A stretch of DNA of 49,785 bases from Opitutaceae bacterium (lineage in GTDB: Bacteria; Verrucomicrobiota; Verrucomicrobiia; Opitutales; Opitutaceae): positions 1 to 49,785 of the forward strand of contig NZNM01000120.1 in NCBI GenBank assembly GCA_002694885.1. Direction: 5' to 3'. Shown here piece after piece: positions 1 through 49,785 of this stretch; the first letter of the stretch is position 1, and every line of letters begins with the position of its first letter. A program made the position numbers and the translations under genes. The notes beneath the pieces were generated by a model, which was not told the origin of the DNA, did not search any database, and saw only the letters and a program-made list of their open reading frames with translations.

Positions 1-265
1 CACCGGTTATTAGTATTCGCGAGGCATTGGGCTGTTTCTGCTTACATTTGTCGAGAAACTCCAGGCCCGTCATTTCTGGCATGCGTTGGTCGGATATGAT
101 TGTAGCGTACGCTCGCTCTTCAAGACCCGCCAACGCGCTTTTAGCTGAATTAAAGGCGTGTACATTGTAGCGCTCTCGCTCGAGCGTTTCGCGCAACGCT
201 GCTAGCACAACTGGATCATCATCCAGCACGAGAATCTCGCGTGATTTAGATTCGGATACACTCAT
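1..265 (-). CDS. Response regulator receiver protein (3' end outside window)
   Basis: N-terminal 88 codons of a response regulator that runs off the left edge. The receiver fold is clear: an acidic cluster LDDDP near residues 14-18, a phospho-acceptor Asp59 in IISDQRMPEMTG, and the start of the conserved LITG strand at the edge. It begins with ATG 12 bp after the stop of the histidine kinase gene on the same strand, so the two very probably form a cognate pair in one transcript. The output domain is not visible, so it could be a transcription factor, an enzyme effector or a stand-alone receiver. The SDQRMP form around the aspartate is common in receivers linked to HD-GYP or hybrid-kinase systems, but that is only a hint. 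Confidence 0.93.
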   Translation of the reverse strand, partial: MSVSESKSREILVLDDDPVVLAALRETLERERYNVHAFNSAKSALAGLEERAYATIISDQRMPEMTGLEFLDKCKQKQPNASRILITG

Positions 266-276
266 CGGATTCGAAT

Positions 277-1887
277 CTAGATGAAGAATCTTTCAAGCGT
301 CTTCAGTAGCCCAGCCGGTTTCGCGGAACCAGATACGAGAATACCGCTTTTGGCGCGCACGCGTTCGGATACCGCATCGACGCTTTCGCCGAGAGCCACG
401 ACTGCCCGCTTAGGAGCATTGTCAATCTTGGCGATTTCATTGACGAGATCCTCGACGTTATCATCAAGGGCGCTTTTAAAAATCACTATTCCGTCAAGCG
501 CGTCGCCCATTTCTCGAACGTCCAGCTGCAGTTGCTCTCCGTCCAAATGGATTCTGTGTTTCCATCCAGCGTTTCGAATCGAGTTGATCAGAGGATGCCG
601 GGTGATGTCTTCCCAGGTGTAGATCAGCACGTTGAGTTTTTGCTCTGGAGAACTTGGTTTCGATGAACCGTTGTTGCAGGCGCTTTCTGTCGATTCAGAT
701 GAGGTTTCTAAGGCATCCTGCATTAGGGGCAAGGTGAAGACGACACGGGTTCCCTCCCCTCTCGCGGATGCGATGGAAAGGCGACCCCCAAGGGAACGTA
801 CGAATTGGTCGACAACGAAAAGGCCTAATCCGGAATGGGCTTCTTTATCCTTTGTAGTGAAAAAAGGTTCTGCGACGTTGCCCAGTTCGCGGCTGTCGAT
901 GCCGCTTCCATCATCGGTGAATTCGATTGCGACCATCTCGCTTGTGGAATTAGACAGAGATTGCCGGTCGCGGTAGCAGCGGATACGGATAGTGGGCTTC
1001 TCGTTGGCAGCGTCGCTCGCGTTTGCAGCTAGATGAATAAGCGCCTGTCGAAACCGGTTGGCGTCCAAGTGCACCGGAAGGGATTCATCGCCGAGATGCA
1101 GTTTCAATTCAGCTGTCTTGGGGAGCATCGCTAGAAGATAGTCCTTCTGCTCCTCGATTAGCTTGCGGACATCGAAGTAGCTCTCTTCGCCAGAGGACAT
1201 CGTGATTAACGCCCGTATCTTTTGAGTTATCTTCTGAGCTCGCGCCGCGCTATCCCGGATATGCGTCATTGCCTCCGTCATTGTCTCCGCATCAGAACCA
1301 GGAATAGCGTACAGCTCGCTGAGCGAGTAGATGCCGGCTATCATATTGTTGAAATCGTGCAAGAATCGACGGCTGGCTATTGAGGATACTTCCTTCCACG
1401 ATCTCTTGGATAGAGTATCCAACGTTTGGACTTTAAACGATTCATCAATCAGGCGTCCCAATATTCCAACGACGGTCCCTTGGTCGTTTATCACTGGAGA
1501 AAGAAAATCCTTAACTTGAATTGCGACTTCGCCAGCGGTATCAAGAATTCCATATTCGATCGACCTCGCTTTTCGCGATTCGACTATCGAATCGATGGTG
1601 GATCGATAGAGCAGTCGCTCGTTTCGTTGGACATTTTCCGACCAGCAATTCCGAGATACAATCGCTGAACGAAGATTCCCTGATAAGCTCTCATTTTTGT
1701 TGTCAGCCAGGTATTTCAGCTGTAACGAGTTCGCTTCGATCAGGTAACTCATTCCCGGCCCGGCCTCTATGATCGAGTCGAGGCCTTCGATCCCGTTAGA
1801 ACCGTTTTGAAGATTAGCGATTGCCGTGCTGATAGATTGGACGCGCGCTTCAGACTCTGAGGACGTTGTATTCAACGGCTTCCTCAA
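277..1887 (-). CDS. Sensor histidine kinase with degenerate C-terminal receiver-like domain
   Basis: Cytoplasmic-looking two-component sensor kinase of 536 residues with no membrane segment. Residues about 45-165 look like a PAS-type sensory region. The phospho-acceptor is His177 in RRFLHDFNNMIAG, the HDFNN form common in hybrid kinases. The ATPase core follows: N-box LIHLAANASDAA (Asn289), G1 DDGSGID (Asp325), F-box EPFFTTK and G2 HSGLGLF. Residues about 417-536 resemble a receiver fold but I see no conserved acidic pocket or phospho-Asp, so it is probably a pseudo-receiver used for protein contacts. The only start in frame before the sensory region is TTG, without a good ribosome binding site, so the first 45 residues are uncertain. 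It sits between the broken cheR and the response regulator on the same strand. Confidence 0.9.
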   Translation of the reverse strand: MRKPLNTTSSESEARVQSISTAIANLQNGSNGIEGLDSIIEAGPGMSYLIEANSLQLKYLADNKNESLSGNLRSAIVSRNCWSENVQRNERLLYRSTIDSIVESRKARSIEYGILDTAGEVAIQVKDFLSPVINDQGTVVGILGRLIDESFKVQTLDTLSKRSWKEVSSIASRRFLHDFNNMIAGIYSLSELYAIPGSDAETMTEAMTHIRDSAARAQKITQKIRALITMSSGEESYFDVRKLIEEQKDYLLAMLPKTAELKLHLGDESLPVHLDANRFRQALIHLAANASDAANEKPTIRIRCYRDRQSLSNSTSEMVAIEFTDDGSGIDSRELGNVAEPFFTTKDKEAHSGLGLFVVDQFVRSLGGRLSIASARGEGTRVVFTLPLMQDALETSSESTESACNNGSSKPSSPEQKLNVLIYTWEDITRHPLINSIRNAGWKHRIHLDGEQLQLDVREMGDALDGIVIFKSALDDNVEDLVNEIAKIDNAPKRAVVALGESVDAVSERVRAKSGILVSGSAKPAGLLKTLERFFI

Positions 1888-2017
1888 TAGGTTTTAAAAT
1901 GAAGGTTGCGAGTGGATTTTGGTCTTCTAATGACTCGTCCACTGTCTCTACCGAGATTTCACGCTATTTTGACGGATGCCAACCTTGATGCGAGGATGGG
2001 TATGATCGGTGATGGAA

Positions 2018-2899
2018 TTACCCCAAGTTTCCTGGGAGCCGGTAGATTCCCGGTCGAACCATTTGGAAAGGGTGGGCGATTCCTGTGAGGCTTTCAGCGT
2101 GGCCGATCATCAAATAGCCTCCCGGAATCAGGTGATCAGACAATCGATGTACCAGCTGTTTTTGTGACACCCGATCAAAGTAGATCATCGCGTTGCGGCA
2201 GAAAATGATCTGGAATTTTCGAGACCAAGGATAGTCTTCCTGGAAAAGGTTTATCTTCTGGAAGCGCAGACGTTTTCTTAAATTGGCCTGTATTCGATAT
2301 AGGCCTTCATTTTGGCCGTGTCCTTTTTCGAAATACATATGTATCCGTTTATTGCCCACGGACTGAATTTGGGAATGCGTGTAGACTCCTTTGGAAGCGG
2401 ATTCCAGGACTTGACTTGAGACGTCGCTGCATTCGATTCTCCATTGCCAATCGCGGGATTCGGCTGATAGCTCAGCGAGATTCATAGCGATCGAATAGGG
2501 TTCCTCTCCGGTCGAGCAAGCGCAGCTCCAAATGGTTAGGAGGCGATTGCCGCCGAGCTGCCCCATTGAGAATTCGCCCAAGATTTGTTCCTCTAGAAAG
2601 CGAAAATGGCTCGATTCCCTAAAAAAGAATGTGTGGTTCGTGGAGATGGCATCGATCACGTAATCTATTTCTCGGCCCACGGGATTTTTCCGCAGAAGTC
2701 AGCAGTAATCCCTAAACGAATCGCAGCCCGTTTCGCGTACACGTCGGTTCAATCGCGCGGTAACAAGATGTCGTTTTTCAGACCCAAGATTGATTCGAGT
2801 CCTATCGTAAACGAGTCTTCTAATAAATGAGTAGTCTCTTTCTGTGAGATCTTGCTTTGCTGTAGGCGGAGCGCTTCCGGACCGATCTTTTTGAACCAT
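2018..2899 (-). pseudogene. cheR: CheR-type chemotaxis methyltransferase interrupted by an in-frame TGA
   Basis: Encodes an S-adenosylmethionine-dependent glutamate methyltransferase of chemoreceptors. The N-terminal CheR helical domain reads YSFIRRLVYDRTRINLG up to DSFRDYC, then meets TGA at 2699-2701. The same frame then continues LLRKNPVGREIDYVIDAIS into the catalytic domain, with the TNHTFFFRE segment, the SAM-binding SCACSTGEEPYS and the IFCRNAMIYFD motif. No frameshift is needed: one sense codon restores a normal CheR of about 290 residues. The downstream part could restart at GTG 2680 and give 220 residues with the whole methyltransferase fold but no receptor-binding N-domain. The upstream start is uncertain (ATG 2899, ATG 2959 or GTG 2983). 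It is followed at 130 bp by the histidine kinase. It could be a true nonsense mutation or a base-call error. Confidence 0.85.
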
Positions 2900-3308
2900 T
2901 GGCGTAGAGATCGATTGATTCGATAGAGAAGGGTCGTCGGCTTTCGAGTGGGCTGGCATTCTTTGCAAGGTGAGGCGGAACACCTCTGCCTCATGCTATC
3001 GCCTATGTCCGGCAAAGCTTTAGTGGGGTAAGGTGTCTGGCTTCGGCTATGCTCGGATGTGAACAGTTTTCATGACAGCTAATGGTATTAGTTTTTGTAA
3101 GAGCCAGGTTATGAGTATCATACAGAGGATTTTGTGAACTCTCCGAGGGAATGCGCCTTTTCGAACCATGAGTTTATGATCGTCGCGTCACGTAATCAAA
3201 CTCGGTAGGCCCTCTTGCAATATCCCCTAGTCGGCTAATCTTTGCCTTTAATGGGACGATAGACAATATTCTTGATCATATCAAAATATCATGATGCGTT
3301 GATATGTT
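2900..3308. other. Divergent intergenic region cheR/metH
   Basis: This stretch separates the minus-strand signalling module from plus-strand metH and must hold both promoters. Up to 84 bp at the left may be coding if cheR starts at GTG 2983. No gene, tRNA or cobalamin riboswitch core was recognised. The one clear element is the inverted repeat next to the metH start, listed separately. Confidence 0.6.
3277..3306 (+). promoter_or_regulatory. Perfect inverted repeat at the metH start (candidate operator)
   Basis: CATATCAA at 3277-3284 and TTGATATG at 3299-3306 are exact reverse complements, 8 bp each, separated by 14 nt. The spacer contains another small palindrome, ATCATGAT. The repeat ends 2 nt before the metH ATG. 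Dyads of this type serve as dimer-binding operators. ArsR-family methionine-cycle regulators such as SahR are known to control metH in other bacteria, but no regulator is visible here and assignment to that family is only a guess. As RNA it could also form a hairpin that hides the start codon. Confidence 0.55.
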
Positions 3309-6300
3309 ATGCTAGGGACCGATTCTGAGAGGAAGTTCACCAAGAGAGGGCAGCAGCTAGTTGAGCTCTTTAAGGAGCGGATTGTCTATCTTGATGGAGC
3401 TATGGGGACGATGATCCAAAGGTACAAGTTGGAGGAGTCCGACTTTCGCGATCAGTCCCTGGCATCGGCGACGAAAGATCTCAAAGGGAACAACGATTTG
3501 CTGAGTATCACGCGCCCGAAGATCATCGAGGAAATTCATAGGGCCTTCTTTATTGCGGGTTCGGATATAGTAGAAACGAACACGTTCAGCGCGACAACGA
3601 TTGCTCAGGCGGACTATGGCCTTGAGGATCGCGCGCGGGACATAAATTTGGAATCGGCAAAGCTGGCTAGGAGAGTAGCAGATGAGATCGAGATCGAACT
3701 TGATAGGCCGGCGTTTGTAGCAGGGGCTTTGGGGCCAACGAATCGCACGGCATCGATATCGCCCGATGTCAATAGGCCCGAGTTTCGTGGAGTGACCTAC
3801 GAGGAGCTTAAACAGGCCTACTCTGAGCAAGTGGATGCTCTGGTAGAAGGCGGTGTCGATCTACTAATTCCGGAAACCACCTTCGATACGCTTAACTTGA
3901 AAGCGGCTCTGCATGCGATTGAAGATTTCTTTGATGGTCGGGAAGAACGCTTGCCAGTGATCATTTCGGTGACGATCACCGACCAATCGGGACGAACGCT
4001 TTCGGGCCAAACGGTGGAAGCATTCTGGAATTCAATCAGGCACACCAAACCCTTATGTGTGGGATTGAATTGCGCGCTGGGGGCGGATTTGATGCGTCCT
4101 TTCCTGGAAAAACTTTCAAGGGTTGCCGATTGCTACACCCATGTGTATCCAAATGCTGGATTGCCCAATCCTCTAAGCGAAACCGGCTATGATGAAACCC
4201 CCGAAATAACGGGAAACGCCATAGGAGGATTCGCTAAAGATGGACTGGTAAACATGGTTGGTGGCTGTTGCGGCACAACGCCGGAGCACATCGCATCAGT
4301 GGTTGATGAATGCCGGCGATTCAAATCGCGTGAAATTCCAACTGTAAATCCTGGACAGCGACTGAGTGGGTTGGAAGCCCTTAATATCGTTCAGGGAGAA
4401 GCCCCGTTTGTAATGGTTGGCGAGAGAACCAATGTTACGGGTTCTCCCCGCTTCAAGAAGCTTATCAAGAAAGATGACTTCAACGCTGCATTAGCCATCG
4501 CTCAATCTCAGGTCGGCAAGGGTGCTCATGTCATAGATGTGAACTTCGACGAAGGGATGCTCGACGGCGAAAGCTGCATGAAGCATTTCTTAAATTTGAT
4601 AGCGTCGGAGCCAGATATTTCCCGAGTGCCGATCATGATAGACAGCTCAAAATGGAGTGTGATTGAAACAGGACTGCAATGCGTTCAAGGAAAATGCATT
4701 GTAAACTCCATCAGTCTGAAGGGAGGCGAGGAGGAATTCAAAAGCCAAGCAAGACTGGTTAAGCGTTATGGAGCTGCGGTAGTCGTCATGGCGTTTGACG
4801 AGAGTGGTCAAGCGGATTCGAAAGAGGGTAAAGTCTCCATCGCCGAGCGCTCATTCAAGATTCTAGTTGATGAGGTTGGGCTCGATCCCAGCGATATTAT
4901 CTTCGACCTCAATATTCTCACTGTAGCCACCGGGATGGAGGAGCATAACAACTATGCTGTCAATTTCATCGAAGCGGTGCGGGAGGTGAAGACCCGTTGT
5001 CCGGGAGCTTTGACTAGCGGGGGATTGTCGAATGTATCCTTTTCGTTCAGAGGAAATAATCCCGTACGAGAGGCTATGCACGCGGTTTTCTTGCATCACG
5101 CCATTGAAGCGGGACTGGATATGGCGATAGTCAACCCGGGCTTGCTGATGGACTACGAAGATGTCGATCCAAAGCTGAAGACCTTGGTGGAGGATGTTGT
5201 GCTGAATCGAAATGACGAAGCGACCGAACGCCTCATCGAATTCGCCGAGAAAATCAAATCTGGGGAAGCGAGTATTGGTAGCGGCACACCAGAAGAGCGC
5301 ATTCATCAAGCGATGCTCAAAGGTATGGATACATTGAGGGATCTCTTCCAACGAGCGACAAAAGAGCAGAATCCAGAGTTAATCGAATCCTTCCTTGCTG
5401 GGCGTGTCGGGGCGATACCAGCTGATTCGGGCCAAAAAAAAAGCGATGACTCCATAAATGACTGGAGAAGTGGATCGGTCGAAGAGCGACTAGGCCATGC
5501 TTTGGTTAAAGGGATTACAACTCATGTAGAATCGGATACAGAAGAGGCTCGTCTCAAGTATGGGCGTCCCTTGGATATTATAGAAGGTCCTCTTATGGAC
5601 GGGATGAAAGTGGTGGGAGATCTTTTCGGAGCGGGAAAGATGTTTCTTCCTCAGGTGGTCAAGAGCGCTCGAGTTATGAAAAGAGCCGTGGCCTATCTCA
5701 CTCCATTCATGGAAGCGGAGAAGAACGGCAACGAGAAGTCATCCGCGGGCAAGTTCCTAATCGCTACTGTCAAGGGTGATGTTCACGACATCGGTAAGAA
5801 CATCGTGGCCGTAGTCTTGGCCTGCAACAATTTCGAAGTGAAGGATCTCGGTGTTATGGTCTCCTGCGAAAACATTCTCGAGGAAGCGAAGGAATGGGGG
5901 GCGGACATCGTCGGTCTCTCGGGACTGATAACACCGTCGCTTGATGAAATGATCCATGTTGCTAAGACAATGCAGGAGCAAGGATTCAAGCAGCCATTGC
6001 TAGTAGGAGGCGCGACCACTAGTAAGGCCCACACAGCCATAAAAATTTCGCCGAACTACGATCAGCCAACCGTTAGAGTGGGTGATGCTTCGCTAGTGAC
6101 GGGGGTTTGCTCGAGTCTCCTGAATCCGAAAAAACGAGACGCGTTTGTTCAGGAATTGGAAAAAGAAGACGAACTCCAGAGGCAGCGATTCGAATCGCGT
6201 CAGAAGAAGACCGACTTTTTGGGTATTGATGAAGCTAGGGCGCGTAGATTTCCTTTCGATTGGGAATCCGCGAAGATCATTCGTCCAAAAGCCTTGGGAC

Positions 6301-7187
6301 TTACGGTCGAAGAGAGCGTGCCCTTGAGCGAACTCGTTGAGTATTTCGATTGGTCTCCGTTTTTCTGGACTTGGGAGCTCAAAGGAAAGCACCCGCAGAT
6401 CTTTGATCACAAGACTTTTGGGGAACAGGCGAAAGAGTTGCATGGCGAGGCGAAACGATTGCTAGAGACAATAGTAGGTGATCAGGTTTTTCGGGCTCGG
6501 AGTGTCGTTGGCTTATGGCCGTGCAATTCCAGGGGCGACGATATTGAACTGTACGCAGATGAGCATGAACGAAAAAGGATAGGGACATTGCATTGCTTGA
6601 GACAGCAGAAACGTAAGAATAAATCAGATACATATATGTCGTTATCCGACTATGTCGCTCCTGTGGACAGCCAGCGTCTCGATTTTTGTGGCGGTTTCGT
6701 TTGCGCCATCTCTGGTGTGGACGAGTTTGCGAAATCCTACGAGGAGCAGTCAGACGACTATTCATCGATTATGATAAAAGCGCTCGGAGACCGATTTGCT
6801 GAAGCTCTGGCTGAAAGGACGCATCGGAAAGTCAGGACTGAGCTCTGGGGCTATGATGCAAATGAAACGCTAAGCAACGATGAGCTGATTGAAGAAAAAT
6901 ATCGAGGGATTCGGCCGGCAGCGGGCTATCCATCGGCTCCCGACCATACTGAGAAGGCAACGCTATGGGAAGTGTTGGATGCAGAAAGCAATACAGGTGC
7001 CCGATTGACTGAGAATTTTGCCATGATGCCCGGCAGTTCGGTAAGCGGATTCTATTTCGCGCATCCAAACATTAAATACTTCAATATTGGCGAGATTGAT
7101 CGAGATCAGATGGAGGACTACGCTTCCCGAAAGGGAATATCGGTCGTTGAAGCTGAAAAGTGGCTGGCCCCGATTAAGGGCTACTAG
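3309..7187 (+). CDS. metH: Cobalamin-dependent methionine synthase MetH
   Basis: Transfers the methyl group of 5-methyltetrahydrofolate to homocysteine through methylcobalamin, giving methionine and tetrahydrofolate in the cytosol. At 1292 residues it is slightly longer than the E. coli enzyme (1227) and has all four modules. The homocysteine domain (about 20-340) carries zinc ligands Cys255 in LNCALGA and Cys320/Cys321 in [10 protein letters not shown]. The pterin domain (about 360-630) starts at [13 protein letters not shown]. The cobalamin module has the base-off motif DVHDIGKN near residue 825. The C-terminal reactivation domain binds SAM. ATG 3309 is the only start in frame, because a stop lies three codons upstream; no Shine-Dalgarno is seen. 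The gene stands alone. It links to the folate operon downstream by recycling methyl-folate. Confidence 0.97.
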
Positions 7188-7398
7188 ATCTTTTTCACGG
7201 ATTACTCTTAAGTCACTCGTCGATTTGATCAGCTAAATTGTAGGGGTTGGTTGTTGCCTCGCGGATGGAGAGAGCCTGTGGGTGAAGCGTAGATTCTGCG
7301 GAGGTCGCGTGTAGTTCACGCTAGCTCAAAACAGGTTTGTGTTTTATTTTGAACAGTTCTGGGGTCCGTCGCCGCTCCTTTTGCAACAGTGTGATCAA

Positions 7399-7418
7399 AA
7401 GCGCTGAAATGAGCGCTT
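7399..7418. repeat. Perfect 7-bp inverted repeat
   Basis: AAGCGCT and AGCGCTT flank a 6-nt loop. On the minus strand the arm is followed by TTTT, so it may be a weak terminator; on the plus strand no T-run follows. Function unknown. Confidence 0.4.
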
Positions 7419-7529
7419 GAATTCGCCTTATCGTATGCGTTCGACCCACTTGGCGCATCCAATGCTGCTGTGCCGATGTCTCATCTCATTTTATCGAGGT
7501 TACAGGTTAGGCTTTTTTTGCAGGAGCAG

Positions 7530-7569
7530 AAAAAATAGAGGTCGGCGTTAAGGGGTTTTCGCCGGCCTC
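7530..7569 (-). terminator. Intrinsic terminator of the LysR gene
   Basis: On the minus strand a 10-bp GC-rich stem (GAGGCCGGCG paired with CGCCGACCTC, one G-U pair) with a 12-nt loop is followed by TATTTTTTC. It lies about 55 bp after the LysR stop codon. Confidence 0.8.
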
Positions 7570-7624
7570 GCCTTCGCTCAGGAGCCCGCGAAACGATGCC
7601 AGGGAGGCCTGTGGCGCTAAACGC

Positions 7625-8518
7625 TCAAGCGTCTTCGACTTCTTTGCCGGTTAGCGTTTTCACGAACTTCTTCATGGCAGGTGTGAGAACGCGACCTTTT
7701 CTATGGAGGATCGCGAGTGGTCGAGTGAAGCCCTTGCCATTTAGCGTAACGGAAGCCAGTGTGCCCTGTTTTATCTCCTGAGCAATCGTAGCTTGTGGGA
7801 CGATCGCTATGCCAGCGTCAATCTCTACCGCCCGTTTAACGGTTTCGATGTTGTCGAACTCCATTACTGGCACCGTATCGATCTTGTTGTCTCGGAAAAT
7901 CTGATCAACCGCTTTCCGGGTGGGGATATCGGGATCGAAACTGATAAATTTGTATTCCTTGAGCATGCTGACGTCCGCGTTGGTCATACGAGCTAGCGGG
8001 TGATTGGGATGGCAAATCGTTACCAGCCTGTCCTCGCGAAATGGGATGATCTCCATCTGCCTCATCTTTGTGGGAAAGGCGACGAGACCGAAATCAACCG
8101 AGTTGTGCAATATGTCCTCGTAAACCAGGTTTGACCGGCGGTACTCCACGCGGACGTTTACAGACGGGAAATCGGTCAAGAAAGATTTGATGAAAGGAGG
8201 TAGTTCATGTAGCCCGATGCTGTAGATGGTGGAAATGCGGATGGTTCCGCTAGTCACCTTTTTCATCTCCATGAGCTCGCTCATAAGTTTCTCGTAGACG
8301 TGGAGGATTTCTTTGGCCGCTTGATATACTCGATTGCCCTCGCGCGTGAGTTGAAATTGCTTTTGGCTGCGATCAATGAGGAGGTTATTGAAATGCTTTT
8401 CCATCGCCCGGGCTTGTTGGCTCACGGCGGATTGTGTGATGCCGTTGAGGCGAGCTGCCTTGGAGAAGCTTTTGGTCTCTACGAGATCGGCGAAAATCTT
8501 GAAATTATCGACTTGCAT
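7625..8518 (-). CDS. LysR-family transcriptional regulator
   Basis: DNA-binding regulator of 297 residues. The winged helix-turn-helix (about 1-60) reads FADLVETKSFSKAARLNGIT followed by QSAVSQQARAMEKHF, the standard LysR pattern. A periplasmic-binding-protein-like effector domain covers about 90-290. The family binds as tetramers to T-N11-A boxes and often controls a divergent gene. Here the divergent neighbour is the PLP-homeostasis gene 73 bp away, and AT-rich symmetric sequence in between could hold the site. The effector cannot be deduced; the length and domain resemble CysB/CbbR-like members in general only. It ends with its own terminator. Confidence 0.93.
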   Translation of the reverse strand: MQVDNFKIFADLVETKSFSKAARLNGITQSAVSQQARAMEKHFNNLLIDRSQKQFQLTREGNRVYQAAKEILHVYEKLMSELMEMKKVTSGTIRISTIYSIGLHELPPFIKSFLTDFPSVNVRVEYRRSNLVYEDILHNSVDFGLVAFPTKMRQMEIIPFREDRLVTICHPNHPLARMTNADVSMLKEYKFISFDPDIPTRKAVDQIFRDNKIDTVPVMEFDNIETVKRAVEIDAGIAIVPQATIAQEIKQGTLASVTLNGKGFTRPLAILHRKGRVLTPAMKKFVKTLTGKEVEDA

Positions 8519-8591
8519 GGCGTTGATGTGTGGACTCGAAAGTAATATTACACCATCTAATTCCTAATAATTTGAAAGAGAAGCTTTTTTA

Positions 8592-9293
8592 ATGTTTATC
8601 GATTACGAGGCATTTCTCCAAAACCTGGAGAGCGTTCAGGGTAGGATTGCTCAGGCGGTCGCAGAGGCCAAGCGCCCGGAAGGAAGCGTGAAGCTATTGC
8701 CAGTTACGAAAAACCATCCGGTCGATGCCGCGAATTATGCATTGAGAACGGGAATCGATAGCGTTGGTGAGAATCGAGTTCAAGAAGCTCTCTATAAAAT
8801 GGATCAAGCTGACCATGGAATAAGGTGGGAGCTTATCGGACCATTGCAGAGCAACAAAGCCAAAAAGGCCGCCTCGAGTTTTTGGAGAATTCAGTCGGTT
8901 GACCGGCCGAAGATTTTATCAGCCTTGCAAAAAAGCGCGGAAGTGTCTGGCTCGAAACTGCGGGTTTTGTTGCAAATCAATGCCGGAGCGGATCCAAATA
9001 AATTTGGGGCAACCTTAGAGGATTCGGATGGCATGATAGAGTTCGCATTGCAGCAAGATCGTCTAACTGTTGATGGGCTAATGACAATAGCTCCGCTCGA
9101 CCCAAATCCATCTGTCGCTAGAAAGTGCTTCGCTCGTTTGAGAGAGTGTCGAGATAGATTGGCCGACAAGTTCGCCATAGACTTACCGGAGCTATCAATG
9201 GGCATGAGCGGAGATTTGGGCGAAGCGATCCTGGAAGGGAGTACGCTAGTGCGTGTGGGTACAGCTTTGTTTGGAGAGCGCGAGTACAAATGA
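8592..9293 (+). CDS. yggS: PLP homeostasis protein, YggS/PROSC family
   Basis: Small fold-type III PLP-binding protein of 233 residues that keeps free pyridoxal phosphate and amino-acid pools in balance, without known enzymatic turnover. The PLP-binding lysine is Lys40 in LLPVTKNHPVD. Other family marks are GENRVQEA, WELIGPLQSNKAKK, and the phosphate-binding end LSMGMSGDLGEAI followed by VRVGTALFG. It is the first gene of the folate operon and overlaps the next gene by 4 bp (ATGA), so the two are translationally coupled. PLP is the cofactor of PabC further down, which makes the placement sensible but does not prove a functional link. Confidence 0.95.
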   Translation: MFIDYEAFLQNLESVQGRIAQAVAEAKRPEGSVKLLPVTKNHPVDAANYALRTGIDSVGENRVQEALYKMDQADHGIRWELIGPLQSNKAKKAASSFWRIQSVDRPKILSALQKSAEVSGSKLRVLLQINAGADPNKFGATLEDSDGMIEFALQQDRLTVDGLMTIAPLDPNPSVARKCFARLRECRDRLADKFAIDLPELSMGMSGDLGEAILEGSTLVRVGTALFGEREYK

Positions 9294-9787
9294 GCAAGTA
9301 TCGAATTGGAGTGCTGCTCTATTTTCGTTCGATCGATGGCCGATTGCTCCTTATTCGTAGGAGCAAAAACCCCAATCGCAATCTCTGGTGCGCTGTCGGA
9401 GGCAAACTAGAGATGGATACAGGGGAATCTCCGTTCGAATGCGCCAGACGAGAAGCGAATGAAGAGGTCGGTATGGAAATTGTGGATTCGAACCTATCTC
9501 TTCGATGCATTTTGTCCGAGGTGGATTATGAGAGTACGGGCCATTGGCTAATGTTCGTTTTCGACGTGAGCAAGCCGATGGAAAGCTTGCCCGAAAATAT
9601 TGATGAGGGCGAATTTGGCTTTTTTTCTAGAGATGAGTTGCCTGGTTTGGATATGCCGCCACTGGATAAATTCATTCTATTGGAACGAATTCTCAAAGGA
9701 AATAGCAAAAGCCTCGATTCCATACATGCGGGACTAGGCTCGACGAAGAATCCCGCTATGATTCGATTTGAGGAGACAATAGGATAG
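9290..9787 (+). CDS. Nudix hydrolase in the folate operon
   Basis: Hydrolase of nucleoside-diphosphate-X compounds, 165 residues, one Nudix domain. The box is GGKLEMDTGES followed by REANEEVGM; the REUXEEXGU half is canonical, while the loop before the first glutamate carries a two-residue insertion relative to the usual GX5E spacing. It overlaps the upstream gene by 4 bp and lies 11 bp before pabA. Bacterial folate synthesis needs removal of pyrophosphate from dihydroneopterin triphosphate, done in E. coli by the Nudix enzyme NudB. Position alone suggests this gene does that step (FolQ role). An alternative is a housekeeping NTP pyrophosphatase. Confidence 0.9.
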   Translation: MSKYRIGVLLYFRSIDGRLLLIRRSKNPNRNLWCAVGGKLEMDTGESPFECARREANEEVGMEIVDSNLSLRCILSEVDYESTGHWLMFVFDVSKPMESLPENIDEGEFGFFSRDELPGLDMPPLDKFILLERILKGNSKSLDSIHAGLGSTKNPAMIRFEETIG

Positions 9788-9798
9788 GAGCTATTGGA

Positions 9799-10386
9799 AT
9801 GGTTCTATTGATAGATAACTACGATTCGTTTACCTATAATCTTTTTCAGTATATATCGTCGATTGAGAACGACGTTGTAGTTGTGCAGAATGACAAGATC
9901 GCCATAGCGGATATTCAAGGGATGGCTCCGAGCCTGATAGTATTGTCTCCCGGTCCTGGGAGGCCCGAGTCGGCGGGTATTTGCGTTGAGGCTATTAAAG
10001 CGTATCAAGGTAGTACGCCGATATTGGGCGTCTGTTTAGGTATGCAAGCGATAGCCCTTTCCCAGGGAGCGCGGATAGTAAAGGCACGCGCGCCCATGCA
10101 TGGAAAAACGTGCCTGGTATTTCATAAAGAAAGACGGCTATTTAAGGATCTGCCCAGATCGTTTACAGCGACTCGATATCATTCGCTTGTTGCCGAAAGA
10201 AGTTCCTTGCCCGAATCGCTTGTAGTAGACGCGGAATCAGAAGATGGCGAAATTATGGCTCTATCCCATCGAACTCATCCACTCTGGGGAGTCCAGTTTC
10301 ATCCTGAAGCGCTGCTGACGGAAAATGGTATGGAGTTGTTGCGAAACGCGGTCGATCTAGCCCAAAAATGCCAAATCACTGCATAG
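9799..10386 (+). CDS. pabA: Aminodeoxychorismate/anthranilate synthase glutamine amidotransferase subunit
   Basis: Class I glutamine amidotransferase, 195 residues, that releases ammonia from glutamine and passes it to PabB. It starts IDNYDSFTYNLFQYI, has the oxyanion segment SPGPGRP, the nucleophile Cys79 in LGVCLGMQ, and the His-Glu pair in GVQFHPEA. By sequence PabA and TrpG are hard to separate and many bacteria use one protein for both; the immediate overlap with pabB (19 bp) and the folate genes favours PabA, possibly amphibolic. No trp gene is in the window. Confidence 0.95.
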   Translation: MVLLIDNYDSFTYNLFQYISSIENDVVVVQNDKIAIADIQGMAPSLIVLSPGPGRPESAGICVEAIKAYQGSTPILGVCLGMQAIALSQGARIVKARAPMHGKTCLVFHKERRLFKDLPRSFTATRYHSLVAERSSLPESLVVDAESEDGEIMALSHRTHPLWGVQFHPEALLTENGMELLRNAVDLAQKCQITA

Positions 10387-11765
10387 ATGCATTAGAGAAA
10401 CTGGAGTTGAGCGTCGATCCGGAAGCTTTACTCGATCAAGTGGAGCAGCATCCTGGAGCTATCCTCTTGGACAGCGTCTCGCGTGGTTATGGACTTGGTC
10501 GATTTTCGATATTCGCATGTTTTCCGAGAAAGGAGATTATTGGATACGGAGATCGAATCGAAATCATTTCGCGAAATGGATCTGAAATCATCCAAGCTGA
10601 TCCAATTGAGTATCTCCGTTCTGAAATCGAAGTGTCAGCGCGAGAAGCTTCTTGGGACAGCCCGATTCCGCTGCCAAGTGGGGCTCTGGGTTATTTCGCA
10701 TATGATTTCGGAAGGCGATTGCGCAAATCGATACTGCGATACGATGAGAATCGCGATTCGCCAGACATGAGATTCGGCCTGTACGATGCAGTACTGATTT
10801 GGGACCATTCAAACGGAGATCTCTTCGTAGCTAGAAATCCCAATAGAGAAGATGCAGTCGAAGTAGCTGATCAATTAAAGGGTATCCTTCTAGATAGTAA
10901 ATCGGACAAAGCTGACGGCGTGTTTGAAGTGGGAGCATTAAGCTGTGACTATACTCGCGAAGACTACCTCGATCGAGTGGAAGAAGTAAGGCGACTGATT
11001 GTCGAAGGAGAAATATATCAGGCTAATTTGTCCCGTCGTTACGATGCGGCTTTTCAAGGAAGCTCAGCCGCTCTCTACCGTCGTTTGCGAAAGGAGAACC
11101 CGGCCCCTTATTCTGCGTTTATGAATTTTGGTGACGAAATTATCCTTTCTACGTCTCCGGAGCGTTTTTTTTATTGTCGTGATGGGAGAGCCAATACGCG
11201 CCCAATAAAGGGTACGAGGCCTAGAGGGCAGACTGGCGAGGAACAGTCTAGATTGGAAAAGGAGCTGGCAAGTTCCGAAAAAGATCAGGCCGAACTGCTT
11301 ATGATTGTCGATCTTGAGCGCAATGATTTAGGACGCGTTTGCGAGATAGGATCAATTCGAGTTGATGATCTCTTTGCTCTGGAGAACTATGCATCGGTTA
11401 TCCATCAAACGGCTTCTGTATCGGGTAGCCTGGCTTCTGACAAGGATGCTTTGGACTGCCTGGCTGCGATGTTTCCGGGCGGATCAATTACTGGGGCCCC
11501 TAAGATTCGGGCCATGGAGGCGCTTGATACGATTGAATCGAATCGTCGGGGGATATATACCGGTTCGATAGGCTATTTGGGGAGTGACGGCAGCGCTGAT
11601 TTCAACATAGCGATCCGCACGTTACGGATTTCCGAGGGCCGTGTAGCTTTCAATGTAGGAGGAGGCATTGTGTGGGATAGTATTCCAGAAAACGAATACG
11701 AAGAAACGTTGCATAAGGCAAAAGCGATTTTGAAGGCTCTGAGGAAGTGTACTGATGGCAGATAG
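10368..11765 (+). CDS. pabB: Aminodeoxychorismate synthase component I
   Basis: Chorismate-using enzyme of 465 residues that makes 4-amino-4-deoxychorismate with PabA. The signature PIKGTRPRG contains Lys281, the lysine that distinguishes aminodeoxychorismate synthase from anthranilate synthase, which has alanine there (PIAGT). The chorismate-binding core SVSGSL, MFPGGSITGAPKIRAM and GIYTGSIGYLG is intact. The ATG lies 19 bp inside pabA and the stop is 11 bp inside pabC, so translation of the three pab genes is likely coupled. The order pabA-pabB-pabC gives the complete route from chorismate to p-aminobenzoate. Confidence 0.96.
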   Translation: MPNHCIDALEKLELSVDPEALLDQVEQHPGAILLDSVSRGYGLGRFSIFACFPRKEIIGYGDRIEIISRNGSEIIQADPIEYLRSEIEVSAREASWDSPIPLPSGALGYFAYDFGRRLRKSILRYDENRDSPDMRFGLYDAVLIWDHSNGDLFVARNPNREDAVEVADQLKGILLDSKSDKADGVFEVGALSCDYTREDYLDRVEEVRRLIVEGEIYQANLSRRYDAAFQGSSAALYRRLRKENPAPYSAFMNFGDEIILSTSPERFFYCRDGRANTRPIKGTRPRGQTGEEQSRLEKELASSEKDQAELLMIVDLERNDLGRVCEIGSIRVDDLFALENYASVIHQTASVSGSLASDKDALDCLAAMFPGGSITGAPKIRAMEALDTIESNRRGIYTGSIGYLGSDGSADFNIAIRTLRISEGRVAFNVGGGIVWDSIPENEYEETLHKAKAILKALRKCTDGR

Positions 11766-12597
11766 AATTGTTCTAAATGGAGAATTGGTGGAGCAAGGCG
11801 AAATATCCCTGCCGGTCAATAGCGAAGGGTTGTCCTATGGATACGGCTTGTTCGAAACGATCAAAATTCGGGATGGGCGACTTTGTTTCTTCAATGAACA
11901 CTGCGAGAGGCACAAAGCTAGCGTGTTTGCTGCTGGTATGAGTCTTGGCTTTTCGAACAAGGATCTCTTCTGGCAGGCAAGGTCTCTTATCGAGGCTTCG
12001 AGTGTTGTGGATGGCGCTCTTAAGATTGTCACCGCTAAATCGGGTTCAAAGAATCTAACGTATCTCCATTTCAAGCGCACGTCTAAGATAGACAATCAAA
12101 GACCGACGCGTATCCGATTGTCGTCTTTGGTGAAAGGCTCCTCTGCGTTTACGGTTAAACACAAAACTTTAAATTACATGGACAATATAAGCGAGCTATC
12201 ATTGGCGGAAGAACATGGCTTTGATGAATGTCTGTTCACTAACGAGCGTGGTGAATTGACGGAATGCAGCATGGCGAATATCTTTTTTGAAAGATCCGGC
12301 GCTATTCAGACCCCCTCGCTAGATTGTGGGCTCCTTGATGGAATCGTTAGAGCTAAAGTTATCAAGATTGCGAAAGAATCCGGACTCTCAGTCCTGGAAA
12401 GCAAGTTTTATCCGGAGGACCTGGAGGACTCGGAACGGGTCTTTATTACGAGTTCCGGAAAAGGAATTGCTCCGGTGGAGGAAGTGGATTTTGGGAGAAT
12501 CCTGCGTTTCGATGACGAGGTAAGTGGCGTTGTAAAAGTCCTGTCATCCCGGTTTGATGAATTGGAGAGAGAAAGCCTCGGGCAATACGCTGAATAG
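11755..12597 (+). CDS. pabC: 4-Amino-4-deoxychorismate lyase (class IV PLP enzyme)
   Basis: PLP-dependent lyase that splits aminodeoxychorismate into p-aminobenzoate and pyruvate, 280 residues. The fold matches class IV aminotransferases: SYGYGLFETIKI near residue 27, the PLP lysine probably Lys137 in KTLNYMDN, and the region NERGELTECSMANIFF. Branched-chain and D-amino-acid aminotransferases share the fold, but the setting directly after pabAB decides for PabC. The start ATG overlaps pabB by 11 bp and the 3' end may overlap folP by about 40 bp. Confidence 0.93.
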   Translation: MADRIVLNGELVEQGEISLPVNSEGLSYGYGLFETIKIRDGRLCFFNEHCERHKASVFAAGMSLGFSNKDLFWQARSLIEASSVVDGALKIVTAKSGSKNLTYLHFKRTSKIDNQRPTRIRLSSLVKGSSAFTVKHKTLNYMDNISELSLAEEHGFDECLFTNERGELTECSMANIFFERSGAIQTPSLDCGLLDGIVRAKVIKIAKESGLSVLESKFYPEDLEDSERVFITSSGKGIAPVEEVDFGRILRFDDEVSGVVKVLSSRFDELERESLGQYAE

Positions 12598-13459
12598 ACT
12601 GGAATTCGAGGAAGTGGATCCGATCACCAAAAACCAGATGGGAACTTTGAAGCTTGGAGAAAAGGAATGGGCGCTTGGAAAGCGTTGCGGAGTCTTTGGA
12701 GTGTTAAATATTACGCCTGATAGTTTTTCGGATGGAGGGCAGTATATTGATCTTGGAGAGGCGATTCTGAAGGGGGAGTCGTTAGCCAAAGAGGGAGCCG
12801 ATGTAATTGATATAGGAGGGGAATCAACCAGGCCTGGATTTGAAGAAGTTTCTGTTGAGAGTGAGATCAATCGTGTAGTTCCTGTCATCGAAACACTATC
12901 TAGAAAACCGGATTTTCCAATCATATCAATCGATACGACCAAGCCCGAAGTCGCTCAGGCGGCGGTAGCCGCAGGTGCGAGAATCGTTAATGACATTTGG
13001 GGATTTCAGAGGAACCCTGAAATCGCTGAAATCGTGGCGGGAAGTGAAGCTTCTTGTGTGCTCATGCATAATTCTAGGGGAGGTTGGCTAAGAGATTCCA
13101 CCTTGGATTCGATAAAAGCGTATTGGCACATATCAATAAACGTCGCCATGGAGCGAGGGGTCGAAGAGAAACGGATTATACTCGATCCAGGTGTTGGATT
13201 CACGGATACGAGAACGCAAGATATCGAAATCATAAATGGTTTAAGCGAACTTAGAAGTTTAGGGTTTCCTATTTTGCTGGGAGCCTCGCGAAAACGTGTA
13301 GCAGGAGAAGCTCTGGGGCTTGACATCGATGAGAGGCTGGAAACGACGTTGGCAATATCGGCACTGGCGATTGATCGAGGCGTGGATTTTATTCGCGTTC
13401 ATGATGCGATGGAAAATGTAAGGGTCGCCCGGATACTTGAAGTTTTAAAGAACTGTTAG
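12557..13459 (+). CDS. folP: Dihydropteroate synthase
   Basis: Condenses 6-hydroxymethyl-dihydropterin pyrophosphate with p-aminobenzoate to dihydropteroate; it is the sulfonamide target. The signature VLNITPDSFSDGG and IDIGGESTRPG lie in the N-terminal third, ISIDTTKPEVA and NDIWGF in the middle, and DPGVGFTDT plus LLGASRKR near the end, so all pterin and pABA loops are present. The start is uncertain: ATG 12557 (used here) overlaps pabC by 41 bp, TTG 12554 is next to it, and ATG 12638 would give 273 residues and fits family lengths better. None has a clear Shine-Dalgarno. Confidence 0.95.
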   Translation: MNWREKASGNTLNRLEFEEVDPITKNQMGTLKLGEKEWALGKRCGVFGVLNITPDSFSDGGQYIDLGEAILKGESLAKEGADVIDIGGESTRPGFEEVSVESEINRVVPVIETLSRKPDFPIISIDTTKPEVAQAAVAAGARIVNDIWGFQRNPEIAEIVAGSEASCVLMHNSRGGWLRDSTLDSIKAYWHISINVAMERGVEEKRIILDPGVGFTDTRTQDIEIINGLSELRSLGFPILLGASRKRVAGEALGLDIDERLETTLAISALAIDRGVDFIRVHDAMENVRVARILEVLKNC

Positions 13460-13460
13460 T

Positions 13461-13826
13461 ATGGATACCGTTATTCTGAATCGTATAGAACTTATGGGGT
13501 CGATTGGCGTAGCCCCAGAGGAAAAATCAAGTAAACAGCGATACTGGATTACCATTGAGCTAGACGCCGACTTGCGTCGGTCTGGTGAGACCGATCAACT
13601 AGAAGATACGATTGATTATGCGGAGGTATTCAAAATATGCGAACAGCAGATGCAAAGGAGTAGCGTTGACTTGCTTGAGGCGTTCGCGGAGGAGCTCGCC
13701 AAACGGTTATTAGGGCGATTTTCGAAAACTGAAAGAGTAATGGTGGAAATTTTGAAGCCCGATGCGCCCGTAGAGGGCGCTTTTGATTCCATGGGTGTAC
13801 GAATAGTCAGAAGGAGAAGTGGTTAG
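13461..13826 (+). CDS. folB: Dihydroneopterin aldolase
   Basis: Cleaves 7,8-dihydroneopterin to 6-hydroxymethyl-dihydropterin and glycolaldehyde. The 121-residue length is standard. Family marks are the start LNRIELMGSIGVAPEE, DTIDYAEVF, LLEAFAEELA, and the catalytic lysine in ILKPDAPVEG. The ATG follows the folP stop by 1 bp and the end overlaps folK by 8 bp. It supplies the direct substrate of the next enzyme. Confidence 0.94.
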   Translation: MDTVILNRIELMGSIGVAPEEKSSKQRYWITIELDADLRRSGETDQLEDTIDYAEVFKICEQQMQRSSVDLLEAFAEELAKRLLGRFSKTERVMVEILKPDAPVEGAFDSMGVRIVRRRSG

Positions 13827-14667
13827 GGCTTATTTGAGTATTGGGAGTAATCTAGGAGATCGAGCTGGTTACTTGAAAAATGGAGTAGCCACCATCGACT
13901 CTTTCGAAGGGATTTCAGTAAAACAGGTATCTCCGGTTTATCGAACGAAGCCGATAGGCCCTATCGAGCAATCGGACTTCTTTAATGCGATTGTTGAAAT
14001 TGAAACTTCATTGGAACCCGAATTCCTATTGAAAAGGCTTCTGCAGATTGAGTGCAAATTTGGTAGAGTACGTAATGGAAGGTGGGGGCCACGGACACTT
14101 GATCTAGATATAATCCTTTTCGGAGAAAGAGCTAGGAAATCGCCAAATTTGGAGATTCCCCATCCAAGAGCGATCGAGCGGGCTTTCGTTCTTCAACCTC
14201 TTAAGGATATCGCGCCAAACGTTTCTATCGAGGGAGGCAGTTTAGAATCGGCATTGGATAGAATTGGAATCGATGGAGTTCATCGCTTAATAGATTTCGA
14301 CCGTATCCAAACAGTGGGTGTGCTTGGGGCTAGCTCGAATCCAGACCGGTATGCTTATCTGGTTTTAAATCTACTTGTTGAAAAAGGATTTTCGGTATTT
14401 CCAGTATCCTTACGAGAATCGTCTATCTTAGGAATTCCTTGCGGTCGCTCGATTTCGGATAGCGAATCTCAAGTAGAAACCGTCACGCTATATCTCTCGC
14501 CGCAGCGTCAAGAAAGTGTGATCGACGAGTTGATAGCGGCAATGCCACAAAGGGTGATTTTCAATCCTGGAACTGAGTCGGCTGAAAATAGAAGAAAACT
14601 GGAAAAGGCGGGGATAGAGTGCGTCGAAGCCTGCACGGTGGTGATGCTTCAAACCGATCAGTTTTGA
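13819..14667 (+). CDS. folK: HPPK fused to a CoA-binding (YccU-type) domain
   Basis: The first 155 or so residues are 6-hydroxymethyl-dihydropterin pyrophosphokinase: AYLSIGSNLGDR, SPVYRTKPIGP, FFNAIVEIET, RNGRWGPRTLDLDIILFG and IPHPRAIERAFVLQPL. It transfers pyrophosphate from ATP to the pterin for FolP. The remaining 125 residues form a second domain with a Rossmann start TVGVLGASSNPDRYAY, then VIFNPGTES and EACTVVMLQTDQF, matching the CoA_binding_2/YccU family, usually a separate small protein. HPPK alone is about 160 residues, so this is a real two-domain frame with no stop between. Start is GTG with AAGGAG only 2 nt upstream. The role of the added domain is unknown; it may merely share a transcript-turned-fusion or tie folate flux to CoA status. 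Confidence 0.93.
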   Translation: MVRAYLSIGSNLGDRAGYLKNGVATIDSFEGISVKQVSPVYRTKPIGPIEQSDFFNAIVEIETSLEPEFLLKRLLQIECKFGRVRNGRWGPRTLDLDIILFGERARKSPNLEIPHPRAIERAFVLQPLKDIAPNVSIEGGSLESALDRIGIDGVHRLIDFDRIQTVGVLGASSNPDRYAYLVLNLLVEKGFSVFPVSLRESSILGIPCGRSISDSESQVETVTLYLSPQRQESVIDELIAAMPQRVIFNPGTESAENRRKLEKAGIECVEACTVVMLQTDQF

Positions 14668-14741
14668 AGGCTGAGGTAGAAATGCAAACCAGGTATTTGT
14701 CGGATATAGATCTCCGGATGACCAGCGGATTAGAAGACTGG

Positions 14742-14758
14742 AAGCGAGAACCGCTTTT
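14742..14758 (+). terminator. Weak terminator-like hairpin after folK
   Basis: A 5-bp stem AAGCG/CGCTT with a 5-nt loop followed by TTTT lies 75 bp after folK, at the convergent border with the pseudopilin gene. The stem is short, so this is tentative. Confidence 0.3.
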
Positions 14759-15236
14759 AGTCGGCGATCACCCAAAAGTAGCGATCGTCTGCTAGCTTTC
14801 GGAACTGACCAGTAGCCAAGTTTTCGTCGTCAATAATTTCGTCGGTTTTGGCCAAATCTTCCTCATCTAAGGTTGGAGAAACGACACCGACAGCCGATGT
14901 GACTCCGCTATCGAATTGCTCGAAGTCCCAGCGACCTCCCATTGGCGTTGCTGACTCGAAGAAGCGCTCCGAAAAATAGCCTAGCATTTCGTTTGGAAAG
15001 CTACCTGAAGTTGTGTCAGGTGGCCACAATCCTGATTCGAGGATATAGGTCTCAGAAGCCGTCGCTAGCGTTCTGATATCTCGACCCAAGGCAGCGGATC
15101 TCCAGTTTCGAGTTACTTTCAGAAACGTGGGGACGGCGAGCGCTGCTAGAAGTCCGATAACGGTAAGGACGATTAGCAGTTCGATGAGGGTGAAGCCTCG
15201 CTTGGATCGTTTGATGCTTCGCTTCGCGGAAATCAT
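14757..15236 (-). CDS. Type IV pilin-like / type II pseudopilin
   Basis: Exported protein of 159 residues with a classic prepilin leader: basic residues, then KRGFTLIELLIVLTVIGLLA, with cleavage by prepilin peptidase expected between Gly and Phe and the +5 Glu present. The hydrophobic helix is followed by a soluble C-terminal domain with aromatic residues (WPPDTTSG, GGRWDFEQFD, RYFWVIAD) typical of small pseudopilins. It is a single gene with no secretion partners beside it. Many such orphan pseudopilins are usual in Verrucomicrobiota. Upstream (15237-15478) a 9-bp hairpin with one G-U pair (ACCACGACC/GGTTGTGGT) is visible but has no T-run. Confidence 0.9.
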   Translation of the reverse strand: MISAKRSIKRSKRGFTLIELLIVLTVIGLLAALAVPTFLKVTRNWRSAALGRDIRTLATASETYILESGLWPPDTTSGSFPNEMLGYFSERFFESATPMGGRWDFEQFDSGVTSAVGVVSPTLDEEDLAKTDEIIDDENLATGQFRKLADDRYFWVIAD

Positions 15237-15478
15237 TTCAGTTTTGGTCTATTGTTGGAAGAGGATGCTAATCTGGGTTTGGCCAAGTACTCGTGTTGTT
15301 GGCTTTGTAACGGTGGTTAGTCTCCCAGTTGTCAGGTAAAAATGACTGCTTGCATAAAATAGTAACCATCATGAGGGATACCACGACCATCCATAGGTTG
15401 TGGTCTCTACCTGGCCTATAGAGAGTTAGGACCGATTGGATTCAGTTCTCTACTAGGTAGGGGGGACCTTGGCATGGA

Positions 15479-17338
15479 TCAGTCGAAAGTATCCGGGACC
15501 TGTGGAGCCTGGCTAATTGCTTCAAGTTCCTCCCAGCGTTTGAAAATTCTCTCAGTTTCAATCTCGATCGTAGCAAGTTCTTCCTTGGCAGCTTCGGCGA
15601 ATGTCGGATCGGATTGAAACGTAGAAGGATCAGCCAACTGGCGGGCGATTTCTTCTTTGCGTTGATCGAGATCCTCGATCTTCACTGGAATGGATTCGAG
15701 CTCAATTCTTTCGGCCTTCAGAAGGCGTCGTGTTCGCTGTTTCCAATCCTTGGATTTAGGCTTATGGGGTTTGTCTGGCACTGGGTTAAGCTTTTGCGAT
15801 CGAGCGAGCCAGTCATCATATCCACCAGAGAATTCTGCGATTTCTCCTTTAGAATTAATGACGATCAAATGGGTGACCGTATTCTCCAAGAAGGAACGAT
15901 CGTGACTCACGATTAACAGCGTTCCTGGGAAATCGCATATTTGTTCTTCAAGCGTCTCCAAAGTCTCGAGATCGAGATCGTTGGTCGGCTCGTCGAGAAC
16001 CAATAAGTTGGCGGGACGGGAAAACAGTTTGGCGAGTTGAAGCCGATTTCGCTCGCCACCGGAGAGTGTCTTGATGGAAGAAAGCGCTTTGTCGGGAGTG
16101 AAAAGGAAGTCCTGGAGATAGGAAATGGCGTGTTTTTGTTTCCCGTGAACGGATATCGTTTCCTTTCCATCAGCGAGATTCTCAAGAACTGTCGCGTCCT
16201 CATCGAACTGTTCTCTTAGCTGGTCGAAATAAGCGACTTGCAGCTTGGTTCCGCGTTCGATGTATCCCGATGAGGCTGAATTTTGACCCAGCAGAGCTTT
16301 AATCAACGTGGTTTTTCCAGATCCATTGGGGCCAACTACTCCGATGCGGTCACCACGATAGATTTCCAGAGAGAATGGTTGCAGAATTTTTCGACCTGAG
16401 ATTTCAATTTCAGCGTTTTTCGCCCAGATGACCTTTCTTCCGGATTGATGTGAAGCGTGGCTCTCTAGCTTTGCGCTGCCTTGGCGGATACGACGATTGG
16501 CCTGTCGCTGCCGCATCTCCTTTAGAGCTTTTACTCTGCCTTCATTCCGGCTCCGCCTTGCTTTGATTCCTCGTCGCAACCAAGCTTCTTCTTTCGACAG
16601 CTTTTTTTCAAAAGCTTGTTGGTTCTTCGCTTCCGCTTCTAGCAAATCGGATTTTCTCGAAAGGTAGTTATCGTAGTCACATCGAAAGCTGCGGACGTTT
16701 CCCAAATCAATCTCAACGATTCGGGTTGAAAGGCTGCGTATCATGGATCTGTCATGAGTCACGAAAATCACCGTTGCGTTGCGTTTACGCAGGTAGGTTT
16801 CCATCCAAGCAATTGAATTGATGTCCATGTGATTGGTGGGCTCATCCAAGGCGAGTATAGCGGGATCGTCTACCAATGCTTTTCCCAGCAGGGCTCGCCG
16901 TTTCATGCCGCCTGACAGTTCATCGAAGCGAGCGGATGGGCTGAGCTCTAGCTCTTGAACCACACGTTCGATACGTTGCTCCATTTTCCATTGTCGATCC
17001 TCGTCGATTGAGTATGCGATATCTTTGCCTTTGAGGGCTTGGCATGGAGCGATTCCATCACTTCCGTAGCCTTCGGCGACTATTTCGGATACCGATTTGC
17101 CGGTATTGGCCGGAATATCTTGACGAAGAATGGCAGGTTTCCCCCCTTGCGGAAAGTTGACGGTCCCTGAATTCGGAGCTAAATCGCCCACGATGGTTTT
17201 GAGTAGAGTTGTTTTTCCCGAGCCGTTTCTGCCGAGCACGCATACTCTCTCTTTCGCGTCTATGTTTAGCGTTACTGAATCCAGTATAGGAGATCCGCTC
17301 AACTTAATTGAAACATCTGATAGACTGAGAACAGGCAT
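15479..17338 (-). CDS. uup: ABC-F ATPase, Uup-like
   Basis: Soluble tandem ATPase of 619 residues without membrane domains; ABC-F proteins act on the ribosome. The first ATPase has GRNGSGKTTLL, LSGGMKRRALLGKAL and LALDEPTNHMDI; the second has GPNGSGKTTLI, LSGGERNRLQLAKLF and LVLDEPTNDLDLETLE, with switch histidines in FVTHDRS and IVSHDRSFL. A linker rich in Arg/Lys (about 230-300) and a charged coiled-coil C-terminal extension (about 545-615) fit Uup, which binds DNA in E. coli. The start at ATG 17338 fits the family (MPVLSLSDVSIKLSG); a longer frame would add 13 residues unlike the family. Confidence 0.93.
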   Translation of the reverse strand: MPVLSLSDVSIKLSGSPILDSVTLNIDAKERVCVLGRNGSGKTTLLKTIVGDLAPNSGTVNFPQGGKPAILRQDIPANTGKSVSEIVAEGYGSDGIAPCQALKGKDIAYSIDEDRQWKMEQRIERVVQELELSPSARFDELSGGMKRRALLGKALVDDPAILALDEPTNHMDINSIAWMETYLRKRNATVIFVTHDRSMIRSLSTRIVEIDLGNVRSFRCDYDNYLSRKSDLLEAEAKNQQAFEKKLSKEEAWLRRGIKARRSRNEGRVKALKEMRQRQANRRIRQGSAKLESHASHQSGRKVIWAKNAEIEISGRKILQPFSLEIYRGDRIGVVGPNGSGKTTLIKALLGQNSASSGYIERGTKLQVAYFDQLREQFDEDATVLENLADGKETISVHGKQKHAISYLQDFLFTPDKALSSIKTLSGGERNRLQLAKLFSRPANLLVLDEPTNDLDLETLETLEEQICDFPGTLLIVSHDRSFLENTVTHLIVINSKGEIAEFSGGYDDWLARSQKLNPVPDKPHKPKSKDWKQRTRRLLKAERIELESIPVKIEDLDQRKEEIARQLADPSTFQSDPTFAEAAKEELATIEIETERIFKRWEELEAISQAPQVPDTFD

Positions 17339-17505
17339 AATTCTTGGAAATAGAATGCAGGCATGAAGATGGGGCAATGCAAGCCATACGAGCTGGTTTG
17401 AACATATAGGTAGATAGACGCTCCATTTGGGAAGCGGAGATCTTTAGCTTGAAAGGCAATGAGGCGTCGATCACTCCTAGTAGGCCCGTTTAAAACTCTC
17501 ATATT

Positions 17506-19425
17506 ATGCCCCCTCTACAGCACAAAGGTATCGCAACGAACAACTTGGCAGAAATGTACCGCGCGGCGGCAGAGCGGTATGGAGACCTGCCAGCATTCGC
17601 CAAGCGTGTTAAAAGTGGTGTTTTCCAGCCAATAAGCTATCGCGAGCTGTACGTTAGTGGAGCGCATTTGGGAACGGCATTGATAGATCTCGGCGTCGAG
17701 GCGAGGGATCATGTAGCATTGCTGTCAGACAACCGTGTGGAATGGAATGTGGCGGACTATGCCATTGTAATGATTGGGGCAGCGGATGTTCCTCGAGGCA
17801 CGGATATTACAAATCAGGAAATTGAATACATCATTAATCATTCGGGCAGCAAAGTTGTATTCGTTGAGACGAGACGGCTTCTCGACAGGGTGGTTTCGCT
17901 GATGCCCAAGTTGGACAAGGTTCGTCATCTAGTTTTGATGGATCCCCAGGCAACACCTCCAGAAGGGGTCCTTTCAATGGGCAGCCTTATCAGTCGTGGC
18001 CGAAAATTGAGATCAGATGGTGACCGGCAAGTAGAGCAAAGGATGGAAGGTATTTTAGCGGAGGATCTCTTTACCGTGATATACACATCAGGGACAACTG
18101 GAACGCCCAAAGGCGTCATGCTTACTCACGCGAACATGGCGTCGCAGGTAAAGTATTTGCCCTTCCCCTTGGAGCCAGACGATCGTTTGCTTTCCATACT
18201 TCCGGTCTGGCATAGCTACGAAAGAGTATTTCATATGATTGCCATAAGCAATGGGTGCTGCACATACTTTACCAGTCTCAGAACCTTAGCAGACGATCTA
18301 AAAAAGGTTAAGCCGACCATGATGGCGTCAGCTCCCCGGCTTTGGGAAAATCTTTATTTGCGAATTACCAAGAATGTCCGTGAATCCCACTGGATCCGTC
18401 GAGGCTTGTTTCACTGCGCCTATTTTAGTTCCAGAATGGTTAAAGGGTCGCTGTTTTTCCTTCAAGGGAAGCAGATCGATTTAGTTGGAAGATCCGTGTT
18501 TCAGTCGCTGGGAATAGGTGTGTTGCACACGTTGCGGATACTGCTGTTTTCTCCGCTCTATGTCGCTCTCAATGCGGTCGTCCTGGAGAAACTGCGACTA
18601 ATTGTTGGAGGGAGTTTTAAAGGTACAGTTTCCGGTGGCGGGGCGCTGCAACCGCATGTCGATGAGTTTTTCAACTACATCGGCATTCCAGTACAGGAAG
18701 GCTATGGACTTACCGAGACCTCCCCAGTGATTGCCGTTAGAACACAACCAAAGCTGGTTATTGGGACAGTAGGTCCGCTGTATAAAAATACCCAGGTTAG
18801 GATCGTTGATTTGAATACAGGAGACATACTGTTCCCAAATCCGGGTCTACCGAGAGAAGGCAGGGGGCTGAGGGGAGAAGTCCACGTCAAAGGGCCTCAG
18901 GTGATGAAAGGGTATTTCAAGAGTGAGGAAGCTACCGAGAAGGTACTCAAGGACGGTTGGTTAAATACAGGGGATATCGGGATCTATACCTACAACGATT
19001 GTCTGAAAATCGTCGGGAGATCGAAAGACACGATCGTACTTCTCAACGGAGAGAATATCGAGCCTATCCCAATCGAAGCCAAGATATGCGAATCGCCCTT
19101 GATCGATCAATGCATGGTAGTGGGCCAGGACCAGAAGTATTTGGGGGCTTTGGTTGTTCCCTCCTCTGAAGGCTTCCAGGAAGCTGGTCTAGGAAAAGAG
19201 TCTCTTGAAGAGCTGTCGCGTAGCGACGATGTGGAAGAACGCGTCTTGGACGAAATTAAGAGGCTCGTATCGAGCGAGAGTGGGTTCAAGAGTTTCGAAC
19301 AAATCCAAAGCGTTCGGCTCGTGCCGAAAGCGTTCGAATTAGGGGACGAAATGACGAACACCTTTAAAATTAAAAGGCACGTTGTCTCCGAAAAGTACGG
19401 GGATCTTATCGCCAGCGTTTTTTAA
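17506..19425 (+). CDS. Long-chain acyl-CoA synthetase (AMP-forming)
   Basis: Activates fatty acids to acyl-CoA via an acyl-adenylate, 639 residues. The P-loop VIYTSGTTGTPKGVMLTH, the A5 motif QEGYGLTETSPV and the A8 hinge WLNTGDIG are all present, with KDTIVLLNGENIEP after it. Its length and the insert of about 120 residues in the middle (from SHWIRRGLFHCAYF) resemble the FadD15/eukaryote-like long-chain group that can be membrane associated. The C-terminal end NTFKIKRHVVSEKYG places the catalytic lysine. It is monocistronic; ABC-F uup is divergent 167 bp away. Confidence 0.93.
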   Translation: MPPLQHKGIATNNLAEMYRAAAERYGDLPAFAKRVKSGVFQPISYRELYVSGAHLGTALIDLGVEARDHVALLSDNRVEWNVADYAIVMIGAADVPRGTDITNQEIEYIINHSGSKVVFVETRRLLDRVVSLMPKLDKVRHLVLMDPQATPPEGVLSMGSLISRGRKLRSDGDRQVEQRMEGILAEDLFTVIYTSGTTGTPKGVMLTHANMASQVKYLPFPLEPDDRLLSILPVWHSYERVFHMIAISNGCCTYFTSLRTLADDLKKVKPTMMASAPRLWENLYLRITKNVRESHWIRRGLFHCAYFSSRMVKGSLFFLQGKQIDLVGRSVFQSLGIGVLHTLRILLFSPLYVALNAVVLEKLRLIVGGSFKGTVSGGGALQPHVDEFFNYIGIPVQEGYGLTETSPVIAVRTQPKLVIGTVGPLYKNTQVRIVDLNTGDILFPNPGLPREGRGLRGEVHVKGPQVMKGYFKSEEATEKVLKDGWLNTGDIGIYTYNDCLKIVGRSKDTIVLLNGENIEPIPIEAKICESPLIDQCMVVGQDQKYLGALVVPSSEGFQEAGLGKESLEELSRSDDVEERVLDEIKRLVSSESGFKSFEQIQSVRLVPKAFELGDEMTNTFKIKRHVVSEKYGDLIASVF

Positions 19426-19440
19426 AAGTAGTTCTGGTCT

Positions 19441-19899
19441 CTACCTGAGCAACTCGCACTTGTTGTGGCGTACGAAGTAGAGGGCTGCCGCAGTAAGCAG
19501 CAAGTGTATTCCAACATTTGTGACACCGTCAATATTGCCTAGCAGCATGAGTCCGTAGGCAAGGCTCACATAGATTAGGCTGATGATCGCTAAAGTGTGC
19601 TTGGTGCGAATCCCCAGAAAGAGCGCTAGTCCAAGCAGGACTTCGACATAGGCAATCGAGTAGAGAAAGGGCGCATGAAGAAAAGCGGGGAGGTTGGTGC
19701 CGGAAGAAAAGACCTCGATTCGGCCTGCCACGAATCCATCGTATAGATTGCTGAATGAATAGCCTTCATCGCTATTGAATTTTCCTAGCCCCGCGGTCAG
19801 GAAGCGTAACGAGAGAAATAAACGAAGCGATAAAAAAGCCCACGTTTCCGCTGACCAATAAAGAATGGAGCCGTTGCGTTGATTTGAGTTTCTTGGCAT
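19441..19899 (-). CDS. DoxX-family membrane protein
   Basis: Integral membrane protein of 152 residues with four predicted helices (about 25-45, 75-95, 100-118, 125-142). The start LRLFLSLRFLTAGLGKF and YVEVLLGLALFLGIRTKHTL are typical of DoxX/DoxD-like proteins, often linked to thiol or sulfur redox chemistry, though substrates are mostly unknown. It lies 52 bp after the BASS transporter on the same strand and probably shares its transcript. Confidence 0.85.
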   Translation of the reverse strand: MPRNSNQRNGSILYWSAETWAFLSLRLFLSLRFLTAGLGKFNSDEGYSFSNLYDGFVAGRIEVFSSGTNLPAFLHAPFLYSIAYVEVLLGLALFLGIRTKHTLAIISLIYVSLAYGLMLLGNIDGVTNVGIHLLLTAAALYFVRHNKCELLR

Positions 19900-19951
19900 T
19901 TGAGTGATAGGATATTGAAGGGTGGTCTATTGGGTGAAAGTCCGCTGTTTG

Positions 19952-20887
19952 CTAGAATTTCAGGGATCCAGCAGTAAAAAGCTCCGTCTTGACGGTATCG
20001 TTTTCTGCGTGGAACCATTCTTTGCGCGTGTATTTGCGAATTAAGTACGTTACGACTGTAGAAGTGTTGACTATGAAAAACGAGTAGAGCAGGGCGGGCC
20101 ATAGAATATCGCCTGATATTTGGCTGCCGAAGCTCAGCAGTATAATGGCGAACGCGAGGGGGCCGTTTTGGATGCCAGTTTCTAGCGAAACGGTCCGGCT
20201 TTTCCGCTTATCCATCCCCAGGGCTCGGCTAAAATAGTAGCCGAAGAGGAAACCGCCAAGACCCAAGAATATGCTAGCTACCAGGATGAATGGACTGGTT
20301 TCGTTGGGATTCAACATTCGATCAACGTTTCTCGGTAGCCAGCTAATAATAAGAAAGATGATAACGATAATTCCCAACGCCCCTCCCGTTTCTTCCATGT
20401 TCTTGCCCCAGCGTTCGCTCTTGGATTTGAGAAACATGCCTCCGGCTACTGGCAATAGGCAAATTAGAAGCGATCCTACTACTTTTCCTAAATCAATCTG
20501 AATTTGATCGCTCGTGAACGGACCGGCGTAAATGCTTAGCAGGATGGGCATGGCCACAAGGGCGACCAAAGTCGTCAGTGTGCTCAGGGATATACTCAGG
20601 GCCAGGTCCCCTTTAGCGAAATAATTGAAGAGGCTAGATGTCGTCCCTGAAGGGCAGCAAGCTACGATTATCAAGCCGATTGCGACGGGATCGGAAAAAT
20701 TGAACAGTTTGGCCATGCCGAACGCTAAAGCTGGCATTATCAGGTATTGTGAAAGAAATCCGACAATGGCTGGTTTAGGATGCCGGGCAGCGTCTTTAAA
20801 ATCCTTGATGGAAAGGCTACAACCAAGGCCGAACATGATGACGAACGTCATCAGTATCAGCAGGTTAGTCTCGGTTGGGGTAAGCAT
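19952..20887 (-). CDS. Bile acid:sodium symporter (BASS/SBF) family transporter
   Basis: Inner-membrane secondary transporter of 311 residues with nine to ten hydrophobic helices. CCPSGTTSSLFNYFAKGDLALS is shortened here to its key part CCPSGTTSS, the conserved Na+-site region, and the family start MFGLGCSLSIKDF is present. A second half begins SLETGIQNGPLAFAI. Bacterial members move organic acids such as pantoate or 2-keto acids with sodium; the substrate is not predictable here. The next gene downstream is DoxX-like. Confidence 0.92.
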   Translation of the reverse strand: MLTPTETNLLILMTFVIMFGLGCSLSIKDFKDAARHPKPAIVGFLSQYLIMPALAFGMAKLFNFSDPVAIGLIIVACCPSGTTSSLFNYFAKGDLALSISLSTLTTLVALVAMPILLSIYAGPFTSDQIQIDLGKVVGSLLICLLPVAGGMFLKSKSERWGKNMEETGGALGIIVIIFLIISWLPRNVDRMLNPNETSPFILVASIFLGLGGFLFGYYFSRALGMDKRKSRTVSLETGIQNGPLAFAIILLSFGSQISGDILWPALLYSFFIVNTSTVVTYLIRKYTRKEWFHAENDTVKTELFTAGSLKF

Positions 20888-21026
20888 CCATTGTTAAGTA
20901 TGAGAGATTCTCACCTCTCGTCAATAGTTGCTCCCATTTCGACCCCTCTCGATTCCCGCTATCCTACCAAACCTTTTTGCCTGTGGTATTAACTCCGGTG
21001 TAAAAGGCGCCGATAGAAGGAAAGCA

Positions 21027-21512
21027 ATGCGCTCGCTCTGTCTTTTAGCCATTATTTCCGTATTCCACGGTCTGGTATATGCCCGAACACCGAAGTTCGA
21101 ACCGACAGAAAAGCAGATATCGGAGCACAAGAGCGAAGTTTTTTGGATCGCTCGCAACTATATCGTTAAGACATTCAATCTGGATCCGGTCGAAGAAGGG
21201 CGTTTCAATGCTGTCCGATTCAATTCAACGGGCGTTTGGGGAGATTTCCGGTGCCGTATCAAGGAGCTCGGAGATCATCGCTACGAGGTTCGGGGATGGA
21301 TTTCGGCCGATGGCTATGAGGGCCAAGAGATCGTCTGGTCAGTAGTGTTAACCTACGCGCTTTTGGACCCCGGTGGTTGGAAATATCGCCGTTTGGATGA
21401 GTCTTTCGACAATGATCCGAAAATCACTTCTTGGCGATTTGGGCATTACCGGAGCGTTCCCTACGAGGCGGAGTACTCGGATGACTTTCTCGCAAGATCC
21501 GACAAATATTGA
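21027..21512 (+). CDS. Small exported hypothetical protein
   Basis: Not recognised. A 161-residue protein starts at ATG 21027, which has a good ribosome binding site (GAAGGA 6 nt upstream), better than longer in-frame options. Residues 1-19 (MRSLCLLAIISVFHGLVYA) form a Sec signal peptide ending in an AXA-like VYA site. The mature part is polar with many Trp, Tyr and Asp (GVWGDFRCRIKELGDHRYEV, DPGGWKYRRLDESFD), suggesting a small periplasmic beta-rich domain. It converges with the amidase gene. Confidence 0.72.
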   Translation: MRSLCLLAIISVFHGLVYARTPKFEPTEKQISEHKSEVFWIARNYIVKTFNLDPVEEGRFNAVRFNSTGVWGDFRCRIKELGDHRYEVRGWISADGYEGQEIVWSVVLTYALLDPGGWKYRRLDESFDNDPKITSWRFGHYRSVPYEAEYSDDFLARSDKY

Positions 21513-21543
21513 AAAGCGTTCCAGTATCGAGACAGACTATCGC

Positions 21544-22422
21544 CTAGCGGACCATCTGCTTTAACTGCTCTGTCGGGAAGTACTTTCCAGGGCAGAGCGT
21601 GTGCTTGGGGTGCATGAGTTTGTGGGTAGTCACATTCTTAGCCGGAATTCCTGTTTTGGATCGCAGATAGTCGATAAGCGCTTCGAGTTGATCGAGCTGT
21701 CGAGACTTCGGCCTGGTTTTTTCGAAGTTTCCAATTAGACAGATGCCGATGGCCACCTGATTGTGGGCCCAGAGCTTCATGTGACCGCCGTGCAATTGTT
21801 TCTCCCACCGATTGCCAATGTAGATATCGCCATTCTTCGTTCCTCGAGTGCCATTCTCGATGACGAAATGGTAGGCAAGCCCATTTTCCATGCGCCTCTC
21901 TTCTCGGTGAAAGCGAGCGATATTCACCGCTCGATCGGCGGTCGTTCCACTGTGGTGTACGACAATGCTTTTCCATTGGCCCCGCTTGATATCGATTTTG
22001 TCCAGAGCGTTTCGAACGCTCCAAGGAAGGCGCGTGTATTTAGGGGGAGCGACACCGGATTTCGAAGGAATGCGAATGACCTGCCCTACGCGAATTTTAT
22101 TCAAATTTCGAATGCCATTGAAAGCCCCGATTTCTCTAGCATTAAAACCATGCTGGGTCGCTATCGAAGATAGACTTTCACCCTTGCGGACCTTGTATTC
22201 AATATATTGGGGCGCAGTGCCAGGTATCTCCAGCTTTTGGCCAACGACAATCTTGTCAGCGTCTCTTAGGTTGTTGGCTTTCTTAACCGAGTCTACCGTT
22301 ACTCCGTAAGATTTAGCGATCGCTGTCAGATTCTCGCCTTTACGCACTTCATGGACCAGAGCCTGACTCACAGGCAGGGTAGCTACCGCGAGCAGGAAAA
22401 AGAAAATACGGCTGGCTATCAT
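21544..22422 (-). CDS. LysM-repeat N-acetylmuramoyl-L-alanine amidase
   Basis: Exported peptidoglycan hydrolase of 292 residues. A signal peptide (about 1-21) is followed by two LysM peptidoglycan-binding repeats (HEVRKGENLTAIAKSYGV and YKVRKGESLSSIATQHG) and an Amidase_2/PGRP domain. Zinc ligands are visible in IVVHHSG and in the late HPKHTLCPGK; the GLAYHFVIENG segment is also standard. It cuts the bond between muramic acid and the stem peptide. It lies 6 bp after the SET-domain gene, so both are co-transcribed. Confidence 0.93.
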   Translation of the reverse strand: MIASRIFFFLLAVATLPVSQALVHEVRKGENLTAIAKSYGVTVDSVKKANNLRDADKIVVGQKLEIPGTAPQYIEYKVRKGESLSSIATQHGFNAREIGAFNGIRNLNKIRVGQVIRIPSKSGVAPPKYTRLPWSVRNALDKIDIKRGQWKSIVVHHSGTTADRAVNIARFHREERRMENGLAYHFVIENGTRGTKNGDIYIGNRWEKQLHGGHMKLWAHNQVAIGICLIGNFEKTRPKSRQLDQLEALIDYLRSKTGIPAKNVTTHKLMHPKHTLCPGKYFPTEQLKQMVR

Positions 22423-22428
22423 AGGAAG

Positions 22429-23010
22429 CTAAGCTTTGCTGGAAGATCGCTTTTTCAGAATTTTCTGCAGTTTTTTACGATCTTCCTTGCTGACGATGTA
22501 TCCAATGCAATTGGACTCTCCGCAAAGACACGGATGCTCTTCCCAGTGTTCCAAGTCGTATCCGTAATTAAATGTCAGCTCTTCTCCTTTTTTTATGCTT
22601 CGCAAAGCGACCAGCCAAATTTCGCCATCGATATCCTGGGCTTCGCAGTTGGGTTTGCAGGAATGATTTGCCAGTCGAGCGATATTCCACTCAAAGTTTC
22701 CGTCGAGATCCCGCTTCTCGTCTAGATTGAAAATGTAGACGGATCCGTCTTCACTCTCTTGGGCGGCATCATGCTGGGCGAGTCCTCTTCGCGTGGACTC
22801 TTTCTTGGGAATCAATTCCCCTAGATACTGGATGATATAAGCCTCTTTGGGAATCCGCTTTGCCGCAAAAAGCCCACGATTGTGGATCGCGGAAGAAGCA
22901 GTCGCTACATACGGAAACTCAGGCGGATTTCCGTCTTCGTCTAAACCGACGAATACCCGTTTCCTCGGCTTTTTCGACTTCCTTTTGCTATCTTTCAATT
23001 TCCTGGCCAT
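22429..23010 (-). CDS. SET-domain protein lysine methyltransferase
   Basis: Protein of 193 residues with a Lys/Arg-rich head and tail around a SET domain. NRGLFAAKRIPKEAYIIQYLG is shortened here to NRGLFAAKRIPK, the SAM-binding start; LANHSCKPNCEA is the pseudoknot motif, GEELTFNYGYD gives the catalytic tyrosine region, and CLCGESNC is a post-SET zinc cluster. SET enzymes transfer methyl groups from SAM to lysines. Bacterial members are rare compared with eukaryotes; best known are chlamydial NUE-like and pathogen effectors, but free-living PVC bacteria also carry them. The target is unknown; the basic tails suggest nucleic-acid or ribosome binding. It leads a two-gene unit with the amidase. 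Confidence 0.92.
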   Translation of the reverse strand: MARKLKDSKRKSKKPRKRVFVGLDEDGNPPEFPYVATASSAIHNRGLFAAKRIPKEAYIIQYLGELIPKKESTRRGLAQHDAAQESEDGSVYIFNLDEKRDLDGNFEWNIARLANHSCKPNCEAQDIDGEIWLVALRSIKKGEELTFNYGYDLEHWEEHPCLCGESNCIGYIVSKEDRKKLQKILKKRSSSKA

Positions 23011-23363
23011 CAGGCGCTCCGCTCAGGGTTTCGAGGCGGTTGAGCAAAGCCGTACGGCCAATGCCATCGAAGGCAATCCATTTCTGTCGATGGGATTAGC
23101 CTCTTTGAATCTTGATAGATTTTTGCCGAATACTCGGTTTTTTGGAAGTGAATACTGAAGGCTATTCGCTAGTTTCGCCATTGCTGAAGGCGGCTCGTAT
23201 TCGAGACTTCACATAACCTAGCGGATTGAGGATCGGGAGGTCTAATTGGCCATTGATTGGAGAAGCATTCCTTAGAAACTTGCGACTAGGCGGGAATTGC
23301 GTTTTGGTGACCAACAAAGATTTGGAACGAGGCAATTAGAGTTGAGGTCGAAAAAAATAAGTC
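23011..23363. other. Divergent intergenic region SET/hypothetical
   Basis: Holds the promoters of the SET-amidase unit (minus) and of the following hypothetical gene (plus). No gene, RNA or clear repeat is supported. Confidence 0.5.
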
Positions 23364-23822
23364 ATGCGGCATTTGAGACAGCAGAAGCCATTTGAAGAAA
23401 AGCGTGAACTTTGGCGCAGCAAGCTCGATAAGCCGATAGGTCCAGGGATGATGCTAACCTTGATCCCCACTTTGATCATGTGTGTTTTCCTCGTCATGGC
23501 CGCTCCTTATTTGAAATCGATTCTGTTGAAATTTTTCGAAATGGATAAGGAGAGTGTGATTGTACCTATCACCTTAACTGAAGACTTAGAGCCTACATTG
23601 CCCGCTACGCCTCCTCCCAATCCCGAGATTGCCATTGCCGAAATTTATCAGAGGCAGTTTGAAAAGGAGGGGTTTGACTGGCGAAATCCTCCGGAAATCG
23701 AGATTCCCGATGGAGCCCCTTCCGAAGAAATCGTGAAGGAGATAAAGCCGGTCCCGGTCGAAATTCCCTTGTCGACTCGGCCACAGGAGCTCGAGCCGAA
23801 CTTGTATCAGATAGACGAGTAG
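23364..23822 (+). CDS. Hypothetical single-span membrane protein with proline-rich periplasmic part
   Basis: Not recognised. Residues 1-26 are basic and cytoplasmic, a membrane helix covers about 29-52 (MLTLIPTLIMCVFLVMAAP), and the rest is acidic and proline-rich (LPATPPPNPEIA, EIKPVPVEIPL). This topology, basic-TM-Pro/Glu linker, is like the front half of TonB or ExbD-type proteins but the C-terminal domain is missing, so no function is given. Start ATG 23364 has no clear Shine-Dalgarno. It converges with the HDOD gene. Confidence 0.6.
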   Translation: MRHLRQQKPFEEKRELWRSKLDKPIGPGMMLTLIPTLIMCVFLVMAAPYLKSILLKFFEMDKESVIVPITLTEDLEPTLPATPPPNPEIAIAEIYQRQFEKEGFDWRNPPEIEIPDGAPSEEIVKEIKPVPVEIPLSTRPQELEPNLYQIDE

Positions 23823-23846
23823 GTTTTCGCTAGGCTGGAGCTGCCG

Positions 23847-24689
23847 CTAAACCAGATTGTAGTCTCCTTGGAGCGTGGCGTCGGCTCGTTGGAGACAGTC
23901 GCTTACATCTGTCACAAGATTCCACAGCGTCTGCTCCCCTTCGCCGAGCAGATTCAACACAAGGAGGTCAGGCCCTTGGTTTTGATCTGGAAGCTGGTTG
24001 ATTTCCCGGATAACCCCAGTGATCCACTTGGAAAGGTTTAGCAAGCATGCCATCTTTCCTGTCGTGGTGCAGTCCAGTGGCGAGAACTGGAATCGAACGG
24101 GGTCGGTAAACGTGTCAGGAAATCCCCAAAGACGAAGCAGCGTATAGCTCAAGCCGGAGCTACCAAAGCTTTTTAGCCGTTCATTCAGTCGTCCAAAGGG
24201 ATCAGTGAAGTGATGTTCGAGCTCTTCATCGTGCGCTTCGCTTATGGCGCTGGCCAAAGAATGAAGCAAGCCGATGGAATAGGCTTCAAGTGGATCGAGC
24301 CTGTGTCTGGCCGCGAGGCTTTCCATGCAGACTGCGCAAGTAATTGCCCGTTTCCAGGCATCAACGCTGTAGCTTGCAGATTCTAAAGCCTCGTCGCAGT
24401 ATTGATAGGCATAGATGCCAAGAAGATCGTACATGCGTTCGAACCCGACGGCAGTGGCGGCTTGTTCGATGCTCGTGTATCCTCCGGATTTCGCGTCCGC
24501 AAGTTGGTTAGCCTCTCTCAGGATACGTGTCGCGAGAAGGGGTTCCAGACGGATGAGAGCGATTATTTCGTCTGGATTGATATTCCCTTCAGAAACAAGG
24601 CTTTTCAGGCTATTTGAAATTCTGGGCGCGGGAGTCATTGTCTCAAACCGGCTTTGCAGCCGATCGACGGTTGTGGTGATTCGTTCCAT
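23847..24689 (-). CDS. HDOD-domain protein
   Basis: Cytoplasmic signalling protein of 280 residues. The HDOD domain (about 25-215) shows IIALIRLEPLLATRILREAN and SIEQAATAVGF followed by MYDLLGIYAYQ, with IGLLHSLAS where true HD enzymes have metal ligands; the HD metal residues are not conserved, as usual for HDOD. The family occurs in bacterial signal transduction, often near receivers or chemotaxis genes, with no known enzyme activity. It stands alone here. Confidence 0.88.
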   Translation of the reverse strand: MERITTTVDRLQSRFETMTPAPRISNSLKSLVSEGNINPDEIIALIRLEPLLATRILREANQLADAKSGGYTSIEQAATAVGFERMYDLLGIYAYQYCDEALESASYSVDAWKRAITCAVCMESLAARHRLDPLEAYSIGLLHSLASAISEAHDEELEHHFTDPFGRLNERLKSFGSSGLSYTLLRLWGFPDTFTDPVRFQFSPLDCTTTGKMACLLNLSKWITGVIREINQLPDQNQGPDLLVLNLLGEGEQTLWNLVTDVSDCLQRADATLQGDYNLV

Positions 24690-25067
24690 GGCCCACTAAA
24701 ACGCCAGAAGTTCAAGAACTTTAAGCGTTGTCGAAAAGAACTGGTAATGGAATCTATTTGCAAAGCTCGAAGGTACCGTAGCAGCGCGATTCGGAGTGGT
24801 GGTATTCCTCTAGGGTCTAACGTCGCTAATTACTCATAGGTCGATTGAGGCCTACGAGTTGGAGTCTTTGATCGGGCTTTGGTCCTTTCCAATTAGAAAT
24901 CCTCGTGGTCTCAGAGATTCCAAAATCTTTATTACTCTCTCCTAAGTAATTGGTTTTTAGCAACTTAATCGTAATTAGCAAATCGAGCATTGATTTTTTT
25001 ATGGGTATAGATTTCGTATTTCGATGCGCGAGATCCCCGTCGTAAGGGGTCTCGCGTTTTTTATCAT
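24690..25067 (+). other. Long leader/intergenic region before rny
   Basis: No coding sequence is supported. A weak hairpin with T-run lies at 24931-24957 (ATTACT/AGTAAT then TTTTT). A -10-like TATAGAT is at 25006-25012, so transcription could start near 25020, just before the strong hairpin at 25027-25062. A small RNA ending at that hairpin is possible but has no recognised family features. Confidence 0.45.
25027..25062 (+). terminator. Terminator-like hairpin 5 nt before the rny start codon
   Basis: An 11-bp stem (CGCGAGA, bulged T, CCCC paired with GGGGTCTCGCG) with a 7-nt loop is followed at once by TTTTTT. It has every mark of an intrinsic terminator, yet the RNase Y ATG follows after 5 nt, leaving no room for a Shine-Dalgarno. 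It may end an upstream small RNA, act as an attenuator, or be a 5' hairpin through which RNase Y controls its own message. Confidence 0.8.
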
Positions 25068-26600
25068 ATGGAAGTTGTGTCCTCATGGATTTTGCCGTTT
25101 CTCATCGGTTTCGCGGTCGCATTTGTTGCAGGCTGGCTGATTTCGAGAAGATCGCGCGCCCAAGCTAGGACGGAAGCGGATTCGATTGTCTCACTGGCTA
25201 GGAGAGAAGCGGATGTCATAACCAAGGAAAGCCGATCGGAGCTAGAGTTGGAGATTCGCGAAAAGCGAAGCGAGATTGAGCGGGAAGCCAAGCGCATGGA
25301 GATGGAAATCGATTTGCGCCTCAATGAAATCAAATCCCACGAAGAAAGCTTAGCTGCTCTAGATCATGAGTTGCGTCTCAGGGAAAAGAATATCGAGGAC
25401 GAGATTCAAGACTTGAAAGAAAATGAGAGCCGCCTTTCGGAGATGTCCAAAAATGTCCAGCGAACGATGGCGAACCTCGCTTCCATGGATGTGGAGCAGA
25501 TAAAAAAGGAACTGCGCGAGCAAGTTAAGCTCGATAGCAATGACGAGCTCTCAATGTTGCGAAAAGAGCTACTAGAACGTTCCGAGGCCGATGTTAACCG
25601 GGAAGCCAATCGAACCTTGTTGGCCGCGATGCAGAGGATTGCCAGTAAACCGAACAGCGATATCAGCGCGGCGATCGTTCAGCTTCCCAATGATGACATG
25701 AAAGGACGCATTATTGGTAGAGAAGGCAGGAACATAAAGTGTTTTGAAACCGCTACAGGTACGACACTGCTCATCGATGAGTCTCCGCAAATGGTATTAG
25801 TTTCATCCTTCGACCCCGTTCGTCGCGAAATTGCCAAAACTGCCTTGGAGCGATTGGTTAAGGACGGTCGAATCCACCCAGCGACAATCGAAGAGTTTGT
25901 TGGGGCAGCGAGATTAGACGTGGACGAAATCGTTGAAAGCGCCGGCGACGCGGCGTCTAGCCGGCTGAAAATCTCCCGCCTCCACCCGGAGATCATCACG
26001 TTGCTGGGCAAATTGAAATTCCGTTCTTCCTACTCTCAAAACGTGTTGGAGCATTCGATTGAGGTCGGGCAGCTTTGCTCGATATTCGCTTCGGAGATGG
26101 GGTTAGACCCGAACGTCGCCAAACGAGCTGGATTGCTTCACGATATAGGCAAGGCGATAGATGGAGAGTACGAAGGAAGCCATGCCTTGGTAGGCGCTGA
26201 TTTTGTTAAAGCTCGGGGAGAGAGCGAGATCGTTGCAAACGCAGTTGCGGCCCACCACGAGGAAGTCCCGCCTGAAAGTCTGTATGCGGGGATCGTCATT
26301 CTAGCCGATACCATTTCTGCAGTAAGGCCAGGCGCCCGTTCCGAGTCGATCGCTTCGTACATCGACAGACTGAATTCCTTGGAAACGCTGGCGGTTTCGT
26401 TCTCTGGAGTTAAATCCGCCTACGCTATTCAAGCTGGGCGCGAAGTAAGAGTCGTCGTCGATCCGGATAGTGTTTCGGATGATGAGGCCAAGAACCTCTC
26501 TCGAAGCCTTCGAGATCGCATAGAAGACGAGCTCGAGTATCCAAGTTCCATCCGAATCACTATAATTCGGGAACAACGGTTTACCGATACTGCGAAATAG
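25068..26600 (+). CDS. rny: Ribonuclease Y
   Basis: Membrane-anchored endoribonuclease that starts mRNA decay, 510 residues. An N-terminal membrane helix (about 6-26) is followed by a long charged coiled coil (to about 190), a KH RNA-binding domain (IIGREGRNIKCFETATG) and an HD metal domain with VLEHSIEV, GLLHDIGKAID and AAHHEEVPPES. The end SIRITIIREQRF is standard. ATG 25068 keeps the membrane anchor intact; GTG 25077 is an alternative. The strong hairpin directly upstream suggests control at the RNA level. Confidence 0.96.
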   Translation: MEVVSSWILPFLIGFAVAFVAGWLISRRSRAQARTEADSIVSLARREADVITKESRSELELEIREKRSEIEREAKRMEMEIDLRLNEIKSHEESLAALDHELRLREKNIEDEIQDLKENESRLSEMSKNVQRTMANLASMDVEQIKKELREQVKLDSNDELSMLRKELLERSEADVNREANRTLLAAMQRIASKPNSDISAAIVQLPNDDMKGRIIGREGRNIKCFETATGTTLLIDESPQMVLVSSFDPVRREIAKTALERLVKDGRIHPATIEEFVGAARLDVDEIVESAGDAASSRLKISRLHPEIITLLGKLKFRSSYSQNVLEHSIEVGQLCSIFASEMGLDPNVAKRAGLLHDIGKAIDGEYEGSHALVGADFVKARGESEIVANAVAAHHEEVPPESLYAGIVILADTISAVRPGARSESIASYIDRLNSLETLAVSFSGVKSAYAIQAGREVRVVVDPDSVSDDEAKNLSRSLRDRIEDELEYPSSIRITIIREQRFTDTAK

Positions 26601-26611
26601 TGGATTGCCAA

Positions 26612-27124
26612 TTATCGAGAAAGCGATTTCTCGAGCCAGCATACGTCATAGTATCTGCCGAACTTGTATCCCACCTCGGAAAATACGCCGATCTCCTTAA
26701 ATCCAAGTTTCTTGTGCAGAGCGATTGAGGCGTCGTTGGGAATCGTGACGCCACCGTACGCCCGATGAACGCCTTCTGTTTCCAACTGCTCGAAAAGGGC
26801 GCGGTATAGCTGGGTGCCGAATCCGTTACCCAGCTCGTTTGGATCGATATATATACTGGATTCTACGGAGGTATAGTAGGCAGCTTTAGATCTGAATTGG
26901 CTGCTCGACGCGTATCCAATTACCTTGTTGTATTGAATAGCGACTAGTAGTCTATAGGGGCCGGATAGTTGGTATTTCCCGAACCATGACGTCAATCGCT
27001 GCTTTGCCGATGTGGGTTCGACGTCAAAGCTAATGGGCGTATTCGCTACGTAATGATTGTATATTTCGGTAATACGAGGGACATCGTCCTCCTTGCCTGG
27101 CCTAATAGTGAGAGTTTTTTTCAA
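26612..27124 (-). CDS. GNAT acetyltransferase, phosphinothricin-acetyltransferase-like
   Basis: N-acetyltransferase of 170 residues using acetyl-CoA. TEIYNHYVANTPISFD near residue 20 and the CoA-binding GNGFGTQLYRALFE are typical of the Pat/MddA subgroup, followed by GVTIPNDASIALHKKLGFK and a tail with GRYYDVCWLEK. Members acetylate phosphinothricin, methionine sulfone or related amino acids; the natural substrate here is unknown. The start is TTG, the only one that keeps the N-terminal strand. It ends 12 bp from the rny stop, on the opposite strand. Confidence 0.9.
   Translation of the reverse strand: MKKTLTIRPGKEDDVPRITEIYNHYVANTPISFDVEPTSAKQRLTSWFGKYQLSGPYRLLVAIQYNKVIGYASSSQFRSKAAYYTSVESSIYIDPNELGNGFGTQLYRALFEQLETEGVHRAYGGVTIPNDASIALHKKLGFKEIGVFSEVGYKFGRYYDVCWLEKSLSR
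26615..26634. repeat. 8-bp perfect hairpin at the rny/GNAT convergence
   Basis: TCGAGAAA and TTTCTCGA flank a 4-nt GCGA loop inside the last codons of the GNAT gene. It could end or stabilise transcripts from both sides, but there is no long T-run. Confidence 0.35.
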
Positions 27125-27165
27125 AGACCTTACGTTAACTTAGCTGCATTGGCACGCCATAGCGA

Positions 27166-27585
27166 CTACGTGAGTTCGCCTTTCAACTGAAGAATTTTTT
27201 CCCTAAGCGTCTTCTCCAGCTTCTTCGCCATTGGCCCGTTTTGATTGTGCCCTGCTTCGTGTATTCTAACGGCCAGGATCTTGAGGGTATCGATAGTCGA
27301 ACGGGAACTTCCGTCTGGGAGTTTCGATTCGATTTCGATGAGGGCTTTAGTCAATGCAATCTCGAGATGATGCATTTCGACGTAGGCCCCATCAGCTGTG
27401 GCTGTGGTCATTTCGTCGGCGAGAGCGAGGAGATGATTTAGAAGAGCATCGGTACTCAATTGCTTGACCTGGACGCTTTCGTAAGGCTTTGGATCTCGGT
27501 CGACATCATGGATGTCCATGCCGCCTCCACCGCAACCGGATAAGAAAAATAAGATGCAAATGGCCAAAGAATAGTAGTATTTCAT
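27166..27585 (-). CDS. Hypothetical lipoprotein
   Basis: 139 residues. The signal ends in a lipobox FFLSGC with the lipid cysteine near residue 18, followed by GGGG. The mature part is helical (DALLNHLLALADEMTTATAD, HHLEIALTKALIEIESKL, AKKLEKTLREKILQLKGEL), probably a small helical bundle. No family recognised. It lies 30 bp upstream-to-downstream after the histidinol-phosphatase-like gene and probably shares its transcript. Confidence 0.75.
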   Translation of the reverse strand: MKYYYSLAICILFFLSGCGGGGMDIHDVDRDPKPYESVQVKQLSTDALLNHLLALADEMTTATADGAYVEMHHLEIALTKALIEIESKLPDGSSRSTIDTLKILAVRIHEAGHNQNGPMAKKLEKTLREKILQLKGELT

Positions 27586-27615
27586 TTGTATTCAGAAAAA
27601 AGTAGACAGGTTGTG

Positions 27616-28380
27616 TTAGTCATTCAGGATTCGGATAACATCCGCGTGTAGATCGGCATTGGCGGCGACGATTGAGTTTCCTTTTGCGGGATCGCGGCCT
27701 TCCCAATCCGATATCTTCGCTCCAGAGCCGCGAATGATAGGTATAAGCGCCATCAAGTCCCAAGGGTTCATCTCGGGATCTAGCATGATATCGGCTTTGC
27801 CGCAGGCGACCAGATAGTAGCCGAAGCAATCGCCCCAAGTCCGGGTAAAGTAGGTCTGGCGAGAAAGTTGATCAAAGTTGTTCGACCCCTTCACTTTGCC
27901 GATATACGCTTGGTCTGTGCAAAGGAGGACAGCTTTTTCTAGAGGCCTGCCAATCGTAGCGGAAACAGGTGATCCCCTGACGTAAGCGGATTTGCCATCT
28001 CCGCTGATTCTGTCGCCTATAGCTGGATAGTTAATGCAACCATAGATGGGCTCGCCGTGCTGCAATAGAGCGATCATGGTTCCAAATAGAGGGCTTCCAG
28101 CAGCGAAGGATTTGGTGCCGTCGATAGGATCGATTACCCAGGTCATCTCAGCATTCGGATTCACATCGTCGAATTCTTCACCCTTGATGCCATGTTCTGG
28201 GTAGAGTACTTGAATCGCCTCGCGAATTTCGCGTTCGGTCTCTCGATCTGCAAAGGTGACAGGGGTATCGTCCGATTTCGTCTCGACTACCAATTCTGGA
28301 TTCCGGTAGGCGGCTAGTATCGTTTTTTGAGTTTCCACGCAGAGTTTCCGCGTAAATTCGTCGAATTCATCGAAGTGCAT
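27616..28380 (-). CDS. hisN: Inositol-monophosphatase-fold phosphatase, histidinol-phosphatase-like
   Basis: Metal-dependent phosphatase of 254 residues. The metal sites are GIKGEEF, WVIDPIDGTKSF and PEMNPWDLMALIP. The segment RTWGDCFGYYLVACGKADIM is typical of HisN-type histidinol-phosphate phosphatases, so histidine synthesis is the first guess; inositol monophosphatase or a 3'(2'),5'-bisphosphate nucleotidase is the alternative. ATG 28380 is preferred; a longer form from TTG 28410 would add ten residues. The DnaQ-like gene is divergent 60 bp away. Confidence 0.88.
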   Translation of the reverse strand: MHFDEFDEFTRKLCVETQKTILAAYRNPELVVETKSDDTPVTFADRETEREIREAIQVLYPEHGIKGEEFDDVNPNAEMTWVIDPIDGTKSFAAGSPLFGTMIALLQHGEPIYGCINYPAIGDRISGDGKSAYVRGSPVSATIGRPLEKAVLLCTDQAYIGKVKGSNNFDQLSRQTYFTRTWGDCFGYYLVACGKADIMLDPEMNPWDLMALIPIIRGSGAKISDWEGRDPAKGNSIVAANADLHADVIRILND

Positions 28381-28440
28381 TTCTCTATGATTCGAAGATT
28401 GCGCGTTCAATCCGTGGGCTTAAAGCTTTTTGCGGACAAG

Positions 28441-29112
28441 ATGGAAACCTATTGGGATGCAATTCCGATTCACGTAATCGATTTCGAGGGCGGTCCGCAG
28501 TGCGGTATCGTTGAATTCGGAGTCGTTTCGATAAAGGGAGCCTCCATTCAATCGGTTAGCTCTAGACTTTGCCGCCCCACGAGGAAAATTCCATCGCGTG
28601 AACAGGCTGTTCATGGAATTTCCTCACGGATGGCTGAATCGCAATCTTCATTCAAGGAAGAGTGGGGCCGCTTTGCGGCGCTAAGGGAAACGGGTCCCAT
28701 GGCAGCCCATTTTGCCTCTGCGGAAAGCTCGATGCTGAGATCGGTGTTCCCCTATCCCCGTAGCTCGCCCAGCTGGTTCGATGGCGAGAAGCGAGTTGTT
28801 AGCTGGGGGCCTTGGATTGACACTGGAATATTGTATCGTGGTTTAGGATACGAAAATGAGTCGAATAAATTGCAAGACCTAGTTAGGCGGTACGGATTGC
28901 AAGCAGAACTGGATGAATTGGCAGCCGCCTATTGTCCGGAGGGGCGAAGAGGCTATCATTGCGCATTGTACGATGCGATTGCCTCGGCGTTGCTATTGAT
29001 CAATTATTGTCAGAATCTGTCAGACGAGACGGTTCCACTAGCTAAGTTGATTGCTCATAGCCAAGGGAATTCAGCGAAGCGACAGGAGGTCGAACAGAGG
29101 GAGCTATTCTGA
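28441..29112 (+). CDS. DnaQ-fold (DEDDh) 3'-5' exonuclease-like protein
   Basis: About 223 residues with the RNase H-like exonuclease fold. Motif I is HVIDFEGGP with the metal Asp and Glu; motif III is HCALYDA, matching the DEDDh spacing. Motif II reads AHFASAESSML, where a glutamate stands in place of the usual aspartate. REQAVHGIS is the conserved HGI element. Substrate could be DNA or RNA ends. Start ATG 28441 places motif I near residue 10; ATG 28387 would add 18 residues. It converges with the ABC-F gene after a 98-bp gap. Confidence 0.82.
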   Translation: METYWDAIPIHVIDFEGGPQCGIVEFGVVSIKGASIQSVSSRLCRPTRKIPSREQAVHGISSRMAESQSSFKEEWGRFAALRETGPMAAHFASAESSMLRSVFPYPRSSPSWFDGEKRVVSWGPWIDTGILYRGLGYENESNKLQDLVRRYGLQAELDELAAAYCPEGRRGYHCALYDAIASALLLINYCQNLSDETVPLAKLIAHSQGNSAKRQEVEQRELF

Positions 29113-29210
29113 GACAACGTCTATCGTTCCGCAAGTAGATTTCGAGCAGAACTCTTACGAGAAGAAATTCGATGATGGGTCTATAGGGATTTTCGGTCCT
29201 GTTGTGCTTC

Positions 29211-31166
29211 TCACAGTTTTTCCAACTCGTCCTCTTTGCTTTGCAATTGCTCCGTTAGCCGAGTCCACTCCTCGTAAAGGGACTCAAGCGTCTCCTGATC
29301 CCGATCGTGCTTAGCCATGCTCGCTTTGGCTTCCGGAAGCTTGAAGTATTCGGGATCCGACATTTTCGCTTCCAATTCCCGTTGGCTCGATTCGAGGCTC
29401 GCTATTCGTTTCTCGATAGAATCGTGACGCTTTCGAATAGGGCTAAGATCAGCGACTAACGCGGCTCTAGCTTGACGCCTTTGTTTAGGGGTTAATTGAG
29501 CGCTTGCCTTAGACCGTGTCTTTTCAGATGTGCTCGACGATTGAGTTGAGTCGTTATCGATTTTGTTTTCAATATGCTCCAGGTAGTCGGTTACGTTTCC
29601 TGGGTATAACGAGAACCCATCCTTTCTTATCTCAAGCGTCCTCGTTACAATGCTATCGACGAAAGCCCGATTGTGGGAGACGATGAGAAAAGCTCCATCG
29701 TAGGATGATAACGCTTTTTGAAGGGCTTCTTGCGAACGCATATCCAGATGGTTCGTCGGCTCGTCAAGAACGAGAAAGTTGGCCTTTCGGGTAAGGATTT
29801 TTGCCAGAGCCAATCGGTTACGTTCGCCTCCTGAAAGAATGCGGGTTTTTTTGAATACATCGTCGCCATGGAAGAGAAAGGCGCCCAGGGCTGTTCGAAG
29901 CTGAGTGGTGGATTGGCCAGACTCGCTGTTCTCGAGCGTTTCCAATACGGAAAGCTCAGGCTCAAGCTCCTCCGCCTGATGCTGGGCGAAATAGGCGATC
30001 AACGTGTTAGGACCTAGCTCCCGCTTGCCGTCCTGGAATGGCTCGATTCCGGCAATGATCTTGGCTAGCGTCGATTTGCCAGATCCATTGACGCCAACGA
30101 CCGCTATCCGGTCACCGCGTTCTATGCGGATAGAAGCCTTTTTGAATATGTTGAGATCGCCAAACGACTTCTCAATATTCTCTAGCGCGATTACTGTCTG
30201 ACCGCTTCGGGGGCATGGGGGAAAGGTGAAGGCGATCGACTCTTCATCGCTTTCGATTTCGATTCGATCAATTTTATCCAGAGCCTTAATTCGACTTTGC
30301 ACTTGGCTCGCCTTGGAAGCTTTGTAGCGAAATCGCTCAATAAAGCGTTCAGTTCGCTCGATCTCCTTTTGCTGATTTTTAAAGGATCTGACAAGTTGCT
30401 CCTTTCTGGCTTTACTTTGTTCGACGTACTTGGAGTAGCTACCCTGGTAGACATTCAAGGACCCTTGTGTCAGCTCGAACGTTCGATGGCAGATCTCGTC
30501 GAGGAAGGCTCGATCGTGGGAAACCATTAGAATTGCGCCTTCATAGCGTTTTAAATACTTCTCCAGCCAACGTTGGGATGTAATGTCCAAGTGGTTGGTG
30601 GGCTCGTCGAGAAGCAGCAGGGATGGACCTGTTAGTAGCAACTTGGCAAGGGCGATACGCATCTGCCAGCCGCCGCTGAACTCGTCCGTGGGACGATTCA
30701 TGTCAGCCTCCGCGAAGCCTAGGCCATGCAATACGGATTCAATTAGCGAAGGGAGCTTCTCGATCTGTTGTTCTTCGAGTGTTTGTTCCCAATCCCCAAT
30801 CTTCTCGAGAGTACTTTGATAGACTTTTGATTCCGTATCCAAAGATTGCAGCTCATGCGTCGCTTCTTCGATCCGTTTTTTCAATTCGAGAATATCGGAG
30901 AATGCGGACTCGACTTCCGTGTAGAGGGATTTGCCCGAAGTTACGATACCATCTTGGGGCAGGTAGCCAATGGTTACGTAGTTCGCTTTGTCGATCGACC
31001 CGTCATCGGGAGCTTCTTCTTCGGCAAGAATTCTAAGCAAGGTTGTTTTGCCGGCTCCATTGGAACCAACCAGCCCAATTCGATCACCCGGTCCAATGCT
31101 TGCGCTGGCGTCGCGAAATATATGACGCTCGCCGTATTGCAGCTTTAGATTTCTCAGGAAAATCAT
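29211..31166 (-). CDS. ABC-F ATPase, YheS/YdiF-like
   Basis: Soluble tandem ATPase of 651 residues acting on ribosomes. Site 1: GSNGAGKTTLL, EFSGGWQMRIALAKLL, LLLDEPTNHLDI. Site 2: GVNGSGKSTLA, LSGGERNRLALAKIL, LVLDEPTNHLDMRS. The linker FIERFRYKASKASQVQSRIK between them is the P-site tRNA interaction motif region typical of the YheS group. A charged coiled coil forms the end (from about 565). It is the second ABC-F in the window and differs in linker and tail from the Uup-like one. 104 bp downstream of sufU on the same strand. Confidence 0.93.
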   Translation of the reverse strand: MIFLRNLKLQYGERHIFRDASASIGPGDRIGLVGSNGAGKTTLLRILAEEEAPDDGSIDKANYVTIGYLPQDGIVTSGKSLYTEVESAFSDILELKKRIEEATHELQSLDTESKVYQSTLEKIGDWEQTLEEQQIEKLPSLIESVLHGLGFAEADMNRPTDEFSGGWQMRIALAKLLLTGPSLLLLDEPTNHLDITSQRWLEKYLKRYEGAILMVSHDRAFLDEICHRTFELTQGSLNVYQGSYSKYVEQSKARKEQLVRSFKNQQKEIERTERFIERFRYKASKASQVQSRIKALDKIDRIEIESDEESIAFTFPPCPRSGQTVIALENIEKSFGDLNIFKKASIRIERGDRIAVVGVNGSGKSTLAKIIAGIEPFQDGKRELGPNTLIAYFAQHQAEELEPELSVLETLENSESGQSTTQLRTALGAFLFHGDDVFKKTRILSGGERNRLALAKILTRKANFLVLDEPTNHLDMRSQEALQKALSSYDGAFLIVSHNRAFVDSIVTRTLEIRKDGFSLYPGNVTDYLEHIENKIDNDSTQSSSTSEKTRSKASAQLTPKQRRQARAALVADLSPIRKRHDSIEKRIASLESSQRELEAKMSDPEYFKLPEAKASMAKHDRDQETLESLYEEWTRLTEQLQSKEDELEKL

Positions 31167-31270
31167 GTATCGGTTCGGTCAATGCGTTTAGAGTTTCTTT
31201 GGCGACAGTCAATTCCACGGATACAGGAAATTTCATGAATATCCCGAGTCCTGTAACCCGACAAAGCTTC

Positions 31271-31696
31271 TCAGTCGACCAGGGCCTGTTGGAGAGCCTC
31301 CCAAGGAAGGGTAGCGCAGCGAATGCGGCTAGCGAATGCCTTTACTCCGGATAGGGATTGAAGCGAGTCGGACTCACTGAAAGTATCAGACTGGGGATCA
31401 TTAAGGAAATCGATCAGCTGTTCGGCTAGTAAAGCGGCGTCGCGTTGACTAGAGTCGCTTATCCTCGTCGTCATCATTGAAGCGGAGGCTTTGCAGATAG
31501 AGCAACATTGGGCTTGAAAGCTGGCTTTTTCGATTCGGTCGCCAATGACCGACAAGTAGACGGTCACAATGTCTCCGCAAAGGGAGTTCTTGAGTTCGCT
31601 TTGCCTATTGGCATTTTCCAGAACGTAGTTGTTTTCTGGATTCCGACTCTGTTCGATCAAGGTTGCGCGATAGAGCGATTGCAGATTGGCATCCAT
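31271..31696 (-). CDS. sufU: SufU/NifU-like iron-sulfur scaffold
   Basis: 141 residues. The three conserved cysteines are in NSLCGD, CCSICKASASMM and IRCATLPWEAL, the pattern of zinc-containing SufU that takes persulfide sulfur from SufS. The acidic Asp next to the first Cys is kept. It starts 7 bp after the sufS stop, so the two form a unit. The scaffold genes sufBCD are not in the window and must be elsewhere. Confidence 0.93.
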   Translation of the reverse strand: MDANLQSLYRATLIEQSRNPENNYVLENANRQSELKNSLCGDIVTVYLSVIGDRIEKASFQAQCCSICKASASMMTTRISDSSQRDAALLAEQLIDFLNDPQSDTFSESDSLQSLSGVKAFASRIRCATLPWEALQQALVD

Positions 31697-31703
31697 TCTC
31701 CTA

Positions 31704-32951
31704 TCAACCGAAAAGAGTCCGGACTTTAGTCAGCGAATCTACAAGAACGTCAATGTCATCGCTGTTGTTGTAAAAGGCTATCGAGGCCCGGGCAGTAGCG
31801 GAGATTCCAAATCGAGTCATCAGTGGCTCGCAGCAGTGGTGTCCGGTTCGAATGGCTACTCCCTCGGTGTCCAGTATCGTGCCAATGTCATGGGGATGGG
31901 CGTTTTCCATCGTGAACGAAATCGCCCCAGAGCGATGCTCGGGATTTCCAATGATCTCTACACCTTGACAATTCTTTAATCGCCCGACGGCGTATTCAAT
32001 GAGTTGCGATTCGTAATTGTGTATCGTTTCCCTTCCGATCGATTCTATATAGTCGAGAGCGAATCCCAGACCAATAGCTCCCGCAATGTGAGGCGTGCCG
32101 GCCTCGAACCGGGATGGGGGCTCTTTGAAAGTAGTGCCATCAAAAGAGACACGAGAAATCATGTCACCACCACCTTGATACGGTCGCATTTTGCCGAGCA
32201 AAGATTTTCTGCCGTATAAGCCGCCAATACCGGTAGGAGCGAACATCTTATGTCCCGAGAACACGACAAAATCGCAGCCCATCGATTGAACGTCGAGAGG
32301 CATGTGCTGGATGGATTGAGCGCAGTCGATTAATGTGGCGATGCCTCTCTCGCGGGCTGCGGTAACGATCGACTCGATAGGATTGACGGTTCCTATGGAA
32401 TTAGAGACGTGCACGATTCCCACTAGTTTCGTTTTCGGTCCTATCATGGATAGGCAGGTGTCGAGCTCGAGATTGCCGTGGTCATCGATTGGCGCTACAC
32501 GTAATCGCGCTCCTGTGCGTTTAGCTAAGAGCTGCCAGGGAACGATATTGGCGTGATGCTCCATATGGGAAATCAAGATCTCTTCGCCGGCGTTGATTAT
32601 GGGTTCCAAGAATGAGTGAGCGACCAAATTGATCGACTCGGTGGCCCCTCGCGTAAATATGATTTCGGATTCGTCGCTAGCGTTGAGGTATCGGGCTAGC
32701 TTCTGACGGGCCGATTCGTACGCGGCTGTTGCCTCGGTACTCAGCAAATGGACTCCCCGATGAATATTGGCATTCTCGTGCGAGTAGTATCGGCTAACCG
32801 CGTCGATGACCGATTGCGGTTTTTGAGTCGAAGCGGCGTTGTCCAGATAGATCAGCGGCTTGCCATTGACCGTTCTGCTGAGAATAGGGAAATCGACCCT
32901 GGCCTGCTTGAGAACGTCAGGTGTTGCGGGTGGCGTTAGGTTTTCGATCAT
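31704..32951 (-). CDS. sufS: Cysteine desulfurase SufS
   Basis: PLP enzyme of 415 residues that takes sulfur from cysteine for iron-sulfur cluster assembly. IYLDNAASTQKP, NIHRGVHLLS, FTRGATESINLVA, the PLP lysine in FSGHKMFAPTG, and the active cysteine region IRTGHHCCEPLM are intact. This is a class II desulfurase (Suf/Csd type) and pairs with SufU directly after it. A DEAD-box helicase gene is divergent. Confidence 0.95.
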   Translation of the reverse strand: MIENLTPPATPDVLKQARVDFPILSRTVNGKPLIYLDNAASTQKPQSVIDAVSRYYSHENANIHRGVHLLSTEATAAYESARQKLARYLNASDESEIIFTRGATESINLVAHSFLEPIINAGEEILISHMEHHANIVPWQLLAKRTGARLRVAPIDDHGNLELDTCLSMIGPKTKLVGIVHVSNSIGTVNPIESIVTAARERGIATLIDCAQSIQHMPLDVQSMGCDFVVFSGHKMFAPTGIGGLYGRKSLLGKMRPYQGGGDMISRVSFDGTTFKEPPSRFEAGTPHIAGAIGLGFALDYIESIGRETIHNYESQLIEYAVGRLKNCQGVEIIGNPEHRSGAISFTMENAHPHDIGTILDTEGVAIRTGHHCCEPLMTRFGISATARASIAFYNNSDDIDVLVDSLTKVRTLFG

Positions 32952-33159
32952 TTGCCGTAAAATGCGTTGGTTGATCGCCTGCTTCGGGCCGGAGGCAAGT
33001 CAGCAGGCTCGTTCAACGTATTAGACAAACGGAATATCAATGGGGTCCAGGGAGTCGATTAAAATTGGAGTCATAAGCTATTCAGCGGGCCAATCTCGAG
33101 ATATCGAATTTATTGAGGGAGAGCTTGCTTCGTCAGTGGGGCCTCATCATATACGCCAA

Positions 33160-34356
33160 ATGCCTTTTAACGGACTTGGCCTCTCAGATACATTGCTAAA
33201 AACATTAGACGAGCTGGGTTTCGAAAAGCCTACCCCTGTCCAGGAAAAGTCGATCCCTTTGATACTCAGGGGGAAAGATATAATTGCTTCGGCCCAGACA
33301 GGTACGGGAAAGACAGCTGCCTTTGGTCTTCCAACCTTGGATAGACTATCGCCAGGCAAGCGGATCCAGTGTCTAATTCTCGAGCCGACTCGCGAGTTAG
33401 CCCAGCAGGTGGAAGAGGCTCTTAAAAGTTACTCTAGGCACTTAGACACTCGGATTGGAGTGGTTTACGGAGGTGTCAAATATGGTCGGCAGCGCGATAT
33501 GCTGGAAAAGGGCGTCGATATTCTCGTGGCCACTCCTGGGCGGTTGCTCGACCATATCGGTCAAGGAGCGATTTCTCTGAAGAACGTTCAAGTGCTGATT
33601 TTAGACGAAGTGGACCGCATGCTGGACATGGGATTCCTGCCCGACGTTAGTCGCTTGATCAAAATGTGCCCCAAGGACCGGCAGACCCTCTTCTTTTCAG
33701 CTACTCTCCCGAATGCGATTCAAACGATGATGAAGTGGGTCCTCAAAGACCCTGAAATCGTGGAAATCGGGAGAAATCGTTCGGCAGCTGAAACAGTTAC
33801 GCATGCCTTCTATCCAGTTGTTGAGCAGCAAAAGTACAAGTTGTTGATTGCCCTGTTGGAGAAGACTCATTTCGAAAGCGTTTTGATCTTCACTCGGACC
33901 AAGCTGAATGCGGACTACATTTCTCGTCGCTTGGAAAAACTGAATCATTCTGTTGCCGTCTTGCACTCGGATCGTTCCCAAAGCGAACGCAATGCAGCAT
34001 TGAAGGGATTCAAGGACGGGAAATTTGAAGTACTCGTGGCCACGGATATTGCTGCGAGAGGTTTGGACATTGCCGGCGTGACGCACGTGATCAACTACGA
34101 TGTTCCCCTCAACGCAGAAGACTACGTGCACCGGATTGGACGTACAGGACGGGCGGAAAGAGAAGGAGATGCCTTCACGCTTCTTACGGAAGACGAGCTC
34201 AAAAATGCGGCAGCTATCGAACACTTTGTCGGACAGAAAATCGAACGAAAGAAAATCGAAGGTTTCGATTACGCCTTTTCGGCCTTGTTTGAAGCGGAAG
34301 AAAAATCGGCCTCGCGGAAGGCGAAGAGCAAGGCCTACGGCAGGCTATCCCGTTAG
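33160..34356 (+). CDS. DEAD-box ATP-dependent RNA helicase, RhlE-like
   Basis: RNA helicase core of about 398 residues: Q-motif GFEKPTPVQ, motif I ASAQTGTGKT, motif II LDEVDRMLD, motif III SAT, motif V DIAARGLD and motif VI HRIGRTGRA. Motif II is DEVD rather than DEAD, a tolerated change since the metal-binding Asp and Glu stay. The basic tail (SASRKAKSKAYGR) is short, as in small RhlE proteins. Start ATG 33160 fits the family; an in-frame ATG at 33040 would add 40 residues of no recognised type. Its stop overlaps the stop of the antisense porin fragment by 2 bp. Confidence 0.92.
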   Translation: MPFNGLGLSDTLLKTLDELGFEKPTPVQEKSIPLILRGKDIIASAQTGTGKTAAFGLPTLDRLSPGKRIQCLILEPTRELAQQVEEALKSYSRHLDTRIGVVYGGVKYGRQRDMLEKGVDILVATPGRLLDHIGQGAISLKNVQVLILDEVDRMLDMGFLPDVSRLIKMCPKDRQTLFFSATLPNAIQTMMKWVLKDPEIVEIGRNRSAAETVTHAFYPVVEQQKYKLLIALLEKTHFESVLIFTRTKLNADYISRRLEKLNHSVAVLHSDRSQSERNAALKGFKDGKFEVLVATDIAARGLDIAGVTHVINYDVPLNAEDYVHRIGRTGRAEREGDAFTLLTEDELKNAAAIEHFVGQKIERKKIEGFDYAFSALFEAEEKSASRKAKSKAYGRLSR

Positions 34357-34517
34357 AAGGAGGAGGAGTCAGAACCCGTGGTTTCGTCGTCCGTGTCGGT
34401 TGCCGACATGTCCAGGAATCCAGATACACTTAGATTCTCGTTGATCTCAATTTGGCCATACGAGAATGGCGAAGCGAGCAGTACACCTGCTAGCGTTAGT
34501 TTAAGTAGTTTATTCAT
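34353..34517 (-). pseudogene. Porin 5' fragment (54 codons), truncated paralogue
   Basis: Minus-strand frame of 54 codons: signal peptide MNKLLKLTLAGVLLASPFSY, then GQIEINENLSVSGFLDMSAT, ending in SSSF and TAA. It aligns without gaps over all 54 positions with the start of the porin gene at 34854-35795, sharing MNKLLKLTLAG, IEINENL and GFLDMSATD. The rest of the barrel is missing; the frame stops exactly at the end of the helicase gene. It is a decayed tandem duplicate, most likely cut by a deletion that joined it to the helicase gene end. Unlikely to make a functional protein. Confidence 0.8.
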
Positions 34518-34796
34518 TACGTTAGGTTTGAATTATAGAGCGTTTGGGAAAACCTTAGGCGTTTCCCCATTTTCCATTCTCATTTTGGCAACTTGGATGC
34601 CAATCAGCGGAAACTGGCATGCGATCGGCAAAATAGCCTCGATTTCAACAATGCCGCTCAAAACTGAACACTGATCCCTGATCGTCTGCTAGCTTTGACC
34701 AATCGCGATCCAAACACCGGGGAGAATCGTTTTGCGCTATTTACTCATTCTTTTTGGCGGATGGTATAAGTGGAACTAGTAGATTCGGGTGAACGC
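34518..34796. other. Region between the two porin copies
   Basis: Should hold the old promoter of the truncated copy. No gene is supported. A weak GGGAAA/TTTCCC hairpin lies near 34549-34571. Confidence 0.4.
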
Positions 34797-34827
34797 AAAA
34801 AACCCTCCCGCTTTAGCGAGAGGGTTC
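34797..34827 (-). terminator. Intrinsic terminator of the porin gene
   Basis: On the minus strand CCCTCTCGC and GCGGGAGGG pair around a TAAA loop (one G-U pair) and are followed by TTTTTT, 27 bp after the porin stop codon. A textbook strong terminator. Confidence 0.9.
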
Positions 34828-34853
34828 TGAGAAAATTGGTTAAGCGATTCCGC

Positions 34854-35795
34854 TTAGAATGTGAAAATGCTCTCGATCGCGAACGATGTGGCGTCGCCTT
34901 CGGTTCCGTAATCGGTTTGGCTAGCTTCGAAGAGGATGCCAAGATTGTCGTTGATGCTCCAGCCGGGGCTGATGGTGAACTTGGTCGCGGTTTCGCCGCC
35001 TGCCCAATCTTGCTCGTCTTCGCTGACACGAGCAGTGATGCCGAAGTTGTCGGTGATGCCCATATTGGCCATCAAGAGCCATTGGCTACCTTCCATGTTG
35101 ACGCCGAAATCGTAATTGCTCCACTCAACGGCATAGGTCATGTTGCCGACCTCGTATGAAGCCCAGAGATTGAGAACGTTGCGGTCAGTGCCGATTTCCA
35201 TACCGTCCTTGCCGTAGCCGAGGAAGAGGGTCAGGCCTTCGACTGGGAAGATAGCGACTTTGGCTTCCGCCCCGTAAGAGCTATCGCTAATGGATCCATC
35301 AGGGCCGTAAAGAGAATCGACAAGCGAGACGCCGAAGTTCACGAAATCATCGCCGTAGTTGACACGAACACCGTTGCTGTGCCCGGGGCGGAGATCGATA
35401 AGATCATAGGCAGTCGAGTACTGGTAGAGACCGGTTTGCTCCCAAGACTCGAATCCGAGGTAGCTGCGGTACTTGCCGGCGTCGATTGATAATCCATCGC
35501 CAACATCGTAGGTCAGGAAGGCTTGTTGGAGATCGAATTCCTCGTCGACGTTGTCGCCAAGGTAGTTGAGGTCGATCTGAGCCCCGATTTGATCGAAGTC
35601 GATTAGGAAATCGATTTCGGCTTGATCGAGATTGAAGGAGGACGTTTTGGAGGCAGTGGCTTCATTGTCTATATCGGTTGCCGACATGTCGAGGAATCCG
35701 GTTACACGGAGATTCTCGTTGATTTCAATTTACGCTTGCACTGCAGGAGCGGCTAAGAGGAGACCGGCAAGCGTTAATTTGAGTAGTTTGTTCAT
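34854..35795 (-). pseudogene. Outer-membrane beta-barrel porin with in-frame TAA after the signal peptide
   Basis: Porin gene of about 313 codons. It starts MNKLLKLTLAGLLLAAPAVQ, and codon 22 is TAA (35730-35732), precisely where the mature protein should begin; the truncated paralogue has CAA (Gln) there. The same frame goes on IEINENLRVTGFLDMSATD to the end without another stop. The body alternates polar and hydrophobic residues (YRSYLGFESWEQTGLYQYST, LGYGKDGMEIG) and ends in IESIFTF, with the terminal Phe needed for barrel insertion. Resembles outer-membrane BBP2-type porins. An internal start (ATG 35687) would lack a signal peptide and could not reach the outer membrane. Nonsense mutation or base-call error. 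Confidence 0.85.
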
Positions 35796-36200
35796 TGTAG
35801 TACTTATGAGTTAGTGACGTTTGATTTAGGCGCGTGAAAACAAATAGCTCTAGTTAGAGTGAATCGTTTTGGTACACGCACGAATTCTCCCACAACAGAT
35901 GTCGCTGGCAGATAGAGGTTTTTGACTGTTTGGAATTCAAGATTCGCGCTCTGGCTCAAACGTATGTAGGAGACGAGATTACGGAGTGCAAAAGCCTCGT
36001 GAAATAGTTTGAATCGAAGGGAATTGAGCATGAAGAAAACTGTCAAAACCGCCAATTCTGGGGGGGAATTTGCCGGAATCTAGGAGAATTTCGTGCAATT
36101 GTTGCATTTCCGGTCCAGGCAACTAGCATTGCTAGCAGTGGAATAAAGGGGAAGCGGTCTAAGGCAAAGCCTGATGCAAATCGCGATTCAGAATAAGGAA
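35796..36200. other. Intergenic region gyrA-porin
   Basis: Lies after gyrA and before the porin on the minus strand; it must hold the porin promoter and 5' leader. No gene or clear terminator behind gyrA was found. A small palindrome CTAGCATTGCTAG sits near 36122. Confidence 0.5.
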
Positions 36201-38636
36201 TCAGGCTTCTTCTGAAGGGTCACCTTCGTCGACATCGACAATTCGAGCCACGCCGAGCAATTGGTCTCCCTCATTGAGGTTGATACAGCGAACTCCCTTG
36301 GTTGCCCGACCGATAATGCTGATGTCTGCTACGCGTGTGCGAACCGCTTGCCCATTTTTGGTGAGCATCATCATCTCGTCTTCATCGAAAACGGTCAACG
36401 CCCCTGATACGCCGGTAGTTTTGGCAGCAATGACACCGCTTCCACCGCGTTTCTGAACGGGGTACTCCTCAAATTTGGTTCGTTTGCCTTGCCCGTTTAG
36501 TCCGCAGATGAGCAACGTTCCATCCGGGTTCACAACTTCCATGGCTTTGGCGTCATCGCCGTCCGCCAATCTGATGCCGCGCACGCCACGAGTTGCCCGA
36601 CCTTGATCGCGAAGATCGGTTTCGGCGAACCGTATTGCTTTCCCTTTCAGCGATACGATGACCAAGTCGTCCTCGCCACCGGTCAATTTCGCCGAAATCA
36701 AATTGTCGCCTTCATCGATATTGATTCCGATAATGCCTCCCTTTCGGAAGTTTCGGTAGTCGTTCAGGTTGGTCTTCTTAACGACGCCGTTCTTCGTGCA
36801 CATGACCAGATGCAGCGTGTCGACGATTTCCTGCAGGCAAATCATGGCGGCGATCTTCTCGTCCTCCTGCAATTGCAGAACGCGGGCGATCGAGCGGCCC
36901 TTTGAGGTGCGAGAACCTTCCGGGATTTCGTATACTTTTTCTACATACACGCGGCCATTGTTCATCACGAAGAATATATATTCGTGCGTATTGGCAGTGA
37001 AAATGTGCTCGATGAAATCCTCGTCGTAGGTGTTGCCGCCTTGAACGCCTTTTCCGCCCCGCTTCTGGGTGCGGTATTCACTGTCGCTGGTACGCTTGAT
37101 GAATCCCTTGTGGGAGACGGTGATGAAGCACCCCTCGCGCGGGGTCATATCAGCTTTGGAAATATCGCCTGCGTAGGGGACGATCTCGCTTTTGCGCGGG
37201 GACGAGTATTTTTCTTTTAACTCTATAAGCTCGGTTTTGATTATCCCGAGGAGTTTCTGTTCGCTCTCTAGAATGCTTCTAAGCTCCTCGATCAGTTTGA
37301 TAAGCTCTGCGTATTCTTCCTCGATTTTGTCCCGCTCCATGCCGGTTAGCTGGTAGAGCCGGAGGTCGAGGATGGCCGCCACTTGCCTGTCGGATAGCGG
37401 GTATTTGCCCTGAAGCCTCTCTTTGGCTTCATCTCGGTTGGCTGATGAGCGGATGATCTTTATAAAGTCATCGAGATTGTCTAAGGCGATTTTGTAGCCT
37501 TCCAGGATATGGGCCCGGTCTTCCGCTTTTTTGAGCCTGAAGGCGGTGCGGCGATAGACGACTTCGCGACGGTGATCAATATAGCAATTGATCAGCTCCT
37601 TGATGTTCATCTGCTTGGGCCTACGATTATCCAGAGCCAGAAGATTTACGCCGAAGCTGCTTTCCAAAGCCGTTTTCTTGAACAGCTTGGACATCACAAC
37701 TTCAGGGAACTCGCCGCGTTTAAGCTCGATTACGATGCGAGTATTCTCATCGGATTCGTCGCGCAAGTCGCTGATGCCTTCGATTTCCTTAGAAGAAACG
37801 AGGTCGGCGATTTTGGTAACGAGCGTTGCCCGATTAACGTTGTAAGGTATTTCGGATACGACGAGGCGTTCGCGATCGCCGTCCATTTCTTCCGATTGAA
37901 CGATGCCGCGCATGCGAACGATGCCGCGTCCGGTTCGCATGTACTCGTCGATCCCCTTGGTGCCGACGATTTGCCCGCCAGTTGGAAAGTCGGGCCCTTT
38001 AATGTGAGTCGCTAGTTCGTCTATCTCGATATTGGGATTGTCGATTTGGGCGCAAATTCCGTCGATGAGCTCATCGAGATTGTGGGGTGGAATGTTGGTA
38101 GCCATTCCCACCGCGATCCCGGTTGACCCGTTCATCAGTAGATTGGGAAGTCCAGCCGGCAAAACATCTGGCTCGGTCGTGCTCTCCTTGTAGTTGGCGA
38201 TGAAGTCGACCGTATCTTCATCGATGTGACGCAGGAGATCTTCCGCTAGATTGGTGAGCCTACATTCGGTGTAACGATAGGCCGCAGGGGCATCCCCGTC
38301 GACGGAACCAAAATTGCCTTGCGGATCGATCAGCGGGTAGCGCATCACCCAACGTTGGGCCATGCGAACCAGAGTGTCGTAGACAGAGCTGTCGCCATGC
38401 GGATGGTAGTTCTTCAGCACTTCGCCGACAACGCCGGCGCATTTGTCGAAAGAGCGATTGTGGAGCAGGCCTTCGCGCAGCATTGCATACAGGATGCGTC
38501 GCTGGACAGGTTTCAGTCCGTCTCGGGCATCGGGCAGGGCTCGGCTTACGATCACCGACATCGAATAATCGATGTAGGCCGTTGACATGATCTCGGTGAT
38601 ACTGGCGGAGGATATGCGTTCTGGAGATTGATCCAT
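36201..38636 (-). CDS. gyrA: DNA gyrase subunit A
   Basis: 811 residues; cuts and rejoins DNA in negative supercoiling with GyrB. The catalytic Tyr is in AAYRYTECRL. The quinolone region reads HPHGDSSVYDTLVRMAQ, with Ser and Asp at the two main resistance positions (E. coli 83 and 87), the sensitive-type residues. The GyrA box QKRGGKGVQGG in the C-terminal wrapping domain marks gyrase rather than topoisomerase IV. It follows gyrB by 105 bp on the same strand, the usual gyrB-gyrA order. Confidence 0.97.
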   Translation of the reverse strand: MDQSPERISSASITEIMSTAYIDYSMSVIVSRALPDARDGLKPVQRRILYAMLREGLLHNRSFDKCAGVVGEVLKNYHPHGDSSVYDTLVRMAQRWVMRYPLIDPQGNFGSVDGDAPAAYRYTECRLTNLAEDLLRHIDEDTVDFIANYKESTTEPDVLPAGLPNLLMNGSTGIAVGMATNIPPHNLDELIDGICAQIDNPNIEIDELATHIKGPDFPTGGQIVGTKGIDEYMRTGRGIVRMRGIVQSEEMDGDRERLVVSEIPYNVNRATLVTKIADLVSSKEIEGISDLRDESDENTRIVIELKRGEFPEVVMSKLFKKTALESSFGVNLLALDNRRPKQMNIKELINCYIDHRREVVYRRTAFRLKKAEDRAHILEGYKIALDNLDDFIKIIRSSANRDEAKERLQGKYPLSDRQVAAILDLRLYQLTGMERDKIEEEYAELIKLIEELRSILESEQKLLGIIKTELIELKEKYSSPRKSEIVPYAGDISKADMTPREGCFITVSHKGFIKRTSDSEYRTQKRGGKGVQGGNTYDEDFIEHIFTANTHEYIFFVMNNGRVYVEKVYEIPEGSRTSKGRSIARVLQLQEDEKIAAMICLQEIVDTLHLVMCTKNGVVKKTNLNDYRNFRKGGIIGINIDEGDNLISAKLTGGEDDLVIVSLKGKAIRFAETDLRDQGRATRGVRGIRLADGDDAKAMEVVNPDGTLLICGLNGQGKRTKFEEYPVQKRGGSGVIAAKTTGVSGALTVFDEDEMMMLTKNGQAVRTRVADISIIGRATKGVRCINLNEGDQLLGVARIVDVDEGDPSEEA

Positions 38637-38706
38637 TTACTTGCTGAAAATTCTTTGTGGGAGGCAGGAAATTATTATATGACTAAAATTTGGATATGGT
38701 ATGCTT

Positions 38707-38722
38707 TCAGATTCAAATCTGA
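38707..38722. repeat. Palindrome between gyrB and gyrA
   Basis: TCAGATT and AATCTGA are perfect complements with two central bases. It lies in the 105-bp gap between the gyrase genes and may be an operator or mRNA hairpin. Confidence 0.4.
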
Positions 38723-38741
38723 TGTATGGTCGGATCCGCAA

Positions 38742-41312
<2,571 letters not shown>

Positions 41313-41542
41313 TCACAACCTTTTTCTACGCTCTTTTCCGGTGGGATTTTCCAAGCGATTTGGGCTTGGATTTAGGAATGGCGGCGTGGATTAAAGCCGG
41401 GCATTGAAACGTTTGCGTTACGGTGGGCAAGGTCTTTTTCCGCTATGGGTGAATCGATCTCTTTTGGTGGGAATGATCGACGGTTTCGAACGGCTTTTTT
41501 TTCTCGCTCGCGGGGTCCTCGCTCGCCAGCTTCGAAGTCAAG

Positions 41543-41956
41543 ATGAAGCTGACGGTGAAGCTAGACTACGCCTGTCGGGCAATGACTCAACTAGCGAAGC
41601 GGTACGAGCGTGGCCTGGTTTCCAGCATAGACCAAGTCGCTGAAGCCGAGGAAATCCCAGCCAAGTACCTGGCCCAGATTCTGAGCGACCTGAGGCAAGG
41701 TGGACTGGTGGAAAGCCGCCGTGGAAAACAGGGAGGCTACCTGCTATCTAAGGAGCCTAAAGCTATATCGCTGTTGGATATCGTCTCCGTAGTGGAAGGG
41801 GATTGGTCGGGTGAAAGCGCCCGGCTGGGCGGCGATTCGGGGGAAGCGGTGGAAGCAGCCTGGAAGGATCTTTGGCGCCAGTTCGAGAAGAGCGCAGAGT
41901 CGGTCAGCCTGGCAGATCTGGCTATCCACGAGCCGAAGGCCATGTATTACATTTAG
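41543..41956 (+). CDS. Rrf2-family transcriptional regulator
   Basis: 137 residues. The winged helix (MKLTVKLDYACRAMTQLAKR, VAEAEEIPAKYLAQILSDLR, GKQGGYLLSKEP) is typical of Rrf2. The three cysteines that hold a [2Fe-2S] cluster in IscR/NsrR are absent, so it probably does not sense via an iron-sulfur cluster. It lies 275 bp divergent from gyrB and about 60 bp before the zinc-ribbon gene. Confidence 0.9.
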   Translation: MKLTVKLDYACRAMTQLAKRYERGLVSSIDQVAEAEEIPAKYLAQILSDLRQGGLVESRRGKQGGYLLSKEPKAISLLDIVSVVEGDWSGESARLGGDSGEAVEAAWKDLWRQFEKSAESVSLADLAIHEPKAMYYI

Positions 41957-42017
41957 GGGAATGTGGTGATGCTCCTTGACGGGGTCAGAAATACCGCCTC
42001 CAATCGTAGCGTCTTCT

Positions 42018-42725
42018 ATGGGCGATAACGGAATTACGAGTTTGTTGATCCTTCAGGATCGGGAAATGAATCTAGAGTGCATCGAGAGATCGCTTGAGGC
42101 TCTGCCGCGAGAAAGAGAATCGATCCAGAAAAAGATCGTAGGCTTCGAAGAGGATATCGAGTCTGGCAAGCAGCGGATCAAGGAGATGGAGGTCCGGGGC
42201 AAGGCCATCGAAACGGAGATGGGCGAGGTGGAGAATCAGGCCCTCAAGTACAAGAGCCAGCAGCTCGAGGTTAAAAAGAACGAGGAGTACACGGCCCTGA
42301 CTCACGAGATCGAGTTGGCTGATGCCAAGGTGTCCAGTTTGGAGGAATCGGAGTTGAAGTTGCTGTACGAGCTGGACGATGCCCGGGAGACCCAGTCCAA
42401 GGATGAAGCCGAGATCAAGGAGAAGATCGAGATGGAGTCGCGAGCCCTTTCCAGGCTGGACGAAAAAGAGGCGAATTTGAAAAACGAAATCGATGCGGCT
42501 CGCCAGGCCGTAGGCGAAGCGGAAGCCCAGGTCGACAAACAGCCGCTTTCAATTTACCGACGCGTTGCCCGAGGACTGAAATACCCGATCATCGTTCCGC
42601 TCAGGGACGCCAAGTGCCAGGGTTGCCACATGCGGGTATCGGCCGCAGTCGAAGTGGAGGCCCGCAAGGCTAACGAAATAACGACTTGCGACAATTGCGG
42701 ACGCATCGTTTATTGGGACGCCTAG
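42018..42725 (+). CDS. Coiled-coil zinc-ribbon protein (CdsZ-like, zf-RING_7)
   Basis: 235 residues from ATG 42018 (249 if TTG 41976 is used). Residues about 15-180 form an uninterrupted charged coiled coil; the end carries a C4 zinc ribbon, CQGCHMR and CDNCGR. The same architecture is found in chlamydial CdsZ and in widespread bacterial zinc-ribbon proteins next to RNA genes. The motif KNEEYTALTHEI is conserved in the family. The TAG stop at 42723-42725 overlaps the first helix of RNase P RNA. Confidence 0.88.
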   Translation: MGDNGITSLLILQDREMNLECIERSLEALPRERESIQKKIVGFEEDIESGKQRIKEMEVRGKAIETEMGEVENQALKYKSQQLEVKKNEEYTALTHEIELADAKVSSLEESELKLLYELDDARETQSKDEAEIKEKIEMESRALSRLDEKEANLKNEIDAARQAVGEAEAQVDKQPLSIYRRVARGLKYPIIVPLRDAKCQGCHMRVSAAVEVEARKANEITTCDNCGRIVYWDA

Positions 42726-43170
42726 CTTCGGAGCCACGCGTTCGCTCCGCCGTTCTTTATTGATTTAGGTCCGTTTTAATGGCGGAGAGGAAAGTCCGGA
42801 CGTCACAGGGCAGGATTCCTCGCGAAAGCGAGGGAGGCTCGCTTCAAGGCGGGTCGACGGATAGCGCCACAGAAAATATACCGCCACCTTCGCCAAGGCT
42901 TCGGCGGGCAGGCCCCGTTCAGGGGATCTGTTTGGTGAAGGAGGCAAGGGTGAAATGGTGGGGTAAGAGCCCACCGCCGCTTCGAGCAATCGAGCGGGCA
43001 GGGCAAGCCCAATCCGACGCAAGACAAAATAGGGGGCAGAGCGGCCCGCTCGCCAATGCCCCGGGTATGTCGCGCCTTTTTCGAAAGGGGCTCGCGGTTC
43101 GCGAGTCAGATAAATGAACGCGGTTCCGCCTCGGCGGTCCACAGAATCCGGCTTATCGGCTCCGGAGCTA
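42723..43170 (+). ncRNA. rnpB: RNase P RNA (bacterial type A)
   Basis: Catalytic RNA that cuts the 5' leader of tRNA precursors. The core AGAGGAAAGTCCGGAC (42784-42799) pairs as P4 with ACAGAATCCGGCTTA (43141-43155). CACAGAAAATATACCGCC, GGTGAAATGGTGGGGTAAGAG with GCCCACCG, and GACAAAATAGGG follow in the expected order. P1 forms from TAGCTTCGGAGCC (42723-42735) and GGCTCCGGAGCTA (43158-43170), which sets both ends. The P15 loop lacks a GGU for CCA contact. Length about 448 nt. Confidence 0.96.
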
Positions 43171-43416
43171 GATTTTAATTACGCGCCAACAATTGATTTT
43201 CCGAATCCGCCTCATTTAGGGCAATCTTGGCTCAATCCTGATTGCGAAATTGGCCTAATCGCTTTTAGAGCGTCATGCTGACTAATCTTAAGGGCTTTAG
43301 CTCAATGACCAAAGACTATCTCAAGGTTGGAGAAAATATACCGTCGCGAAAGTGTGCGGAAACCGAATCTAGAAACTTCCAAACCGTTCGAGTCCAGATT
43401 GTTGACTCGAAAAAGA

Positions 43417-43839
43417 ATGCCAAAAAATTCCGAGGGATTTACTCGGGTCGAGTTGATGATTTCCACGGTTGTGCTGTTGGTGATCTTCGCTGGCGGTTTC
43501 GGCGCTTTGCATCAAGGAAATCGCCTCATTGAAATCGCCCGTGACGAAACGCGAGCTGGGCAGATTCTGCAGAGCGAGATCGAAGATCTGCGTACCTTGA
43601 ACTGGACTTAGCTGACGGCTTTAAACACAACCGCCAAATACGACCCGCAAAGTTCTTTTACGGATGCCTGCGCGGAACGATACGATGTTACTCGCGTGAT
43701 CGCAACTCGATCGGCGACTGAAAGACTCGTTACGTTGCTCGTAACCTCGAACGATAACCGAGGGTCACCTCATACCCGAGAGTATATCACATTGACTACG
43801 CAGAAGGGTCTCTACGACGACTACTATCGCTCTTTATAG
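43417..43839 (+). pseudogene. PilV-like pseudopilin interrupted by an in-frame TAG
   Basis: Prepilin leader EGFTRVELMISTVVLLVIFA (with Arg where most have Leu) begins a minor pilin. The frame runs to EIEDLRTLNWT, meets TAG at 43609-43611, and continues in the same frame LTALNTTAKYDPQSSFTDAC through VTRVIATRSATERLVTLLV to YDDYYRSL and a TAG stop at 43837-43839, 75 more codons. The continuation is typical pseudopilin C-terminal sequence, so one sense codon would restore a 140-residue protein. It lies 6 bp before the next pilin gene. ATG 43417 is preferred over TTG 43327. Confidence 0.82.
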
Positions 43840-43845
43840 TTTGCC

Positions 43846-44433
43846 ATGAAAAATCGGGTACGAAAATCGTTTTTGGCAAACAGGAAGGGCTTCACTTTGG
43901 TGGAGCTCATGCTGACTATGTTTATCGGCGGAATCATATTGGCGGGCGGTACCGCTACCTTAAACATGTGGGCTCGGAGCTCCATGGCTGTTGGCAACTA
44001 CGCCGATATGAGCGGAACGACTCGCCGCGCCCTAGACATTTTCGCTTCCGACGTACGCATGGCGACGGATTTATCAGCTTCATCGGCGAGCCGATTCGCT
44101 TTTTCTGCATTTGGGGCGGGAACCAGCACGGTTGCCGTGGATTACACCTTTGACGCAGATGCCGGGACGCTGACGCGTACGTACGATGGTGTGGCGCAGA
44201 TTATTCTAGAAGACGTCGATCAGTTTCTATTTGCCTATATGGAATTGAACCTATCGACGACCACCAACCCGCTGTCTGTTAAAGTCGTACGCATCGAGTC
44301 GATCCTGCAAAAACAAGTGCTAAACATTAGCAATACCGATGAAATCATTTCCGCTCGCCAGCATATCCGTGGACAATGGAGCTCTAGATGTGGGCAATGG
44401 ATATATTTGGGGTTACGTGGCAACCGGAGGTAG
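43846..44433 (+). CDS. PilW-like minor pilin, 3' end probably chimeric
   Basis: Prepilin leader RKGFTLVELMLTMFIGG with Glu at +5, then a globular part of 195 residues including TTRRALDIFASDVRMATDL, typical of PilW-like pseudopilins. From about residue 165 (NTDEIISARQHIRG) the frame enters sequence that belongs, in another frame, to the following PilX-like gene; the last 30 residues (GQWSSRCGQWIYLGLRGNRR) do not look like pilin. A deletion joining the two genes is the simplest reading. Second gene of a PilV-PilW-PilX-like cluster. Confidence 0.78.
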   Translation: MKNRVRKSFLANRKGFTLVELMLTMFIGGIILAGGTATLNMWARSSMAVGNYADMSGTTRRALDIFASDVRMATDLSASSASRFAFSAFGAGTSTVAVDYTFDADAGTLTRTYDGVAQIILEDVDQFLFAYMELNLSTTTNPLSVKVVRIESILQKQVLNISNTDEIISARQHIRGQWSSRCGQWIYLGLRGNRR

Positions 44434-45160
44434 TTCTTACGATATTGGCCCAAACGGAAGTGTAAAGGGAGAGGACACACCTTCAGGTGTTGACGAGGAT
44501 CCTCTTAGAATCAGTTTCGATTTTAAAGCGGATCTACCAGATGCAACAGCTCCTTCCTTGACACCAGACCGCACGTCTTTGTCAGCGGGCGATGTTGGCG
44601 ACCCGTCAGCTTCATGGAGTTCGGATCCGGAAGTTTACATTCTGTCATCCAGTTTCAGCCTGAGTGGAAAAAACGATATCAACGTTGTAGGTCCGACTGT
44701 AATCATAGTAGATGGCAACTTCAGTTTTTCAGGGAAGGCCGAGTTAAATATACTGGGACCTGATGCTTATCTGGAACTCTATGTTAGCGGAGATGTGAGC
44801 TTAACCGGTCAGGGTGTCTTCAACGATGAGGAAAATCCCGAGGCCTTCCAGCTTTGGGGAACAGCCCCATCAGGAACGAGCCAAACGATAAATGTCGCTG
44901 GAAATGGTGATTTTGCCGGAATCATCTACGCTCCCAACTCGGATCTGGAAATCAAGGGCAACGGCAACATATCTGGGGCCGCTGTAGGGGAAGATATAAC
45001 GCTAACTGGCAATGCGGCTTTCCACTACGATCTTAATCTAAAGAATTTCGATAGCGACGGGTCTTTTGGTATCAAACGCTGGCGCGAGTTGAGAGGGAGT
45101 ACGGAGTGGCTTGATTTTTCTAGCACCTCGGCTCTCGCATCGGCTGTTGCTCCCCTCTAG
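44339..45160 (+). pseudogene. PilX-like/DUF7305 pilus-associated protein, 5' end lost
   Basis: 273 residues of a repetitive beta-solenoid-like domain (VDNGALDVGNGYIWGYVATG, FSLSGKNDINVVGPTVIIVD, FSFSGKAELNILGPDAYLEL) rich in Ser, Gly, Asp and Asn, as in DUF7305 proteins found behind a PilX N-terminal pilin helix. Here no leader or membrane helix precedes it and the frame opens only at 44324, inside the previous pilin gene. It overlaps that gene by 95 bp in another frame. As it stands it cannot be exported, so it is called a fragment. Confidence 0.68.
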
Positions 45161-45188
45161 CCGTCAATAAATTTACCCCTATAATGCC

Positions 45189-45217
45189 TTGACACGAGAG
45201 CGAATCGGCTGAATATC
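45189..45217 (+). promoter_or_regulatory. Candidate rpsT promoter
   Basis: A perfect -35 TTGACA (45189-45194), a 17-nt spacer and AATATC as a weak -10. The start codon follows after 10 nt with no Shine-Dalgarno, so the message would be leaderless or nearly so. A TATAAT at 45180-45185 lies just upstream but lacks a -35. Confidence 0.35.
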
Positions 45218-45227
45218 CGCCCCTCTT

Positions 45228-45485
45228 ATGGCGAATACCAAGTCAGCTCTCAAGAATCACCGCAAGACGATTGCCCGCACGCTGCGCAATGGATCCCAGA
45301 AGTCGCGACTGAAAACGTTGGCGAAAAAAGTTAAGACCTTGGCAGAGCAAGAAGACAAGGAAGCTTTGAAGGCAGCGGCCGTCGAGTATGTGTCCGCCAT
45401 GGACCGGGCTGCCAAACGCAATTTGGTCCACCGCAATAAGGCCAATCGGGCCAAGTCATCCGTAGCCAAGCTGCTCGCTTCGTAA
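45228..45485 (+). CDS. rpsT: 30S ribosomal protein S20
   Basis: 85 residues, lysine- and arginine-rich, all helical; binds 16S rRNA early in small-subunit assembly. The start MANTKSALKNHRKTIARTLR and the tail HRNKANRAKSSVAKLL are family-typical. It has its own terminator 26 bp downstream. Confidence 0.97.
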   Translation: MANTKSALKNHRKTIARTLRNGSQKSRLKTLAKKVKTLAEQEDKEALKAAAVEYVSAMDRAAKRNLVHRNKANRAKSSVAKLLAS

Positions 45486-45511
45486 ATTCAGACTTTCTCC
45501 CTCCCATTAAT

Positions 45512-45547
45512 GAGCTCCCGCGCTTCGGCGACTGGGGGCTCTTTTTT
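45512..45547 (+). terminator. Intrinsic terminator of rpsT
   Basis: GAGCTCCC pairs with GGGGGCTC (one G-U), 14-nt loop with an inner TTCG, then TTTTTT. Confidence 0.88.
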
Positions 45548-45554
45548 ATCCAGC

Positions 45555-46370
45555 ATGTCCGCCTCGACACCATTCATTTCATTTCCTGAGCGATACTTAG
45601 GCGAGCGGCCCGTTAAGTTTCCGCTCTTGGTCGATGACCCGGGATATTTTGCTATTAATAAGCCAGCGGGCTTGGCCTGTTTTCGGCACGATTGGAATCA
45701 GGGCAAGCCGGACATTTCCATGGCCCTGCGCAGGGAACTGCTGAATGAGAAGCCGCAGCTGAAAAAGCTTGGTATCGAAGGCCTGTTTCGGGCCTATAAG
45801 CTGGATGCCGAATTGAGCGGCGTTTTGCTCTATGGGAAGACGCCCGAATGGGAGGAGCTTCTTAAGAATGCGGTAGGTTCTTCCCAATTGGTGTTCCGTT
45901 TTCATCTTCTAGCGAGCTCCAATAGCGAAGAGCGATCTTTAGATTGCGATTTGCCGATGGCCTTCCACTCCAATGGCAAGCGAATGGTCGTGTCCCACCG
46001 GACGGGGAAGAAGTGTCAATCGCGATTTCGCTTTCTGCGGCCTTATGGTCCGTACGGGCTTTGGGAGGCGGAGACGAGCGATTTGCGCCCGCACCAAATT
46101 CGGGTTCACGCAACAGAACTTGGATTGAAGATCGTTGGAGAGGATCTATACGCAAGAGGCGATCGTGTTTACCTGTCTCAAATCAAACGGGACTATCGAC
46201 CCGGAGGACAGGAGGAGTCGCCCATTTACGATGGGCTTTGCGTTCATCTGGTTTCGGTAGATCTGGAAATTCCGGGAAGGGAACTCTCGCCGATCCAAGC
46301 GCCGCCACCAAAAGGATTCCAAACATTGCTCAAAGCTCTGGACCGGTATGGCCGAGGGTCGCGGCGGTAG
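45555..46370 (+). CDS. RluA-family RNA pseudouridine synthase
   Basis: 271 residues. Motifs: YFAINKPAGLACFRHD, the catalytic loop AYKLDAELSGVLLYG with the Asp nucleophile (normally HRLDxxTSG, so partly divergent), and LRPHQIRVHATELGLKIVG. It changes uridine to pseudouridine in rRNA or tRNA; the target is not predictable and no S4 domain is present. ATG 45555 is chosen because the longer frame from 45510 would run through the rpsT terminator. Confidence 0.9.
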   Translation: MSASTPFISFPERYLGERPVKFPLLVDDPGYFAINKPAGLACFRHDWNQGKPDISMALRRELLNEKPQLKKLGIEGLFRAYKLDAELSGVLLYGKTPEWEELLKNAVGSSQLVFRFHLLASSNSEERSLDCDLPMAFHSNGKRMVVSHRTGKKCQSRFRFLRPYGPYGLWEAETSDLRPHQIRVHATELGLKIVGEDLYARGDRVYLSQIKRDYRPGGQEESPIYDGLCVHLVSVDLEIPGRELSPIQAPPPKGFQTLLKALDRYGRGSRR

Positions 46371-46888
46371 TACCTAAGCTCACTCCCGCAGTCGCGCATA
46401 TGCGTCACCTTAAATAAAAGATACGGAAATGAACTCGCCGGGACGCCGACTTCCACCCTTGAGCGCGATGCAAAGAAGCTGGAGCTAGACCTCAAGTCTA
46501 CGGCGGTGCAAGCCGAGCGAGCTTAAGTTGACGTGAATACGCAGTAGCGGGTCGCCCCTACGATCAACTCTCCGATTGGTCGGTGCCCTTCATTTCAAAC
46601 CTATTACCCGCGGAGCGGGTACCCATTTCCTGAACTCCGCAGGGCCGATGGAGGAAATGGCGATACCGCATTTGCGGGAGAGCGATGTTTGACAACGCCC
46701 ATGCCTCGCTTGTCGGCCGTCTACTGGCTCATTATGTTTTCGTTGGACAAGATATGGCCACTGGAGACCCCGTCTCATGGTATTCGGAGTTCTATCCCCG
46801 TGAGGAACCGATCAGTAATTTCTTCTTTACAGCCAAGCTACCAGTGATCACTTTCTCGGGCTTTTCTAGAATTTTGAAGCAGTAGTCT
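46371..46888. other. Intergenic region with a structured segment
   Basis: Holds a cluster of three hairpins at 46605-46677 (listed separately). A 66-codon frame at 46685-46885 ends 3 nt before the small basic protein gene, but it has no recognised features and is not called. Confidence 0.5.
46605..46677 (+). repeat. Three consecutive hairpins
   Basis: TACCCGC/GCGGGTA with a 3-nt loop (46605-46621), then an imperfect 11-bp stem CCATTTC + CTCC with GGAGGAAATGG (46623-46660), then CCGC/GCGG with an ATTT loop (46666-46677). Dense local pairing suggests a structured RNA or 5' leader, of no recognised family. Confidence 0.45.
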
Positions 46889-46984
46889 ATGGGTAATCTA
46901 AAGAAGAAACGCCGTCACAAGATGTCGAAGCACAAGCGTCGCAAACGCTTGAAGTCGAATCGCCACAAGAAAAAGGAGTACTAG
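46889..46984 (+). CDS. COX24/AURKAIP1-type small basic protein
   Basis: 31 residues: [20 protein letters not shown], then [11 protein letters not shown]. More than half the residues are Lys, Arg or His. It matches the tiny AURKAIP1/COX24-domain proteins of Verrucomicrobiota and Bacteroidota, related to the mitochondrial ribosomal protein family, and probably binds the small ribosomal subunit. The start ATG 46889 has no strong ribosome binding site. A terminator lies 90 bp downstream. Confidence 0.88.
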
Positions 46985-47454
46985 GCGCCTGCGGACCCGC
47001 ACTGGTGAAAGCCAGGGTGGTCAATTTGCAAGTCCGCTTAGTATTTAGCGGTGGCGTAAAGTTGAATTTCGAAAGCTCGGACCTGTATTGGGATCCGGGC
47101 TTTTTTAACGTAGGCCTACTACGGATTAGGCGCTTGCTCCCGCGGCAATGGGCCAGATTCGCTAGGAATCCGCTTATGCCTGTTCGTGATTTCCGGGCCT
47201 GGAGGCCCAGGTAGGCTCCGAGTTTAGCGAAATTTTGAGGGACTCGACTCTAGGGAGTCTGAAGAGAGTACCTGTTTGCCTTAGAGACAGCAGACAGTTC
47301 TGCAAATTTCTCTTAGGCCTGAACACGCTTGGTTGGAGGGGCGCTTCGGAAATTTTTCCGGATAACTTCCCGCTATTCGACTCAATTTACCCTGAGGGGA
47401 GCCGATACGACTAGGTATCCCATCTGGGTGTCTATTCACCCGGGGAATCCAGAA
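46985..47454. other. Intergenic region before the pilM-like gene
   Basis: Holds the terminator of the small basic protein gene and, near 47194-47211, a short GGGCCTGGAGGCCC hairpin. The promoter for the pil cluster should be here. No gene is supported. Confidence 0.5.
47074..47106 (+). terminator. Intrinsic terminator of the COX24-type gene
   Basis: AGCTCGGA pairs with TCCGGGCT (one G-U), 12-nt loop, then TTTTTT. Confidence 0.75.
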
Positions 47455-48498
47455 ATGATTTCCTCAAGCAAGAAAGAATTTATAGTAGAGTATCGTCCCG
47501 CATCCATTAGGGTAGCGAGGGTGAGCGCTTTGGCGGCTCCGATTACGATCGAAGCAATCGAAGAAATCTCCCTCGAAGATGAGGCAGATGCTATAGCGAA
47601 CTCGGTTAGGAAACTTAGTGGCGCGAAATCCAACGGCTACCTAAATGGTTGCTGCGTAGTCTATCCTGAGCGACGCGTGGTGCGGCAAGTCTCCATCGAC
47701 GCTCCAAAAGGGAAGGAAACGGAGTTCATCTTTAGCGTCCTCCACGATGAGATCGAAAACGCTCCTCCCGAATTGTCGGCTCACTGCCTATCGCCGGAAA
47801 CCGGGCAAGAAGTCAATCCGAGTGACTTCAGCCGTAAAGAAGTAATCATCTGCGGAGTTCCCAATCCGGATATTGAAAAAATCCAAAAAGGGATGCTTGA
47901 GAATGCAATCTACCCGAGACGGATTGAGTTGGGAACGGTTGGTCTAATTGGAGCAATGCAAAATGCTTTGGCGTGGAAGCAATCGAAGTTTCCTGCCCTC
48001 ATGATAGAGGTAGATGAACGTTCCACGAACGCGGTTATCATCGGGGTAAACGGGGTTGAGATGTCTCGTAAAGTGCTTACCGGCACTCAGGACATTGCGG
48101 ATGCATTGAAAGAGGAATTGAACCTGAAGGATGATGCCGCTGCTGAGCGCCTCCTAAGTTCGAAAGATTTCGATTTCAGTTCCATATCGCGAAAGATCCT
48201 TCGCAAGCTTTTAAGGGAACTTCAGTCATCAATTGGCTATTACGAAGTTCAAACTGGGCAATCCGTAAGTTGGATACATTCATCGTCCAAAGGGGTTAGC
48301 ATGGATTGGCTAGAACTTAGCTTGGGAGCTTCCCTCAATCTAAAGCCTTTCGAACTCGATTTCCACGCTTGGCTGGAAAGCTTGGAGATCCGTTTCGCCG
48401 ATGAGGAATTGGCTAGCAAAGTGGACGTTTCCTGGATGGCCATGTTGTCCGCCCTTTGCTCATTCGGTTGCGAGAAGGATAAGGAGGAGGCCGCATGA
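47455..48498 (+). CDS. PilM/GspL-like actin-fold assembly protein
   Basis: 347 residues from ATG 47455; longer frames start in sequence without family features. The protein has the two-lobed actin-like layout of PilM (start FIVEYRPASIRVARV, middle ICGVPNPDIEKIQKGML and ALMIEVDERSTNAVIIGV) but the usual DIGSSSIK nucleotide motif is replaced by VEYRPASIR, so it is divergent and may not bind ATP. Identification rests on the order PilM-PilN-PilO. It would sit at the cytoplasmic face of a type IV pilus or type II secretion inner-membrane platform. It overlaps the next gene by 4 bp. Confidence 0.75.
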   Translation: MISSSKKEFIVEYRPASIRVARVSALAAPITIEAIEEISLEDEADAIANSVRKLSGAKSNGYLNGCCVVYPERRVVRQVSIDAPKGKETEFIFSVLHDEIENAPPELSAHCLSPETGQEVNPSDFSRKEVIICGVPNPDIEKIQKGMLENAIYPRRIELGTVGLIGAMQNALAWKQSKFPALMIEVDERSTNAVIIGVNGVEMSRKVLTGTQDIADALKEELNLKDDAAAERLLSSKDFDFSSISRKILRKLLRELQSSIGYYEVQTGQSVSWIHSSSKGVSMDWLELSLGASLNLKPFELDFHAWLESLEIRFADEELASKVDVSWMAMLSALCSFGCEKDKEEAA

Positions 48499-49124
48499 AA
48501 AAGAAGAAGGCGGAAAAGAAAATAGAGGAAGTCAAAGAGCTTAATTGGCGTCCTGACTTCCGTGATCGCGATTCGCTTCCAGATATCAAAACGGTTCGCA
48601 CGAGCTTCTTCTTGTCGGCATTGGCCCTCACTTTAGCCATAATGAGCCTGATGCACGTCGGTTTCTATGAGTTCACAATCTATTCGGCCAGCAAGAAAAT
48701 CGAAAAAGGAAAGGCCGAGGTTTCCGCGCAACAAGGGCTTCATGCCAAGGCCATCGGAATGAACAACCGATTTGTTGAAAGCGAGAGACGTATTGATGAA
48801 GTTAATACGTTTGTCGAGGGCCAAATGATTGGCAGCGACCTGATTCTCGACGTTGGCGAGAATCTGATGCCTGGGATGTCCCTGTCGAGCGTGGAATTCA
48901 AAGAAGACCGAACCGTGCTTCATGGCTATGTTGAAGCTAGCGAGAAGACGGATTCCCTTTTGAAAGAGTATATGGAGCTCCTTAGGGAGGTAGATACGAT
49001 CAAAGAGCGATACAACGAGATTACTCAGGTATCGGTAGAACGCCAAGAGGGAACCGACCAGATGAAATTCCATTTGGAGGCGCTAAATCCTGAAGAAGAC
49101 GCGGGACCCAGAAAGAAAACGTAG
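48495..49124 (+). CDS. PilN-like inner-membrane assembly protein
   Basis: 209 residues: basic cytoplasmic head, one membrane helix (about 36-58, TSFFLSALALTLAIMSLMHV), then a coiled coil and a small periplasmic ferredoxin-like domain (GMSLSSVEFKEDRTVLHGYV), the PilN/GspL plan. The cytoplasmic head contains ELNWRPDFRDRDSLPDI, which in PilN contacts PilM. ATGA overlap with the upstream gene and 2 bp gap to the next indicate coupled translation. Confidence 0.75.
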   Translation: MKKKKAEKKIEEVKELNWRPDFRDRDSLPDIKTVRTSFFLSALALTLAIMSLMHVGFYEFTIYSASKKIEKGKAEVSAQQGLHAKAIGMNNRFVESERRIDEVNTFVEGQMIGSDLILDVGENLMPGMSLSSVEFKEDRTVLHGYVEASEKTDSLLKEYMELLREVDTIKERYNEITQVSVERQEGTDQMKFHLEALNPEEDAGPRKKT

Positions 49125-49126
49125 AG

Positions 49127-49717
49127 ATGAGTTTTCAAGGAATAGCAGCGTTTGTTCGGAAGAATCTGGTAATAGCGATATCCGCTATCGTAATAGTCGG
49201 GTCAATGACGTTGTATCTGATCCACAAGGACAAGAAATCGCTTTTGGACTCGGAAATCGATCAAGTTAACAACCGCATTTCTTCCATGCTGAAAAACATA
49301 AAGAACAGCAAAGGTTTAGAAGAGGATATAGAATCAATTGAAGGAAAGATCGAGCAGCTAAATGAACGCATGTTTCAAGCTCAAGAGTTGGCGACTAACT
49401 ACAACTACTTTTTCAATTTGGAAGACGAGACAGGGGTTAAAGTAAGCGATCTGAAGCAAGTGGGCATCGCTGAAGAGGAAGTAGATCCTAAAAAGAGACG
49501 GATGCCAAAACCAGTTGTCAATTCGTATGAAAAGATCCGCTACCATCTAAAGGCTAGCGGGAATTACACTGAGGTCGTCAATTTTTTGCGCAAATTGGAG
49601 GGTGGTCCCTCCTTCTACCGATTGGAAAAGTTCCGATTGGCTAAATCGGAGACCGGAGATGTCGAAGAACTATTTTTAGACATAGCCTTTCTTATGCTAG
49701 GTGAAAAGGTTTCCTGA
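49127..49717 (+). CDS. PilO-like inner-membrane assembly protein
   Basis: 196 residues: one membrane helix (about 14-32), a coiled coil (about 38-90), and a periplasmic alpha/beta domain (YHLKASGNYTEVVNFLRKLE, a PilO hallmark). It should pair with the PilN-like protein. Confidence 0.78.
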   Translation: MSFQGIAAFVRKNLVIAISAIVIVGSMTLYLIHKDKKSLLDSEIDQVNNRISSMLKNIKNSKGLEEDIESIEGKIEQLNERMFQAQELATNYNYFFNLEDETGVKVSDLKQVGIAEEEVDPKKRRMPKPVVNSYEKIRYHLKASGNYTEVVNFLRKLEGGPSFYRLEKFRLAKSETGDVEELFLDIAFLMLGEKVS

Positions 49718-49724
49718 TCACATA

Positions 49725-49785
49725 ATGAATCTATCAATAATACGGACCTTCGCGGTACTCGCTTCGTTGTTATTGGCAACGGCGG
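49725..49785 (+). CDS. Start of an exported protein (3' end outside window)
   Basis: 20 codons, MNLSIIRTFAVLASLLLATA, a hydrophobic signal peptide, cut by the window edge. It follows the PilO-like gene by 7 bp, so PilP or another component of the same machine is likely, but the sequence is too short to say. Confidence 0.6.
   Translation, partial: MNLSIIRTFAVLASLLLATA

Follow-up and report, generated by a model that had tools for sequence, protein, structure and literature searches.

In the 49,785-nucleotide stretch of Opitutaceae DNA analyzed here (the window), the folate operon ends with a gene, folK::yccU, whose single product joins a pterin-activating pyrophosphokinase (HPPK, FolK) to a YccU-like CoA-binding domain. 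The same fused frame was found in 16 other genomes belonging to two related genera. The simplest reading of its origin is a rearrangement that set the end of the folate operon before a resident yccU gene, and the most likely reading of the protein is that of two tethered domains which work independently.

A Fused folK–yccU Gene at the End of the Folate Operon

The folK::yccU gene (13819–14667, + strand) starts with GTG and encodes 282 amino acids in an uninterrupted frame with no internal stops. The initial annotation had read HPPK and a YccU-type CoA_binding_2 domain in this frame, and a Pfam scan of the protein found both far above their cut-offs: HPPK (PF01288; 13831–14217, + strand) at residues 5–133 (E = 2.3e-39, 134.8 bits vs. 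a cut-off of 25.7) and CoA_binding_2 (PF13380; 14311–14649, + strand), of a YccU-like subfamily marked by FNPGTE and CT motifs, at residues 165–277 (E = 3.4e-26, 92.4 bits vs. 22.8). The scan returned these two domains only, with no further folate-enzyme domain. The protein also matched the NCBIfam folK equivalog TIGR01498 with 143.9 bits (cut-off 54.1). The occurrence of the same continuous frame, with 42–54% identity, in 16 further genomes confirms that it is not a product of chance. The window genome (3.68 Mb, 97% complete) has one PF01288 match and one PF13380 match, both within folK::yccU.

The position assigned to the gene, at the end of the folate operon, was also upheld. It is the last of a run that comprises an alanine-racemase-N-type gene, a Nudix gene, pabA (9799–10386, PF00117), pabB (10368–11765, PF00425/PF04715), a pabC-like class IV aminotransferase gene (11755–12597, PF01063), folP (12554–13459, PF00809), folB (13461–13826, PF02152), and folK, with pabA and all later genes on the + strand. 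The start of folP is uncertain: its longest frame begins at a TTG (12554), overlaps pabC by 44 bases (12554–12597), and carries an N-terminal extension ahead of the domain, and the true start is probably further downstream.

The first 8 bases of folK::yccU, from its GTG start onward, are shared with the 3' end of folB (13826). A GGAG is found 5' of this GTG at a distance of only 2 bases, a tight spacing for a ribosome site, and the start is therefore based mainly on alignment with the relatives. We also considered whether two products could be made from the window frame by internal re-initiation. The only candidates near the junction were GTG codons at positions −4 and −2 from the GAS motif of the second domain; neither has a ribosome-site match, which makes this unlikely.

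Conservation and Predicted Structure of the Fused Protein

Among the 17 fused proteins, mean pairwise identity is 56% in HPPK and 55% in the CoA domain; the least conserved part is the HPPK tail and junction (residues 134–164; 14218–14310, + strand), with 34%. Both domains are under purifying selection: dN/dS was 0.05–0.44 in each wherever it could be computed (6 of 9 pairs for HPPK and 8 of 9 for the CoA domain, the rest being saturated). For the junction, a short segment, values of 0.15–1.25 were obtained in 8 of 9 pairs.

Eight HPPK residues (R83, W89, R92, D95, D97, H115, R121, and F123), which we take to be catalytic and substrate residues, are invariant in all 17 proteins and common to the S. 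aureus HPPK. Since the residues held necessary for catalysis are unchanged, the fused protein very likely has FolK activity. By position, Tyr53 of the E. coli HPPK (numbers of E. coli mutants were taken from PDB titles) appears to correspond to a Phe in the window protein.

The CoA domain is conserved in a similar manner: G170, A171, S172, and R177 (a GAS....R loop), the FNPGTE motif, and Cys272 (codon at 14632–14634, + strand) are invariant in 17/17 fused proteins, and Cys272 in 20/20 aligned C-terminal domains as well. This cysteine was aligned with Cys132 of PH1109. The loop and Cys272 are presumably ligand residues, and the C-terminal domain would be expected to bind CoA.

AlphaFold2 models, built for the window protein from a 17-row alignment (pLDDT 91.2, pTM 0.86) and for the Pelagicoccus mobilis protein (pLDDT 92.4, pTM 0.89), predict a fixed relative placement of the two domains, because two floppy domains of such size would be expected to give a pTM nearer 0.6. 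Residues 1–158 of the model match complete HPPK chains (4crj, Z 24.9, rmsd 1.6 over 156 residues), and residues 161–282 match 3ff4 (Z 21.6, rmsd 1.6 over 121 residues, 38% identity), 1iul (Z 20.2), and 2d59 (Z 20.1), which have the Rossmann fold of CoA_binding_2. With HPPK ending at about 158 and the CoA domain beginning at 161, the model leaves practically no linker between them.

Distribution of the Fusion

To analyze the distribution of the fusion, we combined a protein search of 57 genomes with PF13380 and PF01288 searches of 252 genomes of the family and compared the matches by their coordinates. The fusion is present in 10 of the 11 genomes sampled from the window's genus; the remaining one (G008, 85% complete) had a match to neither domain. 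It is also present in seven of the eight listed genomes of a second genus, Pelagicoccus, and in the eighth (G224) the two domains are adjacent in different frames. The fused genomes include Pelagicoccus mobilis KCTC 13126 (G222), Pelagicoccus sp. SDUM812005 (G227), Opitutales bacterium UBA5694 (G005), and an uncultured Opitutaceae genome (G007). NCBI taxonomy places Pelagicoccus and UBA5694 in the class Opitutia of Verrucomicrobiota. No other PF01288 match among the 252 family genomes shares a frame with PF13380. A PF01288 match was itself found in only 106 of these 252 genomes (79 of the 165 of good quality); in many family members, folate may not be made de novo, or another pyrophosphokinase may be used.

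Searches beyond the family gave a consistent picture. With C-terminal-domain queries against 372 genomes of the order, nine matches of at least 128 bits were detected outside the two genera and the genus of an outgroup genome, G022, all in frames of 121–193 amino acids, too short for both domains. Among 337 genomes of the phylum, 54 matches of at least 114 bits were found outside the window's genus. Two of them lie in frames longer than 220 amino acids (G581 and G702) and were considered as further fusions, and neither contains HPPK. No match to both domains was observed among the matches listed, best by E-value, for 296 Bacteroidota genomes and for 105 Pseudomonadota genomes. In a set of 299 Pseudomonadota genomes, PF13380 matches occurred in frames of 239–663 amino acids and, above that, in acyl-CoA-synthetase-sized frames. 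Thus, in the samples seen, the HPPK–CoA_binding_2 architecture is conserved but confined to two related genera.

The remaining copies of the CoA-domain subfamily stand alone in the samples searched. Among the best 80 of at least 578 named loci of this subfamily, four are fused (G222, G227, G005, and G007). For the other 76, HPPK was found within the fetched flank of only one (L142, Gammaproteobacteria); opposite-strand frames separate the two genes there, and we rejected this locus as a folK–yccU operon. These 80 loci therefore give no sign of a usual partnership between the subfamily and FolK. The commonest neighbor group of the stand-alone copies occurs in 13 of the 76 loci, and such groups track lineages, so no function was drawn from them.

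Origin of the Fusion

In G022, an outgroup genome of a related genus, the folate operon was located on one contig (C47), without PF13380, and yccU on another (C26), followed at a distance by a pilin-like gene (− strand), fadD (+ strand), and a homolog of window 19952–20887 (− strand). The same block, with yccU again separate, is present in G168. Downstream of folK::yccU, the fused genomes carry pilin (−), abcF (−), and fadD (+). In the window, these include a pilin-like gene (14757–15236, − strand, PF07963), whose relatives adjoin the separate yccU in G022 and G168, and a gene of the same synteny block (17506–19425, + strand), which we call fadD-like from its sequence type. Pilin was detected in 15 of the 17 fused genomes, the window included (but not in G005 and G010), abcF in 16, and fadD in 15, the gaps for abcF and fadD, in G004 and G006, being where the fetched stretch ends.

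The simplest reading of this arrangement is that a rearrangement set the end of the folate operon before a resident yccU, because the yccU of G022 lies apart from the folate operon and near pilin and fadD genes like those next to the fusion. The match between the yccU-side blocks of fused and separate genomes is partial, since the Pelagicoccus stretches fetched showed no homolog of window 19952–20887, a gene that the window shares with five other fused genomes of its genus, and abcF was not found in the yccU blocks of G022 and G168.

G224, a draft Pelagicoccus genome, has folK and yccU as separate genes (L104:6463–7095 and 6822–7694, − strand) with a 4-bp ATGA overlap, which indicates that covalent linkage is dispensable. 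In a tree built from eight proteins of the operon region, with G022 as the only outgroup, both genera were recovered as supported clades (100/100), and G224 grouped with G225 within Pelagicoccus (91/90), nested among the fused genomes. A clade of the seven fused Pelagicoccus genomes without G224 was rejected (AU test, P = 0.0034); the letter make-up of G224 was flagged in this analysis. The short YccU tree was poorly resolved, and its grouping of G224 with an unrelated row had zero support. One fusion with a later fission in G224 requires two changes and repeated fusions require three, and the separate genes of G224 may represent such a fission. In the operon tree, no terminal branch is longer than that of the window (0.70 changes per column), which marks it as a divergent member of its genus.

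The junction is five residues shorter in the fused Pelagicoccus proteins than in those of the window's genus. All seven have a start-type codon at the junction (ATG in four, TTG in two, and GTG in one), located eight residues before the G of GAS (loci L100–L103 and L105–L107). Upstream of it, AGGAG is present in L101 and GGAG in L100. This codon could be left over from the original yccU start, could serve as an internal start, or could occur by chance at a conserved hydrophobic position; a separate YccU product made by internal initiation is possible in these organisms.

Possible Roles of the Fused Protein

We consider tethered, independently working domains to be the most likely reading, and a fairly probable one, because the fusion appears to have arisen by rearrangement, G224 manages with separate genes, and the stand-alone copies show no link to folK. 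On this reading, the rearrangement would have left the resident yccU immediately 3' of the folate operon, and the two neighboring frames would have become one that encodes a two-domain protein. The N-terminal domain would act as an ordinary HPPK, with ATP as the pyrophosphate donor and 6-hydroxymethyl-7,8-dihydropterin as the acceptor. The C-terminal domain would be the only YccU-type CoA-binding Rossmann domain of the cell and would have kept its own ligand task; to our knowledge, stand-alone YccU proteins have no assigned function. The fusion may have been retained for giving the two products in a 1:1 ratio and packed together, and a direct effect of CoA on HPPK would be unnecessary. Some points speak against tethering alone. 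The high pTM values of the two models hint at a defined interface, through which regulation could act, and the fusion has outlasted a deep divergence (42–54% identity), perhaps beyond what co-expression alone requires. G224, moreover, is a single draft genome whose separate genes may have arisen by later fission.

A different, though unlikely, explanation is that the C-terminal domain is a CoA sensor, to which CoA, or CoA in a mixed disulfide with Cys272, would bind and so tune HPPK. PanB uses methylene-tetrahydrofolate to make ketopantoate, en route to CoA. Given this need of PanB, such a sensor might close a feedback loop between folate and CoA or slow folate synthesis in oxidative stress. 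The invariant ligand loop, FNPGTE, and Cys272, which shares its place with the conserved Cys of PH1109, are consistent with this idea, as is the confident packing of the two domains in both models. Bacillus subtilis YneT, presumably also a PF13380 protein, is a stand-alone chain, unlike the fused CoA domain of the window. A study of this organism, which gives the activity of YneT as unknown, describes it as a putative CoA-binding protein that is modified by CoA at Cys126 in spores (peptide TVIMDLCIK; PMC8127865). Judging from the motif, Cys126 probably occupies the same site as Cys272. PanB was detected in 21 of the 21 genomes searched and also in 11 of 14 control genomes; the folate–pantoate–CoA route thus exists here as in most bacteria, which is little proof of a sensor. 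The origin of the fusion by rearrangement and the separate genes of G224 also count against it. The more specific version, in which an allosteric CoA or CoA-redox sensor sets HPPK activity and covalent CoA at Cys272 serves as an oxidative-stress switch, is in our view improbable. If it were true, pterin activation would follow the status of CoA, which stands at the end of the route from folate through PanB and pantoate.

It is also conceivable, but quite improbable, that the C-terminal domain has lost ligand binding and only props up HPPK. The near absence of a linker between the two matched folds would fit such structural support, whereas the invariance of the ligand-loop and Cys residues in 17/17 proteins and the purifying selection on the CoA domain argue against it.

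Finally, a sequencing or assembly error or a recent stop-codon loss in the window genome is almost certainly not the explanation and was rejected. Related genomes outside the two genera do have separate genes, but 16 genomes besides that of the window share its fused frame, among them those of P. mobilis and Pelagicoccus sp. SDUM812005. The initial annotation had named the case that close relatives carry two genes and that the fused one arose by loss of a stop codon. Its first part holds, with separate genes in G022 and G168 and overlapping ones in G224; its second part does not, given 17 fused genomes, two genera, and purifying selection. The functional ideas of the initial annotation, a coupling of pterin activation to CoA or a stabilization of the enzyme, are possible, but the synteny points to a simpler origin through rearrangement.

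Comparison with Known HPPK Fusions and CoA-Binding Proteins

HPPK is likewise covalently joined to a second domain in HPPK–DHPS proteins (Francisella 4pzv, yeast Fol1 2bmb, Arabidopsis 7mpy, and Plasmodium 6jwq) and in FolB–HPPK of S. pneumoniae (2cg8). In these proteins the partner is a folate enzyme, whereas in the window protein a CoA-binding domain foreign to the pathway is attached to the HPPK C-terminus. Another fusion at the C-terminus of FolK exists in the same family: genus g66 has FolK–PabB, whose partner is again a folate-pathway enzyme. Its architecture (HPPK, Anth_synt_I_N, and Chorismate_bind in frame) was verified in two genomes (L067:1–2049, − strand; L075:1462–3399, + strand), and HPPK lies in an open frame of 536–761 amino acids in 8 of the 12 listed g66 genomes. 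The FolK C-terminus has therefore been fused at least twice in this family.

Among solved structures, the one most closely related to the C-terminal domain is the CoA_binding_2 protein CHU_1412 (3ff4, E = 3.2e-30), which we take to come from Cytophaga hutchinsonii; it stands alone and is listed as uncharacterized. PH1109 (2d59/2d5a) and TT1466 (1iuk/1iul) are also YccU-type, stand-alone chains of the same fold (Z about 20). In the alignment, PH1109 shares the conserved Cys but lacks FNPGTE.

The architecture had been thought undescribed, and this seems to be so: we found no paper that joins CoA_binding_2 and HPPK in the open-licence literature, and domain databases may list the architecture without a paper. 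One article concerns a pantothenate-kinase sensor (PMC9974488) and was left out of the argument. Fusions of HPPK with folate enzymes are known; its fusion to a CoA-binding domain seems to be new.

CoA_binding_2 proteins are present in 11 of 14 control genomes of bacteria and archaea, though YneT, the one such protein that we found discussed, is given as a protein of unknown function in the study cited above (PMC8127865). A conserved natural fusion to a well-understood and easily assayed enzyme, present in the cultured Pelagicoccus mobilis, offers a direct route to the function of the CoA domain. It also provides a clear example of how rearrangement can fuse genes, since the two genes occur separately, overlapping, and fused within one bacterial family.
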